Shown here in pieces: positions 1 through 64,000 of a DNA stretch of 64,000 nucleotides (the stretch's first letter is position 1; the number at the start of each line of letters is the position of its first letter). Source of the stretch: Chitinophaga alhagiae (lineage in GTDB: Bacteria > Bacteroidota > Bacteroidia > Chitinophagales > Chitinophagaceae). The stretch is taken from contig NZ_QXMH01000002.1 of the NCBI RefSeq assembly GCF_003568665.1, positions 248,001-312,000 of the forward strand, given 5' to 3'. Under the pieces are notes generated by a model. That model saw only the letters and a list, made by a program, of their open reading frames with translations. It did no database searches and was not told the origin of the DNA. A program made the position numbers and the translations under genes.

Positions 1-729
1 CCGGCTGAAGGTGCTGCCGAACGGCATCAGCATGAAACCGCCGGTAGACAGCAGGATGGTGGTGCAGAAAGCCAGGGAATAGTGTTTGTTCTGCAACGTG
101 TGTTTGAGGTGCGCAAAGGCGTTCTTTTCCACTTTCTGCTGCAGGTGTGCGGTAACCGGCTTCATGTAAACGGCCATTACGATCCCCATGATGGTACCAA
201 AGGCGCCTATCATCCAGAAGGGCGCATGCCAGTGTATCCTGTTGGCCAGTTCCCAGCCCATGGGCACGCCGATGATCTGGCTGAGGGCAAAGGCCATTTG
301 CACAAAACCCATCACCCGGCCTCTTACTTCCGGCCTGAAAAGGTCGGCTATAATGGCCATGCCGATGGCACTGATCACCCCGCCAAACAGGCCGGTGATC
401 ACCCTGGCCGCCAGCAGGAACTCGTAGTTGGGGGCCAGCGCGCAAAGAAACGTGCCGGTGACGAAGCCGGTGTAAAATACCAGCAGCATTTTTTTACGGT
501 CAAACTTATCTGCAAAGCCGGCAGCCAGCACGCCTGAAATGCCCGCGCTGAAAGCGTAGGCAGATACCACCAGCCCAAATTGCCGGGTGGTAATGTGCAG
601 CTTGCCGAGCAAGATCTCGCCTAGCGGGCTTAATACCATAAAGTCCAGCACCACCGTAAACTGCAGCAGGGCAAGCATGGCAATGATGAATACCTGGTAT
701 CTTGAAAAGACCCGTTCTGTTGTTTTCAT
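1..729 (-). CDS. MFS transporter, DHA1-type efflux family (N-terminal part; cut by window start)
   Basis: The minus frame stays open from an ATG at 729 to the window edge, giving the first 243 residues. The protein is inner-membrane: an early hydrophobic helix (FIIAMLALLQFTVVLDFMVL) is followed by several more. The loop GFADKFDRKK matches MFS motif A between helices 2 and 3, and the N-terminal LDFMVLSPLG pattern is typical of drug/sugar-efflux members related to AraJ. Substrate cannot be read from sequence. It lies about 46 bp downstream of an HMA-like gene and a TetR gene on the same strand, which suggests inducible efflux controlled by that regulator. The C-terminal half is outside the window. 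Confidence 0.85.
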   Translation of the reverse strand, partial: MKTTERVFSRYQVFIIAMLALLQFTVVLDFMVLSPLGEILLGKLHITTRQFGLVVSAYAFSAGISGVLAAGFADKFDRKKMLLVFYTGFVTGTFLCALAPNYEFLLAARVITGLFGGVISAIGMAIIADLFRPEVRGRVMGFVQMAFALSQIIGVPMGWELANRIHWHAPFWMIGAFGTIMGIVMAVYMKPVTAHLQQKVEKNAFAHLKHTLQNKHYSLAFCTTILLSTGGFMLMPFGSTFSR

Positions 730-775
730 ATAATTGTAGTGTGTGTTGTTAGAAAAACCGCAATAGCCGGGCCGT

Positions 776-1021
776 TTATTCCGGCAGCTCCTCGCAGTCA
801 AAACCGGCCCGGGTTACAAGCCGGATAACGTCTTGCGCACGGAGCGCGCGGGACTCGATGCGAAGCACTTTGTCGCTATCTTCCCGGTCTACCGTCCAGC
901 GTTGTATGCCGGGCTGTTTGTCCAGTACGGGGCCTATCAGCCGGAGATCTTTTTTAAAGCGGATATTGGTACGGAATACCAATACCTCCAGTCCTGTGTC
1001 TACCATGTAACCTGTGTGCAT
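776..1021 (-). CDS. small HMA-like (ferredoxin-fold) protein lacking the metal CxxC
   Basis: An 81-residue protein whose length and alternating strand-helix pattern (LEVLVFRTNI, DLRLIGPVLD, IQRWTVD, KVLRIES, DVIRLVTRAGF) resemble small heavy-metal-associated domains. The CxxC metal site of that family is absent; the only cysteine (CEELPE) is near the C-terminus, so copper binding is unlikely. It lies between the TetR gene and the MFS gene on the same strand. The start may instead be the internal ATG at 1006, preceded by an AGG, because a palindromic candidate operator sits only 3-12 bases upstream of the first ATG. Function is unknown; a sensor or accessory role with the transporter is inference. 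Confidence 0.65.
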   Translation of the reverse strand: MHTGYMVDTGLEVLVFRTNIRFKKDLRLIGPVLDKQPGIQRWTVDREDSDKVLRIESRALRAQDVIRLVTRAGFDCEELPE

Positions 1022-1023
1022 AG

Positions 1024-1033
1024 TGAGCGCTCA
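1024..1033. promoter_or_regulatory. candidate TetR operator upstream of the HMA-like/MFS genes
   Basis: TGAGCGCTCA is a perfect 10-bp palindrome immediately upstream of the HMA-like start. Read on the minus strand as TAAATGAGCGCTCACTAT it closely matches the palindrome in front of the TetR gene (1667-1686), so both could be bound by that regulator. This is inference from matched sequence and position. Confidence 0.5.
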
Positions 1034-1062
1034 TTTAGTTAGGTGGATAAAATTTTTTCACG

Positions 1063-1653
1063 TCAGGGTTTCAGGGCTTTCAGCACCAGTTGCAGCGCCT
1101 GTTCCATGAAGTCTTCCGTGAGGGTGAACTTTTTATGGCCGAAGGCCTTTTCCTGTGTATGGAATTTGATCAGCTGGTACAGCGGGGCAAAAGCCACGGC
1201 CCAGTATACTTCAAATGGCAGCGGTATCAGCTCCTTGCGGCTTACGGCGCCGTTGTAAAACCTGCCCATCACCTCCTTGAAAGAGGTGTACAGGTGTACC
1301 GCCACTTTATCGTACAGGTGGGAGTAACGCATTTTTTCAATAAACTCCACATCCAGCGGGTGATTCAGAAAATACTGGGCGCGGTTGTGCCATTGTTTGC
1401 GCAGCCCTTCCTCAAAGCCCATGTCCGGGTCAAAATCTTTCAGGCTTTCCTCCAGCATTACATTGGATACCCGAAGGGTGGTCTGGATAATGAGGTCTTC
1501 CCGGTCTTTGTAATAAATGTAAATGGTGGCGGGAGAAACGCCGGCCGCTTTGGCCAGTTTGTTGATCCCGAACCCGTCCAGCCCTTCCTTCACGATCATT
1601 TCTATCGTTTTCTGGTGAAGCTGGCACATCTTCTTTTCGTCCCTTGTCCGCAT
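1063..1653 (-). CDS. TetR/AcrR-family transcriptional regulator
   Basis: A 196-residue protein of normal TetR length. Residues about 10-55 form the helix-turn-helix: a leading helix (KTIEMIVKEGLDGFGINKLAKAAGVS) and the signature ATIYIYYKDREDLI. The rest is a helical ligand-binding domain with no recognisable ligand specificity. Its promoter is visible on the minus strand: TATCTTTG at 1669-1662, only 9 bases from the ATG, so the mRNA is nearly leaderless. A 20-bp imperfect palindrome abuts that box, which fits autorepression. It probably controls itself and the downstream HMA-like/MFS pair; the inducer is unknown. Confidence 0.9.
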   Translation of the reverse strand: MRTRDEKKMCQLHQKTIEMIVKEGLDGFGINKLAKAAGVSPATIYIYYKDREDLIIQTTLRVSNVMLEESLKDFDPDMGFEEGLRKQWHNRAQYFLNHPLDVEFIEKMRYSHLYDKVAVHLYTSFKEVMGRFYNGAVSRKELIPLPFEVYWAVAFAPLYQLIKFHTQEKAFGHKKFTLTEDFMEQALQLVLKALKP

Positions 1654-1661
1654 GATGGGTA

Positions 1662-1686
1662 CAAAGATAAGTGAGCGTCCGCTTAT
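1662..1686 (-). promoter_or_regulatory. tetR promoter with overlapping candidate operator
   Basis: On the minus strand TATCTTTG (1669-1662) fits the Bacteroidota -7 box TAnnTTTG. Partly overlapping it upstream is the near-palindrome ATAAGTGAGCGTCCGCTTAT (1667-1686), whose core TGAGCG recurs in the site at 1024-1033. A repressor bound here would block transcription of its own gene. Confidence 0.55.
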
Positions 1687-1711
1687 TTATGAAATATATT
1701 TATGGGCTTGA

Positions 1712-1745
1712 TAAAAAAAGGACGCCCCTGTTAGGGGGCATCCTT
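1712..1745 (-). terminator. intrinsic terminator (minus strand)
   Basis: Arms AAGGACGCCCC and GGGGGCATCCTT pair around a TGTTA loop; on the minus strand the hairpin is followed by a run of seven T. It would end a minus transcript coming from about 1750-2450, before the tetR promoter. Confidence 0.6.
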
Positions 1746-2078
1746 TCGCTTTGCGGCCGCACTCTCTTTTATAACTATTTATTTTTCAATGACTTGCTGG
1801 TGGTGCCGCAGTGAAGCGGAGCGGCCGGGGCGTACTTTCCGGACGTTTTCCGGCCCGTGAGCAACACCGGCACCGCAACGCTTTCCGCATGCTGGCCAGG
1901 CAAGGGAAAGCAGCGCAACAACCGGCATCCCGCCAGCCACATGGCAAGCGCTGATGAATGGCATGCAAACGCATCCATATGCATTTATCACATACGCGTC
2001 TGCATCACGGCAGTAGTGATGTCTTGGAAACTGGTACAACTATACGCAATAACAAACCGCGGTGAATAAATACGTTGG
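1746..2078. other. gene-poor interval, nothing recognised
   Basis: Only short overlapping frames without family resemblance occur here. The stretch is GC-rich up to about 1930 and then mixed. I checked for riboswitch-like boxes and structured RNA and found none convincing. It may be 3' untranslated sequence of the small membrane-protein gene that ends at 2079. Confidence 0.4.
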
Positions 2079-2447
2079 TTAGATCATAAAAAGGGAGGTA
2101 GTTATGCAGGGAGGGCGGAAAACATCCGTGAGCGCCCTGTAGCTGTAATGGCCGGGGGCCATCAGCGGCGGGGCGGAAGCGGGGGCAGGCAAGGCTGCCA
2201 GTGCCGGTGAGGCATGCGCGGGCACATAATCCTGCAGTTTCAGCACCGGGGCGGAAGCCTGCAACTGGTTATTGTTCCCCTGACCGTCAAATGCCTGGGC
2301 AATGTAGTGCGTACATCCGCAATCTTCGGCAAAAGCCTTGTGGTTGACGAAGTAAGCTGTGACCATGCAATTGACGTACCCGCTGAGGCGGGCGCCAAAC
2401 TGCAGGCCTAACGCTGCAAACAGGCATATGGCGAGTAAAGGTCGCAA
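2079..2447 (-). CDS. small secreted or membrane-anchored protein, unknown function
   Basis: The likely coding part begins at a TTG (2447) because upstream in-frame sequence overlaps the opposite-strand cupin gene. The product is about 122 residues: an N-terminal hydrophobic segment (LLAICLFAALGLQFGA), then GYVNCMVTAYFVNHKAFAEDCGC, and an Ala/Pro-rich middle ending in YRALTDVFRPPC. This layout recalls small Bacteroidota membrane proteins with a YxxN...C region and a terminal FxPP, but their usual HCNGKC motif is missing. Start codon and reality of the gene are uncertain, and no function can be assigned. It is divergent from the cupin gene. Confidence 0.45.
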   Translation of the reverse strand: MRPLLAICLFAALGLQFGARLSGYVNCMVTAYFVNHKAFAEDCGCTHYIAQAFDGQGNNNQLQASAPVLKLQDYVPAHASPALAALPAPASAPPLMAPGHYSYRALTDVFRPPCITTSLFMI

Positions 2448-2485
2448 AGCATAATAAATATAGGGAAAAAATGTAAGTTTAGCCC

Positions 2486-2992
2486 ATGAAAACAACAGCG
2501 GAGCATTGGAGAAAAAACCTGCAACTGACACAGCATGTAGAAGGCGGCTCTTTCCGGGAAACTTACCGTTCACCATTGACCATTGAGCGTGAAGCGCTGC
2601 CGGAAGGTTTTGCGGGTGCACGCAATGCTTCCACGGGCATTTATTTTTTACTGGAGGACGGCGATTTTTCCGCGTTTCACCGCATTGCCGCGGACGAGAT
2701 GTGGCATTTTTACGATGGCCAGCCCCTGCATATTTACGAGATCAAGCCAAACGGCTCTCTGCACGTGCACCGCCTGGGCCGTGACATAGCCCAGGGCGAA
2801 CAGTTGCAGCTGGTGATCCCGGCCGGCAGCTGGTTTGCGTCCAGTGTGGAAGAAACGGGCGGTTTTGCCCTGGTGGGCTGTACGGTGGCGCCGGGTTTCG
2901 ATTTTGCCGATTTTGAACTGGCGGAAAGAGGTGCTTTGTGCAGGTTGTTTCCGCAACATGCCGGCCTCATTGCGTTGCTGACCCGGTCATAA
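2486..2992 (+). CDS. cupin-fold protein of the DUF985 (cupin_5) family
   Basis: A 168-residue cytosolic protein with no signal sequence. It carries the family hallmarks HVEGGSFRETYRS near the N-terminus, STGIYFLLEDGDFSAFHRI, DEMWHFYDGQPLHIYEI and the later GCTVAPGFDFADFELA. The histidines in FHRI and WHFYDG sit where cupins bind metal or ligand. Biochemical function of the family is not established. It is transcribed alone: divergent from the small membrane protein and 54 bp before the GntR gene. The start ATG at 2486 fits the family N-terminus. Confidence 0.88.
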   Translation: MKTTAEHWRKNLQLTQHVEGGSFRETYRSPLTIEREALPEGFAGARNASTGIYFLLEDGDFSAFHRIAADEMWHFYDGQPLHIYEIKPNGSLHVHRLGRDIAQGEQLQLVIPAGSWFASSVEETGGFALVGCTVAPGFDFADFELAERGALCRLFPQHAGLIALLTRS

Positions 2993-3046
2993 AAAACGGT
3001 GGATTACTGAATTTGTTCTACATTTATACAAAATTGTCTTTTTTAT

Positions 3047-3742
3047 ATGGCAAAGAACGATCTGATAAAAGATCTGGGCCCCATTGCGCAGCGTACTATG
3101 GCAGACGTGGTGGAAAAGGAGCTGCGGGAGTATCTTAAGAAAAAGTCCTTCAAACCCGGGGACGCGTTACCTTCTGAAAATGAACTGGCGGAAGCCCTGG
3201 GCGTAAGCCGCAACGTGGTAAGAGAAGCCCTGAGCCGCCTGCGGATGCTGGGAATGATTGAGACCAAAAAGCGGAGGGGCATGATCTTGTCCACGCCGGA
3301 CATACTGGGCTCGTTTGAACGTGTGCTGGACCCGCTCATTATTGATGACAGCACCCTGCAGGATATTTTTGAGCTGCGGCTCACGCTTGAAATGGGCCTG
3401 GCAGACATCCTGTATCTCCGCAAAACCAAGAAAGATATCGAAGAGCTGGAAGCCATTGCCAAAAGCCAGGACCCCCGCGGAAAAGGCCAGGCCTTCCGCA
3501 TCAACAACGAGATCGCCTTTCACGGTAAAATATACCGGATGACCGGAAACGAAACGCTGACGCGCTTCCAGAATATGCTGCTCCCCATTTTCGGGTATGT
3601 GATCAGCTTGGAGAAGGTGCCGCAAATAGGCAAGGTATCTCACATAGACCTCGTCAATATCCTGAAAGACGGTACCAAAGAAGAGTTCAGGCAGGGAATG
3701 CTGGAGCACCTGAAACCGCATTTTAACCGGCTGAAGAAATAA
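3047..3742 (+). CDS. FadR-subfamily GntR regulator, probable controller of the sialic-acid locus
   Basis: A 231-residue regulator. Residues about 15-85 form the winged helix-turn-helix (KKKSFKPGDALPSENELAEALGVSRNVVREALSRLRMLGMI). Residues about 95-225 form an all-helical FCD effector domain, including the FELRLTLEMGLADI segment and a later His in NEIAFHGKIYRM that fits the family's metal/ligand pocket. It lies directly upstream, same strand, of susC, susD, nanA and the transporter, and FadR-type regulators such as NanR commonly control such loci. The assignment as sialic-acid-responsive regulator is inference from this position. Confidence 0.85.
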   Translation: MAKNDLIKDLGPIAQRTMADVVEKELREYLKKKSFKPGDALPSENELAEALGVSRNVVREALSRLRMLGMIETKKRRGMILSTPDILGSFERVLDPLIIDDSTLQDIFELRLTLEMGLADILYLRKTKKDIEELEAIAKSQDPRGKGQAFRINNEIAFHGKIYRMTGNETLTRFQNMLLPIFGYVISLEKVPQIGKVSHIDLVNILKDGTKEEFRQGMLEHLKPHFNRLKK

Positions 3743-3923
3743 GGGGGGAGCAGGACCGGGGATTCGATTGATCAGACCGAAAGGAAATGCGGCATGAGCG
3801 GTTAATAGAACAACTGCTTTTCGCAGAACGATACGTGGCGGTACAATCAGTCAAATCCCTTGTCAATGCAGCGAGGCCCTGTTGTTTTCTGTTCCCTGCA
3901 GTTTCCCGTTCATCAGTCTGCTC

Positions 3924-4150
3924 CGTTCTTTACATCTTCCCGAAAAAACTATCCCGCACAGGCGGAACGTTATTTCTTCTTCCCGTTCTTTACATCTTCC
4001 CGAAAAAACTATCCCGCACACGCGGAACGTTATTTCTTCTTCCTGTTCTTCACATCTTCCCGGAAAACAATCCCGCACAGGCGGAACGTTATTTCTTCTT
4101 CCTGTTCTTCACACCTCCCCCCAAAACCACCCGCGCACCCGAAACGCTCA
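3924..4150. repeat. 60-bp tandem repeat, about 3.5 copies
   Basis: Copies run 3924-3983, 3984-4043 and 4044-4102 (59 bp), then a degenerate fourth to about 4150. Each unit contains TTCTTTACATCTTCCCG, a short A-run, ATCCCGCACAGGCGGAACG and TTATTTCTTCTTCC. The first two copies are almost identical and later ones diverge progressively, as expected of a slippage-prone minisatellite. Confidence 0.9.
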
Positions 4151-4211
4151 TCCCAATCCACCCCGTCCGCACACCATTCCCGCACATATTTCCCCCCGCA
4201 AAAATTTTTAT

Positions 4212-4258
4212 TTGGAAAAATGCTACTTTTTAGCCTACATTTGATATGTACTACATAA
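4212..4258 (+). promoter_or_regulatory. susC operon promoter and candidate operator
   Basis: TACATTTG at 4237-4244 is a perfect Bacteroidota -7 box, with TTTG at 4212-4215 as -33 (spacing 21). Transcription should start near 4251, about 55 bases before susC. Over the expected start site is TATGT-ACT-ACATA (4246-4258), an inverted repeat well placed for a repressor such as the upstream GntR protein. Confidence 0.65.
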
Positions 4259-4305
4259 ATACAATAGTAACTAATATTCCATTTTATCGCTAACAGTGAT
4301 CCGTT

Positions 4306-7300
4306 ATGAATCTGAATCTTCTCACCTCCAAATGGAGAGTTCTCCTGGTAATGACTGTGCTTTCGCTGCAGGGCATCAACGCCCTGGCACAGCAAACTGT
4401 TACCGGCAAGGTAACAGACTCCACCGGCAAAGCGCTTGAGTTTGTCAGCGTACAGGTAAAAGGCACTACCAAAGGCGCTTTTACCGGAACAGACGGCCGC
4501 TTTTCGCTCAGCTCGCCGGCCAACGCCACGCTCGTGTTCTCCAACATGGGCTATACCACGCAGGAAGTGGCCTTAGGCGGCCAGACAGCGCTTAACATTG
4601 TGCTGGCCGCGTCTAACAGAACGCTGGAAGATGTAGTGGTGGTAGGGTATGTGCAGCAATCGCGCGCCAAAACCACCGCTTCCATTTCCAAGCTCAACGC
4701 GGCGGAACTGAAAAACACTTCCAACCCCAACCCCATCCAGGCCATGCAGGGTAAAATTGCCGGGGTATCTATCCCGATCCAATCCGGCCAGCCGGGGGAA
4801 GGGGCTACCAACATCATTATCCGCGGCAGCACCAAGCTCAACGCCTACGGCACCGGCTCGGGCACCAGCGGCGGCAACGTGGCCAATACGTCCGGCAATG
4901 TCAGCCCCCTGGTGATCATAGACGGGGTATTCCGCTCCATGAGCGATGTAAACCCTGATAATATCGAGTCTATCCAGGTAATGAAAGATGCGGCGTCCAC
5001 CGCCATTTACGGGGCCCGCGGCGCCAACGGCGTAATTGTGATCAAAACCAAAGGCGGCAAGGCCAGCGGTAAAATGAACCTTAACATCAACCACCGCACC
5101 ACCTGGGAAACGCCCGCCAGGGATTACAAATACCTTTCGGCTACGGAATACCTCAAGCTGGCCCGCACCACCGTGCAGAACACGGCAGACAAGCTGGACA
5201 AGAACAACCTGCTCAACAACGGCGGCTTCTCCGCCGGTACCCGCGTATACACGGCCAAAGGGCAGTACGGCAACAACATCAACCTCACGGCCTTGTACGA
5301 TAATATTGTGGCCGTTGAAGGGCAGGCATATGTAGACAACCTGCTGGCCAGGGGATGGATGGTGATGGACGACCCGATCAACCCGGGTACCAAACTCCTG
5401 TATGCAGATAACAACTATGAAAACCTCATCTGGAAAACGGGTCTCTCCAACAATACCAACGTGTCTGTAGACGGCGGTTCGGAAAAGGCCAATTACAATG
5501 TGGCGCTGGGTTATACAGACCAGCAGGGCGCCTTTGTGGGCACCAACTACAAACGGTACGACGCATTGGGCAACTTTGGTTTCCAGGCGGCAGACAACTT
5601 CAGGCTGGATGCCATGCTCAACTACCAGCACGTTTTGCCCAACTACGTGGAAAACTTCCAGAACGAACTGACACGCGGTACGCGCATCACCCCGCTGATA
5701 CGCATTTTCAAGGACGATGGCAACCCCACGCCGGGAGAGCTGTACACCGTGCGCAACCGCCTGCATACCCTGAAGTATGACGATGTAAGGGTCTCTACGG
5801 AACGCCTCGTGTCCCGCCTGGCGGGAGACTGGACCATCCTGGAAGGGCTGCATTACCGGCCCTCCATTTCTTACCTGCTGCAGGACTACCGTTATATGTT
5901 CATGCGCAAGGCCACGCCGCCTAACGAGGTGCAGCCGTCCACGCAACGGCAGAAGACCCAGAACACCAACAACTCCCGCCAGCTGATGATAGACCAGGTG
6001 CTGCAGTATGATTTCAGCTTCCTGAAAGATCATCATGTAACGGTGCTGGGCGGCTTCAACTTCACCCGCAATACCAACAGCAGCATAGACATTGGCTCTC
6101 AAAGGGCCAACAACGATTATATCTTTACCATCAACGAACCTTCTACCGCCATTGTAGACGGCAAGGTGGTAACGAACGTAACGGAATGGGGCACCAGCCT
6201 GGGAGAATCCCGCTCCGCCAGCTACTTCGGCCAGTTCAGCTATGACTACAACGGCAAGTACCTGGCCAGCGCCGCCCTGCGGTACGACGGTTTTTCCAAC
6301 TTTGCGATTCAGAACAAATACGCGCTGTTCCCTTCTGCTTCCGTTGGCTGGAACATTCACAGGGAAGATTTCTGGCGCCTGCGGCCCGCGGCCGTCAGCA
6401 GCCTGAAACTGCGCGCCAGCTGGGGCGAAGCGGGCACCAGCGACCTGGCCATTACAGATACTTATGGCCGGTACAACGCCGTGTCTTACGCGCAGGGCTC
6501 CGGCATATACCGCGCCAACCTGGCCAATCCCGGCCTGGTGTGGGAAACCACTACCTCCATGGATGTTGGGGTAGACGCGGCTTTCCTCAACAACCGCCTC
6601 AACTTTACGGTAGACCTGTACCGCAAGCTCACAAAAGACCGTATCGATTCAAAACCCCTGCCGTCTGAAGCACCCTTTGGTTCCATTGTGTTCAACAACG
6701 GTGTGTTGCAGAACAGCGGTGTGGAAGTGGAAATTGGCGGTACGGTGCTGCAAACGCCTGCCTTCTCCTGGCAAACCAACTTTTCCTTTGCCTACAACAA
6801 ACAGCTGATCAAACAACTTCCGTCTAACGGGCGTGCCAAAAACAGGCAGGGCGGCGATGTGATCTTTGACCCGGCCAGCAAATCCAACATGGAGGCGGGC
6901 GGGCTGGCTGAAGGGGAACGCCCCTTCGGGCTTTGGGCCTACCAGGTGCTGGGTGTTTTTGCTACGGACGAAGAGGCCGCGGCCTGGAACCAGACGCACA
7001 AAGACAATCTGGCCTCCGCATCCGGCCAGCAAGTGGGCAAACGCGCGGGAGACTTCATATTCGCAGACGTTAACAACGACGGCATCATAGATTCCAAAGA
7101 CCAGGTATTCCAGGGCTACCGCACGCCGGACAAGATCGGCGGCTGGCAGAACAATTTTTCTTACAAGGGCATCAACCTGAAAATTTCGGTAGACTATGCC
7201 ATGGGCCATATGATCAGCAACGGTGCGCTGGCCCGCTCATTGGGCCAGGGCCGCGCCTTTAACGAAGGCGCGCCGGAGCAGGCGCTGGGGCCGGACATTT

Positions 7301-7665
7301 GGCAGAAACCGGGAGACGCAGGCAAGAAGTATGCGCGTTTCTCTTTTGCGGATTACGACTTCGGCCAGCGTAATTATCTGCGCGGGGCCACGCTGGGCGT
7401 AAACAACAGCTATTCTTCAGACGTGTCTGTGATGTATGATAAAGGAGATTTCCTGGCCCTGCGGGAGATCACGCTTTCATACGATGTACCGCGCCATATC
7501 ATGAAAAAGATACGCGCCACCGGCATGAACATTTTTGCCAGTGTGTACAATGTGGGCTACCTCACGGCGTACAAAGGTATCAACCCGGAGTCTTACACCG
7601 GCTTTGACGCCATTGGCTACCCGCGCCCGCGGCAGTTTTCATTAGGTGCAACTCTCAAGTTCTAA
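4306..7665 (+). CDS. SusC/RagA-family TonB-dependent outer-membrane transporter
   Basis: An 1119-residue protein of usual SusC length. A signal peptide (to about residue 29, ...INALAQ) is followed by a carboxypeptidase-regulatory-like domain (VTGKVTDSTGKALEFVSVQVKG), then the plug with LEDVVVVGY, IIIRGSTK, PLVIIDGVF and IESIQVMKDAASTAIYGARGANGVIVIKTK, and a long beta-barrel ending in the aromatic LGATLKF. It imports oligosaccharides across the outer membrane with TonB energy. The SusD partner begins 12 bp downstream, then sialic-acid lyase and transporter genes, so the likely cargo is sialic acid or sialylated glycans. Specificity is inferred only from neighbours. Confidence 0.95.
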   Translation: MNLNLLTSKWRVLLVMTVLSLQGINALAQQTVTGKVTDSTGKALEFVSVQVKGTTKGAFTGTDGRFSLSSPANATLVFSNMGYTTQEVALGGQTALNIVLAASNRTLEDVVVVGYVQQSRAKTTASISKLNAAELKNTSNPNPIQAMQGKIAGVSIPIQSGQPGEGATNIIIRGSTKLNAYGTGSGTSGGNVANTSGNVSPLVIIDGVFRSMSDVNPDNIESIQVMKDAASTAIYGARGANGVIVIKTKGGKASGKMNLNINHRTTWETPARDYKYLSATEYLKLARTTVQNTADKLDKNNLLNNGGFSAGTRVYTAKGQYGNNINLTALYDNIVAVEGQAYVDNLLARGWMVMDDPINPGTKLLYADNNYENLIWKTGLSNNTNVSVDGGSEKANYNVALGYTDQQGAFVGTNYKRYDALGNFGFQAADNFRLDAMLNYQHVLPNYVENFQNELTRGTRITPLIRIFKDDGNPTPGELYTVRNRLHTLKYDDVRVSTERLVSRLAGDWTILEGLHYRPSISYLLQDYRYMFMRKATPPNEVQPSTQRQKTQNTNNSRQLMIDQVLQYDFSFLKDHHVTVLGGFNFTRNTNSSIDIGSQRANNDYIFTINEPSTAIVDGKVVTNVTEWGTSLGESRSASYFGQFSYDYNGKYLASAALRYDGFSNFAIQNKYALFPSASVGWNIHREDFWRLRPAAVSSLKLRASWGEAGTSDLAITDTYGRYNAVSYAQGSGIYRANLANPGLVWETTTSMDVGVDAAFLNNRLNFTVDLYRKLTKDRIDSKPLPSEAPFGSIVFNNGVLQNSGVEVEIGGTVLQTPAFSWQTNFSFAYNKQLIKQLPSNGRAKNRQGGDVIFDPASKSNMEAGGLAEGERPFGLWAYQVLGVFATDEEAAAWNQTHKDNLASASGQQVGKRAGDFIFADVNNDGIIDSKDQVFQGYRTPDKIGGWQNNFSYKGINLKISVDYAMGHMISNGALARSLGQGRAFNEGAPEQALGPDIWQKPGDAGKKYARFSFADYDFGQRNYLRGATLGVNNSYSSDVSVMYDKGDFLALREITLSYDVPRHIMKKIRATGMNIFASVYNVGYLTAYKGINPESYTGFDAIGYPRPRQFSLGATLKF

Positions 7666-7676
7666 AAATTAAAAGG

Positions 7677-9167
7677 ATGAAAAAGATACTCCTGTTCAGC
7701 CTGCTGCTGGCTTCCCTCGCCGGTTGCAAGAGCATACTCGATATAAAACCGCAGTCCAGCATCACGGACGAAAACTATTTTTCCAACGAAGGGGATTTTG
7801 AGCCGTACGTAACCGGCATCTATCCTTTCATGCGCTTTTTTGCCAACAACGTTACCTATGGCACGGAAAGAGGGGAGGAGCTGGTACCCGCCCTCAACTC
7901 CCGCTTCGGTACGGCCTGGAACCAGATACTCAGTCCTACTACGGGCGCTATCAATTACAATGACTGGTACAAGGCCATCGGCAACTGCAACCTGCTGCTG
8001 GAAAAAATAGCGCCGTTCCCCTTCACCTCCAACCCTGACCAGCGGAAGAAGATATTGGCGGAAACATACAGCCTGCGGGCCTATTTTTACTTTCACCTGT
8101 CCCGCGTTATCGGAGATGTGCCGCTGATGCTGCAAGCCGTGGTGGGAGACAATGTGCCCCTGCTGCCCCGCAGCAGCACTACGGCGGTGTTCAAACAGAT
8201 CAACGCGGACCTGGATACGGCCATCAGCCTTTTCCGGTCTGTGAGCAACTTCAATGCCGCTACCTATGTTTCCAAATACCGCTTTACCTACGGCGCTGCG
8301 CAGGCGCTGAAAGCGGATGTAAAGCTGTGGAGCGCCAAGGTGCTGGGCGGCGGCGCGGCTGACCTCAACGCCGCCATTGCGGCCATTGATGAAGTAGAAA
8401 AAACCGGCGTGGCGCTGAACGCGGATTTCAAGAACGTGACCACCGTGCGCGCCGCCACCAACCCGGAAGTGATACTGGCGGCTTTCTTCCTGAGAGACGA
8501 ACCTGCTACCGGCATCAGCGGCATTCCCAACACCACGCACTACGTGATGAACGCATTGCCTTATAAGACGGGGGTGCAGGGAGCGCTCAACCTGGATAGC
8601 CTGCCTTATTGCGAAACCACGTCTAACGGCCAGGGCGCCTACCAGATCAGCCCGGCCTCCCGCGCGCTGTTTGCCCAATACCCGAACGACAAGCGCATTC
8701 CCTTCACCTGGGTAACAGAGCGGCAGGCCAGCGGCCCCAAAATTTCCTGGATCACCAAATACCCCGGTACCCGTTATGTAGATGACCGCGTGCCGGACAA
8801 CGATATCATCATGTACCGCCTGGCAGACCTCTTCCTGCTGAAGGCGGAGGCCTACGCCGCCCTTGACCAGACCGGCCCCGCCATTGAGTACCTGGACAAG
8901 GTGAGGGTACGCACCGGCAACGGCCCGTACACCGGCGCTACAGACAAAGCCGCTGTTGAAAAAGAATTGTTGGACGAACGCGGCCGGGAGTTGTATTTTG
9001 AGAATAAGCGCTGGTACGACCTGGTGCGTTTCCACAAAGGCGGAACGCTGGATATTTATCAATACATACCTAACCTGGCGGGTAAGACCACCCCCATTTA
9101 CTGGCCGCTGAACATTACCGTGCTGGCCAATAATGATCAGATCGATCAAACCGAAGGATACAATTAA
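7677..9167 (+). CDS. SusD/RagB-family glycan-binding lipoprotein
   Basis: A 496-residue lipoprotein: the signal sequence ends in the lipobox LASLAGC with Cys17 as lipid site. The mature protein shows SusD features: SSITDENYFSNEGDFEPYVTGIY near the N-terminus, the helical segment with YSLRAYFYFHLSRVIGDVPL, and the C-terminal LLDERGRELYFENKRWYDLVRF. It caps the SusC barrel at the cell surface and binds the incoming glycan. It is co-transcribed with susC (12-bp gap) and followed 17 bp later by the lyase gene. Ligand is not readable from sequence. Confidence 0.95.
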   Translation: MKKILLFSLLLASLAGCKSILDIKPQSSITDENYFSNEGDFEPYVTGIYPFMRFFANNVTYGTERGEELVPALNSRFGTAWNQILSPTTGAINYNDWYKAIGNCNLLLEKIAPFPFTSNPDQRKKILAETYSLRAYFYFHLSRVIGDVPLMLQAVVGDNVPLLPRSSTTAVFKQINADLDTAISLFRSVSNFNAATYVSKYRFTYGAAQALKADVKLWSAKVLGGGAADLNAAIAAIDEVEKTGVALNADFKNVTTVRAATNPEVILAAFFLRDEPATGISGIPNTTHYVMNALPYKTGVQGALNLDSLPYCETTSNGQGAYQISPASRALFAQYPNDKRIPFTWVTERQASGPKISWITKYPGTRYVDDRVPDNDIIMYRLADLFLLKAEAYAALDQTGPAIEYLDKVRVRTGNGPYTGATDKAAVEKELLDERGRELYFENKRWYDLVRFHKGGTLDIYQYIPNLAGKTTPIYWPLNITVLANNDQIDQTEGYN

Positions 9168-9184
9168 TAACACATTTGCGAAAT

Positions 9185-10111
9185 ATGGAAAAAGTACAAG
9201 GATTAATTGCTGCTGCATTCACACCTTTTCATGAAGACGGGTCTATCAACTACGGACTTATTCCCGCTTTGACAGACAAACTGGTAGCAGACGGGCTACG
9301 GGGTATTTTTGTTTGCGGCAGCAATGGTGAAGGCCCGAACATGACCACAGCTGAAAGAATGGAAGTAGCGGCGGCGTTTACGAAGGCCGCCAATAAACGG
9401 TTGCTCATTTTTGTGCACGTAGGCCACAGCAGCATTGCGGAGGCCAGAACGCTGGCCGCGCATGCGCAGCAGATAGGCGCGGATGCCATTTCCGCCGTGG
9501 CCGCTTTTTATTTCAAGCCCACTTCAGTACAGAACCTGGCAGACAGCATGGCGCAGATTGCCGCCGCCGCACCGGAGCTGCCGTTCTACTACTACCACAT
9601 CCCGCACCTCACCGGCGTGGGCATGGACATGGTGCAGTTCCTGGAAATTGCAGGCCCCGCCATCCCTAACCTGGCGGGCATCAAATACACCGCTACCACG
9701 CTGCAGGAGTACCAGGCCTGCCTGCAGTACGAGGGCGGTAAATACGATATTCTTTACGGGCTGGATGAAATGCTGCTGCCCGCCATGGCCGTGGGCGCAC
9801 AAGGCGCTATTGGCAGCACCTACACCTTTGCCGCACCGCTCTACCTGCAAACCATGGAAGCCTTCCGCAAGGGAGACATGGAGCGCGCACGTACCCTGCA
9901 TGCCTATATGGTGGAAGTGGTCCGCATACTGGTAAAATATCCGCCCATCCCGGGTCAGAAGGCCATTATGCGGATGTTGGGCTGGGACCTTGGGCCTTGC
10001 CGCCTGCCGCTGACCACTTTCTCCGAGGCGGCCTCCCTGCAATTCAGGAATGAGCTGGCTGCGTTGTCTTTTTTTGACAAAGCGCCTGCGCGCAAGGTTA
10101 TTCATACTTAA
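9185..10111 (+). CDS. nanA: N-acetylneuraminate lyase (DHDPS/NAL family)
   Basis: A 308-residue TIM-barrel aldolase that cleaves N-acetylneuraminate to N-acetylmannosamine and pyruvate. The Schiff-base lysine is Lys167 in GIKYTA, the catalytic tyrosine is Tyr137 in YYYHIP, and GSNGEG (45-50) is the carboxylate-binding loop, where dihydrodipicolinate synthases usually have two threonines. Context supports sialic acid: mutarotase-transporter and sialidase genes follow. I chose the ATG at 9185 over an in-frame TTG nine bases earlier. It nearly abuts the next gene. A different keto-acid aldolase remains a minor alternative. Confidence 0.9.
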   Translation: MEKVQGLIAAAFTPFHEDGSINYGLIPALTDKLVADGLRGIFVCGSNGEGPNMTTAERMEVAAAFTKAANKRLLIFVHVGHSSIAEARTLAAHAQQIGADAISAVAAFYFKPTSVQNLADSMAQIAAAAPELPFYYYHIPHLTGVGMDMVQFLEIAGPAIPNLAGIKYTATTLQEYQACLQYEGGKYDILYGLDEMLLPAMAVGAQGAIGSTYTFAAPLYLQTMEAFRKGDMERARTLHAYMVEVVRILVKYPPIPGQKAIMRMLGWDLGPCRLPLTTFSEAASLQFRNELAALSFFDKAPARKVIHT

Positions 10112-10112
10112 A

Positions 10113-12695
10113 ATGCATGGCATGCAAATGATAAAAAGAATGCTGGTGCTGATGCTGTGTTTGCTGGCCATGAAGGCCGGCGCGCAACACACCGCCGGCG
10201 AGGTTTTTTTTAACTGGAAAGAAATTGCGCCGTTGCCGGGAGCGGACGGGCTGGCCGGCAGTTATGCCGGCGTAAGCAACGGGGCGCTCATAGTGGCCGG
10301 TGGCGCCAACTTTCCCGGCAATACCCGGCCCTGGGCCGGCGGCATCAAAACCTGGTACGACACTATCTGGGTATTGGAAAATGAAAGCAGCGAATGGAAA
10401 GCAGCCGGCAAACTGCCGCGCCCCATGGGCTACGGCGTATCCCTCACCACGCCCAACGGCCTGCTGTGCATTGGCGGGGGCAATGCGGAAGGGAATTACA
10501 TGGATGTTTTCCTGCTGAAATATGTAAACGGAAAAATTGAAACGGAAAACCTGCCGGCATTGCCGGAACCGCTGGCCAACGCCTGCGGCGTGTTGCTGAA
10601 CGGCAGGGTATATGTGACGGGCGGACAAACGTCTCCCACCGGCGGTACTACCCGCCATTGCCGGGTGCTGGGGCCCGGCGGCGGGCAGTGGCAGCCGTTG
10701 CCTGATCTGCCCGGCCCCGGCAGAATGCTGGCCATGGCCGGCGCTATGGACGGGAAAGTGTACATCTTCGGCGGCGTAGACCTGCAGCAAGGTCAGCGAA
10801 AGTATCTGCAGGATGCCTGGGTTTACCAGCCGGGCGGCGCCTGGAAGCAGGTAGCTAACCTGCCGTACCCGCTGGCCGCGGCGCCTACGCCGGCCTATGA
10901 GGCCGGCCAGTCCCACTTGTTGCTGTTTGGCGGGGACGATGGCGTGAATGCCGTAAAGGCGGGTGATCTGAAAGACGCCCATCCCGGTTTCAGCAACAAG
11001 GTGCTGGCTTATAACACGCTCACAGATGCCTGGTCGGTAACAGGCAGCATGCCTTCCAATATGCTGCCGGATGCCGCTCTCAACCCCCATGCCAGCACGT
11101 ACGCCCCCGTTACCACCCCGCTGGTGGTATGGAATAACAACGTGGTGCTGCCCGGCGGCGAAGCCCGCCCGGCGGTGAGAAGCAAAAAAGTACTGGTGGC
11201 CGCGCCGCGGCAGCCGGAAGGCCGCTTTGGCGGGCTTGACTGGACGGTGATAGGCGCATACTTCCTGCTGGTAATAGCCATCAGCGTTACCGTATCCAGG
11301 AAAATGGGCAACAGCACCAGCGACTTCTTCCTGGGCGGTCAGAAGATACCCTGGTGGGCCGCGGGGCTCAGCATTTTCGGCTCCAAGCTCAGCGCCCTTA
11401 CTTTTATTGCCATTCCTGCCAAGGCGTATGCAACAGACTGGGTGTACATTCTCAACAACCTCATGATCATTGTGGTGGCGCCTATTGTCACCATGTTCTA
11501 CCTGCCTTACTTCCGCAAGCTGAAGCTCACCAGCGTGTACGAATACCTGCAGATCAGGTTCAACACGCGGGTGAAACTGCTGGGCAGCCTTACTTTCGTG
11601 CTGTTCCAGCTCAGCCGCCTCGGTGTGGTGATCTACCTGCCGGCATTGGTACTGAGCACGGTAACGGGCACCAATATTTTTGCCTGTATTCTGCTCACCA
11701 CCGTGGTGACCACCGCGTACAGCGTGCTGGGCGGTATTGAGGCCGTAGTGTGGACGGAAGTGATGCAGGTGTTCGTATTGCTGGGCGGCGCCCTGGTGAG
11801 CTTTTTCTTCATGGCCGCCAATACGGACGGCGGCCTGTCCGGCATGATGAACGAGGCCTGGCAGCAAGACAAGCTGCGGGTGGCCAACCTGGGCTGGAGC
11901 ATTTCAGAACCGGTGCTGTGGGTGGTAGTGGTAGGTGCGTTCCTGACCAACCTCGTTACCTACACCTCAGACCAGGTGGTGGTACAACGTTATCTCACCA
12001 CCTCTACAGAAAAAGAGGCCCGCCGCTCCATCTACACCAACGCCCTCATGGTTATACCCGCCACGTTCATATTTTTTGGCGTGGGCACGGCGCTCTGGTT
12101 CTTTTACCGCCGTCACCCCGGTTCGCTGAACCCGCATGGCCGTGTAGACGATGTGTTCCCCTGGTTCATTTCACAGCAGCTGCCGGCCGGTTTGAGCGGG
12201 CTGGTGATTGCGGGGCTGTTTGCGGCTACCATGTCTACCATCAGCTCCAGCATGAACTCCATTGCTACCGTGGTGACCACGGACTTTTACAAAACCTTCC
12301 GCAAACAGGCCACAGATCTGCAAAGCCTGCGGTTTGCCAAAATAGTGACGGTGTTCCTCGGTATTATTGGCTGCGGCATTGCCATGTACCTGGTGTACCT
12401 GCAGAACGCGTCCATATGGGACCAGTACCTCAAGATCATCGGGCTGTTCGGCGGTTGCCTGGCCGGGATGTTTGCCGCGGGCATCTTCTTCCCGCGTATT
12501 AACGGCCGCGGCATATTTGCGGGTTTTATACTCAGCAGCATCGGCCTTTATTTTGTTCAGCAATCTTCCGCCATCAGCTTTTTTCTGTACCCGCTGTTTG
12601 CAGTGGTGGGATGTGTGGTGATGGGATATATTTTCAGCTGGGTGTTGCCGGAAAAACCGGGAGCGCAGCAGGTAATACAAATGAATGATGAATAA
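10113..12695 (+). CDS. fusion of kelch-type sialic-acid mutarotase and sodium-solute symporter
   Basis: An 860-residue two-part protein. After a signal-like start (MLVLMLCLLAMKAGAQ), residues about 25-370 form a kelch propeller of the cyclically permuted NanM mutarotase type (GALIVAGGANFPG, GLLCIGGGNAEG, GRVYVTGGQTSP, GKVYIFGGVD, HLLLFGGDDG). Residues about 375-850 are a sodium-solute symporter with many membrane helices (DFFLGGQKIPWWAAGLSIFGSKLSA, ATMSTISSSMNSIATVVTTDF). The propeller would interconvert sialic-acid anomers in the periplasm and the membrane part import the sugar. It starts 1 bp after nanA, at ATG 10113 or 10128; a longer upstream frame overlaps nanA and is unlikely. Confidence 0.88.
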   Translation: MHGMQMIKRMLVLMLCLLAMKAGAQHTAGEVFFNWKEIAPLPGADGLAGSYAGVSNGALIVAGGANFPGNTRPWAGGIKTWYDTIWVLENESSEWKAAGKLPRPMGYGVSLTTPNGLLCIGGGNAEGNYMDVFLLKYVNGKIETENLPALPEPLANACGVLLNGRVYVTGGQTSPTGGTTRHCRVLGPGGGQWQPLPDLPGPGRMLAMAGAMDGKVYIFGGVDLQQGQRKYLQDAWVYQPGGAWKQVANLPYPLAAAPTPAYEAGQSHLLLFGGDDGVNAVKAGDLKDAHPGFSNKVLAYNTLTDAWSVTGSMPSNMLPDAALNPHASTYAPVTTPLVVWNNNVVLPGGEARPAVRSKKVLVAAPRQPEGRFGGLDWTVIGAYFLLVIAISVTVSRKMGNSTSDFFLGGQKIPWWAAGLSIFGSKLSALTFIAIPAKAYATDWVYILNNLMIIVVAPIVTMFYLPYFRKLKLTSVYEYLQIRFNTRVKLLGSLTFVLFQLSRLGVVIYLPALVLSTVTGTNIFACILLTTVVTTAYSVLGGIEAVVWTEVMQVFVLLGGALVSFFFMAANTDGGLSGMMNEAWQQDKLRVANLGWSISEPVLWVVVVGAFLTNLVTYTSDQVVVQRYLTTSTEKEARRSIYTNALMVIPATFIFFGVGTALWFFYRRHPGSLNPHGRVDDVFPWFISQQLPAGLSGLVIAGLFAATMSTISSSMNSIATVVTTDFYKTFRKQATDLQSLRFAKIVTVFLGIIGCGIAMYLVYLQNASIWDQYLKIIGLFGGCLAGMFAAGIFFPRINGRGIFAGFILSSIGLYFVQQSSAISFFLYPLFAVVGCVVMGYIFSWVLPEKPGAQQVIQMNDE

Positions 12696-12767
12696 AGATC
12701 ACGGCTGAAGCGGGCGTACCGCGTTGCCGTAAAGAAATATCCGGTGGATGGAACGGGCCTGTGAAGA

Positions 12768-12781
12768 TTCCCATATGGGAA
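12768..12781. promoter_or_regulatory. 14-bp perfect palindrome upstream of the sialidase gene
   Basis: TTCCCATATGGGAA is a perfect palindrome 55 bp before the sialidase start, in the 141-bp gap that separates that gene from the transporter. A dedicated operator is possible. It does not resemble the inverted repeat at susC. Confidence 0.3.
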
Positions 12782-12836
12782 AAACAGGCAGGCGGCAAGC
12801 CTTTCGCGCATGCTCCGCCGGGCAAAAAACAAACAC

Positions 12837-13970
12837 ATGAAAAAATGGATCACCACAACGGCCTGCCTGCTGGCGGCATTCTTCGCCACGGCGCAGGTAA
12901 CCGTTTTTGAATCAGGCACGGAAGGGTACAAGTCCTTCCGCATCCCTACCATTATCCGTTTACCCGATGGCCACCTGCTGGCCTTTGCAGAAGGCAGGGT
13001 GGGCAACGCCAGCGATTTCGGGGATATTGATATTGTGATGAAACGCAGTACGGACAAAGGCAATACCTGGAGCGCGCTGCAGGTGGTGGCGGAAAATAAA
13101 GACCTGCAGGCCGGCAACCCCGCGCCTGTACTGGATATGTCAGACCCTGCCCATCCCGGTGGCCGCATTTTTCTTTTTTACAATGCCGGCAACAATCATG
13201 AAAGTGAAGTGCGGAAAGGCAATGGCCTCCGCGAAGCCATGTACGTAGCCTCCGCAGATGGCGGCAAAACCTGGTCTGAGCCGGTGAACATCACCCGGCA
13301 GGTACACCGCCCCCAACAACTGGGCTTTACCGAAGACTGGCGTTGCTTTTTCAACACGCCCGGCCATGCCATGCAGTTTGTGACAGGCCCGTACAAGGGC
13401 CGCATTTTTGTGGCCACCAATCACTCCGCCGGAGATCCGCAGCCCAAACACCGGGAGTACCGCGCCGGCGGATATTATTCGGATGATCATGGCAAAACTT
13501 TCCATATCAGCGAAGATGTGAACATCCCCGGCAGCAATGAGGCCATTGCCACGGAAATAAGCGGTGGCCGGCTCATGATGAACGTGCGCAACCAGCAGGG
13601 CAACATCAAGGCGCGCATTGTGGCCCTCAGCAGCAACGGCGGCGCCAGCTGGGATACCGCCTACTTTGACATGGCGCTGCCGGACCCCGTTTGCCAGGGC
13701 AGCATACTGACCGTGGGCCGGCACAAAGGCAAAGCCATTGTAGCGTTCAGCAACGCGGCGGATACTTCCAAAAGGGACAACCTCACCCTGCGCATCAGCA
13801 ACAATGATGGCCTTACCTGGAAAAGAAGCTACAAAATTGACCAGACCGGCCAGGCCGGCAATGCGGCTTATTCAGACCTGGTGGTAACAGGCAAGCGGGA
13901 AATAGGGGTGCTGTACGAAAAAGACAGGTATAAGAAAATACTCTTCACAAAAGTGAAGTGGAAGAAATGA
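12837..13970 (+). CDS. exo-alpha-sialidase (GH33-type, BNR/Asp-box propeller)
   Basis: A 377-residue secreted enzyme (signal peptide to about residue 20, LLAAFFATAQ). Residues 34-37 are the FRIP motif carrying the first arginine of the sialic-acid-binding triad. Five Asp-boxes follow: STDKGNTW (71), SADGGKTW (139), SDDHGKTF (215), SSNGGASW (265) and SNNDGLTW (about 322). The GRVGNASDFGDID loop holds the expected acid/base aspartate, and MNVRNQQGN supplies a further arginine. It frees terminal sialic acid from glycans for the transporter and lyase encoded just upstream. I chose ATG 12837 because it directly precedes the signal peptide. Confidence 0.93.
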   Translation: MKKWITTTACLLAAFFATAQVTVFESGTEGYKSFRIPTIIRLPDGHLLAFAEGRVGNASDFGDIDIVMKRSTDKGNTWSALQVVAENKDLQAGNPAPVLDMSDPAHPGGRIFLFYNAGNNHESEVRKGNGLREAMYVASADGGKTWSEPVNITRQVHRPQQLGFTEDWRCFFNTPGHAMQFVTGPYKGRIFVATNHSAGDPQPKHREYRAGGYYSDDHGKTFHISEDVNIPGSNEAIATEISGGRLMMNVRNQQGNIKARIVALSSNGGASWDTAYFDMALPDPVCQGSILTVGRHKGKAIVAFSNAADTSKRDNLTLRISNNDGLTWKRSYKIDQTGQAGNAAYSDLVVTGKREIGVLYEKDRYKKILFTKVKWKK

Positions 13971-13995
13971 ATTGTTTAAGTTTCACTGTATACAA

Positions 13996-14027
13996 GCCGG
14001 TCTATATCCATAGGCCGGTATTTTTTT
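13996..14027 (+). terminator. intrinsic terminator after the sialidase gene
   Basis: GCCGGTCTAT and ATAGGCCGG pair (one G-U) around a short loop and are followed by a run of T. It closes the sialic-acid transcription unit and separates it from the GH125 gene. Confidence 0.8.
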
Positions 14028-14096
14028 AATTAGCAAATTTTAGCAGGATGAGTTGGCGCAGAAGTTCCTATTTTCCGTTTTTAATTGAGAGAAAAT

Positions 14097-15515
14097 ATGA
14101 GCCGTAGAAAATTCCTCCAGCAATCCGCTATCCTGTCTTCCGCATTGCTTTTCCGCCCCGCCCTTACATGGGCCGCCGGGCAGGATTTTCCTGTAGTCCG
14201 CATTCCCGAAGCGCAGCGGAAGTTCCGCAGCGAGGCCGTTGAAAAGGCCATAGCGGCCGTAAAAGCAAAAAGCGGCAATGCGGAGCTGGCGTGGTTGTTT
14301 GAGAACTGCTTTCCCAACACGCTTGACACCACGGTGGAGTTTGACATGAAGAACGGCCGGCCGGATACCTATGTGATCACGGGCGATATAGATGCCATGT
14401 GGCTGCGTGACAGTACGGCCCAGGTGTCTCCCTACCTGCAGTTGGTGCAGGAAGACAAGGAGCTGCAGCACCTCATTGCCGGGGTGATCAACCACCAGGT
14501 GAAATGCATATTGAAAGACCCTTACGCCAACGCGTTTTATAAAGACGAGAATAAACAGGGCGAGTGGAAGTCTGACCTGACAGACATGAAGCCCGGCATC
14601 CATGAGCGCAAATGGGAAATAGACTCGCTCTGCTACCCCATCCGCCTGGCATACCTGTACTGGAAAAAAACGGGAGACACGGCGCCTTTTGATGATACCT
14701 GGAAGTCTGCCATTGCCCTCACGGTAAAGACCTTTAAGGAACAGCAGCGGAAGAACGGGCCGGGACCTTACCACTTCCAGCGCAAAACTTCCTGGGCTAC
14801 GGACGGGGTGCCGCTCAGCGGCTACGGATACCCGGTAAAACCGGTGGGCCTCATCTGCTCCACGTTCAGGCCGAGTGACGATGCCACCATCTTCAGCTTT
14901 TTAGTGCCTTCCAATTTCTTTGCCGTGGTAAGTTTGCGCCAGGCCGCGGAAATGGTGCAGGCGCTGCATAAAGATGCCGCGCTGGCGGCAGACTGCCGGG
15001 CGCTGGCCGCGGAAGTGGAACAGGCGCTGAAAAAATACGCCGTGGTCAGCCATCCGCAATTTGGCAAGGTATACGCTTTTGAAGTGAACGGCTTTGGCAG
15101 CTTCAACCTGATGGACGATGCCAATGTACCCAGCCTGCTGTCTCTCCCGTACCTGGGCGCCATCAAACCTGTGGACCCGGTATACGCCAACACCCGCAAG
15201 CTCATTCTTTCTTCAGAAAATCCCTTCTTCTTCTCCGGCAAGGCCGGCAAAGGCATTGGCAGCCCGCATACCGGCCTGCACCGCATCTGGCCCATCAGTC
15301 TTGTTATGCAGGGCCTCACCAGCAACAACGACGCGGAAATACGCCAGTGCCTGCAAACCCTGCAGAAATGCCACGCCGGCAAAGGTTTCATGCATGAATC
15401 CTTTCAGCAAGACGATCCCGCGCAGTTCACCCGCTCCTGGTTTGCCTGGGCCAATACCATCTTTGGCGAACTGATCTGGAAAGTTTACAAGGAAAGGCCG
15501 CACCTGCTTAAATAG
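14097..15515 (+). CDS. GH125 family exo-alpha-1,6-mannosidase with Tat-type signal
   Basis: A 472-residue protein of the metal-independent alpha-mannosidase family (formerly DUF1237). Recognised segments include GDIDAMWLRDSTAQVSPY, ERKWEIDSLCYPIRLAY, GYPVKPVGLICSTFRPSDDA, GIGSPHTGLHRIWPISLVMQGLTS and GFMHESFQQDDPAQFTRSWFAWAN; the Glu of MHESF is the likely catalytic base by family precedent. The N-terminus (SRRKFLQQSAILSSALLF) is a twin-arginine signal, so it is probably exported folded. The ATG at 14097 is preferred over a TTG 12 bases upstream. Next to a sialidase, it suggests trimming of N-glycans. It has its own transcription unit. Confidence 0.9.
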   Translation: MSRRKFLQQSAILSSALLFRPALTWAAGQDFPVVRIPEAQRKFRSEAVEKAIAAVKAKSGNAELAWLFENCFPNTLDTTVEFDMKNGRPDTYVITGDIDAMWLRDSTAQVSPYLQLVQEDKELQHLIAGVINHQVKCILKDPYANAFYKDENKQGEWKSDLTDMKPGIHERKWEIDSLCYPIRLAYLYWKKTGDTAPFDDTWKSAIALTVKTFKEQQRKNGPGPYHFQRKTSWATDGVPLSGYGYPVKPVGLICSTFRPSDDATIFSFLVPSNFFAVVSLRQAAEMVQALHKDAALAADCRALAAEVEQALKKYAVVSHPQFGKVYAFEVNGFGSFNLMDDANVPSLLSLPYLGAIKPVDPVYANTRKLILSSENPFFFSGKAGKGIGSPHTGLHRIWPISLVMQGLTSNNDAEIRQCLQTLQKCHAGKGFMHESFQQDDPAQFTRSWFAWANTIFGELIWKVYKERPHLLK

Positions 15516-15525
15516 TGCCCAAAGA

Positions 15526-15543
15526 ATAAGCAATTGCTTATTT
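15526..15543. promoter_or_regulatory. 18-bp perfect palindrome, candidate PadR operator
   Basis: AATAAGCAATTGCTTATT is a perfect 18-bp inverted repeat 28 bp before the padR start. Its half AATAAGCAA recurs just inside padR at 15576-15584. Autorepression by PadR is a reasonable guess. Because TTT follows, it might alternatively act as a weak terminator for the GH125 gene. Confidence 0.5.
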
Positions 15544-15570
15544 TTAGCCCCTAATGCACTTAATTCCCTT

Positions 15571-15921
15571 ATGGAAAATAAGCAAAACGCCTATTTCATA
15601 ACACGCTGGCAATCCCAGATCAAAAAAGGACTGTTCGAATATATCATTATGCTCCTCCTGCAGAAGAAGGAGCGGTACGGATATGAGCTGATCAGCGAGA
15701 TCAAGAAGCTGGCGGACATGGACATTGCGGAAGGTACTATTTACCCCCTGCTCAGCCGCCTCAAAAAAGAGAAGCTGGTAGATTCCCGCTGGGTGGAAAT
15801 GGACGAGGGAGTGCCGAGAAAATATTACAAACTGACCGAGCAGGGCAATACTTACCTGGAAACCATGTACCAGTACCTGGGTGAGCTGATGCAGGCCATC
15901 ACCGATCTGAAGAACGTTTAA
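15571..15921 (+). CDS. PadR-family transcriptional regulator
   Basis: A 116-residue winged-helix protein of the short PadR class: KGLFEYIIMLLLQKKERYGYELISEIKKLADMDIAEGTIYPLLSRLKKEKLVDSRW is the classic DNA-binding region, followed by RKYYKLTEQGNTYLETM and a C-terminal dimerisation helix. It lies 13 bp before glpK on the same strand and is probably co-transcribed with it, so control of glycerol use is possible but unproven. A perfect palindrome immediately upstream is a candidate autoregulatory site. Confidence 0.92.
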   Translation: MENKQNAYFITRWQSQIKKGLFEYIIMLLLQKKERYGYELISEIKKLADMDIAEGTIYPLLSRLKKEKLVDSRWVEMDEGVPRKYYKLTEQGNTYLETMYQYLGELMQAITDLKNV

Positions 15922-15934
15922 ACTTGTTGCGCTA

Positions 15935-17431
15935 ATGAACGCCCAAAAGAAATACATCCTGTCTCTAGACCTTGGCTCCAGTGCGGCCGGCGCCGTATTG
16001 TTCTCCCGCCAGGGGCAGGTGGTGAAACAGTTGCAGAAAGAATATGAAAAATATTACCCGCAACCTGGCTGGATAGAGGTAGACCCGAACGAGATATGGT
16101 TTACCATGCTGTCTGTTATGGAAGAGCTGGTAGCCAGTACGGGCATTGGCGCGCAAGAGATTGCCGGCATCGGCATTGCCACCCAGCGGGAAACCACCGT
16201 GATCTGGGACCGGCAGAAAGGAGAGCCGGTGTACAACGCCATTGCCTGGCAAGACAGGCGTACGTCCAAGCTCTGTGACGAGTTCCGCTACCAGGGGTTT
16301 TCGGAACTGATCCGCCAGAAGACGGGCCTCATCCTGGACGCGTATTTCTCCGCCAGCAAAATATCCTGGATACTGGACCATGTGCCGGACGGCCGCATCC
16401 GCGCGGAACAGGGGCAGCTGGCTTTTGGCACTATAGACGCCTGGCTGGTGTGGAAACTCACCGGCGGCAAAAAACATGTAACGGATATCACCAACGCCTC
16501 CCGTACCATGCTGTTCAATATTCATGATCAGAATTGGGACGAGGAACTGCTGCGGTTGTTCAATATTCCCCACAAGCTGCTGCCGGAAGTTTGTTCCAAC
16601 AGCGAAGTGGTGGCCCATACCGCGCCCGGCATACTGGACGCGGAAATTCCCATTGCCGGCATGGCGGGAGACCAGCAGGCCGCCCTCTTCGGGCAAATGT
16701 GCCTGGAGCCGGGCATGGTAAAGAATACTTACGGCAGCGGTTGTTTTGCGCTGATGAATACCGGTTCCACCCCCATTGTGTCTGACCATCACCTGCTTAC
16801 CACCATTGCCTGGCGTATAGGCAACCAGGTTACGTATGCGCTGGAAGGCAGCGTGTTCGGCGGCAGTTCCGTGTTCCGCTGGATCAGGGACGGCCTGGGG
16901 CTTATTGAGTCTACCGCTGAAATTGAGGCCCTTGCCCAAACGGAGCCAGACAATGGAGGCGTGCTGTTCGTGCCCGCCCTCTCCGGCCTGGGCACGCCCT
17001 ACTGGGACCCCTACGCCCGGGGCATGATCATCGGCATCACCCGCGGCACTTCTTCCGGCCATATTGCCCGCGCCGCCCTGGAAGGGGTGGCCCTTGGCAT
17101 TGCAGACGCCCTGGAGGCCATGGAAAAAGACAGCGGCCGCGCCATTACCGAACTGCGGGTAGACGGTACTTCCGCGTTGTACGACTTCTTCATGCAAATG
17201 CAGACGAACATATTGCAGTACCCCGTTATGCGGCCGCGGGTAATGCCGGCCGGCGCTACCGGGGTGGCATACCTTGCCGGCCTCGCCACCGGCTTCTGGA
17301 CGCTGGACGAGGTGAAGGCCCAATACACCATTGCCCGCGTTTTTTCTCCTGAAACACCCCCGCCCGGCCAGGCCCGGCTCCGGGAAAAATGGCAGAAGGC
17401 CATTGCCAGGGTGAAGAACTGGGATTTCTGA
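15935..17431 (+). CDS. glpK: glycerol kinase
   Basis: A 498-residue FGGY-family kinase that phosphorylates glycerol to sn-glycerol-3-phosphate with ATP in the cytosol. The start shows the phosphate loop (LSLDLGSSAAGAVLF). TQRETTVIWDR and WQDRRTSKL carry glycerol-binding Arg/Glu and Trp positions, AGDQQAALFGQ has the catalytic Asp, and NTYGSGCFALMNTG and GALEGVA-like ARAALEGVALGIADALEAM follow. Length is normal for GlpK. It is 13 bp after padR and upstream of glpD, whose product oxidises the glycerol-3-phosphate. Confidence 0.96.
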   Translation: MNAQKKYILSLDLGSSAAGAVLFSRQGQVVKQLQKEYEKYYPQPGWIEVDPNEIWFTMLSVMEELVASTGIGAQEIAGIGIATQRETTVIWDRQKGEPVYNAIAWQDRRTSKLCDEFRYQGFSELIRQKTGLILDAYFSASKISWILDHVPDGRIRAEQGQLAFGTIDAWLVWKLTGGKKHVTDITNASRTMLFNIHDQNWDEELLRLFNIPHKLLPEVCSNSEVVAHTAPGILDAEIPIAGMAGDQQAALFGQMCLEPGMVKNTYGSGCFALMNTGSTPIVSDHHLLTTIAWRIGNQVTYALEGSVFGGSSVFRWIRDGLGLIESTAEIEALAQTEPDNGGVLFVPALSGLGTPYWDPYARGMIIGITRGTSSGHIARAALEGVALGIADALEAMEKDSGRAITELRVDGTSALYDFFMQMQTNILQYPVMRPRVMPAGATGVAYLAGLATGFWTLDEVKAQYTIARVFSPETPPPGQARLREKWQKAIARVKNWDF

Positions 17432-17710
17432 CCTGCAAGGTCAGGAACGGCAGGCCGCCGGCGGGCCAATTTCCTATGTCCGGCGGCGGGCGGCCCCGGC
17501 AGAACAAATGTCCCCGGCCGTTATTCCGGCACCCTTTATGTGGCACAATCCGGGCGTTCACCTGATCGTATAAGCCCTTTAATATCAATTATATGGAAAG
17601 ATCCTGGCGCATTTGTTCAAAAAGTCTGGAAAGAGCCGTTTAAATCGTATAATTTTGCCAGTATCGGATTACGATGTATATTGTATAATAATGCTTGAAC
17701 CAATCGATCA
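17432..17710. promoter_or_regulatory. glpK-glpD spacer with probable glpD promoter
   Basis: This 279-bp gap begins with GC-rich inverted repeats (about 17432-17500) without a T-run and ends AT-rich. TAATTTTG at 17650-17657 is a perfect TAnnTTTG box, with a poor -33, placing a start about 45 bases before glpD. The motif TCGTATAA occurs twice (near 17566 and 17646). Confidence 0.5.
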
Positions 17711-19258
17711 ATGAACCGTTTAGAACAATTGAAAGCAATCGGGAATGATGAAGAGTGGGATGTGCTGGTGATAGGGGGTGGGGCTACAGGGCTGGGCGCA
17801 GCGCTGGAAGCAGCCGCCAGGGGGTACAAAACGTTGCTGCTTGAACAGTCTGATTTTGCCAAATCCACGTCTAGTAAAGCCACCAAACTCCTGCACGGAG
17901 GCGTTCGTTACCTTGCCCAGGGAGATGTTGCGCTGGTGCGGGAAGCGAGCATAGAAAGGGGCCTGCTGCTGAAAAACGCACAACACCTCGCCAAAAATCT
18001 TTCTTTTATCATCCCCGCCTATAGCTGGTGGGAAGGCATTTATTATACCATTGGCCTGAAGTTGTATGACTGGATGGCCGGCCGCCTCAGCCTGGGCCGC
18101 TCCGTACATATCTCCCGCCGCGAAACGCTGGAGAAACTGCCCGGCCTGAAAGCGGCGCATCTTTCCGCAGGCATTCTTTATCACGACGGGCAGTTTGACG
18201 ACGCCCGCCTGGCCATCAACCTGGCGCAGACCATTTACGAGCAGGGCGGGGTAGCGCTCAACTACATGCGGGTAAAGGGGCTGGAGAAAAACGGCCACGG
18301 CGAACTGTCTTACGTAACGGTTGAAGATACCGAAACGGGCCAGCTGTACCGGATCAAGACCAAGGGCATCATCAACGCCACCGGCGTGTTCGTAGATGAC
18401 ATCCTCGAAATGGACGACCCCGGCATTAAACGCAAAATTGTGGCCAGCCAGGGCGTTCACCTGGTGCTGGCCCCGGAGTTCCTGCCGGGCGCCAACGCCC
18501 TCATGATCCCCAAAACCAGCGATGGCCGCGTGCTGTTTGCCGTGCCCTGGCACAACAAAGTGGTGGTAGGCACTACAGACAACCCGGTGAACGAGATCAG
18601 CCTTGACCCCGTGGCCATGGAAAAAGAGATCAATTTTATTCTCCAGACGGCCGGCCAGTACCTGGCCAAAGTGCCTGCCCGGGCGGATGTAAAAAGCGTA
18701 TGGGCGGGCCTGCGCCCGCTGGCCAAACCTGAAAAGAGCGAAAAGACCAAGGAGATTTCCCGCAATCATAAAATAATGGTATCCGCCTCCGGCCTTGTGA
18801 CCATCCTGGGCGGCAAATGGACCACGTACCGCAAAATGGGGGAAGATGTGGTAGACCGGCTGGAAAAAGTGAAGCAGTGGCAACACGTGGCCTCCGCCAC
18901 CCGGGAGCTGCCCATTCACGGCTCCGCCCAAAAACTGGGCGAAGAAGACCCCTTGTATTACTACGGCGCCGATGCGGCGGCGGTGAAAAACCTGCCGGGC
19001 GGCGAAGCAGTGCTCAGCGCTCCGCTGGGCATCATCAAAGCGCAGGTGATATGGGCCGTGCGGAAAGAAATGGCGCATGCGGTAGAAGATGTGCTGGCCC
19101 GCCGTACCAGGGCACTGTTCCTGGATGCGGAAGAAGCGGTGCGCATTGCCCCGCAGGTGGCAGACATCATGGCCGCGGAACTGGGAAAAGACGAACAATG
19201 GAAAACGCAACAGGTACGTTCTTTTGAGGCCCTGGCCAAAACATACCGGTTGCAATAA
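17711..19258 (+). CDS. glpD: FAD-dependent glycerol-3-phosphate dehydrogenase
   Basis: A 515-residue flavoenzyme of normal length that oxidises glycerol-3-phosphate to dihydroxyacetone phosphate and feeds electrons to the quinone pool at the inner membrane. The N-terminal Rossmann motif VLVIGGGATGLGAALEAAARG binds FAD, followed by LLEQSDFAKSTSSKATKLLHGGVRYL, a GlpD signature. VVVGTTDNPV and ILGGKWTTYRKMGEDVVDRL are further conserved blocks. It completes the glycerol route begun by GlpK. Its own promoter box lies in the upstream gap. Confidence 0.95.
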   Translation: MNRLEQLKAIGNDEEWDVLVIGGGATGLGAALEAAARGYKTLLLEQSDFAKSTSSKATKLLHGGVRYLAQGDVALVREASIERGLLLKNAQHLAKNLSFIIPAYSWWEGIYYTIGLKLYDWMAGRLSLGRSVHISRRETLEKLPGLKAAHLSAGILYHDGQFDDARLAINLAQTIYEQGGVALNYMRVKGLEKNGHGELSYVTVEDTETGQLYRIKTKGIINATGVFVDDILEMDDPGIKRKIVASQGVHLVLAPEFLPGANALMIPKTSDGRVLFAVPWHNKVVVGTTDNPVNEISLDPVAMEKEINFILQTAGQYLAKVPARADVKSVWAGLRPLAKPEKSEKTKEISRNHKIMVSASGLVTILGGKWTTYRKMGEDVVDRLEKVKQWQHVASATRELPIHGSAQKLGEEDPLYYYGADAAAVKNLPGGEAVLSAPLGIIKAQVIWAVRKEMAHAVEDVLARRTRALFLDAEEAVRIAPQVADIMAAELGKDEQWKTQQVRSFEALAKTYRLQ

Positions 19259-19267
19259 AGAACATAC

Positions 19268-19849
19268 CTATACCCACTTAATTTTTTCTTCAAGAGGCTT
19301 CACGCGCCGCCCGGGCCGTGGGGCCTCTGCTGTATACCCCAGGTAGAGAAAGCCCATCACCTTGTCATCATCTCCAAGCCCCAGGTAGTCTTGCATGGCG
19401 GGGTGGTACGTCATCCCCCCGGAGCCCCAGTACATGGCAATGTTCTGTGCCGTGGCGGCCAGCCAGATGTTTTCCACCGCGCAGGCCGTGGCGGCAATTT
19501 CTTCTATTTCCGGGATTTTGGGGTTATTGCCTCTTTTCATGCATACGGCCACCAGGTGGGAGGCCAGGTCTCCCTGCGTGCTCAGCTTGTCATAGTTGCC
19601 GGGTATGTAAGCGGCGGCGGGAGTGTAGGTCTTATACATGTCCGCGTGCTCGCGGCAAAACTCTTGCACCTTGTCCCCGCTGTACACTACAAAGTACCAG
19701 GGCTCGGTAAGCCCGTGGGTAGGCGCCCAGTCTGCCAGCTCCAGCAGTTCCCGTATGGTTTCATCTGCTATCTTTTTTCCGTTCATGCTGGTGGGTTTCA
19801 CCGTCCGGCGTTGCCGGATCACTGTTGCTATTTGCTCCATGCTATTCAT
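19268..19849 (-). CDS. nitroreductase-family FMN oxidoreductase
   Basis: A 193-residue protein. The N-terminal RRTVKPTSMNGKKIADETIRELLELADWAPTHGLTEPWYFVV is the nitroreductase FMN-binding start (R-R plus P-W), and later AVENIWLAATAQNIAMYWGSGG and LGDDDKVMGFLYLGY complete the fold. It would reduce nitro compounds or quinones with NAD(P)H; the natural substrate is unknown. The ATG at 19849 (MNSMEQI) overlaps the 3' end of the thioesterase gene by 8 bases, which indicates translational coupling. A longer in-frame start at 19906 lies inside that gene and is rejected. Confidence 0.9.
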   Translation of the reverse strand: MNSMEQIATVIRQRRTVKPTSMNGKKIADETIRELLELADWAPTHGLTEPWYFVVYSGDKVQEFCREHADMYKTYTPAAAYIPGNYDKLSTQGDLASHLVAVCMKRGNNPKIPEIEEIAATACAVENIWLAATAQNIAMYWGSGGMTYHPAMQDYLGLGDDDKVMGFLYLGYTAEAPRPGRRVKPLEEKIKWV

Positions 19850-20273
19850 TGGTTTTTTCCTTAAATGCCTCCGGCAGCCTGGCCACCTTGCGGCTGTTAT
19901 AATCAAAACACACCATGCCTGTTTTGGCTTCGGTGATCAGTACTGTTTTTTCGTTGCGGACGGTGGTGATGCGGTAAAAAAGGTCAAAGCCCGCGCTGCC
20001 CAGTTCGGCGGCGCCCACTTCCACGTTCAGCACATCTCCGTAGAACGCTTCTCCCTTGTAGGTAACGGCCAGGTCCGCCATGATGAGGCCGGCGCCGAAA
20101 AAGTCCAGCTCCGTGCAGCCCAGGGAAGCCAGGTATTGCAGCCGGCAATCGTGCAGGATGGACACCATAGCGTCGTTACCCACATGGTTGCCGTAGTTCA
20201 CGTCCCCGATCCGTACCGCCACCTGCGTGGAGAAGGGCAGGCGCGCCGGCATCTCTATCTTCACTTTTGCCAT
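19842..20273 (-). CDS. acyl-CoA thioesterase, hot-dog fold (4HBT/YbgC-like)
   Basis: A 143-residue single hot-dog domain. The first strand and helix (QVAVRIGDVNYGNHVGNDAMVSILHDCRLQYLASLG) carry the catalytic-type Asp and the YGNHV motif of the YbgC/FadM group; DLAVTYKGEAFYGDVLNVEVGA and FDLFYRITT continue the fold. It likely hydrolyses acyl-CoA thioesters, with unknown chain preference. It sits in a tight minus-strand operon: its ATG overlaps the rdgB stop (TGATG), and its end overlaps the nitroreductase start. Confidence 0.88.
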   Translation of the reverse strand: MAKVKIEMPARLPFSTQVAVRIGDVNYGNHVGNDAMVSILHDCRLQYLASLGCTELDFFGAGLIMADLAVTYKGEAFYGDVLNVEVGAAELGSAGFDLFYRITTVRNEKTVLITEAKTGMVCFDYNSRKVARLPEAFKEKTNE

Positions 20274-20851
20274 CAGGAAACCTGTTGAAGAAAGGCGATC
20301 AGCTGTTTGAAAGCCTTGCCCCGGTGACTGAACTGGTTTTTTTCCGGCAGGTCCATTTCCGCAAAGGACTTGCTGCTGCCTTCGGGCCGGAAAATGGGGT
20401 CATAGCCGAAGCCTTTGCCCCCTTGCCGCTCCGGCAGTATGGCGCCTTCGGCCACCCCTTCAAACTGGTGCTCCACGCCGTTCAGGATGAGGGAGATAAC
20501 GGTGCGGAAGCGGGCGCTGCGGGCGGTTTGGCCGGCCAGCTCCCGCAATACCTTGTCCATATTGTCTTCAGCGCTCTTCTGCTCTCCAGCATACCGGGCG
20601 GAGAGCACGCCGGGAGCGCCGTGGAGGGCGTCAATTTCCAGGCCGGTGTCTTCCGAAAAAGAATTTTGGCCGGTCAGCCTGAAAATGGTCCCGGATTTTT
20701 CCCGGGCGTTGGCTTCCAGGGTATCGTGCGGTTCGGGAATGTCCATGTCTATGCCCGCTTCTTTCATCGTAATAATGGAAAAGCTGCTGTTCAGCATGGA
20801 GCGGATCTCCTTTACTTTGTTCTCGTTGTTGGTGGCAAACACTAAGGTCAT
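20273..20851 (-). CDS. rdgB: RdgB/HAM1 non-canonical purine NTP pyrophosphatase
   Basis: A 192-residue enzyme of standard length that hydrolyses dITP and XTP to monophosphates, keeping deaminated purines out of DNA. Hallmarks are the N-terminal VFATNNENKVKEI, the SEDTGLEIDALHGAPGVLSARYAG block, and GKGFGYDPIFRPEG followed by FSHRGKAF. The gene heads the overlapping minus-strand set with the thioesterase and nitroreductase and lies 16 bp after the unknown gene at 20868. Confidence 0.95.
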   Translation of the reverse strand: MTLVFATNNENKVKEIRSMLNSSFSIITMKEAGIDMDIPEPHDTLEANAREKSGTIFRLTGQNSFSEDTGLEIDALHGAPGVLSARYAGEQKSAEDNMDKVLRELAGQTARSARFRTVISLILNGVEHQFEGVAEGAILPERQGGKGFGYDPIFRPEGSSKSFAEMDLPEKNQFSHRGKAFKQLIAFLQQVS

Positions 20852-20867
20852 TGAATATAAGGTGTTA

Positions 20868-21365
20868 TCAGATTCCGAAAAGTTGTTGGAGGCCCTGCCA
20901 CAGCCGCCCCTTCAGGGCCTTGTCTGTTGCAATTTGTTGCAGGTTGCCGGAGTACAGCACCATGGCCTGGAAATGGCTTTCCGGCAGGTAGGGGGCCATC
21001 TCCGGAAGGCCCAGCCTGGCGGGCGGTATGTCAAAAACGATGCACTGGCGGAAGCCCAGCGCCGTATGGTAGTCCTGCAGCGTTAAACCGGGGGGGGCTG
21101 CAACATTGAGCAATGCAACATCCTGCATTCCCAGTTTGCATGCATTCAATATATTGGTGAGGAGATTGAATAATTCTTCGTTCAAATAGGCTTCGCTTTC
21201 ATTTTGTATGAGCAGGAGGATGTTTTTTTGATTTTCACCTAAATATTTGAGTTTGGGCAATACCTTGGCGGTTGCCGGAACGGCCGTTTGCACCTCCGGG
21301 ATGATAGGCTGGTGGTACATTTGGGCCAGCAGATAAGGGTCCAGTTGTAATTGCTCAAGGCTCAT
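20868..21365 (-). CDS. conserved protein of unknown function
   Basis: A 165-residue cytosolic-looking protein with no signal or membrane segment. A variable, Pro-rich start leads to KYLGENQKNILLLIQNESEAYLNEELFNLLTNILNACKLGMQDVALLNV, then LTLQDYHTALGFRQCIVFDIPPARLGLP. An alpha/beta Rossmann-like fold is plausible from the alternating strands and helices. The layout is faintly reminiscent of DNA polymerase III psi-type proteins, but I would not assign that. It is the first gene of the minus-strand set ending in the nitroreductase and is divergent from ilvE. Confidence 0.7.
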   Translation of the reverse strand: MSLEQLQLDPYLLAQMYHQPIIPEVQTAVPATAKVLPKLKYLGENQKNILLLIQNESEAYLNEELFNLLTNILNACKLGMQDVALLNVAAPPGLTLQDYHTALGFRQCIVFDIPPARLGLPEMAPYLPESHFQAMVLYSGNLQQIATDKALKGRLWQGLQQLFGI

Positions 21366-21490
21366 AAATATCTTATTAAAATTTAATGTGAACGCCCCAT
21401 GTTGGGGAAATAACGTTTATTTGCTGATCGTTCGGGGAACGATGGCCTGCTTTAGAAAGTGTAAAAATATTGAGATAAAATTGATTAACC

Positions 21491-22597
21491 ATGATGGCAG
21501 TTGAGTTTACCGGCGCTACATCCCCCCTGATGGAAGAAGCAGCCAGGAAGATTAAGGTTACAAAAACAGCTAAGAGCCGCCTGGCCGAAGTGGATTTTAA
21601 CAACCTGGTATTCGGGAAAAAATATGCAGACCACATGCTGGTGGCTGATTTTGACGGCAAGGAATGGAAAAATGCGGAAATACTCCCGTTCCAGCACCTG
21701 AGCGTGAGCCCTTCCAACGCCGCCTGGCATTATGGCCAGGCCATTTTTGAAGGCATCAAGGCGTATAATGACCAGGAAGGCAACCCCATGATCTTCCGCC
21801 CTTATGACAATTATGCCCGCTTCAACAAAAGCGCGGAAAGGATGGGCATGCCCGATGTGCCGGAATGGCTCTTTATTGGCGGCATGGCCATGCTGATAGA
21901 CCTGGACCGGAAATGGGTGCCTTCCAATGAAGGCTGCTCCCTCTACCTGCGGCCTTTCATGATAGCGGTAGACGAGTTCATTGGCGTGCGCCCGTCAGAT
22001 ACCTACAAGTTCGTGATCATCAATTCCCCTTCCGGGCCTTATTTCAATAAACCCATCCACCTGCTGGTACAGGACAAGTATATCAGGGCCTTCCCCGGCG
22101 GGGTAGGGTACGCCAAGGCCGCGGGCAACTACGGCGGGGCCATGTACCCCACCATGCAGGCGCGCAAGCAGGGGTATGACCAGATACTCTGGGTAGACGG
22201 GCAAGACCACAAATGGCTGCAGGAATGCGGTACCATGAACGTATTTGTGATCATCGGCAACCGCGCCCTCACGCCAGACCTCACCAACGGCACCATCCTG
22301 GCCGGGGTTACCCGTACCAGCGTAATGGCGGTACTGGAGGAAATGGGCTTTGAGGTGGAAGAACGCCCGGTATCTATAGACGAAGTGGTGGCCGCCCATC
22401 AGAACGGCACCCTGCGCGAGGTGTTCGGTACCGGTACCGCTGCCAGCGTGGCCTATGTGGAGCAGCTGGACTATAAAGACCACAAGATATCGCTTGATAC
22501 CACTAAGTACGAAGTAGGCGCTGAAGTGATCAGCCGCCTGGACGCCATCCGCACCGGCAAGGTACCGGATGACAAGGGCTGGAATTACAAAATATAA
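21491..22597 (+). CDS. ilvE: branched-chain amino acid aminotransferase
   Basis: A 368-residue fold-type IV PLP enzyme that interconverts Leu/Ile/Val with their 2-oxo acids using glutamate/2-oxoglutarate. The PLP lysine is Lys209 in GYAKAAGNYGG. WHYGQAIFEGIKAY, LRPFMIAVDEFIGV, LWVDGQDHKWLQECGTMNVF and EVFGTGTAASVAYV are typical of the eukaryote-like (type II) BCAT subgroup, which is longer than E. coli IlvE. Two adjacent ATGs (21491, 21494) can start it. It is a single-gene unit, closed by a strong terminator. Confidence 0.95.
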   Translation: MMAVEFTGATSPLMEEAARKIKVTKTAKSRLAEVDFNNLVFGKKYADHMLVADFDGKEWKNAEILPFQHLSVSPSNAAWHYGQAIFEGIKAYNDQEGNPMIFRPYDNYARFNKSAERMGMPDVPEWLFIGGMAMLIDLDRKWVPSNEGCSLYLRPFMIAVDEFIGVRPSDTYKFVIINSPSGPYFNKPIHLLVQDKYIRAFPGGVGYAKAAGNYGGAMYPTMQARKQGYDQILWVDGQDHKWLQECGTMNVFVIIGNRALTPDLTNGTILAGVTRTSVMAVLEEMGFEVEERPVSIDEVVAAHQNGTLREVFGTGTAASVAYVEQLDYKDHKISLDTTKYEVGAEVISRLDAIRTGKVPDDKGWNYKI

Positions 22598-22615
22598 CCA
22601 ACGGTTCTATAGAGA

Positions 22616-22643
22616 AGCCTCCGGGAAACCGGGGGCTTTTTTT
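22616..22643 (+). terminator. ilvE terminator
   Basis: AGCCTCCGG and CCGGGGGCT pair around a GAAA tetraloop and are followed by seven T. Confidence 0.9.
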
Positions 22644-23045
22644 GTACGCGAAAGGGCAGGTACAGAGGGCTGGTTCTTTTCTTGTTGATTTTCAATCTAT
22701 TATATACCATAGTGTGTTAAAATAAGGGTCGTTTTCTGAAAAAACGGGCCATAAGTAATTGATAACGTGATGATTGAGAAGACAAGGCCCTGTGTAATAT
22801 AGGTCTGATATAGGTAGGAACTAGGTCTGATATAGGTAGGATATAGGTAGGATATAGGTCTAATATAGGTAGGAACTAGGTCTGATATAGGTAGGATATA
22901 GGTAGGATATAGGTCTAATATAGGTAGGAACTAGGTCTAGCTTAGGCCTAACCTAGGTCTTGTTTAGGTCTTGACTAGGTGGGATTGTCTCTGCCGCCTC
23001 TCCGTTGCCGCTTCGGCTTTCTCCCAATACTGTAGCAATATTCAC
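22644..23045. other. long spacer before the translation cluster
   Basis: After the ilvE terminator the DNA is AT-rich and includes an imperfect hairpin near 22726-22751 (GGGTCGTTTT with AAAACGGGCC). Most of the rest is the 11-bp repeat array. No coding frame is credible: the repeat contains stops in the forward frames. Confidence 0.7.
22798..22984. repeat. array of seventeen 11-bp direct repeats (core TAGGT)
   Basis: Seventeen consecutive units of exactly 11 bp, with no insertions. TAGG occupies unit positions 3-6 in all 17, and TAGGT in 16. The main variants are TATAGGTAGGA, TATAGGTCTAA, TATAGGTCTGA and ACTAGGTCTGA. Units 3-7 (22820-22874) are repeated exactly as units 8-12 (22875-22929), giving a 55-bp second-order repeat, while units 13-17 are more divergent. 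There are no spacers, so it is not CRISPR. Function unknown. Confidence 0.97.
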
Positions 23046-23059
23046 TATCTTTGCCGCCC

Positions 23060-23359
23060 ATGACCTTTGATCAGTTCAAAAACAGCCTGCGGCAGCCGGC
23101 GCCTCCCGCGGGGCTGAGCCCGGTGCTGGAAGCCATGTGGTGGGATGGCCGGGGAGACTGGGAGCGCAGCCATAACATAGCCCAGGAAGTGCATTCCGCT
23201 GACGGCTCCTGGGTGCATGCCTACCTGCACCGCAAGGAGGGAGACCCGGGGAACGCCGGTTACTGGTACGCCCGGGCCGGGAAAAGGATGCCTGCCGTGC
23301 CGCTGGAGGCGGAATGGGAGCAGATGGTAACGGTGTTGTTAGAGGAAAATGCCCGGTAA
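23060..23359 (+). CDS. conserved small protein of unknown function
   Basis: A 99-residue cytosolic protein. The block LEAMWWDGRGDWERSHNIAQEVHSADGSWVHAYLHRKEGDPGNAGYWYARAG belongs to a small family found in several phyla, in which a short helical domain carries conserved Trp and His residues; function is not known. TATCTTTG at 23046-23053 is a perfect -7 box only 6 bases before the ATG, so the transcript is probably leaderless. An in-frame TTG at 23051 lies inside that box and is not a plausible start. Confidence 0.8.
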   Translation: MTFDQFKNSLRQPAPPAGLSPVLEAMWWDGRGDWERSHNIAQEVHSADGSWVHAYLHRKEGDPGNAGYWYARAGKRMPAVPLEAEWEQMVTVLLEENAR

Positions 23360-23392
23360 TGCGGCTTTTTGAAAAATTAATTCGGTCACAAT

Positions 23393-23423
23393 TTTGTATT
23401 CTAAATAGGAAGTGATACCTTTG
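23393..23423 (+). promoter_or_regulatory. rpsL promoter
   Basis: TTTG (23393-23396), a 19-bp spacer and TACCTTTG (23416-23423) form a textbook Bacteroidota promoter. It is followed by CCCTCCCAAATT, the same sequence that follows the rpsJ promoter and nearly the same as at fusA. The leader to the rpsL ATG is about 65 nt. Confidence 0.85.
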
Positions 23424-23495
23424 CCCTCCCAAATTCTCATAATGGGCTATTTGGATGTCATTGTAAACTAGCAGAAAAATATAAAATAGGTAAGA

Positions 23496-23876
23496 ATGCC
23501 TACAATACAACAATTAGTAAGAAAAGGAAGAGAAATTATCCGGGCCAAATCAAAGTCAAGAGCTTTGGATGCATGCCCTCAGCGTCGTGGCGTATGTACC
23601 CGTGTGTACACTACCACCCCTAAGAAGCCGAACTCTGCATTGCGTAAGGTTGCTAAAGTGCGTCTGACCAATAAAGTAGAGGTGATCGCCTATATTCCGG
23701 GTGAAGGTCACAACCTGCAGGAGCACTCCATTGTGCTGATCCGCGGCGGCAGGGTAAAAGATCTGCCGGGTGTTCGTTACCACATTGTACGTGGTTCCCT
23801 GGATACTGCTGGTGTGAAGGACAGGAAGCAGAGCCGTTCCAAGTATGGTACCAAAAAGGAAAAGGCTAAAAAATAA
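23496..23876 (+). CDS. rpsL: 30S ribosomal protein S12
   Basis: A 126-residue decoding-centre protein. The loop [11 protein letters not shown] (41-51) contains Lys43, and [17 protein letters not shown] is the second conserved loop; both are wild-type where streptomycin resistance usually arises. The C-terminus [11 protein letters not shown] is standard. First gene of the str operon fragment, 33 bp before rpsG. Confidence 0.98.
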
Positions 23877-23909
23877 TCATTCAGTAAATAGTTGAAATTT
23901 TTCAAATAA

Positions 23910-24377
23910 ATGAGAAAGCAAGCTGCAAAAAAATTACCCCTGGCGCCCGATCCCAGGTTCCAGGATAAACTGGTAACCCGTTTCGTGAACAACGTCATGG
24001 AACAAGGGAAAAAGAGCATTGCCTATAAAATTTTTTATGACGCTATAGACCGCGTTAGCCAGATAACCAACGAAAATGGTTACGAGATCTGGAAAAAAGC
24101 ATTATCTAACGTAACACCCGCAGTAGAAGTTCGCAGCCGCCGTATTGGTGGCGCCACCTTCCAGATCCCCGCCGAGGTGCGTGCAGACAGGAAAGTGTCC
24201 CTGAGCATCAAATGGCTGGTACGCTACGCTGGTGAAAGGAACGGTAAGAGCATGGCCGAAAAACTGGCTAACGAGATCGTTGCCGCCAGCAAAGGTGAAG
24301 GCGCCGCTTTCAAGAAGAAAGAAGATACCCACCGTATGGCTGAAGCTAACAAAGCTTTCTCCCACTTCAAAATATAG
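23910..24377 (+). CDS. rpsG: 30S ribosomal protein S7
   Basis: A 155-residue protein that nucleates assembly of the 30S head and contacts tRNA at the E site. Conserved blocks: FVNNVMEQGKKSIAYKIFYDAID, VRSRRIGGATFQIPAEVR, LAIKWL-like LSIKWLVRYAGER, and HRMAEANKAFSHF. A strong terminator follows, so the usual co-transcription with fusA is broken here; fusA lies 10 kb away. Confidence 0.98.
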   Translation: MRKQAAKKLPLAPDPRFQDKLVTRFVNNVMEQGKKSIAYKIFYDAIDRVSQITNENGYEIWKKALSNVTPAVEVRSRRIGGATFQIPAEVRADRKVSLSIKWLVRYAGERNGKSMAEKLANEIVAASKGEGAAFKKKEDTHRMAEANKAFSHFKI

Positions 24378-24410
24378 TACATCCCCGCCCAGGCGGAATG
24401 CATATAATTG

Positions 24411-24445
24411 GAACACCTTCCGGATCCGGGAGGTGTTCTTTTTTT
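24411..24445 (+). terminator. rpsG terminator
   Basis: GAACACCT and AGGTGTTC enclose an inner CCGGATCCGG stem and are followed by nine T. It ends the rpsL-rpsG transcript. Confidence 0.9.
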
Positions 24446-24463
24446 GCCCGCCCGCAGATACCA

Positions 24464-24491
24464 TAAAAAAAGCCGGCCCCAGCGGGCCGGC
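24464..24491 (-). terminator. terminator of the collagen-protein operon (minus)
   Basis: GCCGGCCC and GGGCCGGC pair around CAGC; on the minus strand a T-run follows. It faces the rpsG terminator in this convergent junction. Confidence 0.85.
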
Positions 24492-24548
24492 CCTTCGCCA
24501 CAAAACCAGACATAAACCTCTAAAGTGTTCAGACTGGTACCTGTGTTA

Positions 24549-27425
24549 CTATTTTACGTTTACCAGTACCTTGATCTTCCCTTCCCCGGCGGCCAGCTCC
24601 TGCAATGCCTTGCCGATCACCTGGCCGGGTCTCACCTTGTCAGGGTCTGCTTTCATGGCATAACCGGGCTTGCTGGAGGTAACCAGCAGGTCTCCCCGTT
24701 TGATAGCGCCGCCTTCGTCACATACCTTGGTGGGAATAACCCCTATCACCCCCATCGGCACCTGGTCGGTAATATCTTCCACACCTTCCTGCTCTGTGAG
24801 CAATACGCCGGGTTTGGTGGCATATACACCGGCTACCAGGCTGGAGTAAGGGGCGGCGGATTTTTCCATGGTGCGGTCCTGGCTGGTGGAGATCACCATC
24901 ACATCTCCGGGCTCGTAGGCGGAGAGCGCGCCGGTCACGTCAAATGCTTCCGCTACGTCTGCCCCGCTGTTCTGCGTGCCGCCGTTGAAGAAACCGCGGC
25001 CGGCCGAATTGATCCTGGCCACGTTCACCGTACCCGGGTTGCCGCTTTTGAACACGGCAATAGAGCCGTTGCTGTGCTGTTCTACCGTCAGCACCGGGTT
25101 GGTATTGCCGGTGTTATAGTTCACCAGCCTGCCCGCGCGGCCCTGGCCGAAGTTGGGCACCCAGGCATAGATGGCGGCGCCCGTACCATCTGCGGTGGTT
25201 TCCACCCCGTCTCCCGTATTAGAGGCATTGGCGGTAATACCGTTGCCGTTGCCGTCTGCAATGGCAATCAGCGCCGGGCCGTTGCCGGCCGGGTTAGATG
25301 CATGGAACAGGCCCGCGTAACCGCCGGTACCGGAAGAGATCCCATAAATGCCCGCTGTACCGAAGTTGGCGAACTGTGAGTTCACTTCTCCTCTTACCGC
25401 CGCTTTGGTGCCGGTTACCCTGTCTACCTTGAAATTGCCGGCTATGCCGTTCCCCACGGTGGTAACAGTGATCACATCGCTGGTGTTGTTCTCATTGAAA
25501 ATATTGAAGCGCCCGGCGCGGCCGGTGGCAAAACTGGGCACCCAGGCATACAGGGCATTACCGCCTCCGTCAATATTGGCTTCCACCGCATTGCCGTCTT
25601 TTGAGGCATTGGCGGTAATAGCGTTGCCGTTCCCATCCTGGATGGCTACCAGTGCGGGGCCGTTGCCGCTGGTGTTGGAGGAATGAAAGAGGCCTGCAAA
25701 ACCGCCTGTGCCGGAGGAGATACCGAATATGCCCGCCGCGCCGAAGTTGCCGAAAATGGTCTTTACTTCAGAACGCACGCCCGCGGCCACGCTGTTGGCA
25801 TTGTCTACCAGGAACGAGGCGGCGTTGCCCTGGGTGTTGTCAGGAATGTTACCATTGCCGTTGGTGGCCACCTCCAGGGTGTTACCCATGGTATTGGTAC
25901 TGTTAAAGTTCTCGAAACGCCCGGCGCGCCCGGTACTGTTATTGAGCCCCACTTGCCCCAGTACGCCAATGGCCGTGCCGCTGCTATTGGTGGCCACAAA
26001 CCCGCGTACGCCATAGCCGCCGCCATCGTTGCGGCCTACCACGGCGCCCGCAATATCGCTGGTGGTACGGCCTACTACCGCTTCGCCGCCGCCGTTGTTA
26101 TCACCTACCACACCGGCTGAAGTTTGTGCGCTGGTAATACCATGCACACCGAAACCGGCGCTGGTAGAGCTGCGTACACCGGCGCCATTGCCGGTGGTGG
26201 TAACGTTCACTACCGTACCGTTGCCTACTGTATTGGCGGTGAGCGCACTATTGTTATTGGCATTGTTAAAAATGCTGATGCTGGCGGGAATACCGTTGTT
26301 GCTGGTAGCCGTAAGGCCGGTGCCGGTGTTGCTGTTGGCATAGACGCCCGTGCCGTTGGCGCTGGCATTGCCATAAACGCCCAGGCCGTTGGGGGTACTG
26401 CCGTATACACCCCAGCCACTGCCGTTTTGCGACCCCCAGACCCCAACGCCCAGGCCGCCGGTACCTGAGTTGATACCGCGTACGCCGGCCGAGAAGCCGC
26501 CGGGAGAGGCGCTGCTTACTATGCCGCGGACAGCGGCAATGCTGCTGGTAGTGGTGTTGTTGACGCCTTCCAGGGACGTACCGTCTCCGTTATTGGTGAT
26601 GGAGAACAGTGTGGCGGCGTTGTTCTCAACGGCATTGTATGGCAGGGTAAAGGCGCCCACTACGGAACCCGGCGCCCATTCCACGCCGTTGAATTTCAGC
26701 ACGTCGTTGGCAGCGGGCGCCGCCGCGGCTACCGGCCGCGTCTGGATCTTTGCTACTACCGGGTCAGGGTAGTTGCCGGTCAGGTCTCCCCCGGCCGGTG
26801 CGTTGGCAATGGAACCAGCGGGCCCGGCGGGACCAACAGGGCCGGCAGGCCCAACAGGGCCAAGGGGGCCGGCGGGCCCAACAGGTCCGGCGGGGCCAGC
26901 AGGGCCACCAGGCCCGGCAGGGCCCACAGGGCCGGGTACGCCGGGAGCGCCAACGGGGCCGGCTGGGCCGGCAGGCCCGGCGGGGCCATCAGGACCGGCA
27001 GGACCAGCGGGGCCGGGTGTGCCGCCGTTAACGGCAAACAGCGCATAAGGCACCGCCATCAACTGGCTGTTGCCCAGTACATTGAAACCGCTGCCGGTAT
27101 TCACTTCCACCCGAACATACTGGTTGGCGTCCGCCCAGGGTACAGTGGCAAAAGTACCGGTAACCGGTGTGCCGCGCCCTATCTGCAGGCTGAAAAGCCC
27201 CAGTTGATTGGTGTTGGTGGTGTGCGTTTCCTGGTATTGCACCGGGCCGTCCGCAGCGCCTCCCAAAATGGAGAACCGCACGGTAACAGGTGCGTTAGAT
27301 AAAATGGTACCATTGCTGTTGCGCGCCACGGCCTGGTAGTTGGTGCCGGTCAGGCCGCTCTGGGCCATTGCCTGCGGCAGGCATGCAACAAGAGAGAAAA
27401 TAATAAGGTTAAATATCTTTTTCAT
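24549..27425 (-). CDS. secreted collagen-repeat surface protein, long paralog
   Basis: A 958-residue secreted protein (signal to about residue 21). Residues 22-132 form a module seen in many Bacteroidota collagen/tail-fibre-like proteins ([46 protein letters not shown]). Residues 136-204 are about 23 uninterrupted Gly-X-Y triplets, mostly GPA/GPV. Residues 270-800 are Gly/Asn-rich short repeats (GVYG, GVRG) suggesting a beta-helix-like fibre, with a duplicated unit of about 130 residues (around 500-635 and 640-765). Residues 800-958 form a C-terminal domain ([30 protein letters not shown]) shared with the second paralog. A trimeric surface fibre is inferred. Last gene of its operon. Confidence 0.85.
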
Positions 27426-27436
27426 TGCGGATGCTT

Positions 27437-27829
27437 TTATTGTTTAGGCGCCTGGCTTTCTTGTGAAGGGGCTGGGGTTGCTTTTACGGGTTGTGCCGCC
27501 GCTGCTTTCTCTTTGGCCAGGTCTGCCGGGGTGGCTTCAGACGGCAGCTTCAAGCCGGCCCCCTTGCGGGCGGTCTCCCGTGCGGCGGGTTTGGCCGCGG
27601 CCTGCTGGGGCTGGTAGTTGGTGAAGATCAGCTCGCGTACATTGCGGGTGTTCTTCCGCTTGTTGTCAACATCCGCCGTTGCATCCTGTTTCAACTTCGC
27701 CATGTCCGCGTCATAATCCGGGAACAGCACGTATTTGGTTGACCGGCCGGCCTTGGGAGACTGGCTTTGGGCCATCAGGGCGCCTGCAGATAACAGCAGC
27801 AGGCAGGTGAAAAGAAATATAGCTTTCAT
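27437..27829 (-). CDS. small secreted protein of unknown function
   Basis: A 130-residue protein with a clear signal peptide ([17 protein letters not shown]). The mature part is charged and has a short conserved-looking block ([38 protein letters not shown]), then an Ala/Pro/Lys-rich, probably disordered tail. No family is recognised. It lies 11 bp before the collagen-protein gene and 24 bp after the PorV-like gene, so it is part of that operon; the second cassette lacks a copy. Confidence 0.7.
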
Positions 27830-27853
27830 GTTTTCGAGGTTTAAAGTGAGGGT

Positions 27854-29011
27854 TTATTTCTGTGGTGAAATATTGTACATCAGGGTGAACACGAGGCTTC
27901 TGCGCTGTATCAGACTGGTGCCGGTGGGCATGAGGTAGGCCATGTCTATCTGCACGCCGGAGATATTTACACCAATGCCGGCCGTAAAATGCTGCCGGTT
28001 GCCTTTGTTGGGGTGTTCATAAAAATAGCCGGTGCGTACAAAGAACTTGTGCTGGTAGTCATACTCCAGTCCGCCCGCCAGCGAGAACTCGCGCAGCTCT
28101 TCATTAAACCCGCCGGGCGCATCACCGAAGGAGCTGAAAATGGCTTCGGCCACGCCGCGGTTGGGATCTTTCCCTTTCTCTATCTCGCCGGTGGGGTTGC
28201 CGTTGGGGTCCAGCTTGTAGATGGGCGGGGTGGGCACCAGCAGCTTGTTCACGTCAGCGGCAACGGTAAACTGGTGGTCTTGCGTGTGTACAAAAGAATA
28301 CGCGCCGCCAATGCGCATGTTCATGGGCAGGAAAGACTTGCGGTTATTATCGTCCGTATACTTCAGCCGCGAGCCCAGGTTGGTAAAGCTGATGCCCCAG
28401 GCGTAGCGGTTCCCGTAATCCAGGTTGTCCGCATAGTTCTGGTAATACAGCCCCACATCGCCGGCTACGGCGGATGCCGGCTTTTGCAGCTGCCCGTTGT
28501 AGGTGCCGCTGCCCAGCTCGCTGCGGATGTACCGCAGCGTTACCGCCAGGGAAAATTTGTTGCCCAGCTTGCGGGCGTAAGCGGCATCTATGGCAAACTC
28601 GCGCGGGCGGTACTGCTGCAGCTCCATACCGTTATCGTCACGAAAGGTCACATCACCGTAATTGAAGTATTTAACGGACACGCCTATGCTTTGCTGTTCT
28701 GCCCAGGTCTTGAAACCAGATACATAGGCCATGTGCGTTTTATGATCATTGAGGTCCCACATCCAGGGGGAGTAGGAGGCGCTTACGCCCCAGCTGCCGG
28801 CAAAGGGCAGTTTGGCCGCATTGCCGAACATGGCATTGGCATCAGGCTCTGTACCTGTTACGGCATCGCCCATGCCGCTGCTGCGGGCATCGGGGTTTAC
28901 CAGCAGGAAAGCGCCGCCTATATTCAGTGGTTGTTGTTGCGATTTTTGGGCTAGCAGGGGATGTACAACCAGCACGCAACAAAGCACCAGCAGCATTTTT
29001 AATTGCTTCAT
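27854..29011 (-). CDS. PorV-like type IX secretion outer-membrane barrel (copy B)
   Basis: A 385-residue barrel with signal peptide (…HPLLAQ). The start of the mature protein, NIGGAFLLVNPDARSSGMGDAVTGTEPDANAMFGNAAKLPF, is the PorV/PorQ signature. Aromatic-alternating strands follow, ending LVFTLMYNISPQK. PorV moves CTD cargo from the type IX translocon to the attachment complex. Here it is encoded between a CTD protein and a collagen-like protein, so it may serve these cargos rather than be the general PorV. By eye it is very similar along its length to the copy at 30041. Confidence 0.85.
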   Translation of the reverse strand: MKQLKMLLVLCCVLVVHPLLAQKSQQQPLNIGGAFLLVNPDARSSGMGDAVTGTEPDANAMFGNAAKLPFAGSWGVSASYSPWMWDLNDHKTHMAYVSGFKTWAEQQSIGVSVKYFNYGDVTFRDDNGMELQQYRPREFAIDAAYARKLGNKFSLAVTLRYIRSELGSGTYNGQLQKPASAVAGDVGLYYQNYADNLDYGNRYAWGISFTNLGSRLKYTDDNNRKSFLPMNMRIGGAYSFVHTQDHQFTVAADVNKLLVPTPPIYKLDPNGNPTGEIEKGKDPNRGVAEAIFSSFGDAPGGFNEELREFSLAGGLEYDYQHKFFVRTGYFYEHPNKGNRQHFTAGIGVNISGVQIDMAYLMPTGTSLIQRRSLVFTLMYNISPQK

Positions 29012-29043
29012 AAAAAAACTTTTCAGGCTTTTGCGAATGATGA

Positions 29044-29550
29044 TTATTGTACAATGAGCTTTTCTGTATATACCTGGCCCTGTACCTTGAACACCACGGT
29101 GTAGATGCCCGCCGCCAGCCTGTCTACCGGCGTGGGTATCACAATTTTACCGGGGCCGTACATGCGCACGTCCTGGTAAATGACCTGCCCGGTGGTATTC
29201 ACCAGCAGGAAAACTACCGTAGCGTCCGTCAGCAGGTCAAAGCTGATCTTCACCGTAGTGAGCGCGGGGTTAGGGTATAACATAAAGTCCATCACGGCAG
29301 GGGAGCCGGGGGCCAGCGGTGGGAGTACCTCCGGCTGATGGAAGCCCTGCGTGAGCAGTATGCCGCCTGCGCCGAAAGTTTCCACCACCGCTTCTCCAAT
29401 GGTGTAATCGAGCGTAATGCCGCCGGCGGCTCCGCTGCCGCCGCTGTTGGCCACTACTTCCCGCACCAGTGTCAGCTGCGCCTTTGCGGGCAGCCAGGCC
29501 ATGGCCAGGAAAATTGCCAGTAACAGATACCGGGTAGAAAAATGTTTCAT
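29044..29550 (-). CDS. small secreted protein with type IX C-terminal sorting domain (copy B)
   Basis: A 168-residue protein. Signal peptide (AIFLAMAWLPAKAQ), then a module common in Bacteroidota CTD proteins (GGITLDYTIGEAVVETFGAGGILLTQGFHQPE), then a type A CTD with YPNPALTTVKISFDL, GQVIYQDVRMYG and RLAAGIYTVVFKVQGQVYTEKLIVQ. The CTD targets it through the type IX system. It has almost no passenger apart from the module, so an anchor or adaptor role is possible. The ATG at 29550 is chosen; an upstream in-frame extension has no signal and no family resemblance. First gene of the copy-B operon. Confidence 0.85.
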   Translation of the reverse strand: MKHFSTRYLLLAIFLAMAWLPAKAQLTLVREVVANSGGSGAAGGITLDYTIGEAVVETFGAGGILLTQGFHQPEVLPPLAPGSPAVMDFMLYPNPALTTVKISFDLLTDATVVFLLVNTTGQVIYQDVRMYGPGKIVIPTPVDRLAAGIYTVVFKVQGQVYTEKLIVQ

Positions 29551-30040
29551 AGTGATTGAGGTTATGTTGGAATTTGGAAATACTGCATAACAGGAGAGAT
29601 CTGCAGGGGCTGCCTGCATTACATGTATCAGAATGGTCCGGCTTCTGGAATACCGGGCCCCACATACGTCCACATACTGCTCGTTGTGTGCCGTGAAGTG
29701 CTCTACTTCCGGGCTTCCGGGCGTAACAATAAAAACCTCTTCCGCATCGGGAAGCAATGACTCAAGGGTTCCCGGTGCATTTTAATCTATGCTGTTTTAT
29801 TTGCTTGCTGGGGTTTCTTCAGGCTGAGAACAATGTAAAGGTAGTTAAAAAATGATCTGTTGCAAGACGTGTACACCGTCATTTCATTTTTGGCCGGTTT
29901 AGGGTGATGACTGGTAGATTTTGGAAAGCAGGTGGAGTGGACAAAAGCGGGAACGAACAACAATAGGGGCCGGCCCGCAGTAATGGCCAGCCCCTGTATA
30001 TTCGCATGCACAATGGGGACGTGTTGTTTTCCCGGTATGA
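29551..30040. other. spacer between the two surface-protein cassettes
   Basis: This 490-bp gap holds the terminator of copy A (29965-29995) and presumably the promoter of copy B. The best minus-strand candidate is TACCTTTA near 29845-29835, one base off consensus, which would imply a long leader. An open frame extends upstream of the CTD gene but is not convincing as protein. Nothing else is recognised. Confidence 0.5.
29965..29995 (-). terminator. hairpin terminating cassette copy A (minus)
   Basis: AGGGGCCGGCC and GGCCAGCCCCT pair with one mismatch across a 9-nt loop, 46 bp past the stop of the PorV-like copy A. The T-tract on the minus strand is weak (ATTGTTGTT), so termination is probable but not certain. 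Confidence 0.5.
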
Positions 30041-31198
30041 TCAAAGGCCCCTGAAAGGGGTATACATGATGGTGAATACCATGCTCTTTCGCTGAATGAG
30101 GCTGCTGCCGGTGGGAGACAGGTAGGCCATGTCTATGGAAATGCCGGAAAAATTAACACCGGCGCCCATGGTAAAATGCTGTCGGTAGCCTTTATGGGGG
30201 TGCTCATAAAAATATCCTGCGCGCACAAAGAATTTATGCTGGTAGGTATATTCAATACCTGAGGCAATGGAGAACTCGCGCAGCTCTTCATTAAACCCGC
30301 CGGGCGCGTCCGCAAAGGAATGGAAGATAGCGCTCACAACGCCGCGGTCAGGGTCTTTCCCTTTTTCTATTTCGCCGGTGGGGTTGCCGAGGCCGTCTGT
30401 TTTATAAACAGGGGGTGTGGGTACCAGCAGTTTGTTGATATCTGCCGCCAGCGTAAACTGGTGGTCTTCCGTATGCACAAAAGAATACCCGCCGCCAATG
30501 CGCAGGTTCATGGGCAGAAAGGATTTGCGGCCGGCGTCATCTGAATACTTCAGCCTGGAGCCGAGGTTGGTGATGCTGATGCCCCAGCAATAGCGGTTGC
30601 CGTAATCCAGGTTGTCCGCATACCCCTGGGAATACAGCCCCACATCTCCCGCAACGGCGGAAGCCGGTTTTTGTACCTGCCCGTTATAGGTGCCGTTGCC
30701 CAGCTCGCTGCGGATGTAGCGGAGCGTTACGGAAAGGGCGAACTGATCGCTCAGTTTTCTGGCATATGCGGCGTCAATGGCAAATTCACGCGGCGTATAG
30801 TTGTGCAGCGCCATGCCGTTATCGTCCCGGAAAGTGACCTCTCCGTAGTTGAAATATTTGATGGACATACCTGCGCTTTCCCTGCCGTTCCATGTTTTAA
30901 AAGCAGATACGTAGGCGGTGTTAGTTTGATGGTTGTTCAGGTCCCACATCAGTGGAGAATAAGAAGCGCTTACGCCCCACTCCCCGGCAAAGGGCAGTTT
31001 GGCCGCGTTGGCAAAAATGGCGTTGGCGTCCGGCTCCAGGCCGGTAACGGCATCGCCGGTGCCGCTGCTTTTGGCATCGGGGTTTACGAGCAGGAACGCG
31101 CCGCCTATATTGATAGGCTTTTGCTGCGTTTTCTGTCCGTAAGATGTATTTACCGCCAGCAGGCAGCAAAGTATCGCAAACAGTTGCCTGGGTTGCAT
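30041..31198 (-). CDS. PorV-like type IX secretion outer-membrane barrel (copy A)
   Basis: A 385-residue paralog of the barrel at 27854, the same length and alignable without obvious gaps. It has a signal peptide (…NTSYGQ), the start NIGGAFLLVNPDAKSSGTGDAVTGLEPDANAIFANAAKLPF, and a C-terminal strand SMVFTIMYTPFRGL. Differences concentrate in loops (for example KTWNGRESAGMS against KTWAEQQSIGVS) and may reflect cargo choice. It is the last gene of its cassette, 18 bp after the small CTD gene. Confidence 0.85.
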   Translation of the reverse strand: MQPRQLFAILCCLLAVNTSYGQKTQQKPINIGGAFLLVNPDAKSSGTGDAVTGLEPDANAIFANAAKLPFAGEWGVSASYSPLMWDLNNHQTNTAYVSAFKTWNGRESAGMSIKYFNYGEVTFRDDNGMALHNYTPREFAIDAAYARKLSDQFALSVTLRYIRSELGNGTYNGQVQKPASAVAGDVGLYSQGYADNLDYGNRYCWGISITNLGSRLKYSDDAGRKSFLPMNLRIGGGYSFVHTEDHQFTLAADINKLLVPTPPVYKTDGLGNPTGEIEKGKDPDRGVVSAIFHSFADAPGGFNEELREFSIASGIEYTYQHKFFVRAGYFYEHPHKGYRQHFTMGAGVNFSGISIDMAYLSPTGSSLIQRKSMVFTIMYTPFRGL

Positions 31199-31216
31199 GA
31201 TGATTTGTTTTGAAGG

Positions 31217-31711
31217 TTATTGCACAATGAGTTTTTCTGTATAGACCTGTCCCTGCACTTTCAGCACTACGGTGTAGATGCCTGCCGCCAGCCGGTCTAC
31301 GGGGGTGGAGATGAGTATTTTACCAGCGCCGTAATACTGCACGTTCTGGTACATCAGCTGGCCCGTAGTGTTCACGATCAACAATACCACGGAAGCGTCC
31401 GTTACCAGGTTGAAAGCTACCTTTACCGTGGTTACCGCGGGGTTGGGATAGAGGAGGAAGTCGAAAAGCGGCGTGCCGCCCGGCGGCAGCGCCGGCACTA
31501 TTTCCGGCTGCTGGAAACCCTGGGTGAGCAAAAGGCCGCCGGCCGCCAGGCTTTCCACCACCGGTTCACCTACCGTGTAGTCAATGGTGAGCGGGCCTGC
31601 ATGGCCGCTGCCGCCGGTGCTGGCGGCTACTTGCCGCACCAGCACCAGCTGCGCATCTGCCGCATGCCCGGCAGCTGTCAGGAGTATTAACAGGATGAAT
31701 ATTTTTTTCAT
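31217..31711 (-). CDS. small secreted protein with type IX C-terminal sorting domain (copy A)
   Basis: A 164-residue paralog of the protein at 29044: signal peptide (ILLILLTAAGHAADAQ), the LTIDYTVGEPVVESLAAGGLLLTQGFQQPE module, and a CTD whose last 22 residues match copy B almost perfectly (ending in the same EKLIVQ). Recent duplication or gene conversion is therefore likely. It lies between the collagen-repeat gene (5-bp gap) and the PorV-like gene, so the three form a compact operon. Confidence 0.87.
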   Translation of the reverse strand: MKKIFILLILLTAAGHAADAQLVLVRQVAASTGGSGHAGPLTIDYTVGEPVVESLAAGGLLLTQGFQQPEIVPALPPGGTPLFDFLLYPNPAVTTVKVAFNLVTDASVVLLIVNTTGQLMYQNVQYYGAGKILISTPVDRLAAGIYTVVLKVQGQVYTEKLIVQ

Positions 31712-31716
31712 GGGGC

Positions 31717-34206
31717 CTATTTTACATTTACCAGTACATTGATCTTTCCGCTGCCGGCCGCGTGTTCCTGCAATGCCTTGCCGATGACCTGGCCCGGTTG
31801 CACTTTGGCGGGGTCTGCCTTCATGGCCGTACCGGGCTGGCTGGAAGATACCAGCAGGTCCCCGCGTTTGATAGGCCCGCCTTCGTCACATACCTTGGTG
31901 GGTATCACGCCTACCACGCCCAGGGGGACCTTATCAGTGATCTCCTGCAGGGCGTCTCCGCCGGTCAGCAGCAGGCCGGGTTTGGTAGCGTATACGCCCG
32001 CCACCAGCGCAGAGTAGGGGCCGCTGCTTTTTTCCATGGTGCGGTCCGCACTGGTAGAGATCACCATTACGTCTCCCGGCTCATAACTGTTCTTGCTGCC
32101 GGTCACATCAAATGCTTCCGCCACGTCTGCGCCGCTGGCCTGTATATCACCGTTGAAATATCCCCTGCCTGATTTGTTGATGCGGGCCACATTGCCGCCC
32201 TGGTTCTTGAAAACCGCCAGGTTGCCGGTGGCGCCGGTGTGGTTGATCTCCAGCGCGGTCTGGGTGCCGGCGTTGGAGATCATCACCGTGGATTTGTCGT
32301 TAGCCGCATTGGTGTTATTGAACATACCGGCCACGCCGGTGCCGCCGTTGGCGCCTACAGTGGCCAGCAGCGCCCTGGCCGTGCCGCTCTGGTCGTTCGT
32401 AGCGGAAGCCCAGATGCTGGTGCCCGCTCCGGTGGCAAAACTCCTGATGCCTACCTGCGCACCCGGCACATTCACATCTATGCCCGTGCCGTTGCCGTCA
32501 TTCACCACGCTGACCGCCGGGCCGCTGCCATGGTTAATGGCATAGAGGCCGGGCGCATTGTCTGCCTCCGCGCGTATGGCGGGGCCCTGGCCTTGGCTGT
32601 AAGCCTCCACCGCTCCCTTGCCGGCTGGGTTGTTGGTTGACCGGAACCTGCCCGCCACGCCTGTGTTGGCCTCGCTGACAAGGGCATTCCCCGAACCTTT
32701 ATGATCTACCTGCAGCGCATGCTGGGTATTGGCCACGTTGGTGACCTGGAAGTGACCGGCCTTGCCGTTCTGGCTGGAGGCGTACACGCCGGAGCCATTA
32801 ACGGAGGTAGCATGCAGGCCGTTACTCGCCTCGCTCTTTGCCCGTACACCCGTGTGCTGAACAGAGCTGCCTTCCACCCCGATGCCCTGGGTGGAATGGC
32901 CGGACACGCCCCAGCCGCTTCCTTCCGTATAGCCGCGTACGGCATGGCCGGCAGCGTTGCCGCCCAGGTTTTCTCCCAGTATGGCAATGGAAGAGGCGCC
33001 GGTGCCCTGGGTGGTTACCTGGCCGTGGATGGCCATGGCGCCGGTTTTTTGCGAGCTGGTGAAAGCCGCCACGGCAGGCGCTTTGGCGGCGGTGGTGGCC
33101 TGTACTACAGGGTTGGTGCCCTCCGTGCCGATCACCTGGAACTTACCGGCTATACCGGAGAGGCTGGAGCCGGATACGGCCGTGCCGGTACCCGTGTTGC
33201 CTTGTACGGCCGTGCCTTCACTACTGTTGCCATGAACGGCTATGCCCTTGGGGGCCGTGCCCAGCACGCCTGTGCCAAAACCTTCGTGAGAGCCGTGTAC
33301 CCCCACGCCCTGAGTGCCGGTGCCGTTGTTGATGCCTCTTACGGCAACGGCGTTACCGGCGGGGGCATTGCCGGCTATGACGCCTTTTACCGCCACGGCA
33401 TCCGCCTGTACGCCGTTATTGGTGCCTTCCAGCGAGGTACCGGCGCCGTTGTTGGTAATGCTGAATACTGTTTCGGGAATGTCTACCGTAGTAGCGTAGG
33501 GGATGGCAAACGCAGGTCCCTCCGGGCCAGCGGGTCCCGCGGGGCCGGCCGGGCCTTGCGGCCCGGTGGCGCCTTGTGTTCCCTGCGGCCCTGCAGGCCC
33601 TGCAGACCCTGCCGGTCCGGCGTTACCGGCCGGCCCCGCTATACCCTGCGGCCCGGGAATACCGGCGGGCCCTTGCGGCCCCACCGGGCCAGCCACGCCT
33701 TCAACACCGGCGGGCCCGGGAACGCCCTGTTGACCCTGTGGCCCGGCGGGCCCCACTGGTCCGGCCGGCCCTGCAGGCCCCGGAACACCCTGTGCTCCCT
33801 GCGGCCCGTTAGCAGCGAACTGCGCAAACGGAACGCTCATGAACTGGCTGGTGCCCAGCAAGGTGTAACCTTGCCCGGCGTCTGCTTCCACCCGCAAGAA
33901 CTGGTTGGCGGCGGCCCAGGGCACGGCGGCAAAAGTGCCGGTTACCGGCGTGCCGCGGCCTATCCGCAGGGTAAACAGCCCCTGGTTGTTGGTAGCGGTG
34001 TTATGTGTTTCCTGGTACTGTACGGCGCCATCAGGGCCGCCGGCCAGCACAGAGAAGCGTACGGTGAGGGGTTGGCCCGCCTGTACGGTGCCGTTGGCAT
34101 TGCGGGCCACGGCCTGGTAGTTGATGCCGCTGAGGCCGTTCTGGGCATGCAGCCCCGGCAACGATGCGATTAATAAGAAGAACAGGAGGTAAAAGATCTT
34201 TTTCAT
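31717..34206 (-). CDS. secreted collagen-repeat surface protein, short paralog
   Basis: An 829-residue paralog of the protein at 24549. Signal peptide to about residue 22, N-terminal module 22-132 ([14 protein letters not shown]), then about 33 Gly-X-Y triplets (134-232), more varied than in the long paralog (GPQ, GIP, GVE, GTQ). A Gly-rich fibre region with GVHG and GVYAS-type repeats follows, and then the shared C-terminal domain ([46 protein letters not shown]). It lacks the internal 130-residue duplication. ATG 34206 is chosen because it begins the signal peptide. First gene of cassette A. Confidence 0.86.
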
Positions 34207-34585
34207 GATGTGCGGGGTTTGTTTGTTTCCAATTCCGGGCAATACAAGGTCATTACGAGGTATAAGCCATTCGTTCTAATTGGTAATCAATTTGTTTGAA
34301 GAATGAAATTTTTGGTTGTCATCCCAGGGGAACAACAGAACAGGATCATTAGATTTGGGATTCCATTCAAATAAAATGATTTGCGGAATAAAAGTAGAAA
34401 AATGACGCTTTGAGGCTTTTGCCGGTTAATTTTTGTTAAGGCCGGATTAACGGACAAGGTATTCTGGTTAATACATCCCCGCCCCGCGGGAATTAACATT
34501 TTCACAAAGAATCGGGTTTTATTAATTAAGATAAATAGTTTACCTTTGCCCCCCAAATTGCATTACTTATAGTCATTTTACTTTT
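34207..34585. other. divergent spacer between cassette A and fusA
   Basis: An AT-rich 379-bp interval. The fusA promoter is at its right end; the minus-strand promoter of the collagen gene was not located. No gene or strong hairpin is seen. Confidence 0.5.
34517..34560 (+). promoter_or_regulatory. fusA promoter
   Basis: TACCTTTG at 34541-34548 is a perfect -7 box followed by CCCCCCAAATT, nearly identical to the rpsL and rpsJ promoters. The -33 region is T-rich (TTTT, spacing 20) rather than TTTG. Confidence 0.75.
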
Positions 34586-36730
34586 ATGGCAGACTTAAGA
34601 TTTCAAAGAAACTTTGGTATTGCGGCGCACATTGATGCCGGTAAAACCACTACCACAGAGCGTATCCTGTATTATACAGGGAAGACCCACAAAATCGGTG
34701 AGGTTCACGAAGGGGCAGCTACCATGGACTGGATGGCCCAGGAGCAGGAGAGAGGTATTACCATCACATCTGCTGCTACCACCTGTTTCTGGAACTTCCC
34801 TACCGACCAGGGAAAAAGTACGCCTGATACCAAACAGTATAAATTCAATATCATCGATACTCCGGGCCACGTGGACTTTACCGTAGAGGTAGAGCGTTCC
34901 CTGCGTGTGCTGGACGGGCTGGTTGCATTGTTCTGCGCCGTATCCGGTGTTGAGCCCCAATCCGAGACCGTTTGGCGCCAGGCTAACAAATACCGCGTAC
35001 CCCGTATCGGTTTTGTGAATAAAATGGACCGTTCCGGCGCTGACTTCCTGAACGTGGTTAAACAGGTAAGGGAAATGCTGGGCGCCAACCCCGTTCCCCT
35101 GGTACTGCCCATTGGCGCTGAAGATAACTTCAAAGGCGTGGTAGACCTGATCACCATGAAAGGTATCATCTGGGACGAAGCCGGTAAAGGCGCTACCTTC
35201 GAAGAGATAGAGATCCCCGCGGATATGAAAGAAGAAGCGGAAGAATGGAGAGGCAAGCTCGTGGAAGCGGTAGCTGACTACGATGATAAACTGCTGGAGA
35301 AATTCTTCGACGACCCGAACTCCATCTCTGAAGCCGAGATCCACGAAGCGATCCGCAAAGCCACCATCGATATGGCCATCATTCCGATGATGTGCGGTTC
35401 CTCCTTCAAAAACAAAGGTGTTCAGAAAATGCTGGACGGTGTTTGCCGTTACCTGCCTTCTCCGATGGACATCGAAGCGGTGAAAGGTACCAACCCTGAC
35501 AATGGTGAGGAAATTGAACGTAAGCCCGACGCAAAAGAACCTTTTGCAGCACTGGCGTTCAAGATCATGACAGACCCCTTCGTAGGCCGTCTGGCATTCT
35601 TCCGGGCTTATTCCGGCCACCTGGACGCGGGTTCTTATGTACTGAACACCCGTACCGGCAAAAACGAGCGTATCAGCCGTATCATGCAGATGCACGCTAA
35701 CAAGCAGAACCCCATCGAGTTTATCGAAGCTGGTGACATTGGTGCTGCTGTTGGTTTTAAAGATATCAAAACCGGTGACACCCTTTGCGCGGAAGATCAT
35801 CCCATTGTACTGGAATCTATGACCTTCCCCGACCCCGTGATCCACATTGCCATTGAGCCTAAAACGCAGGCAGACGTAGATAAAATGGGTATGGCCATTG
35901 CCAAGCTGGTGGAAGAAGACCCCACCCTGAAGGCAAAGACCGATGAGGAAACCGGCCAGACCGTATTGAGCGGTATGGGCGAGCTGCACCTCGAGATCAT
36001 TGTTGACCGTATGCGCCGCGAGTTTAAAGTGGAAGTGAACCAGGGTGCTCCCCAGGTTGCTTACAAAGAAGCTTTCACGCAGAAAGTGGAACACCGCGAA
36101 GTATTCAAGAAACAAACCGGTGGCCGCGGTAAATTCGCAGACATCCAGATAGAGATCGGCCCTGCTGATGCAGAATGGCTGAAAGAGAACGACGGCAAAT
36201 TCTTCCAGTTCGTGAACGATATCTTCGGTGGTTCTATCCCCAAAGAGTTCATTCCCGCGGTACAGAAAGGCTTTGAGCAATCCATGAACAATGGCGTGCT
36301 GGCCAACTTCCCGATGACGAGCCTGAAAGTACGCCTGTTCGATGGTTCTTTCCACGCGGTAGACTCCGATGCCATGTCTTTCGAGCTTTGCGCCAAGTCT
36401 GCTTTCCGTGAAGCCGGCCGTAAAGCGAAACCCGTTCTGCTGGAACCTATCATGAAAGTAGAAGTAACCACGCCTGACCAGTACATGGGTGACGTTACCG
36501 GTGACCTGAACCGCCGCCGTGGTATGCTGGAAGGTATGGAATCCCGCAATGGCGCACAGGTGATCAAAGCCAAAGTGCCCCTGAGCGAAATGTTCGGTTA
36601 CGTAACGCAGCTGCGTTCACTGTCTTCCGGCCGCGCTACCTCCATCATGGAGTTCTCTCACTACAACCCTGCACCCAACAACATTGCTGAAGAAGTAGTG
36701 GCCAAGGTGAAAGGTAAAGTGAACGCCTAA
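34586..36730 (+). CDS. fusA: elongation factor G
   Basis: A 714-residue translational GTPase that drives ribosomal translocation. GTPase motifs: G1 AHIDAGKT (14-21), switch [14 protein letters not shown]3 DTPGH, G4 NKMD. Domains II-V follow with [30 protein letters not shown] and the C-terminal [23 protein letters not shown]. Unlike the common arrangement it is separated from rpsG by a 10-kb insertion and transcribed alone, between its own promoter and a terminator. Confidence 0.98.
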
Positions 36731-36757
36731 GCACAAGTTGATAGATAGAAATAAAAG

Positions 36758-36787
36758 AGCCCTCCGTACGCGGGGGGCTTTTTTTTA
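36758..36787. terminator. bidirectional terminator between fusA and the PQQ-type dehydrogenase gene
   Basis: AGCCCTCCG and CGGGGGGCT pair (one G-U) around TACG; eight T follow on the plus strand, and a T-rich tract also follows on the minus strand. It serves both convergent genes. Confidence 0.88.
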
Positions 36788-37906
36788 TTACTCCGGCTTG
36801 CTCACCTCAATGATCTTTCCCGGGCTTTCATCTGTACAGATGTACACCCGCCCGTTGGGCGATACGCAAACATCCCGCAGCCGGCCGAACTTGCCGGTAA
36901 AGTAGGTTTTGCTGCCTGTTACCGTTTTACCGTCTGCGCTGAGCTGGAGCTGGTACAGGGTGGTATTTTTCAGGCTGGTGACCAGCAGCGAGTTCTTCCA
37001 CTGGGGAATGCGCTCGTGGTTGTAATAATCCAGCCCGCAGAGGGCAAAAGTGCTGCCGCCGGTTGACCAGATCGGCTCCCTGACGTTATTGGCCGTACAA
37101 AAGGCCGTTTCAGACCCCGTATTGCAGGGGCCTTCCACGGTGGGCCAGCCGTAATTCCTTTGTTTTTCAATGATGTTCACTTCATCTTCTATGCCGGCCC
37201 CATGCTCGGCCGCGTAGAGGGTGTTATTGACCATTACCAGTCCCTGCGGGTTGCGGTGGCCGTAGCTCCACAGGGGATTGCCGGGAATGGGGTTGTCTGC
37301 CGGAACGGAGCCGTCCAGGTTCAGCCGCAGCACCTTTCCGCTGAGGGAGGTAGTGAGCTGTGCGTTGCCGCTGGCCGCCGCATCGCCGGTGGTAATAAAG
37401 AGCTTGTCTCCGCTGATCAGCAGGCGGGAGCCGTTGTGAATGCCCGCTGCCGGTATGTTCTCGATAATGGTGGCAGGGGAGGCCAGGGTATTGTTCTCAT
37501 AACGGTACCGCACTACTTTTTCCCGGTAAGGGTTGCCGTAGTTGTACACCAGGTATACAAAAGGCTGCTGCGTAAAGGAGGGGTGCAGCACCATGCCCAG
37601 CAGGCCGCCTTCGCCGTTGGCCACTACCTCCGGAATAGTGAGCAGGGGTTTCAGCTCGCCGGTTTTGGGGTCTACACGGCTCACTTTTCCGCCCCTTTCC
37701 GTCATCCAGATATGATCATCAGGCCCCCAGAGAATTTCCCATGGGCGGGAAATACCCTGTTGTACCACCACGCGCACACTGTCTTTCGGCCAGTCTGGAT
37801 CTTCGCCGTTTGGCGGCGGGGCGGACTTTTTATGACAGGAGGCGGCAAAGAAAGAGCCGGCGCATAACAGCACCAGCAGCACGGCAAATATGGGGGCAGG
37901 TTTCAT
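36788..37906 (-). CDS. PQQ-dependent sugar dehydrogenase family lipoprotein (soluble GDH/Yli-like propeller)
   Basis: A 372-residue lipoprotein with lipobox FAASC (Cys24). The propeller shows GISRPWEILWGPDDHIWMTERGGKVSRVD, GLLGMVLHPSF, IHNGSRLLISGDKLFITTGDA, GKVLRLNLDGSVPADNP, WSYGHRNPQGLV and AAEHGAGIEDEVNIIEKQRNYGWP, which match the glucose/sorbosone dehydrogenase family with the His/Arg cofactor region. Members oxidise aldoses with PQQ or are of unknown substrate; PQQ synthesis is not visible here. It is convergent with fusA and transcribed alone. Confidence 0.87.
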   Translation of the reverse strand: MKPAPIFAVLLVLLCAGSFFAASCHKKSAPPPNGEDPDWPKDSVRVVVQQGISRPWEILWGPDDHIWMTERGGKVSRVDPKTGELKPLLTIPEVVANGEGGLLGMVLHPSFTQQPFVYLVYNYGNPYREKVVRYRYENNTLASPATIIENIPAAGIHNGSRLLISGDKLFITTGDAAASGNAQLTTSLSGKVLRLNLDGSVPADNPIPGNPLWSYGHRNPQGLVMVNNTLYAAEHGAGIEDEVNIIEKQRNYGWPTVEGPCNTGSETAFCTANNVREPIWSTGGSTFALCGLDYYNHERIPQWKNSLLVTSLKNTTLYQLQLSADGKTVTGSKTYFTGKFGRLRDVCVSPNGRVYICTDESPGKIIEVSKPE

Positions 37907-38103
37907 AGCATTTTAGTTTAGAACAACTATTTAGGCGAACAAATTGTCTGCCAGCTTAAAAAAAATAAAGTTTTTATAAAACCTTTTTCGCATTCGAGTG
38001 TTTAAAATATGTTTATTGTATTCATAATCAATCACACCGGTTCTGATTTGTCCCCATTCCATGAATGTTCAAGAAGCAGCAATTTCATCAAAACACAAAT
38101 CAT

Positions 38104-38700
38104 ATGAGAAAAATTGGTTACTTAACCCTCCTCATGTCCACAGTTTTTTTTGCGGCCACCGGTTTTGCCCAAACCCAGAAAGGAAATGTTATGGTAGGCG
38201 CGCAACTTGCCAATATCGGGGGTACCTTCCAGAATGGAGGCAGTGTATTTAACTTAAACCTGACGCCTAAAGCAGGCTGGTTTATACAAGACAATGTGGC
38301 CATTGGCGTGGACGTTAACCTGGGGCTGACCACCGGTAACGATCAAACGGACTTCCTGTACGGTATAGGTGCTTTTGGCAGATATTATGTGGCAGACAAA
38401 AAGGTGGAGATAGACAAAAAGGCCCGCTGGTTCTTTGAAGCAAGCGCCGGTTTTAATGGCGTGAACCGCAAGGTAGGGGACGCCAGCACTAATACGAACG
38501 GTCTTGGTCTGGGCATTGGCCCCGGCCTGGCTTATTTCATCACGCCCAATATTGGTTTGGAAGGCCTGGTGAAGTATGACCTGACGGTGGGCTTCGGCAG
38601 CTCTACCACGGCCCACAGGGTGAGCTTTAACCTCGGCTTCCAGATCTACCTGCCTTCGGCCAAGGCCCGGCAAACGATCAGGGAAGTAGGGGACAAATAA
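38104..38700 (+). CDS. outer-membrane beta-barrel protein (small porin-like)
   Basis: A 198-residue protein: signal peptide (LTLLMSTVFFAATGFAQ), then alternating strands such as GNVMVGAQLANIGGTF, NLNLTPKAGWFIQDNVAIGVDVNLGL and GLGIGPGLAYFITPNIGLEGLVKYDL, ending RVSFNLGFQIYLPS. This is the eight-stranded OmpA/OmpX-like barrel family of Bacteroidota. A short charged tail (KARQTIREVGDK) lies beyond the last strand. No ligand is known. ATG 38104 precedes the signal; an upstream ATG at 38065 adds residues with no signal character. Confidence 0.82.
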   Translation: MRKIGYLTLLMSTVFFAATGFAQTQKGNVMVGAQLANIGGTFQNGGSVFNLNLTPKAGWFIQDNVAIGVDVNLGLTTGNDQTDFLYGIGAFGRYYVADKKVEIDKKARWFFEASAGFNGVNRKVGDASTNTNGLGLGIGPGLAYFITPNIGLEGLVKYDLTVGFGSSTTAHRVSFNLGFQIYLPSAKARQTIREVGDK

Positions 38701-38746
38701 CAGGAGAACCCCTCTTAAGTCGATCAATACACAAACTGAAAATGAG

Positions 38747-38791
38747 AACGGGTTGTTTTCCGCCGGCAGTGCGGGGAACGGCCCGTTTTTC
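38747..38791 (+). terminator. terminator after the beta-barrel gene
   Basis: AACGGG...CCCGTT encloses a second stem GTTTTCCGC/GCGGGGAAC and is followed by TTTTCTTT. Confidence 0.75.
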
Positions 38792-38908
38792 TTTGGGGCC
38801 GGCTCTCCGGGGCCAGCGGAGGGCCGCACCGGATTGCAGCGCCGTATTCCGTATTGCTTTCCTGCCGGCGGCGCTTCGGGTTTACGCTGAAGTTTTGGGC
38901 GCCGGGAG

Positions 38909-39736
38909 TTACTTCACTGCCGGCGTTTCCCCCTGTTTGCCCGGCAGCTCAAACCTGATCACCACCTGGTGTTTGGAGGCCACCGCCCTGCCATCCAGCC
39001 GGGCCGGTATCCATTTCGGCATTTTTTCCACAACGCGCATGGCCTCTTCTTCCAGGCCATAGCCAATTACATGGCCTACGGTGGCGGGGTTGCCTACGCG
39101 GCCGTTGGCCAGTATCAGGAACTCAACGGTAACGGCGCCCCCAACGCCGGCGGCTTTGGCCTCTTTAGGGTATTGCAGGGTCTTTTTCACAAAATACCGG
39201 AGGGCCTGCCCGCCTCCATTGAACTGCGGGAGGCTGTTCACGGAAGGCGTGGTTACGTCTGCCGGTTTGCGGAGGGAGTTGGGAATGGTTACCCGCAGGG
39301 GGAGGGTCATCCGGAGGTCTACCGGTTTGCCGTTCAGCAGGCCCGGTTTCCAGCGGGGCATGCCGGAAAAGAGCGTCACTACTTCCTTATCCAGCTGCCG
39401 GATGCCCGGATGTTTGATCTTGACGTCTGTGACGTACCCTGTGCGTTCTACCAGGAAGTCTACATAAACCATTACAACTGAATCGTTTCGGAGCGCTACA
39501 TAGGGTATCTTGAGATGGGCCGCTATCCAGTCATGCATATATTCTTCACCCTGGGGGAATTGGGGCATTACGTCCGCTTTGAGGGATTCCAGCTCCCGGG
39601 CCAGTTCGGCCCGCATTTCCGCCTCCGAAAGCGGGGTGGAGGCAGGTTCCTGGGCGGCGGCGCGGCTTCCGGCGGCAAAAAAAAGCGCCAGCAGCAGGAT
39701 GTGCGGAAAACAAGCAGGAGGAAGCCGGTAAAACAT
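38909..39736 (-). CDS. secreted protein with two TonB C-terminal-type domains
   Basis: A 275-residue protein with a signal peptide (LLALFFAAGSRAAAQ) instead of the anchor and Pro-rich linker of classic TonB. Two TonB_C-like modules are visible: about 60-155 (VMVYVDFLVERTGYVTDVKI, VVTLFSGMPRWKPGLLNGKPVDLRMTLPLRV) and about 175-268 (YFVKKTLQYPKEAKAAGVGGAVTVEFLILANGRVGNPATV, MPKWIPARLDGRAVASKHQVVIRFEL). Such periplasmic repeats are common in Bacteroidota; whether they energise receptors is unclear. It stands alone on the minus strand, divergent from rpsJ. Confidence 0.8.
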   Translation of the reverse strand: MFYRLPPACFPHILLLALFFAAGSRAAAQEPASTPLSEAEMRAELARELESLKADVMPQFPQGEEYMHDWIAAHLKIPYVALRNDSVVMVYVDFLVERTGYVTDVKIKHPGIRQLDKEVVTLFSGMPRWKPGLLNGKPVDLRMTLPLRVTIPNSLRKPADVTTPSVNSLPQFNGGGQALRYFVKKTLQYPKEAKAAGVGGAVTVEFLILANGRVGNPATVGHVIGYGLEEEAMRVVEKMPKWIPARLDGRAVASKHQVVIRFELPGKQGETPAVK

Positions 39737-39852
39737 TGGGAATAAAAAGGTTAGGTATTTTTTATAACTTGCGGGCGATCACCCTGTACCAATAAAACTA
39801 ACAGAAATGCGGCAAAAAGTCAATAATCTCCTGAAATATTACCCCTGAAATA

Positions 39853-39895
39853 TTTGTCGCAATAAAAAAAACACTTACCTTTGCCCTCCCAAATT
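39853..39895 (+). promoter_or_regulatory. rpsJ (S10 operon) promoter
   Basis: TTTG (39853-39856), a 19-bp spacer and TACCTTTG (39876-39883), followed by CCCTCCCAAATT. Both boxes, the spacing and the C-rich initial sequence match the rpsL promoter. The leader to the rpsJ ATG is about 36 nt. Confidence 0.85.
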
Positions 39896-39925
39896 GAGGG
39901 GTAAATTAGAAGAAGTTCATTGCAT

Positions 39926-40231
39926 ATGTCTCAGAGAATTAGAATCAAGCTGAAGTCCTACGATCACAATCTGGTAGATAAATCTGCCGAGAAGATCGTT
40001 AAAACCGTGCGTAACACCGGTGCCGTGGTAACAGGTCCTATTCCTTTGCCAACAGAGAAGAAAATCTTTACGGTACTGCGTTCTCCGCACGTGAACAAAA
40101 AAGCGCGTGAGCAATTCCAACTGTGTACGCATAAGCGTTTGTTGGACATTTACACATCTTCTTCCAGGACCGTAGACGCGCTGAGCAAGCTCGATCTGCC
40201 TTCTGGTGTGGAAGTGGAAATTAAAGCGTAG
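39926..40231 (+). CDS. rpsJ: 30S ribosomal protein S10
   Basis: A 101-residue head protein, also the NusE antitermination partner of NusB. Conserved [43 protein letters not shown] and the C-terminal [10 protein letters not shown] are all present. ATG 39926 is used; a TTG six bases earlier is rejected because family members begin MSQRIRI. First gene of the S10 operon, followed by an unusually long structured spacer. Confidence 0.97.
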
Positions 40232-40401
40232 TTAAGAGAGGACCTCAGCAAAGGTGGGCGCAAGGCCCGCCTGAGGTATTTTGTGACAACAGCATTTAAA
40301 CCAGGTCACGCCTTCCGGGTGGCCGCCCAATAAAGCATTTAAACCGCTCATCCTGAGGATAGCTAGAGATCCCTCAGGCGCTGGGCTAAATTATATAACA
40401 C
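40232..40401 (+). promoter_or_regulatory. structured rpsJ-rplC spacer, candidate ribosomal-protein leader
   Basis: A 170-nt spacer with a bulged hairpin at 40242-40277 (ACCTCA/TGAGGT outside, GGTGGGC/GCCCGCC inside), a second stem CCTGAGG/CCTCAGG at 40352-40378, and the direct repeat AGCATTTAAACC at 40291-40302 and 40334-40345. Neither hairpin has a T-run, so they are not ordinary terminators. An autoregulatory target for an S10-operon protein is possible. Confidence 0.5.
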
Positions 40402-41025
40402 ATGAAAGGTATTATTGGTAAAAAGATTGGCATGACCAGCATCTTCGAGGCCAATGGCAAACAAACTGCCGTTACCATTATCGAAGCCGGTCCAAACGTG
40501 GTTACCCAGGTGAAATCCCAACTCACCGACGGGTACGACGCCGTTCAGGTAGCTTTTGGTGAGAAAAAGGAAAAGAACACTCCCAAAGCAGAGAAAAATC
40601 ACTTCGCGAAAGCTCAGACCTCCCCTAAACGTTACGTAAAAGAATTCCGCAACCCTGACGCAGCCGTGGCTAAGGCCCTCGGTGAGTCCATTACTGTAGA
40701 CATTTTCACCGAAGGTGAAACTGTTGACGTTGTGGGTACCTCTAAAGGCAAGGGTTTCCAGGGCGTTGTAAAACGTCATGGTTTCAGCGGTGTGGGCGAA
40801 GCGTCCCATGGTCAGCACGACCGTCAGAGAGCGCCCGGTTCCGTTGGTGGTTCTTCTTATCCTTCCCGCGTTTTCAAGGGTATGCGCATGGCAGGCCAGA
40901 TGGGCAACGAAAGAGTGAAAGTGAAAGGGCTGAAAATCGTGAAGATCTTCCCTGAAAAGAATTATATCCTGGTAAGTGGTTCCGTTCCCGGCCACATTGG
41001 TTCAATCGTTTTAATCCAGAAGTAA
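40402..41025 (+). CDS. rplC: 50S ribosomal protein L3
   Basis: A 207-residue protein whose central extension reaches the peptidyl-transferase centre. [15 protein letters not shown] and [22 protein letters not shown] are the typical blocks. In the tip ([15 protein letters not shown]) the glutamine methylated by PrmB in E. coli appears to be replaced, as in relatives. It ends 1 bp before rplD. Confidence 0.97.
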
Positions 41026-41026
41026 T

Positions 41027-41674
41027 ATGCAACTAGATATTTTAAATATAGAAGGTAAGAAGACCGGCAGGACCATTGAGCTTCCTGAAGAGATCTTTGG
41101 TGTTGAGCCGAACAATCACACAATTTACCTGGCTGTAAAACAATACCTGGCTGCACAGCGCCAGGGTACGCACAAGGTGAAGACCCGTGCTGAAGTAAAA
41201 GGTGCTTCCCGCAAGCTCCACAAACAAAAAGGCACCGGCGGTTCCCGTAAAGGTAACATCCGTAACCCGTTGTATAAAGGCGGTGGTACCATTTTCGGTC
41301 CCAAACCGCATGGTTATGACATCAAGCTGAACCGCAAGGTGAAAGATGTGGCCAAGATCTCCGCGCTGTCTGTAAAGGCGAAAGAGAACGCCATCATCGT
41401 GGTGGAAGACATCAACTTTGAGGCGCCCAAGACCAAACAGTTCGAAGCGGTCCTTAAAGCCCTGAATATCAACGTAGCCGGTAAAAAGACCCTGGTGGTA
41501 CTGCCGGAGTATAATGATAACGTATACCTGTCACTGCGCAACATCCCCACTGTGGGCAGCACCGTGCTGAGCGACGTGAACACCTACGACATCATGAACA
41601 GCAACTACCTGGTAATCACGGAGAGCGCAGCCAAGATCTTCACAGAAGAGCCGGCTGACGTAGTGGAAGCATAA
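41027..41674 (+). CDS. rplD: 50S ribosomal protein L4
   Basis: A 215-residue protein; its long loop (KGASRKLHKQKGTGGSRKGNIRNPLYKGGGTIFGPKPHGY) lines the exit tunnel, where macrolide-resistance changes occur. C-terminal part VVLPEYNDNVYLSLRNIP is standard. In E. coli L4 represses the S10 operon; the structured rpsJ-rplC spacer is a possible target here. Confidence 0.97.
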   Translation: MQLDILNIEGKKTGRTIELPEEIFGVEPNNHTIYLAVKQYLAAQRQGTHKVKTRAEVKGASRKLHKQKGTGGSRKGNIRNPLYKGGGTIFGPKPHGYDIKLNRKVKDVAKISALSVKAKENAIIVVEDINFEAPKTKQFEAVLKALNINVAGKKTLVVLPEYNDNVYLSLRNIPTVGSTVLSDVNTYDIMNSNYLVITESAAKIFTEEPADVVEA

Positions 41675-41740
41675 TAAAATTCAGTAAACAAGCGCCGCGC
41701 CTGATGGAATATCGGGTACAGGCACAAAAAATAAGAACTG

Positions 41741-42040
41741 ATGAAACTGTCTGATGTTTTAATCAAACCGGTGATCTCTGAGAAAGTGAACAAGGCTACC
41801 GAAAAGTTCAACCGCTTTTACTTCATTGTTGACAAAAAAGCCAACAAACTGGAGATCAAAAAAGCAGTGGAAGATTTCTACGGCGTAACGGTTGCCGAAG
41901 TGAACACCCTGGTGATGCCCGGTAAGAACAAGACCCGCTTTACCAAAGCCGGCTTTATTTCCGGCCGCAAGCCTTCTTACAAGAAAGCAGTGGTAACGCT
42001 GGCAGAAGGAGAATCCATAGATCTGTATGCTAACATATAA
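41741..42040 (+). CDS. rplW: 50S ribosomal protein L23
   Basis: A 99-residue tunnel-exit protein that docks trigger factor and SRP. VLIKPVISEKVNKATEKFNRFYFIVDKKANKLEIKKAVEDFYGVTV is the family core, and GFISGRKPSYKKAVVTL the C-terminal part. Spacers of 66 bp before and 93 bp after it are longer than usual. Confidence 0.96.
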   Translation: MKLSDVLIKPVISEKVNKATEKFNRFYFIVDKKANKLEIKKAVEDFYGVTVAEVNTLVMPGKNKTRFTKAGFISGRKPSYKKAVVTLAEGESIDLYANI

Positions 42041-42044
42041 TATA

Positions 42045-42078
42045 CCAGTGCCGTTAACGGCGTAAGCCGCTAACCTGG
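42045..42078 (+). promoter_or_regulatory. hairpin in the rplW-rplB spacer
   Basis: CCAG/CTGG outer pairs and GTTAACGGC/GCCGCTAAC arms (one mismatch) close a GTAA tetraloop of the GNRA type, 5 nt past the rplW stop. No T-run follows. Confidence 0.45.
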
Positions 42079-42133
42079 ATGTATATACAGATCAACTATA
42101 AATAGTCTATTAAATCATTGAATTAAGTAGAAA

Positions 42134-42967
42134 ATGGCACTGAAAAAGTACAAACCGATTACAGCCGGTACCCGTTGGAAAATAGGCAATGCATTTGCAG
42201 AGCTGACTACCGACACTCCCGAGAAGAGCCTGCTGGCTCCCGCAAAACGTACCGGCGGTAGGAACGCACAGGGCAGAAGGTCCATGCGTTACATCGGTGG
42301 CGGGCACAAAAAACAATACCGTATCGTTGACTTCAAGCGCGATAAGGCCAATGTACCTGCAACCGTAAAGTCAATTGAATACGATCCGAACCGTACCGCG
42401 TTCATCGCCCTGCTGCATTATGCAGACGGTGAAAAGCGCTACATCCTGGCCCCCCAGGGCCTGCAGGTAGGCGCTACCGTGGTAAGCGGAGCAGACGTTG
42501 CCCCTGAACTGGGTAATGCCCTGCCGCTGAAAAACATGCCCCTGGGTACTGTGGTACACAACATTGAGCTGCAGCCCGGTAAAGGCGGCGCCATTGCACG
42601 CAGTGCAGGTACCTACGCCCAGCTGAGCAACAAGGAAGAAAAATATGCCGTGCTGAAAATGCCTTCCGGCGAGCTGCGTAAAGTGCTGAGCACCTGCGCT
42701 GCCACCGTAGGTACAGTGTCTAACTCAGACCATGCGCTGCAGTCCATCGGTAAAGCCGGTGCCAACCGTTGGAGAGGTATCAAGCCGCGTAACCGTGGTG
42801 TTGCCATGAACCCTGTAGATCACCCGATGGGGGGTGGTGAAGGTAAATCTTCAGGCGGTCACCCGAGGTCCAGAACAGGTAAATATGCGAAAGGCCTGAA
42901 AACCAGGAAACCGCATAAGAGCTCTGATAAACTGATCATCAGCCGCAAAAACGGTAAGAAATTATAA
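42134..42967 (+). CDS. rplB: 50S ribosomal protein L2
   Basis: A 277-residue protein supporting the peptidyl-transferase centre and subunit association. [54 protein letters not shown], and [32 protein letters not shown] are conserved; the DHPM has Met where E. coli has a second His. A strong hairpin lies between it and rpsS. Confidence 0.98.
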
Positions 42968-42981
42968 TCACGCTTAACAAG

Positions 42982-43011
42982 TTTCAATCCCGGTAAGGGC
43001 CGGGGTTGAAA
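42982..43011 (+). promoter_or_regulatory. 12-bp hairpin in the rplB-rpsS spacer
   Basis: TTTCAATCCCGG and CCGGGGTTGAAA pair fully (one G-U) around TAAGGG, ending 18 nt before the rpsS ATG. There is no T-tract. A processing or regulatory element is inferred. Confidence 0.5.
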
Positions 43012-43029
43012 TCTTAAATAAAGAATAAC

Positions 43030-43296
43030 ATGGGTCGTTCCATTAAAAAAGGTCCTTACGTAGACTTTAAATTAGAGAAGAAGGTAGTAAAGCAGAATGA
43101 AGGCACCAAGCGTACGGTTATCAAAACCTGGAGCCGTCGTTCTACCATCACTCCGGACTTTGTGGGCCACACTTTTGCCGTTCACAACGGTAACAAGTTC
43201 ATCCCGGTGTACGTAACCGAGTTTATGGTGGGTCATAAGCTGGGTGAATTTGCACCTACCCGCAACTTTAAAGGGCACGCTAACAAGAAAATGTAG
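43030..43296 (+). CDS. rpsS: 30S ribosomal protein S19
   Basis: An 88-residue head protein contacting S13 and the A-site finger. [42 protein letters not shown] and [22 protein letters not shown] are diagnostic. The 116-bp spacer to rplV contains a distal TTCCGGT/ACCGGAA pairing (43324-43372). Confidence 0.97.
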
Positions 43297-43412
43297 TAAC
43301 GGTTTGAAGTTTCCCGTTTTCGGTTCCGGTAAAGAGAACAACAGAAAGGCGATGGAAACAGCATGACCGGAAGCTGAAACAAGAAACTAATATAACACAG
43401 AAATCAATAACA

Positions 43413-43763
43413 ATGGAAGCAGTAGCTAAGCTGAACAATAATCCTACATCTACCCGCAAAATGCGTTTGCTGGCAGACCTGATCCGTGGTCTGGATGTAG
43501 AGAAAGCTTTGAATATTTTGAAATTCCATCCCAAACACCCGAGCACCCCGCTGGAGAAACTGTTGCTCTCCGCTGTGGCTAACTGGAAAGTGAAGAACGA
43601 AGGCGCCAGGGTAGAAGATGCCAACCTGTTCGTGAAAACCGTTTTTGTAGACGGTGGCCGCGTGCTCAAAAGGATGCGCCCCGCGCCGCAAGGCCGTGGT
43701 TACCGTATCCGCAAGAGAAGCAATCACGTAACTATTGTTGTAGACGGCCGCGCCGCCCAATAA
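43413..43763 (+). CDS. rplV: 50S ribosomal protein L22
   Basis: A 116-residue protein with a beta-hairpin in the exit tunnel. [31 protein letters not shown]-type start and [28 protein letters not shown] (hairpin and return strand) are conserved; the hairpin sequence is the usual macrolide-site region and looks normal. Confidence 0.96.
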
Positions 43764-43818
43764 TTGGCAAACTGTAGGAAAATATATATTTAAACTCATA
43801 GACAAATAAAACCAGAAC

Positions 43819-44613
43819 ATGGGTCAGAAAACAAATCCTATTGGTAACAGGTTAGGTATCATCAGAGGATGGGACTCTAATTGGTATGGCAGCAAAAAAG
43901 ATTATGCTACCAAGCTGATCGAAGATAACAAGATCAGGACTTACCTGAATGCCCGTATCAACAAAGGCGGTATTTCCCGCGTAGTGATCGAGCGCACGCT
44001 GGGTAAGCTCATCATCACCATTCATACCTCTAAACCTGGTATCATCATAGGTAAAGGCGGTAACGAAGTGGATCGCATCAAGGAAGAGCTGAAGAAGCTG
44101 ACAGGGAAAGAAGACGTGCAGATCAACATCCTGGAGATCCGCCGCCCTGAAATAGATGCCACCATTGTTGCTGAAACGATTGCTAAACAGATCGAAAGCC
44201 GCATCAACTATAAACGCGCCATCAAAATGGCGATTGCTACCGCGCTGCGCATGGGTGCAGAAGGTATCAAGGTGAAAGTAGGCGGCCGTTTGGGCGGCGC
44301 TGAAATTGCCCGTTCCGAAGAAATGAAACAAGGCCGTGTGCCCCTGCACACTTACCGCATGGATATAGACTACGCTTCCCTGTTCGCGCTGACCGTTTAC
44401 GGCAAGATCGGCATCAAAGTGTGGATCTGTAAAGGTGAAGTGCTGGGTAAACGCGATCTGAACCCGAACGCAGTTTCCGGTAAGGAAGGCGAAGGCCGTA
44501 TGGGTGGCGATCACCACCGCGGTGGAGACCGTGGCGGCCGTGGCGGTGACAGAAGGGATAACCGCGGTGGCGGAGAGAGAAGAGGTGGTGGAGACCGTGG
44601 TCCCCGCAAATAA
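43819..44613 (+). CDS. rpsC: 30S ribosomal protein S3 with Gly/Arg-rich tail
   Basis: A 264-residue protein at the mRNA entry channel. The core is standard: [24 protein letters not shown], the KH domain with [19 protein letters not shown], and [26 protein letters not shown]. Beyond about residue 222 is a tail rich in Gly, Arg, His and Asp with repeated RGG and GGDR motifs ([23 protein letters not shown]), longer than in E. coli S3 and probably disordered and RNA-binding. Confidence 0.97.
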
Positions 44614-44665
44614 TTCACTCAGCCGTTAGAAATATCATTTAAACAACTTTTTAACAACATAAACG

Positions 44666-45085
44666 ATGTTACAGCCCAAGAGAACGAAACACAGGAAGAT
44701 GCACAAAGGCCGCATCAAAGGTAACGCTAAGAGGGGCGCAGCCCTTTCTTTCGGTTCATTCGGCCTCAAAGCATTGGAACCTAAGTGGATCACAGACCGC
44801 CAGATAGAAGCTGCGCGTGTCGCTCTGACCAGGCATATGAAGCGTGAAGGTAACGTGTGGATCCGTATTTTCCCCGACAAGCCGATCACCGCCAAGCCGC
44901 TGGAAGTGAGGATGGGTAAAGGTAAAGGTGCTCCAGACCATTGGGCGGCCGTTGTAAAGCCCGGTCGCATCCTGTTCGAAGCAGACGGCGTGCCGCTGCA
45001 GGTAGCAAAAGAAGCTATGGAGCTGGCCGCGCAAAAACTGCCGATCAAGGTGAAATTTGTAGTGCGCCGTGACTTTGTTGCCTAA
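44666..45085 (+). CDS. rplP: 50S ribosomal protein L16
   Basis: A 139-residue protein near the A-site tRNA elbow. [62 protein letters not shown] and [36 protein letters not shown] are textbook. The 52-bp gap from rpsC has no clear structure. Confidence 0.97.
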
Positions 45086-45139
45086 TCGCAACGGGTCCCT
45101 TTTAAACAAACCTGATAACCAGAAACAAAATTTAATACA

Positions 45140-45340
45140 ATGCCTAAAGCAAAACTGGATCTGAAAAGCCTGAGTGACCAGGACCTGAAGGAGAAACTGT
45201 CTGAAGAGTCCCTGCGCCTGAAAAAGGTTGCGTTCAGCCATGCGGTAACACCCATCGAAAATCCCATGAGCATCCGCTTCATGAGAAGGGAGATTGCCCG
45301 CATCCAGACGGAGATCCGTAGAAGAGAATTGGGCTTCTAG
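45140..45340 (+). CDS. rpmC: 50S ribosomal protein L29
   Basis: A 66-residue two-helix protein near the tunnel exit, with LKSLSDQDLKEKLSEESLRLKKVAFSHAV, NPMSIRFMRREIARIQTEIRRRE. Length normal. A 100-bp spacer follows before rpsQ. Confidence 0.94.
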   Translation: MPKAKLDLKSLSDQDLKEKLSEESLRLKKVAFSHAVTPIENPMSIRFMRREIARIQTEIRRRELGF

Positions 45341-45440
45341 TCCCAATCAGGGCCAGGAATAGTGATAGCTATTGACCAGCAAAACAATTAACAAATTTAT
45401 AGCCGCGTAACAGCGGTTTGGAGGTAAAATAACTTTCAAA

Positions 45441-45698
45441 ATGACCGAAAGAAAATTAAGAAAAACCAGGATCGGCGTAGTATCCAGCAATAAAATGGAT
45501 AAGACCGTAACCGTGAGCGTTGAACGTAAAGTGAAACACCCGATCTATGGTAAGTTCGTAAAGAAGACCACCAAGTTCATGGCACACGATGAAAAGAACG
45601 AGTGCAGCATTGGTGATACCGTACGGATCATGGAAACACGCCCGCTGAGCAAAAACAAATGCTGGCGCATGGTGGAAGTGATCGAAAAAGTAAAGTAA
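45441..45698 (+). CDS. rpsQ: 30S ribosomal protein S17
   Basis: An 85-residue OB-fold primary binder of 16S r[69 protein letters not shown]. The spacer to rplN holds a short GCTGC...GCAGC pairing. Confidence 0.96.
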
Positions 45699-45774
45699 TT
45701 AATCATTTGTTTCAAGCTGCCGGTTTTACTGCAAACTTGCAGCCGCTGCTAAAACAATTAACAAACGTATTACG

Positions 45775-46143
45775 ATGATACAACAAGAATCAAGGCTGAA
45801 CGTAGCTGATAACAGTGGTGCCAAGGAAGTGCTCTGCATCCGCGTGCTCGGCAACTCCGGCCAGGACTATGCAGGAGTAGGTGACAAGATTGTAGTAACG
45901 GTAAAAGACGCCATCCCCGGTGGCGGTATGAAAAAAGGCACCGTAACCAAAGCTGTTATTGTAAGGACCAAAAAGAAACTGCGCCGCCGCGACGGTTCTT
46001 ACATCCGCTTCGACGACAATGCCGTTGTATTGCTGAACAACTCCGACGAGCCCCGCGGTACCCGTATTTTCGGTCCGGTTGCCCGTGAGCTTCGTGACAA
46101 AGGATATATGAAGATCATCTCCCTGGCGCCCGAGGTGCTTTAA
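45775..46143 (+). CDS. rplN: 50S ribosomal protein L14
   Basis: A 122-residue subunit-interface protein of exact family length: [34 protein letters not shown]-type [64 protein letters not shown]. It is followed by a 197-bp spacer that holds an inverted repeat, a promoter box and a hairpin. Confidence 0.97.
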
Positions 46144-46157
46144 GGAGTCGGTATAAG

Positions 46158-46249
46158 GATTTCGGGTTTAGGATTCAAGCGATTATTAATTAAGGGTATA
46201 TGTATTGAAAATACCTTTATCTGAAGGCTGGAATCCAGGATCCGAAATC
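46158..46249. repeat. interrupted inverted repeat between rplN and rplX
   Basis: GATTTCGG (46158-46165) and GGATTC (46171-46176) pair with GAATCC (46231-46236) and CCGAAATC (46242-46249); an inner AAGGGTAT/ATACCTT pair lies at 46192-46217. The size and nested symmetry suggest a small inserted palindromic element, or a long leader hairpin. Confidence 0.55.
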
Positions 46250-46255
46250 TTTGCA

Positions 46256-46319
46256 TATCTTTGCAGCCCGTTTTAAAAACGACATAAATATTAATCAAGC
46301 GAAGCCAGTGTTTCGCTTG
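46256..46319 (+). promoter_or_regulatory. internal promoter and leader hairpin before rplX
   Basis: TATCTTTG at 46256-46263 is a perfect -7 box (no good -33). Downstream, CAAGCGAA and TTCGCTTG (46296-46319) form a perfect 8-bp hairpin ending 21 nt before the rplX ATG. Together they suggest that the distal spc genes can be transcribed and regulated separately. Confidence 0.5.
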
Positions 46320-46340
46320 GCGTTTAAATAAACAAACAGA

Positions 46341-46679
46341 ATGAAAACTAGATTTAAGCCTAAGTTCAACATTAAGAAAGGCGACCTGGTTGTGGTAGTT
46401 ACCGGTGACGACAAGGACCGGACCAAACCCCGCAAGGTGTTGGAGGTGATTACCGACAAAGCTCGTGTGCTGGTAGAGGGTGTGAACATCATCACCAAAC
46501 ACACCAAACCTTCTGCCCAGAATACCAAAGGCGGTATTGTTAAGCAGGAAGCGCCTATCGCTATTTCCAACGTAATGTTGTGGGATGCTAAGGCTGGCAA
46601 GCCCACCCGTGTGGCTCGCCAAAGGGAAAACGGTAAAGTAGTTCGTATCGCTAAAAAATCAGGGGAGGTAATTAAATAA
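46341..46679 (+). CDS. rplX: 50S ribosomal protein L24
   Basis: A 112-residue KOW-domain assembly initiator: [74 protein letters not shown]. Its stop overlaps the rplE start (TAATG), which implies coupled translation. Confidence 0.96.
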
Positions 46680-47254
46680 TGGCAAACACATCATATCAAC
46701 CCAGGCTGCAGACAAAATATCGTAGTGAAGTGGTGTCTGCTTTGCATAAGAAATTCAACTACAAAAGCGTGATGCAGGTTCCCCGCCTCACCAAGATCTG
46801 CCTGAACCAGGGCATTAACGGTGCGGTAGGTGACAAAAAGTTGGTAGATATCGCAGTAGACGAAATGACCCGCATCGCCGGTCAGAAAGCTATTGCTACT
46901 TTGTCTAAAAAGGACATCTCCAACTTTAAACTGCGTAAACACATGCCCATTGGCGCACGTGTTACCCTGCGCGGCGTAAATATGTACGAGTTCCTGGACA
47001 GGCTGATCGCTGTATCCCTGCCCCGCGTACGTGACTTCAAAGGTGTGAGCGAAAAGTCTTTCGACGGCCGCGGTAACTATACCATGGGCGTTACCGAACA
47101 GATCATCTTCCCCGAGATCGATATCGACAAGGTGAACAAGATCACCGGTATGGACATCACTTTCGTGACCACTGCCCAAACCAACGAAGAAGCTTACGAG
47201 CTGCTGAAAGAACTGGGCATGCCGTTCAAGAACATCAAAAAAGACAATCAATAA
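46679..47254 (+). CDS. rplE: 50S ribosomal protein L5
   Basis: A 191-residue 5S rRNA-binding protein: [113 protein letters not shown]. The start is fixed by the 1-base overlap with rplX. Confidence 0.97.
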
Positions 47255-47260
47255 TATAAT

Positions 47261-47530
47261 ATGGCAAAAGAATCCGTAAAAGCCAGACAAAGAAAGAGAG
47301 AAGCCCTGGTGGCCAAGTTTGCAGAGAAACGCGCTGCCCTCAAAGCAGAAGGCAACTATGCTGAACTGGACAAACTGCCCAAGAACGCTTCTCCCGTTCG
47401 CCTGCACAACCGGTGTCAACTGTCAGGTCGCCCCAAAGGCTATATCCGTCAGTTCGGCATCTGCCGTAACATGTTCCGCGACATGGCGCTGGCAGGTAAG
47501 ATCCCTGGTGTAAGAAAAGCAAGCTGGTAA
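47261..47530 (+). CDS. rpsN: 30S ribosomal protein S14 (zinc-free type)
   Basis: An 89-residue S14 of the long form without the two CxxC zinc pairs of the short form; its two cysteines ([19 protein letters not shown]) are isolated. [46 protein letters not shown] is the diagnostic C-terminus. It follows rplE by 6 bp. Confidence 0.96.
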
Positions 47531-47622
47531 TACAAGGTTACCAGCAGAACAGACATTCAGATTCCTTTCTATATCGATTGGATATCGCATTGTGAACACA
47601 TTTGTAAACTTTTATTAGAACA

Positions 47623-48021
47623 ATGGTTACTGATCCAATAGCAGATTTTTTAACACGCATCCGCAATGCCCAGATGGCGAATCACAGGATCGTGGAAATT
47701 CCGGCTTCAAAACTGAAGAAACGTATTACCGAAATTCTGTACGACAAAGGGTACATCCTGAAGTACAAATTCGAAGAAGACAACAAACAGGGCCTTATCA
47801 AGATAGCCTTGAAATACGACCCGCAAACCAAGGTACCTGCCATCCAGGACCTGCAAAGGATCTCCCGTCCCGGTCTGCGCCAGTATTCCAAGCCCGGTGA
47901 CTTTACCCGTATCAAGAACGGCCTGGGCATTGCTATCATCTCTACTTCCAAAGGTGTAATGACCGACAAGGAAGCGAAAGTGCAAAACGTAGGTGGCGAA
48001 GTAGTTTGCTACGTATATTAA
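47623..48021 (+). CDS. rpsH: 30S ribosomal protein S8
   Basis: A 132-residue primary 16S rRNA binder that in E. coli represses the spc operon. [72 protein letters not shown] and the C-terminal GGEVVCYVY are conserved. Spacers of 92 bp before and 118 bp after it show no clear terminator. Confidence 0.97.
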
Positions 48022-48139
48022 TATATTCCGGTCCCGCTTTGTGCAAACAGGGCGGGACTAACGGCATATCTGACAATTAAGCCTTCTATACGGGCTGAAC
48101 ACGGAATGCCGGTTCACAACAACAATAAACTGACTGATT

Positions 48140-48694
48140 ATGTCACGTATAGGCAGAAGTCCTATTAAATTGGCCAGCGGTGTAACAGTAAACGTTTCCG
48201 CTGCTAACGAGATCACGGTAAAAGGCCCTAAAGGCGAACTGAAACAGGCCGTTGACCGCGATATTAAAGTGGAAGTGAAAGACGGAGAGATCCTGATCAC
48301 CCGCCCCACAGACCAGATCCGCCACCGTTCCCTGCACGGGCTGTACCGCGCACTGATCGCCAACATGGTGACCGGCGTAACGGACGGTTTCAAAAAACAG
48401 CTGGAGCTGGTAGGTGTAGGTTACAAAGCTGCGAACGCAGGTCAGTTGCTGGACTTATCTTTGGGCTATTCCCACAACATTATCTTCGAAGTTCCCAAGG
48501 AACTGAAGGTGTCTACCCTCACTGAAAAGGGCCAGAACCCGAAGATCATGCTGGAAGGTACGGACAACCAGCTGCTGGGCCAGGTTGCCGCCAAGATCCG
48601 CAGCCTGCGCAAACCCGAGCCGTATAAAGGTAAAGGTGTTCGCTACAGCGATGAGGTTGTTCGCAAGAAAGCAGGTAAATCTGCCGGCAAGTAA
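48140..48694 (+). CDS. rplF: 50S ribosomal protein L6
   Basis: A 184-residue protein of two related domains near the sarcin-ricin loop: MSRIGRSPIKLASGVTVNVSAANEITVKGPKGEL, VTGVTDGFKKQLELVGVGYKAA, and the C-terminal KIRSLRKPEPYKGKGVRYSDEVVRKKAGKSAGK. Confidence 0.97.
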   Translation: MSRIGRSPIKLASGVTVNVSAANEITVKGPKGELKQAVDRDIKVEVKDGEILITRPTDQIRHRSLHGLYRALIANMVTGVTDGFKKQLELVGVGYKAANAGQLLDLSLGYSHNIIFEVPKELKVSTLTEKGQNPKIMLEGTDNQLLGQVAAKIRSLRKPEPYKGKGVRYSDEVVRKKAGKSAGK

Positions 48695-48756
48695 TGACCT
48701 GATGCGCCGTGCTGCATAAGGCAGCCGGCAGAAACCGAATTATTAAAACTTATACA

Positions 48757-48816
48757 AGTAAAGACCGGCAAAAGACGGTCTTTACTGAACAATCAGCTCC
48801 GGCAGCATCGGGGCTG
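48757..48816 (+). promoter_or_regulatory. paired hairpins in the rplF-rplR spacer
   Basis: AGTAAAGACCG and CGGTCTTTACT (48757-48786) form a perfect 11-bp stem with an 8-nt loop. A second stem CAGCTCCG/CGGGGCTG (48794-48816, one G-U) follows, ending 15 nt before rplR. No T-run, so a terminator is unlikely; a regulatory or RNA-processing element is inferred. Confidence 0.55.
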
Positions 48817-48831
48817 CAAATACACTGAGTA

Positions 48832-49188
48832 ATGAGCATCACAAAAACAAACAGGAGACAGAACATCCGCTACAGGATCCGTAAAAAGATCAGCGGTACT
48901 GCACAAAAACCGAGACTGGCTGTTTTCCGCAGCAACGCTGAAATTTATGTGCAACTGATTGACGATACCAACGGTACTACCCTGGCATCCGCTTCATCTC
49001 TCGATAAAGCCATTGCTTCCCAGAGCGTTCCGAAAACCGAGAAATCCAAACTGGTAGGCGCTGCGCTGGCTGCCAAAGCTACTGCGCTGGGTATCACTAC
49101 CTGCGTGTTCGACAGAAGTGGTTACCTCTACCATGGCCGTGTGAAGTCAGTTGGTGACGGAGCGCGTGAAGGAGGCCTGCAATTCTAA
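48832..49188 (+). CDS. rplR: 50S ribosomal protein L18
   Basis: A 118-residue 5S rRNA binder: [52 protein letters not shown] and the C-terminal [28 protein letters not shown]. Two hairpins directly precede it. Confidence 0.97.
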
Positions 49189-49242
49189 TCTGAAGGACCA
49201 GGAGTTAAAACAATCTGATATCGTAATTCTTATTAAATAAAA

Positions 49243-49761
49243 ATGGCAAAGAATTCATTCAATAAAGTAAAAGCTGGCGATCTGGAACTGAAAGAAAAGG
49301 TTGTAGCTATTAACAGGGTTACCAAAACTACCAAAGGCGGCCGTACTTTCAGTTTCTCCGCGCTGGTGGTGGTAGGTAACGAGAATGGCGTGGTAGGTCA
49401 CGGCCTTGGTAAAGCCAAGGAAGTGCAGGAAGCGATCACCAAAGGGATAGATGACGCTAAGAAGAACCTGATCAAGGTCCCGATACATCACGGTACTATT
49501 CCTCATGACCAGCTGGCCAAGGAAGGTGCTGCGAAAGTGCTGATCAAACCGGCCGCTCACGGTACCGGTGTGATTGCGGGCGGCTCTATGCGTGCCGTAC
49601 TGGAAAGCGCCGGTATTACGGACGTTCTGGCAAAATCCCTGGGTTCCGCTAACCCCCACAACGTGGTAAAAGCCACCTTCAAGGCACTGGCCCTGTTGCG
49701 CGAGCCGATGGCTATCGCAAAACAGCGCAGCGTGTCCCTGAAGAAAGTATTCAACGGTTAA
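49243..49761 (+). CDS. rpsE: 30S ribosomal protein S5
   Basis: A 172-residue fidelity protein near the mRNA entry. [50 protein letters not shown] and the [43 protein letters not shown] region are conserved; the spectinomycin-loop area ([12 protein letters not shown]) looks normal. Confidence 0.97.
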
Positions 49762-49839
49762 GCATAAGGTTCCAACACCTGGCACGCTCCTTCAGGGAGA
49801 TGATGCACCGGTCACTTTAATTGGAAATATTTAAATAAA

Positions 49840-50025
49840 ATGGCAAAGATTAAGATCACCCAGGTTAAAAGCGGTATTGACCGTCCCGAACGTCAGAAAC
49901 TGACGCTGAAGGCTCTCGGGCTGAAGAAGCTGAACAACACTGTAGAAGTGGAAGCTACTCCCCAGATCCTTGGCATGGTTCGCGCCGTAAACCACCTGGT
50001 AAAGGTTGAGCAAGTGAATGCATAA
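49840..50025 (+). CDS. rpmD: 50S ribosomal protein L30
   Basis: A 61-residue protein: AKIKITQVKSGIDRPERQKLTLKALGLKKLNNTVEVEATPQILGMVRAVNHLVKVE is the family in full. Its stop codon lies at the base of an AT-rich hairpin. Confidence 0.95.
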   Translation: MAKIKITQVKSGIDRPERQKLTLKALGLKKLNNTVEVEATPQILGMVRAVNHLVKVEQVNA

Positions 50026-50050
50026 TGTAAAATTTTCATTTTTACATTTG
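50024..50050 (+). promoter_or_regulatory. hairpin and promoter-like box between rpmD and rplO
   Basis: AATGTAAAA and TTTTACATT form a perfect 9-bp stem with a 7-nt loop beginning at the rpmD stop. Its right arm overlaps TACATTTG (50043-50050), a perfect -7 sequence, so an internal promoter for rplO-secY is possible. Confidence 0.4.
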
Positions 50051-50120
50051 GCTTCTTGTTTTTTTGAACTATCATTGTAAAAGCGAGCGGTTGATTTCCG
50101 CGTAAGTAAAACAATTAATT

Positions 50121-50567
50121 ATGAGCTTACAGAACTTAAGGCCCGCAAAAGGCGCAGTACATAAAGAAAAACGTTTAGGCCGCGGTGAGGCTTCCGGTAA
50201 AGGCGGTACCTCTACAAAAGGTAACAAAGGTGCCCAGTCCAACACCGGCTACTCCAGCAAAAGAGGTCATGAAGGTGGCCAGATGCCCATCCAGCGCCGT
50301 CTGCCCAAACGTGGTTTTATTCCCATCACCCGCACCGAATACAAAGTATTCAACATTGGCGAACTGGAACAGATTGTTGAAAAATACGGCCTGCAGGAAT
50401 TTTCTCTCGAGAACCTGTACATGAACGGCCTGATCAGCAAAACTGCGAAAGTAAAAGTACTCGGCCAGGGGGAACTGAAAAGCAAAGTAACGCTGAAAGT
50501 GAACGCGATCAGCGAGAAAGCCAAGTCTGCCGTTGAAGCTGCCGGCGGATCAGTTGAGCTGGTTTAA
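50121..50567 (+). CDS. rplO: 50S ribosomal protein L15
   Basis: A 148-residue protein with the Gly/Lys-rich N-terminal extension LRPAKGAVHKEKRLGRGEASGKGGTSTKGNKGAQSNTGYSSKRGHEGGQMPIQRRLPKRGF, which penetrates 23S rRNA, and a globular C-terminal domain. Upstream of secY by 80 bp. Confidence 0.97.
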   Translation: MSLQNLRPAKGAVHKEKRLGRGEASGKGGTSTKGNKGAQSNTGYSSKRGHEGGQMPIQRRLPKRGFIPITRTEYKVFNIGELEQIVEKYGLQEFSLENLYMNGLISKTAKVKVLGQGELKSKVTLKVNAISEKAKSAVEAAGGSVELV

Positions 50568-50647
50568 GAAAATTACGATAGAGAAGGCGCCTACGGAGTA
50601 GTGCGTCTTTTCGAATTTAACACGCGTTATTAAACTCTTATCTTCCT

Positions 50648-51988
50648 GTGAAGAAATTTATCGAAACCATAAAGAACATCTGGAGCATAGAGGACCTGCG
50701 TAAACGCATCCTCACCACCTTGCTCCTGGTACTGGTATACCGTGTGGGTTCCTATATCACCCTTCCCGGTCTCGATCCGAACGAGCTGGCCAAATTCTCC
50801 GAGACTTCCCAGAAAGGTATCCTTGGGCTCTTTAATATGTTTGCCGGCGGGTCTTTCTCCCGGGCGTCCATCTTTGCCCTCGGCATCATGCCCTATATCT
50901 CGGCGTCCATCGCCATCCAGTTGCTCACCATAGCAGTGCCTCATTTCCAGAAACTGCAGAAAGAAGGTGACAGCGGAAGGAAAAAAATTAACCAGTATAC
51001 CCGCCTGCTGACCGTTGTGGTAACGGCTTTCCAGGCCAGCGCATATGTAGCTTACCTGAGAACGCAGTCCGGCGGCGCCCTCATTCCGGAATACGGCACC
51101 TTCCTGTTCTGGCTGTCTACCACCGTGGTGCTCACCGCAGGTACGCTGTTCATCATGTGGCTCGGTGAAAAGATCACGGATAAAGGTATTGGTAACGGTA
51201 CTTCCATCATCATCATGATGGGCATCCTGGCCCGCCTGCCCGAGGCGCTCCTGCAGGAGCTGTCTCTGAAAACAACCGGCTCCGGCGGTGGCCTGCTGCT
51301 GTTCCTGATAGAAATAGCCATGTTCATCCTGATCACCGTAGGCCTCATCCTGCTGGTGCAAGGTACCCGCAAAATACCGGTGAACTATGCCAAACGCATT
51401 GTAGGCAACAAACAATATGGCGGGGTGCGCCAGTTCATTCCCCTCAAGGTGAACGCTGCCGGCGTAATGCCCATCATCTTTGCCCAGGCCATCATGTTCA
51501 TCCCGGCAACCGCCATCGGCTTTGCCACGTCAGACAACGCCTCCGCATTCATCCGCATATTCAGCGACCATACCAATCCCTGGTATAACGTGATCTATGC
51601 AGTGCTGGTAGTGGTGTTTACCTTCTTCTATACGGCGCTTATTTTCAACCCCACGCAAATGGCGGATGAAATGAAACGTAACAACGGTTTCATTCCCGGT
51701 GTAAAACCCGGCAAGGCCACCGCAGATTACATTGGCGCGGTAATGGACCGTATCACCCTGCCTGGCGCCTTCTTCCTGGCACTGGTAGGTATCCTCCCCG
51801 GCATCGCCGCCGCCGCTAACATCAACAGCCTGTTTGCCACCTTCTTTGGTGGTACCTCCCTGCTGATCATGGTAGGCGTTATCCTGGATACCCTGCAGCA
51901 GATAGAAAGCCAGTTGCTCATGCGCCACTACGATGGCCTGATGAGCTCCGGCCGCATCAAGGGCAGGACCTCGCCGGCCAATGCCTGA
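50648..51988 (+). CDS. secY: SecY, central subunit of the Sec translocon
   Basis: A 446-residue ten-helix channel protein of the inner membrane. Typical blocks: IEDLRKRILTTLLLVLVYRVGSYITLPGLDP, the plug region GGSFSRASIFALGIMPYISASI, GTSIIIMMGILARLPEA, LVQGTRKIPVNYAKRIVG, LKVNAAGVMPIIFAQAIMFIPA and the C-terminal LMRHYDGLMSSGRIKGR. The start is GTG at 50648, the only sensible codon before the conserved KKFIETIKNIWSIEDLRKRI. A strong terminator follows it; map has its own start region. Confidence 0.97.
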   Translation: MKKFIETIKNIWSIEDLRKRILTTLLLVLVYRVGSYITLPGLDPNELAKFSETSQKGILGLFNMFAGGSFSRASIFALGIMPYISASIAIQLLTIAVPHFQKLQKEGDSGRKKINQYTRLLTVVVTAFQASAYVAYLRTQSGGALIPEYGTFLFWLSTTVVLTAGTLFIMWLGEKITDKGIGNGTSIIIMMGILARLPEALLQELSLKTTGSGGGLLLFLIEIAMFILITVGLILLVQGTRKIPVNYAKRIVGNKQYGGVRQFIPLKVNAAGVMPIIFAQAIMFIPATAIGFATSDNASAFIRIFSDHTNPWYNVIYAVLVVVFTFFYTALIFNPTQMADEMKRNNGFIPGVKPGKATADYIGAVMDRITLPGAFFLALVGILPGIAAAANINSLFATFFGGTSLLIMVGVILDTLQQIESQLLMRHYDGLMSSGRIKGRTSPANA

Positions 51989-52021
51989 TCCATCGGAACA
52001 AACGAACAACACATATAACAG

Positions 52022-52056
52022 CCACCGGGAGCATTAAAACTCCCGGTGGTTTTTTT
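52022..52056 (+). terminator. secY terminator
   Basis: CCACCGGGAG and CTCCCGGTGG form a perfect 10-bp stem followed by seven T. It divides the S10-spc part from map-infA-alpha. Confidence 0.92.
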
Positions 52057-52137
52057 ATAGCCCGCATATTGAACAGTGGCCCGCTTCCGGCTGTTTTGAA
52101 GGGTACAAATCATAATAATTCCATAATTTCGCGTGTT

Positions 52138-52947
52138 ATGATCCATTATAAGACAAAAGAAGAAATAGAACTGATCCGCCAAAGTGCCCAGCTGGTAAGC
52201 GCAACGCTGGCAGAAGTGGCCGCAAGGCTGAAACCGGGCATGAGTACGCTGGAGGTAGACGCCATTGCGGAGCAATTCATCCGTGACCATGGCGCGGTGC
52301 CTTCGTTCAAAAACTACAAGGGTTTCCCGAATACCTGCTGCATTTCCGTAAATGAGGCCGTGGTACACGGCATTCCCAACGGTCATATTATAAAGGAAGG
52401 TGATGTAGTGTCTGTAGACGTGGGAGTGTACAGCAACGGTTTTCATGGAGACAGTGCCTATACATTTGCCGTAGGCGAGGTGCCGCCCCATGTGCAGAAG
52501 CTGATGGCCGCTACTAAAGCCGCCCTGGCCAGGGGGATCGAGAAAGCGGTGGCGGGCAACCGGGTGGGTGATATTGCATATGCCATACAGGAATACGTGG
52601 AGAAGGAGCGGAGCTACGGCGTAGTACGGGAGCTGGTAGGCCATGGCCTGGGCCGCAACCTGCATGAAGACCCGCAGGTGCCTAACTACGGCCGCCGGGG
52701 AAGCGGCGCGGTGCTGAAAGAAGGGCTGGTGATTGCCATTGAGCCGATGGTGAACCTGGGCACCAGGGAGGTAGAATACCTGGAAGACGGCTGGACGGTG
52801 GTGACGCGGGACCGCAAGGTGTCTGTTCACTACGAACATACCGTGGCCGTTATGAAAGGGAAGGCCGATGTACTGTCTACTTTTGAGCACATTGAGGCCG
52901 CTGAAAAACAGAACCCGGCATTGAATTCTGCTTATATCAGCGCCTGA
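52138..52947 (+). CDS. map: type I methionine aminopeptidase
   Basis: A 269-residue metalloprotease that removes the initiator methionine. The five metal ligands are Asp94, Asp105, His169, Glu202 and Glu233, in SVDVGVYSNGFHGDSAYTF, VGHGLGRNLHEDPQVPNYG, IAIEPMV and HYEHTVAV; His77 in VVHGIPN is the substrate-site histidine. ATG 52138 is chosen since the longer upstream frame crosses the probable promoter. Position between secY and infA is conserved in Bacteroidota. Confidence 0.97.
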   Translation: MIHYKTKEEIELIRQSAQLVSATLAEVAARLKPGMSTLEVDAIAEQFIRDHGAVPSFKNYKGFPNTCCISVNEAVVHGIPNGHIIKEGDVVSVDVGVYSNGFHGDSAYTFAVGEVPPHVQKLMAATKAALARGIEKAVAGNRVGDIAYAIQEYVEKERSYGVVRELVGHGLGRNLHEDPQVPNYGRRGSGAVLKEGLVIAIEPMVNLGTREVEYLEDGWTVVTRDRKVSVHYEHTVAVMKGKADVLSTFEHIEAAEKQNPALNSAYISA

Positions 52948-52975
52948 GGCACTGTGTAATCTGGTTTCAAATCTG

Positions 52976-53020
52976 TATCTTTGCTTGCTTTTTGAGCGTT
53001 TGGCCGCCGTTGAAGGCGGT
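52976..53020 (+). promoter_or_regulatory. promoter-like box and hairpin upstream of infA
   Basis: TATCTTTG (52976-52983) is a perfect -7 box but lies about 220 bp before infA. A small stem CCGCC/GGCGG (53004-53019) follows. It may give infA a long leader or produce a short RNA; a second promoter is closer to infA. Confidence 0.35.
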
Positions 53021-53177
53021 ATTCCCTAAAAGGTATTATAGCATTTAAAACTATATAATTAATTGATATAGAGTAGCTTTAGAGAGATATTACGATATTT
53101 TTTAAAAGTTATCCACATAACGCGGCTTTTTCATTAATTATTTCCGGTATTTTTTTCGGTTTAAGAAACTTTTGTGG

Positions 53178-53185
53178 TATCTTTG
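53178..53185 (+). promoter_or_regulatory. infA promoter (-7 box)
   Basis: TATCTTTG fits TAnnTTTG and lies 17 bases before the infA ATG, giving a very short leader. The -33 element is weak (T-run ending in TCGG). Confidence 0.6.
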
Positions 53186-53202
53186 CATTCCTAAAAATTT
53201 TT

Positions 53203-53421
53203 ATGGCGAAACAGGCACTCATTAAACAGGATGGTATTATTCTCGAAGCCTTATCTAATGCGATGTTCCGGGTAAAACTGGAGAATGGACATGAGATTCT
53301 GGCTACCATTTCTGGCAAAATGAGAATGCACTATATCCGCATCCTGCCGGGTGATAAAGTTGGCGTTGAGATGAGCCCTTACGATTTGAGCAGGGGTCGT
53401 ATAATTTTCAGGTACAAATAG
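53203..53421 (+). CDS. infA: translation initiation factor IF-1
   Basis: A 72-residue OB-fold protein of exact family length that blocks the A site during initiation: [72 protein letters not shown]. It starts the infA-rpmJ-alpha segment. Confidence 0.97.
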
Positions 53422-53452
53422 TAACAACTGGTAGATTTATAACAATTGACTC

Positions 53453-53569
53453 ATGAAAGTAAGAGCTTCCATCAAGAAAAGAAGTGCAGACTGCAAGATC
53501 GTTCGCCGCAAAGGCAAATTGCTGGTGATCAACAAGAAAAATCCCCGTTTTAAACAACGTCAGGGTTAA
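53453..53569 (+). CDS. rpmJ: 50S ribosomal protein L36 (zinc-ligand-poor type)
   Basis: A 38-residue protein starting [21 protein letters not shown] and ending in NPRFKQRQG. It is too short for usual ORF thresholds but sits in its expected place between infA and rpsM. Of the four zinc ligands of the classical L36 only Cys14 remains (the CxxC partner and the later Cys/His are replaced), so it is the zinc-independent form. Confidence 0.96.
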
Positions 53570-53615
53570 TCAGCATCTGTATACATTTAAACGAACTATA
53601 AATTAAACAATTAAT

Positions 53616-53996
53616 ATGGCACGTATAGCCGGTATTGATCTTCCTAAAAACAAAAGAGGCGAAATTGGCCTGACCTATATCTATGGTATTGGCCACTCTA
53701 CCGCCCAGTATATCCTGAGCAAAGCAGGCATTGATTTTAACAAGAAAGTGAAGGATTGGAACGATGATGAGCAATCTGCCATCCGTAACATCATTCTCCA
53801 GGAGCTGAAGGTAGAAGGTCAGCTGCGTTCTGAGGTGCAGATGAACATCAAGCGTTTGCTGGATATTGCCTGCTACCGTGGGCTGCGTCACAGGAAAGGT
53901 CTGCCGGTTAGAGGTCAGCGTACCCGTACCAACAGCCGCACCAGGAAAGGTAAACGTAAAACCGTTGCTGGTAAAAAGAAGGCACCGAAAAAATAG
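53616..53996 (+). CDS. rpsM: 30S ribosomal protein S13
   Basis: A 126-residue head protein: [40 protein letters not shown] and the tail [38 protein letters not shown], whose basic end reaches P-site tRNA. Confidence 0.97.
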
Positions 53997-54104
53997 TAAG
54001 ATCCCTTGGCCGGTGTCCCTTTTTCCAAGTCCGGGAGCTGGCGGCATAAAGGGTTTTTATATAAACAGGGATTTGGAATTTCATCGTTGGAATTATAACG
54101 AATT

Positions 54105-54503
54105 ATGGCAAAAGCAACTAATACAAAAGCTGCCGCTAAAAAGAGGGTAGTAAAGGTGGATAACTTCGGGGATGTACATATCTCTGCAAGTTTCAACAAC
54201 ATCATTGTAAGCATTACCAACAAACAGGGTCAGGTGATCTCCTGGTCTTCTGCCGGTAAAATGGGTTTCAAGGGTTCTAAAAAGAACACCCCGTATGCTG
54301 CCCAGCTTGCTGCTTCCGATGCTGCCAAAACCGCCTTTGACGCCGGTTTGAAGAGAGCGGACGTATTTGTAAAAGGCCCCGGTGCCGGTCGTGAGAGCGC
54401 TATCCGTGCTATCTCTAACTCCGGTATTGAGGTAACCCTCATCAAGGATGTGACCCCGCTGCCCCACAACGGCTGCCGTCCTCCCAAGAAGAGAAGGGTA
54501 TAG
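54105..54503 (+). CDS. rpsK: 30S ribosomal protein S11
   Basis: A 132-residue platform protein: [96 protein letters not shown]. The 176-bp spacer after it contains inverted repeats. Confidence 0.97.
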
Positions 54504-54514
54504 CATATTCTGTT

Positions 54515-54581
54515 GCGAATTACGAATAGCGAATTACGGGTCAAGATCATGAACGTAATGCGCGGTTCGTAATTCGTAATT
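54515..54581. repeat. AATTACG inverted repeat between rpsK and rpsD
   Basis: GCGAATTACGAAT and a second GAATTACG (54515-54538) are mirrored by TTCGTAATTCGTAATT (54566-54581). Such AATTACGAATTACG palindromes look like small dispersed intergenic elements; copy number cannot be judged from one window. Confidence 0.55.
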
Positions 54582-54609
54582 TTTATTTGTATATTTATTT
54601 ATCACAGTG

Positions 54610-54652
54610 GGTGCAAGATCGGGTTTTAAGATTTTTTAAATGAGCTTGCACC
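54610..54652 (+). promoter_or_regulatory. candidate rpsD leader hairpin
   Basis: GGTGCAAG and CTTGCACC pair across a 27-nt AT-rich loop, ending 27 nt before rpsD. S4 represses its own operon in other bacteria through mRNA structure, so this is a plausible S4 target. No T-run follows. Confidence 0.4.
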
Positions 54653-54679
54653 GTAACTAAAAAATCTGAACAACAAAAC

Positions 54680-55285
54680 ATGGCAAGGTACACAGGACCA
54701 AAGACCAAGATCTCCAGGATTTTTGGAGAGCCTATTTTAGGCAATGGCAAGTATTTAGGCAAGAACAGCAACCCTCCCGGCCAACACGGCGCACAGCGCA
54801 AACGTAAGCAACTGGGCGAGTATGCATTGCAGCTGAGAGAGAAACAAAAGGCAAAATACACTTACGGCGTGCTCGAAAAACAATTCCGTAACCTGTTTGA
54901 AGAAGCCAACCGCAGAAAAGGCGTTACCGGTGAGGTATTGATCAAACTGCTGGAAGCCCGCCTGGACAATACCGTGTTCCGCATGGGTATTGCCCCCTCC
55001 CGTCCCGCTGCACGCCAGCTTGTTTCACACAAACATGTAACCGTGAACGGTGTGGTAGTGAACGTACCCTCTTACCAGTTGAAACCTGGTGACGTGGTTG
55101 GCCTGAAAGATAAAGCCGCCGGCAACACCGCCCTCACCAGCGCTATTCGCGGTAAAAACCCGAAATTCAGCTGGCTGGACTGGAATGAGAAAGACCTGAA
55201 AGGTACATTCATTGCGTATCCGGAGAGAGAAAGCGTTCCCGAGAACATCAAGGAACAACTGATCGTAGAATTGTACTCCAAGTAA
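54680..55285 (+). CDS. rpsD: 30S ribosomal protein S4
   Basis: A 201-residue primary 16S binder: [75 protein letters not shown], then the S4 domain ([48 protein letters not shown]). The zinc-binding cysteines of some S4 proteins are absent. Confidence 0.97.
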
Positions 55286-55355
55286 TAAGTTATAGCCACC
55301 AGCCGGTGGCTATAGCCGTATAACATAAGTTAAAACTCATAAATCAAGCATATCA

Positions 55356-56351
55356 ATGGCAATTCTTAATTTCCAAAAGCCTGACAAGATCGTTTTGCAG
55401 AAGTCTACGGACTTTGAAGCTCAATTCGAATTCCGTCCGTTAGAACCGGGTTATGGTGTGACAATCGGGAATGCGCTCCGCCGTGTACTGTTGTCTTCAT
55501 TGGAGGGCTATGCCATTGTGGGAATCAAGATTGAAGGAGCTGATCACGAGTTTGCCACCCTGAAAGGGATCACGGAAGACGTTACCGAAATCATCCTCAA
55601 CCTGAAACAGGTCCGTTTCAAAAAGATCGTTGAGAACGAAGTAGGCAGCGAAAAGATCCAGATCTCCATCAAAGGCAAAACCGAGTTCCGTGCGGACATG
55701 ATCGAGAAAGCCACCAATTCTTTCCAGATCATGAACCCCGAGCTGCTGATCTGCACCCTGGACCCTTCTGCCAAGCTGGACATTGAACTGACCATCGGCA
55801 AAGGCCGCGGTTACGTACCGGCTGAAGAGAACAGGCCCAAAGATGCAATCTTTGGTTACATCGCAATCGACTCTGTATTCACGCCTATCAAAAACGTGAA
55901 ATACAGCATCGAGAACACCCGTGTGGAACAAAAAACGGACTACGAAAAGCTGATCATGGAAGTGATCACTGATGGTACCATCCACCCGGAAGAAGCCGTT
56001 AAACAGGCTTCCCGCATCCTGATCCAACACCTGATGATCATCACCGATGAAAACATCAGCTTCGATACCAAAGACACTGAGAAGGAAGATGTAGTGGACG
56101 AACAGACCCTGCAGCTCCGCAAGATCCTGAAAACGCCGCTGGAAGACCTGGACCTGAGCGTTCGCGCGTTCAACTGTCTGAAAGCCGCCAAGATCAACTC
56201 CCTGAGCGAACTGGTACAGTACGAACAGGAAGAACTGATGAAGTTCAGGAACTTCGGCCAGAAATCCCTCAGCGAGATCGAACAGGTACTGGGCGAAAGA
56301 GGCCTGCACTTCGGTATGGACCTGTCCAAACTGAAACTGGACGAAGAATAG
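55356..56351 (+). CDS. rpoA: DNA-directed RNA polymerase alpha subunit
   Basis: A 331-residue subunit. N-terminal dimerisation/assembly domain (about 1-230: [77 protein letters not shown]) and C-terminal domain (about 255-325: [53 protein letters not shown]). A long hairpin lies between it and rplQ. Confidence 0.98.
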
Positions 56352-56363
56352 TATTCGTATAAC

Positions 56364-56398
56364 ACAAATCACGGAACCGGAAGGCATCCGTGATTTGT
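56364..56398 (+). promoter_or_regulatory. 11-bp hairpin in the rpoA-rplQ spacer
   Basis: ACAAATCACGG and CCGTGATTTGT pair perfectly around a 13-nt loop and are followed by ATTTTAT, too weak for a clear terminator. It may attenuate or be an RNA-processing site that sets the ratio of rpoA to rplQ. Confidence 0.5.
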
Positions 56399-56461
56399 AT
56401 TTTATAACAAGTACCTTATAATTCCTGACACGGTATAAGGGAACACAAACAAACAAAAGTC

Positions 56462-56971
56462 ATGCGTCACGGAGTAAAATTGAACAGGCTGAGCCGTACT
56501 TCCGCTCACCGTAAAGCGCTGATGAGCAACCTCGCTTGCGAGCTGATCAGCCACAAACGTATTCAAACCACCTTAGCGAAAGCAAAAGCGCTGCGCGTTT
56601 ACATTGAACCAATGCTGACCCGCGCTAAAACCGACAGCACCCACAACCGTCGTATTGTTTTCAGCTACCTGCAGGATAAAGAAGCCATCACAGAACTGTT
56701 TGGCACTATCAGCGAAAAAATCGCCAATCGCCCCGGCGGTTACACCCGCATCATCAAACTCGGTAAGAGGATCGGTGACAACGCGGAAGTAGCCCTGATC
56801 GAACTGGTTGACTTTAACGAAATATACGGTAAATCTGCCGAGGCTGAAAAAGCACCGGCCAAGAAAACCCGTCGTGCCGGTGGCGCTAAAAAGAAAGCAG
56901 ATGAGAAAGCCGCAGAACCTGCCGCTCCCGCTGCTGAAGCACCCGCAACTGAAGAAAAAGCTGCTGAATAG
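56462..56971 (+). CDS. rplQ: 50S ribosomal protein L17 with Ala/Lys-rich tail
   Basis: A 169-residue protein. The core to about residue 125 is standard ([58 protein letters not shown]). Beyond it is a low-complexity tail of Ala, Lys, Glu and Pro ([20 protein letters not shown]...), absent from E. coli L17 but usual in Bacteroidota. Last gene of the translation cluster. Confidence 0.97.
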
Positions 56972-56992
56972 TTTTTTTTAACGATACAGGAA

Positions 56993-57023
56993 AAGCTGCC
57001 CTGGTGAGAGGGCAGCTTTTTTT
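56993..57023 (+). terminator. rplQ terminator
   Basis: AAGCTGCCCT and AGGGCAGCTT pair around GGTGAG and are followed by T7. It ends the alpha operon. Confidence 0.92.
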
Positions 57024-57118
57024 ATAGATAAAGGTCACCCGGTTACCCGGGAACATTTCCCGCCTTTGTGGATGTTATATGTAAAAATTTATTAATTTAG
57101 CTAAAACATCCCATACCT

Positions 57119-57925
57119 ATGCGCTACCTCCAATGTGGTCATTGTGCCCGGCACAGTGCCCTCAAATCCGGATACATCACCTTCTGCGATCATTGCGGCA
57201 AAAAATTCCCGCTTACTTTTGCTGCCTGGCAGGCCCATCACCCACAGGGCAGCTTTGAGGAGTTTGCGGAAGAAACGGGTATTTCCGAGGAAGCCCGGCA
57301 GGCCGCTGAAAGAAAATCACAGCACTGGATATTCACCATCCGTCAGAAAGCGGCACTGATCACCGGTATAGTGGTGCTGGTGGCCTGCAGTACGCTGGGT
57401 GCCTGGTACGGCCCGGGACTGGTAAAGATGTTCAGCAAACCCACGGTACCGGCCGCCATGCTGGAAACCGGTAACTGGCGTACTTTCAGGGGCAATGTGC
57501 TGCGTCTCCAGACGCCCTTGTCCCTTTCTCCGGCAGACCGGAAAGATATGCCCAACCTGCGTTTTAAGGCATTCACAGGCGGCGGCAGGGCAGAAGGGCT
57601 GGAAATAACCATGGAAGAAGCCATTTTCCTGTCTCACTCGCAGGTAGACCTGGAGCCGTCTGCCAGAAAGGCGGCAGACGTGCTGGCAAGGCAAAAGGGC
57701 GTTTCACAGTTCAGTTACAGCGAAAAGCGGGTGCAGCTTAACGGCGCGCCGGCCATGTGGCAGCAGGGCAGCTACGTGCAGGATCATTCCGCCCCCATGG
57801 AGTTCAGCAGCCTGGTGGTAGTGAAAGGCGGCATCAGTGTACAAGTACTGGTCATCCACCCCGGAAATGACTCCACAGGCAGGCGCGTGGCGGAAGAAGT
57901 GTTAAAATCCGCCCAAATGAACTGA
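57119..57925 (+). CDS. zinc-ribbon membrane protein of unknown function
   Basis: A 268-residue protein. Residues 6-26 form a zinc ribbon (CGHC at 6-9 and CDHC at 23-26), residues about 30-75 are polar, residues about 78-98 are a single membrane helix (AALITGIVVLVACSTLGAWYG), and the C-terminal 165 residues are a soluble domain with strands (GLEITMEEAIFLSHSQVDLEPSARKAAD, APMEFSSLVVVKGGISVQVLVIH). The zinc ribbon is probably cytosolic and the large domain periplasmic. Family not recognised. It lies between rplQ and carA and probably has its own promoter. Confidence 0.72.
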   Translation: MRYLQCGHCARHSALKSGYITFCDHCGKKFPLTFAAWQAHHPQGSFEEFAEETGISEEARQAAERKSQHWIFTIRQKAALITGIVVLVACSTLGAWYGPGLVKMFSKPTVPAAMLETGNWRTFRGNVLRLQTPLSLSPADRKDMPNLRFKAFTGGGRAEGLEITMEEAIFLSHSQVDLEPSARKAADVLARQKGVSQFSYSEKRVQLNGAPAMWQQGSYVQDHSAPMEFSSLVVVKGGISVQVLVIHPGNDSTGRRVAEEVLKSAQMN

Positions 57926-57965
57926 ACGGCCGTAAATTAGCTGCTCAAAATTCAAAATCATGCCC

Positions 57966-57973
57966 TAACTTTG
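57966..57973 (+). promoter_or_regulatory. carA promoter (-7 box)
   Basis: TAACTTTG matches TAnnTTTG, about 52 bases before the carA ATG; no clear -33 box. An in-frame TTG inside the box is therefore not the start codon. Confidence 0.6.
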
Positions 57974-58024
57974 CAAAGTTTTAACCGTTCCGTTCCGGAA
58001 CATAAAAAAGAAAGGGTAAGCAGA

Positions 58025-59137
58025 ATGCCGCAAACTACCAGATCCACACAGCCCGCCATGCTGTTGTTAGAAGATGGCACCGTTTTTCATGGTAAAGCGT
58101 TCGGAAAAGTTGGGACCGCATCCGGCGAACTTTGTTTTAATACAGGTATGACCGGTTACCAGGAAGTTTTCACAGATCCTTCCTACAAAGGGCAGGTGCT
58201 GATTATGAACAACTGTTACGTGGGTAACTATGGTACCAAAAATGAGGATGTGGAAAGCAGCAGTGTGAAAATCAGCGGGTTGATCTGTAAAAATATTGCG
58301 CATAACTACTCCCGCAAAATGGCGGACGAATCCCTGGCTAAATTCCTGGAAGATAACAACCTGGTAGCCATTCATGAAGTAGATACCCGCGCCCTGGTAT
58401 CTCACATCCGCAGCAAAGGCGCCATGAACTGCATTATTTCCTCTGAAATACTGGATGAAAAGAAGCTGAAGGAAGAGTTGAGTAAAGTGCCTTCCATGGA
58501 AGGGCTGGCGCTCTGCGCGGAAGTGTCTACCCAAGAGCCTTATTTTGTAGGAGACCCGAATGCAGAGATCCGCATAGCTGTGCTGGACAATGGGGTAAAA
58601 CGCAACATGCTCAAATGCCTGTCCGAAAAAGGGGCCTACCTGAAGGTGCATCCCACGCAAACCAGCTTTGAGGAATGCGAGACCTTCCAGCCGCATGCTT
58701 ATTTTATATCCAACGGCCCTGGTGACCCGGCGCCGCTCGCATACGCGGTAGAGACCATCAAAAAAGTGCTGGCGGCCAACCGCCCGCTGTTCGGTATCTG
58801 CCTGGGCCACCAATTGCTGGCCATGGCCAATGGCATCCCTACGTACAAAATGCACCACGGCCACAGGGGGCTCAACCACCCGGTAAAGAACCTGCTCACC
58901 GGCAAGTGTGAGATCACCACCCAGAACCATGGTTTTGCCATAGACGCAAAAGCGGTGGCAGCCTCTGACAATGTGGAAGTTACGCACGTGAACCTGAACG
59001 ATCAGTCTGTAGAAGGCATCCGCATCAAGAACAAACCCGCCTTTTCTGTGCAATATCACCCGGAGTCCACCCCCGGCCCGCACGATTCCCGCTACCTGTT
59101 TGACGACTTTTTCACAATGATCCGCGCAAACATGTAA
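58025..59137 (+). CDS. carA: carbamoyl-phosphate synthase small (glutaminase) subunit
   Basis: A 370-residue glutamine amidotransferase that supplies ammonia to CarB for pyrimidine and arginine synthesis. The N-terminal domain shows LLLEDGTVFHGKAFG, GELCFNTGMTGYQEVFTDPSYKGQ. The class I glutaminase has Cys259 in GICLGHQ, His345 and Glu347 in QYHPES. carB is not adjacent. Position after rplQ is common in Bacteroidota. Confidence 0.96.
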   Translation: MPQTTRSTQPAMLLLEDGTVFHGKAFGKVGTASGELCFNTGMTGYQEVFTDPSYKGQVLIMNNCYVGNYGTKNEDVESSSVKISGLICKNIAHNYSRKMADESLAKFLEDNNLVAIHEVDTRALVSHIRSKGAMNCIISSEILDEKKLKEELSKVPSMEGLALCAEVSTQEPYFVGDPNAEIRIAVLDNGVKRNMLKCLSEKGAYLKVHPTQTSFEECETFQPHAYFISNGPGDPAPLAYAVETIKKVLAANRPLFGICLGHQLLAMANGIPTYKMHHGHRGLNHPVKNLLTGKCEITTQNHGFAIDAKAVAASDNVEVTHVNLNDQSVEGIRIKNKPAFSVQYHPESTPGPHDSRYLFDDFFTMIRANM

Positions 59138-59176
59138 GGAAATCCCTTCGCATTGTACATTACTGGAAAAAATATA

Positions 59177-59230
59177 AACGGTCCTGAGGAATCAGGACCG
59201 TTGCATTTTAAAATTCCACGTTATGAAAAC
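59177..59230. repeat. hairpin-plus-box element 1 (also carA terminator candidate)
   Basis: AACGGTCCTGA/TCAGGACCGTT (59177-59202) is a perfect 11-bp stem with a GGAA loop, followed by TTGCATTT and AAATTCCACGTTATGAAAA (59211-59229). The same order recurs in element 2. On the minus strand the hairpin is followed by TATATTTTTT, making it a terminator there. Confidence 0.7.
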
Positions 59231-59401
59231 TAGCGAAAGGTACTGCGCGGTTAAGCACAATACCCACCTTGTCTTTTCATTACATGACAATATTATGAAA
59301 AAATCAGGAGCTTATGGCGGCAAATTGGGCTGAAATTTCCTTGAAATAGAGGAATTTAAATTGCAATCGGTTGGAAAAAGATAAATATGGGAATTAAGGA
59401 T

Positions 59402-59528
59402 AAAAAAATACGGCTCTGTGAACAGAGCCGTTTGCCTTTATAAATTCCACGTTATGAAAAACTGATACAAAAATATGATTAATTAGCTAAAACGTTTTAG
59501 TTTGTCGCCGACTTTTTACATAATGTTG
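59402..59528 (-). ncRNA. candidate small RNA, about 127 nt
   Basis: On the minus strand TTTG (59565-59562), a 19-bp spacer and GACCTTTG (59542-59535) make a promoter one base off consensus. Transcription from about 59528 would cross the palindrome CTAAAACGTTTTAG (about 59485-59498), the box complementary to AAATTCCACGTTATGAAAA (59442-59460) and end in the hairpin ACGGCTCTGT/ACAGAGCCGT (59410-59431) followed by seven T. No coding frame. No known family recognised. Confidence 0.45.
59410..59460. repeat. hairpin-plus-box element 2
   Basis: The hairpin ACGGCTCTGT/ACAGAGCCGT is followed by TTTGCCTTTAT and the same 19-nt box AAATTCCACGTTATGAAAA (59442-59460) as element 1. The box is conserved exactly while the stem differs in sequence but keeps pairing, which points to RNA function or a mobile 3' element. 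Confidence 0.7.
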
Positions 59529-59888
59529 ATAATGCAAAGGTCGCGCCATTTTCCCATTTGTCAAAATTATACAAGTTAAATTTTTGCTAAGGAGGTTCCG
59601 TATTTTCGTCCACATAGATTTAACTTTTTATTATTTGTTATATTAACCCTTTGTGTCTTGATTACACAGTAAAAGTAGGCAATAAATTTAAATTTCAAAA
59701 TTCATTTTCCGAAAATTTTACTCTTTTTAGCCTAAAAATTAAATATGTAATTATTTATAATGTAAATATTCAATGTTCATAAGCATTGCAGCCGATAATT
59801 TGGGAAACATGATTTTTGTCATGTTTTGAAATGGTAATGTTTTTTTAACATTAAGCTGCTGGATTTTACCGGTCTGTGGTGAATGGTT

Positions 59889-61082
59889 TTACTGGCGGCC
59901 TGGATATACTTCCAATGCTTTAGCCAGGCAATCCATGGCTTTGGCAATATCTTCCAGGTTCAATACATATGCCAGCCGCACTTCCTGCCTGCCAAGGCCG
60001 GGAGTGGCGTAAAAACCGGTGGCGGGAGACAGCATGACCGTCTGTTGCTCGTGGGCAAAAGACTCTAGCAACCACTGGCAGAACTTGTCGGCGTCATCAA
60101 TAGGCAAGCGGGCCATGGCGTAAAAAGCACCGCCCGGGTTGGGGCAGAATACGCCGGGTATGGCATTCAGCCGCGCCACCAGCAAATCCCGCCGGCCCTG
60201 GTATTCCGCCTTGATGCTGTCAAAATAATTATCCGGCAGGTCTACCGCAGCTTCTGCAGCAATCTGCGCAAAGCTGGGCGGGCTCAGGCGGGCCTGGGCA
60301 AACTTCATCACCGCGTCAAGCAGGCCGCGGTTATGCGTTACTACGGCGCCAATACGGGCCCCGCAGGCACTATAACGTTTGGAAATGGTATCAAATACTA
60401 CTACATGCTGCTCCAGGCCGGCAATATGCAGGGCGGAAATATTTTCGCCGTCGTAGCTGAATTCCCGGTAAGCCTCGTCAGAGAACAAAAACAGGTTGTG
60501 TTTCAGGCAAAGGGCTTTCAAAACCTCCATTTCCGCGCGGCTGTACAGGTAGCCGGTGGGGTTGTTGGGGTTGCAGATGAGGATGGCCTTTGTTTTAGGC
60601 GTTATCATCTTCTCGAAATCCTCAATGGGGGGGAGGGCAAAGCCTGTGTCTATGGTAGATGTAACGGGTACTATGTTCACCTCCGCCTCTACGGCAAACC
60701 CGTTGTAGTTAGCGTAAAACGGCTCCGGAACAATCACTTCATCACCGGGGTCCAGGCAGGCCATAAAACCGAAAATAATAGCCTCGGAACCGCCTGTGGT
60801 CACAATGATCTCCGTATGGTCTACCGTAATGCCGAATTTGCTGTAATAACCGGTCAGTTTCCGGCGGTAGCTCTCGTTACCCGCGCTGTGGCTGTATTCC
60901 AGTATCTTGAAGTCAGATTTCCGTACGGCTTCCAGTATGGGTGCCGGCGTTTCAATATCCGGTTGGCCGATGTTCAGGTGATAAACTTTGGTCCCTCTTT
61001 TTTTAGCTGCTTCTGCAAAGGGTACCAGCTTGCGGATGGGCGAGGGCGGCATGATCTGCCCCCGTTGACTGATCTTAGGCAT
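59889..61082 (-). CDS. class I PLP-dependent aminotransferase (aspartate-type)
   Basis: A 397-residue fold-type I enzyme. PLP lysine is Lys235 in TISKRYSACGAR; NPNNPTG (171-177) and SDEAYREF (Asp202) line the cofactor; HLNIGQPDIETP and TTGGSEAI are typical of the AspC/alanine-type subgroup Ib. Substrate may be aspartate, alanine or aromatic amino acids. Its minus-strand promoter is visible (TAACTTTG, 61112-61105), 22 bases before the ATG. It stands alone. Confidence 0.92.
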   Translation of the reverse strand: MPKISQRGQIMPPSPIRKLVPFAEAAKKRGTKVYHLNIGQPDIETPAPILEAVRKSDFKILEYSHSAGNESYRRKLTGYYSKFGITVDHTEIIVTTGGSEAIIFGFMACLDPGDEVIVPEPFYANYNGFAVEAEVNIVPVTSTIDTGFALPPIEDFEKMITPKTKAILICNPNNPTGYLYSRAEMEVLKALCLKHNLFLFSDEAYREFSYDGENISALHIAGLEQHVVVFDTISKRYSACGARIGAVVTHNRGLLDAVMKFAQARLSPPSFAQIAAEAAVDLPDNYFDSIKAEYQGRRDLLVARLNAIPGVFCPNPGGAFYAMARLPIDDADKFCQWLLESFAHEQQTVMLSPATGFYATPGLGRQEVRLAYVLNLEDIAKAMDCLAKALEVYPGRQ

Positions 61083-61126
61083 TTGGTGTCTGATTTTAGC
61101 GATGCAAAGTTAAGGGAAGCATATAA

Positions 61127-61154
61127 TAAAAAAGCCCCCGTTATGAACGGGGGC
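61127..61154 (-). terminator. terminator of the DUF1573 gene
   Basis: GCCCCCGTT and AACGGGGGC pair around ATG; on the minus strand TTTTTTATTAT follows. It ends the DUF1573 transcript 25 bp past its stop and just before the aminotransferase promoter. Confidence 0.9.
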
Positions 61155-61178
61155 CGATATCAGTGAGCTTTTACGCTT

Positions 61179-61583
61179 TTAGTTCTCTACTGTGCCGGTG
61201 ATCACCAGTTCTTTTTCCTGATCTACTCCCTTGAGCTTCAGATACACGGTTTTGGTGGGCTTGCCTGTTGCGTTGGCGCTGTAGGTGGCGGTTATTTTAC
61301 CGCTTTTGCCCGGCAGGATCGGTTCTACGGTCCAGTTAGGCACCGTACAACCGCAACTGGCCTTTGCCGTTTCGATCAGCACGGGCGCTGTGGAAATATT
61401 GGTAAATTCGAACGTAACAGTTACCGGTTTGTTCAGCTTGGTTACGCCAAAATCAACAGTTTCCTTCTTGAACTTCAGTTTCGCATCTACGGCATTGGCC
61501 GCGCCTGAACCGTTCTGGGCCTGTGCCCACGCACCGGTGGCCAGCAGCATGCTCGCAAATAGGGATAAGATAAATTTTTTCAT
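61179..61583 (-). CDS. secreted DUF1573-domain protein
   Basis: A 134-residue exported protein: signal peptide (ILSLFASMLLATGAWAQ), then one Ig-like DUF1573 domain (KFKKETVDFGVTKLNKPVTVTFEFTNISTAPVLIETAKASCGCTVPNWTVEPILPGKSGKITATYSA). The SCGCT motif, with two cysteines, is the family hallmark. Function is not established; periplasmic or surface location. It is divergent from the E1 dehydrogenase gene and has its own terminator. Confidence 0.92.
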   Translation of the reverse strand: MKKFILSLFASMLLATGAWAQAQNGSGAANAVDAKLKFKKETVDFGVTKLNKPVTVTFEFTNISTAPVLIETAKASCGCTVPNWTVEPILPGKSGKITATYSANATGKPTKTVYLKLKGVDQEKELVITGTVEN

Positions 61584-61752
61584 GTCAAGTTTGGTTTTAA
61601 ACGATTGGTTAAAACGATATAGTTCACACCAGTTTCCAGATCAAATTTACGGCCAAAAATTGAACCGCAGGTAGCAAGATATTAAAAATTTCTTAAAAAT
61701 TTAATTATTCACAGGGAGCAACAGGGATATTACCCATTCACCATTTTTCCTT

Positions 61753-61760
61753 TACATTTG
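61753..61760 (+). promoter_or_regulatory. promoter (-7 box) of the E1 dehydrogenase gene
   Basis: TACATTTG is a perfect TAnnTTTG box 19 bases before the ATG at 61780; the -33 region lacks TTTG. Confidence 0.6.
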
Positions 61761-61779
61761 TGTTTTAACCAAGGTTGGC

Positions 61780-64000
61780 ATGATCGAAAACAACGAATTA
61801 GCTATGAATATGCAGAGCCAGTTGTCGTTTGAGGAATTCCGCAAGGAAGTGTTGAATGATTTCCGGCTCGCTTGCATCAGCAGGGAGGTAAGCCTGCTGG
61901 GCCGCCGGGAGGTGCTGACCGGCAAAGCGAAATTTGGCATTTTTGGGGACGGCAAGGAAGTGGCGCAGATAGCCATGACAAAATATTTCAAACCGGGCGA
62001 TTTCCGCTCCGGTTATTACCGTGACCAGACCATTGCCTTTGCCAGCGGCATTGCCACCGTGGAGCAGTTCTTTTCACAGTTGTATGCAGATCCGGACATT
62101 AATAATGACCCCTTTTCTGCCGGGCGCCAGATGAACTCCCATTTTGCCACGCCCAATATAGATGCGGAAGGCAACTGGCTGAACCTGGCCGCCATGAAGA
62201 ATACTGCCGCAGACATGGCGCCTACCGCTGCCCAGATGCCACGTGCGCTGGGGCTGGCCTATGCCAGCAAACTGTTCCGCGAAGTGCCGGAACTGCAGCA
62301 GTACGATCATCTTTCCCGCAACGGCAACGAAGTATGCTTTGCTACTATCGGTGACGCCTCTACGAGCGAAGGCCACTTCTGGGAAACCGTCAACGCCGCC
62401 GGCGTATTGCAGGTGCCCCTGGTGATCTTTGTATGGGACGATGGTTACGGCATTTCCGTTCCCCGCAAGTACCAGACTACTAAAGGTTCTATCAGCATAG
62501 CCATGGAAGGTTTCCGCAAAAGCGGCAACTCCAACGGGCTGGAAATATATAACGTAAAAGGATGGGACTATGCAGGCATGTGCGAAACCTTCGAAGAAGG
62601 CATTCGCAAAGCCCGCGAAACCCACGTGCCCGTGCTCTTTCATGTGGAAGAGATCACGCAGCCGCAGGGCCACTCCACTTCGGGCAGCCATGAGCGGTAT
62701 AAAAGCAAAGAGCGGCTGGCGTGGGAAAAAGAATTTGACTGCAACTTGAAAATGCGGCAGTGGCTGTTGGGAAATGCACTGGCAGACGAGGCGCTGCTGC
62801 AGCAAATAGAAGCGGAAGCCAAAACTATTGCGCAAGACAGTCGCCGTGCCGCCTGGGAAAAATACATTGCGCCCATCAAGGCGCAGGTGCAGGAGTTGCT
62901 CAGCCTGTGCGAAGCATTGCTGGGAGAGGGCCTTGGAGATACCGCCTATATTACGAAGGTAATGCAGGAACTGGCCTCCAACCGCGAGCCGCAACGCAGG
63001 GACGTCTTGAAAACGGCCGCAGGCATACTTTTCAAACACCCCCGCAACTTTTCCGCCGCGCTGGAGGACCTGCAGCAGTTCTATGACCGCCAACTGGCCG
63101 TCGAAAAAGAAAATTACAATACCTACCTCTATGCCACCGGGCCCAATTCCGTGCTCAATGTACCGGAGGTGCCGGCGCAATATGCGGAAGACGCACCGCT
63201 GATCAACGGCTACGAAATACTGAACCGGTACTTTGACCAGTTGTTCAGCCACCACCCGCTGGTATTTGCCTTTGGGGAAGACGTTGGCAAAATTGGCGAT
63301 GTGAACCAGGGCTTTGCCGGCCTGCAGCAAAAACACGGCAAAACACGCATTGCAGACACCGGCATCCGTGAACTGACCATCATGGGCCAGGGCATTGGCA
63401 TGGCGTTGCGCGGCCTGCGCCCCATTGCGGAGATCCAGTACCTGGATTACCTGCTGTATGGCCTGCAGCCGCTGAGCGATGATGTGGCATCGCTGCAATA
63501 CAGAACAAGAGGCACGCAGTTCTGCCCGATCATTGTACGTACCCGTGGCCACCGCCTGGAGGGCATCTGGCACTCCGGCTCGCCGATGGGTATGATCGTG
63601 AACTCGCTGCGCGGCATACATGTATGCGTACCCCGCAACATGGTACAGGCCGCCGGCATGTACAACACGCTGCTGAAAGCCAACGAGCCGGCCATTATGA
63701 TAGAGGCGCTGAACGGCTACCGCCTCAAGGAGCGCCTGCCGGAAAACCTGCAGGATTTCACCGTGCCGCTGGGCGTAACGGAAATACTGCACCCCGGTAC
63801 AGACATCACCATCGTATCTTACGGCTCTACCCTGAGGGTGATCGAAGACGCTATGCAGGTGCTGGAACAACAGGATATTTCCTGTGAGCTGATAGACGTG
63901 CAGACCTTGTTGCCGTTTGATATTCACCAGTCTATCCTGGCATCGCTGAAAAAAACGAACCGCATACTGTTTGTGGATGAAGACGTGCCCGGCGGCGGCA
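61780..64000 (+). CDS. fused E1 alpha/beta subunit of a 2-oxoacid dehydrogenase complex (cut by window end)
   Basis: The frame is open from ATG 61780 to the window end (740 residues). Residues about 10-330 are E1 alpha: QMNSHFATPN, the thiamine-diphosphate motif GDASTSEGHFWETVNAAGVLQVPLVIFVWDDGYGIS, and the EEITQPQGHSTSGSHERY phosphorylation-loop region. From about 480 is E1 beta: PLVFAFGEDVGKIGDVNQGFAGLQ, GIRELTIMGQGIGMALRGLRPIAEIQYLDYLLY, RTRGHRLEGIWHSGSPMG. The joined arrangement is the Bacteroidota branched-chain-type enzyme. It decarboxylates 2-oxo acids from Val/Leu/Ile, matching ilvE upstream in function, although pyruvate cannot be excluded. The end lies outside the window. Confidence 0.92.
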   Translation, partial: MIENNELAMNMQSQLSFEEFRKEVLNDFRLACISREVSLLGRREVLTGKAKFGIFGDGKEVAQIAMTKYFKPGDFRSGYYRDQTIAFASGIATVEQFFSQLYADPDINNDPFSAGRQMNSHFATPNIDAEGNWLNLAAMKNTAADMAPTAAQMPRALGLAYASKLFREVPELQQYDHLSRNGNEVCFATIGDASTSEGHFWETVNAAGVLQVPLVIFVWDDGYGISVPRKYQTTKGSISIAMEGFRKSGNSNGLEIYNVKGWDYAGMCETFEEGIRKARETHVPVLFHVEEITQPQGHSTSGSHERYKSKERLAWEKEFDCNLKMRQWLLGNALADEALLQQIEAEAKTIAQDSRRAAWEKYIAPIKAQVQELLSLCEALLGEGLGDTAYITKVMQELASNREPQRRDVLKTAAGILFKHPRNFSAALEDLQQFYDRQLAVEKENYNTYLYATGPNSVLNVPEVPAQYAEDAPLINGYEILNRYFDQLFSHHPLVFAFGEDVGKIGDVNQGFAGLQQKHGKTRIADTGIRELTIMGQGIGMALRGLRPIAEIQYLDYLLYGLQPLSDDVASLQYRTRGTQFCPIIVRTRGHRLEGIWHSGSPMGMIVNSLRGIHVCVPRNMVQAAGMYNTLLKANEPAIMIEALNGYRLKERLPENLQDFTVPLGVTEILHPGTDITIVSYGSTLRVIEDAMQVLEQQDISCELIDVQTLLPFDIHQSILASLKKTNRILFVDEDVPGGG

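Follow-up and report, generated by a model that had tools for sequence, protein, structure and literature searches.

A dispersed class of 11-bp-phased intergenic repeats in Chitinophaga, with the array ahead of rpsL in Chitinophaga alhagiae as a candidate REP/BIME-like member

An array of short tandem repeats stands ahead of a group of ribosomal protein genes in Chitinophaga alhagiae, and it raises the question of whether such an array belongs to the translation genes beside it or is one copy of something more widespread, and whether its letters or its spacing are what is kept. In the window, by which we mean the whole 64,000-nucleotide stretch that was analysed, the array lies on the plus strand at 22798-22984 and, counted in the frame of the initial annotation, is made of 17 units, all direct, with a step of exactly 11 bp. 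The exact phase described there was borne out, all 17 units carrying TAGG at their positions 3-6; the full TAGGT core is present in 16, unit 14 reading TAGGC. A 55-bp block (units 3-7, plus strand, 22820-22874) is repeated once exactly as units 8-12 (plus strand, 22875-22929), as had been stated, and Tandem Repeats Finder accordingly reported both a period of 11 (12.1 copies matching at 75%, score 154) and one of 55 (2.6 copies matching at 98%, score 277). Divergence of the edge units was found at the 3' edge (units 13-17) and not at the 5' edge. The array has no inverted arm, its best palindrome score being only 6, and it is far beyond chance expectation.

The array occupies the gap between an ilvE-like gene for a class IV aminotransferase (PF01063; 21491-22597, plus strand) and a small ORF followed by rpsL and rpsG, and to the extent checked it contains no coding frame, as had been stated earlier. 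Downstream of ilvE is a hairpin with a T-run resembling an intrinsic terminator (22617-22643, plus strand), followed by a dispersed sequence on the minus strand, here called the B flank (22660-22780). On the other side of the array, TATCTTTG (23046-23053, plus strand), which we take to resemble the Bacteroidota -7 element TAnnTTTG, stands just 5' of the small ORF (23060-23359, plus strand, ATG at 23060, no Pfam match), which precedes the genes for ribosomal proteins S12 (rpsL, 23496-23876, plus strand) and S7 (rpsG, 23910-24377, plus strand). By eye, a similar terminator-like hairpin is found in relatives with or without an array, and a sequence like TATCTTTG precedes the small ORF in relatives too. 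The window also holds other tandem repeats, namely a 60-bp repeat at 3925-4120 (3.3 copies, 93% match) and, at 26815-27016, repeats with periods of 9, 18, and 45 bp in the collagen-like Gly-Pro-Ala stretch of a 958-aa protein (24549-27425, minus strand), which by eye also has an internal duplication.

Arrays of this kind are not confined to the entry of the translation cluster, where the window array had been described. Three successive TAGGT-N6 units were found as nine arrays in the 6.13-Mb genome from which the window comes (G000; G-numbers denote sampled genomes and L-numbers loci), with none for the reversed control pattern; a looser four-unit TAGG pattern gave one further place and its reversed control 1 match. 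An ORF check placed all nine arrays in intergenic DNA; the only overlaps were those of two arrays with short ORFs (121 and 90 aa). Across 98 contiguous units, all of which have TAGGT by definition, an A stands at position 9 in 93, and the remaining positions (6-8 and 10-11) draw mostly on a small set of letters common to the arrays. Several unit types were distinguished within this genome, including TAGGTCTGATA, ATCCTTCGGTG, CACCTTACTCC, and GGGATATGGAT. Loci L111 and L112 have six identical units in the same order together with their flank (366 bp at 87% identity), which shows that arrays have been copied within larger pieces of DNA. The B flank likewise lies beside five other arrays of the genome (L111, L112, L114, L115, and L116), with one more copy at C1:2484156 and copies at three places in G422. 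That further copy belongs to a 247-bp duplication at 95.5% identity between window positions 22534-22780 and C1:2484030-2484275 (L120), which comprises the 3' end of ilvE, the terminator-like hairpin, and the B flank and which lies, by eye, near an rplS-like gene.

TAGGT is the unit of C. alhagiae, and relatives use others; the earlier view that this core is needed was not supported. When the search of relatives proposed in the initial annotation was run, four TAGGT-N6 units were found in 9 of 394 genomes of the family versus 4 for the reversed control, and within the genus the pattern was found in 9 of 60 genomes versus 6, on which grounds TAGGT was rejected as a special motif. The arrays of other genomes in the family have units of their own, and several consist, by eye, of two inverted arms of 11-mers. 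The closest relative, G422, matches the window at 90% identity from the 3' side of the array through rpsL, and its genome contains no run of three TAGGT-N6 units. Its rpsL gap carries a hairpin of ATCCTCCTGTG-like units where C. alhagiae has the TAGGT array, and a hairpin of the same kind is found at the apparent ortholog, judged by eye, of the C. alhagiae array at C1:1186855. The unit pattern of G422 (CCTNNTGTGAT; CCTNNTGTGATCCTNNTGTG) occurred in that genome alone among the 60. A further family, ATANNCCGCNN (hereafter CCG), gave 68 hits in G438 (26 loci by our count), 30 in G421, 26 in G433, and 24 in G405, and 0 in G000 and G422. A Chitinophaga genome has several unit families, and one family is found at many unlinked intergenic places.

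On contig C1 of G438, the CCG arrays are on the minus strand at 14 of 16 loci from 0.46 to 5.40 Mb and on the plus strand at 8 of 10 loci from 5.46 Mb round to 4 kb. This apparent bias, for which fork polarity or gene orientation are possible explanations, was not seen in G433 or G405.

Replacement of units at a single site could be followed in the ilvE-rpsL gap, which was compared in 60 Chitinophaga genomes, leaving 59 after one (G418) from which no gap could be excised. A lag-11 score of at least 22 was reached in 14 of the 59 gaps, with thirteen other lags together giving 9, and 17 of the 59 had either such an 11-bp-phased array or a palindrome with a score of at least 18. Gaps with a lag-11 score of at least 20 were mostly 350-980 bp long, and the others mostly 150-285 bp. 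The units are unrelated between clades, for example CGGGTCTACAT in G396, ATAAGCCGTAT in G412, and AAGGGCACTTC in G400, while CTTACGTTCAT with ACAAGCTTTAT forms a perfect palindrome in G402. In one clade of four genomes both flanks are closely alike and the array is different, with the 11-bp register kept. The array of a record named C. silvisoli (L033) is identical to that of G421, which is on this ground C. silvisoli or very near it. At the same intergenic site, different species have elements with different units.

In order to examine the period apart from any particular unit, we used a lag scan that is free of sequence, in which a hit is any sequence that repeats at a given lag with 23 matches in a 33-bp window; the control lags were 7, 8, 10, 13, 14, 16, 17, 19, and 20, none of them divisible by three. 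In C. alhagiae (464 kb) the scan found 5 hits at lag 11, the window array included, and two of the five are the halves of a single element; G422 had 3 in 160 kb and G106 had 4 in 260 kb, so that these 884 kb yielded 12 hits at lag 11 and 2 for the nine control lags together. The total over six sampled genomes was 13. No lag-11 hit was found in 100 kb of G376, also a Chitinophaga, nor in 100 kb of G342, a member of another genus, and 100 kb of G161 (L180-L184), from yet another genus, had 1 hit at lag 11 and 5 at lag 8; period 11 is without special standing in these two other genera. A refined scan, for which the gene model was improved and the threshold set at 22, covered 1.08 Mb of G000, G422, G106, and G376; it placed 12 lag-11 hits in 108 kb of intergenic DNA and 1 in 968 kb of coding or edge sequence, compared with 5 intergenic and 4 coding or edge hits for the nine control lags combined. 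Within 80 rpsL neighbourhoods of named genomes from several phyla (L031-L110; 483 kb, mostly coding), there was a single lag-11 hit, in Chitinophaga silvisoli, along with 11 hits at lag 7 and 10 at lag 8, which indicates that the enrichment of period 11 is not general. In the intergenic DNA of the sampled Chitinophaga genomes, period 11 is enriched and neighbouring periods are not. The proposal that the 11-bp step matters was upheld to the extent that the step recurs over Chitinophaga loci and species while the letters change.

The 11-bp units of every element keep exact phase; they either all point the same way or form two arms that are inverted about a centre. Among 40 elements picked as array-like or inverted, 32 reach a palindrome score of 12, and the perfectly paired arms of G402 and G400 extend to 42 and 41 bases, respectively. 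Arms of this length, and an 11-bp step that is also the turn of A-form RNA, would suit an element acting as a long transcript hairpin, be it a leader, a terminator, or a stability element, and the initial annotation had listed a leader RNA among its alternatives. By eye, the same change is present in both arms in the comparisons of G354 with G435 and of G436 with G400, which also speaks for such an RNA. We nevertheless regard an RNA element as very improbable. The window array has no hairpin, and no part of the window has an Rfam match at gathering score, four other loci having sub-threshold matches only. In 40 CCG-family loci (20 of 26 in G438, 10 of 11 in G433, and 10 of 13 in G405), arrays between tandem genes have the direction of transcription at 9 loci and the opposite direction at 10; 18 loci lie between divergent genes and 2 between convergent genes, and 1 is inside a called ORF. 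The mismatches between arms do not point clearly to an excess of G-U wobble (45 G-T and 38 A-C), although this is a weak test that did not use the transcription strand.

The arms are partially complementary at their variable positions. At inner variable sites of the 40 loci, 167 of 280 are paired, compared with a permutation mean of 143.6 and with 0 of 2000 permutations reaching this value; pairing was not above permutation at the inner sites of G438 alone (330 of 2000) nor at outer sites (1876 of 2000). For a 26-pair helix, the number of paired cells and the covariation score were above all 500 shuffles, and the number of pairs changed on both sides (125 of 500) and the pair types (293 of 500) were not. 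A bias of arrays toward convergent genes, suggested by 5 of the first 12 arrays, did not recur in 39 further CCG loci and was rejected: the pooled 51, which include nine non-independent ortholog pairs among the CCG loci and rest on heuristic gene calls, agree with the share of bases in each intergenic class (p=0.36).

The CCG family was also used to examine how units evolve. Across 40 of 40 loci, the CCG/CGG and TA columns recur without change from one 11-bp step to the next in either arm, and the columns between them vary; part of the left arm was fixed by the search pattern itself, for which reason the right arm was used, and site classes were defined on G438 alone. Ten ortholog pairs of G433 and G405 were then compared, nine from these loci and one from the rpsL gap; differences numbered 11 of 200 at core positions, 21 of 100 at variable positions, and 176 of 1566 in flanking intergenic DNA, with the core slower than the flank (p=0.010). 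When two pairs with badly aligning flanks were removed, the counts became 10 of 160, 19 of 80, and 107 of 1268; in these eight pairs the variable sites were faster than the flank (p=6e-5), as unit exchange would make them, and the core no longer differed from it (p=0.44). No clear slowing of the core relative to flanking DNA is seen, and constraint on the core is not proven.

These rates bear on the main rival explanation, a neutral dispersed minisatellite in which 11-bp units that have no function are copied and made uniform by slippage and ectopic recombination, with inverted arms arising by replication template switching and insertion sequences merely favouring such sites. Fast variable sites beside a core that is not clearly slow are what such a process would give, as is the free turnover of unit sequence between species; in units directly beyond the array ends, the core is retained no better than the other positions, and the block common to L111 and L112 and the 247-bp duplicate of the ilvE end show copying of the kind that it supposes. 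The initial annotation had held that a core varying as freely as its flanks would make a neutral minisatellite more likely, and since the core does vary across species this explanation gains weight, although what had not been foreseen is a conserved period with changing letters. By itself, neutrality leaves unexplained both the enrichment of period 11 only over many unrelated units and the presence of arrays in the same gap in several clades, and we consider it somewhat unlikely.

Insertion sequences provide a further view of the arrays. A flank common to several of them, GTCTTGTCCTGAWATAGGTTTACACC, is the right end of an element that we take to be of IS3 type from its motifs and from terminal repeats matching at 24 of 30 and 23 of 30 positions in two copies. 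In L287, GTCTTGTCCTGAWATAGGTTTACACC follows the C-terminus of the transposase, and longer relatives of the element exist. A search for this right end gave 25 matches in 8 of 60 genomes, 13 of them in G415 alone, and 22 could be parsed. In 13 of the 22, an array with a score of at least 22 lay downstream of the transposase stop at a distance of at most 420 nt, and the remaining 9 had no array on that side. Arrays are expected in about 5% of intergenic windows, as given by their density in four sampled genomes other than those with most copies of the insertion sequence, and the corresponding P, computed for 13 of 23, is about 2e-11. IS3-type insertion sequences are found at element edges far above chance.

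Whether the arrays travel as part of the insertion sequence, as a passenger or MITE, or are its target was judged from the details of these insertions. In favour of a passenger, all 11 copies of the IS end judged real in C. alhagiae (of 18 pattern matches) adjoin an array, at the same IS end, by eye. Against this, no IS end was seen by eye in 14 of 17 array-bearing rpsL gaps, in G415 two IS subfamilies are inserted at different points of a single array family (one inside the array, by eye), and there are the 9 IS ends that have no array on that side. Furthermore, a MITE would have the terminal inverted repeats of the IS3 element at both ends, and an IS end, where one was seen, lies on one side only. 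Taken together, these observations make it improbable that the arrays are part of the insertion sequence; the arrays seem instead to serve as targets of IS3-type elements. In G421, 4 of 4 insertions are 16-17 bp from the array edge, by eye. No clean target-site duplication was found in two full-length copies (L308 and L313), and in four others the left end was not recognisable in the stretch examined. The IS right end in L270 and L271 has, by eye, a series GGTTTACA...AATCCTG about 32-33 bp apart, near the length of three 11-bp units.

Among known systems, the closest in kind are the REP/BIME sequences of Enterobacteria and Pseudomonas, which are short, often palindromic, intergenic, present in many copies, and organised in genome-specific families. 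REP/BIME sequences bind gyrase, IHF, or DNA polymerase I, and a Y1 transposase is tied to REPs elsewhere. The Chitinophaga arrays share the intergenic position and the many dispersed copies and, with 13 of the 22 parsed IS right ends, an apparent targeting by insertion sequences; they differ in being tandem 11-bp units, sometimes without any palindrome. No Y1 (RAYT-type) transposase (PF01797) was found in C. alhagiae nor in 11 of 13 relatives, and G106 and G406 barely reached the cut-off of 23 bits (with 23.4 and 23.0, respectively); 5 of 14 control genomes were positive in this search. The cyanobacterial heptanucleotide repeats (STRR) are likewise intergenic and dispersed, with a fixed period and several units per genome, and the Chitinophaga arrays differ from them in a period of 11 rather than 7, in inverted arms, and in IS targeting. 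Palindromic REP units are the targets of the IS3-family elements IS1397 and ISKpn1 (PMC1525189), which the IS3-type insertion at Chitinophaga arrays parallels. GTAG- and CGTC-tagged repeats are also dispersed palindromes, the CGTC class coming from Bacteroidetes among other phyla, but they are palindromes of 20-40 bp with a terminal tag, and the text consulted mentions neither Chitinophaga nor "11 bp" (PMC3733652).

A partition site had also been considered, and the parC site of plasmid R1 offers the model: parC is made of 11-bp direct repeats, of which ParR needs at least two (PMC9426499). Repeat length and direct arrangement are shared with the window array; yet parC is a plasmid site with its own ParR, and the Chitinophaga arrays are at many chromosomal sites, nine in C. 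alhagiae rather than one. In addition, the unit is unrelated between close relatives, the arms are often inverted, and the four adjoining ORFs encode an aminotransferase, two ribosomal proteins, and a protein without an assigned family, with no parM or parR among these four. A partition or centromere array like that of R1 would appear exceedingly improbable. As for the bacterial periodicity of about 11 bp across whole genomes, it has been attributed to the turn of negatively supercoiled DNA and described in E. coli as concentrated in intergenic DNA (PMC4132750, PMC516772); it is a bias in nucleotide frequency, whereas the Chitinophaga arrays are discrete runs of near-identical units.

We give about even chances to the reading that the window array is one copy of a REP/BIME-like class of dispersed intergenic sequences with helically phased units, acting at the level of DNA. 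As REP/BIME-like sequences, the elements would act on DNA and not on RNA. Successive units would present the same face of a negatively supercoiled helix with about 11 bp per turn, which would suit a putative protein binding along that face, either a nucleoid or topology protein or the transposase of the insertion sequence. Exchange of units between copies by gene conversion, slippage, or recombination could then substitute one unit type for another throughout the genome without altering the 11-bp step. A more far-reaching suggestion, tentative and on balance unlikely, is that the arrays are a bacterial counterpart of fast-evolving satellite DNA, with phased half-sites and a putative protein that co-evolves with the repeats.

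In the open-access literature we found no published description of an 11-bp repeat class in Chitinophaga, and the geometry, tandem 11-mers at about one turn of negatively supercoiled DNA (PMC4132750), is new for a REP/BIME-like class. Chitinophaga would have a REP-like class of its own, for the most part lacking the transposase by which REPs are moved elsewhere. If the comparison with satellite DNA were true, species would replace the unit throughout the genome while the stacking of a protein along the helix fixes the 11-bp geometry. The geometry outlasts the sequence, so that a reading of phase may be separated from a reading of sequence, and the IS3-type element may serve as a natural reporter of what makes the array sites special.
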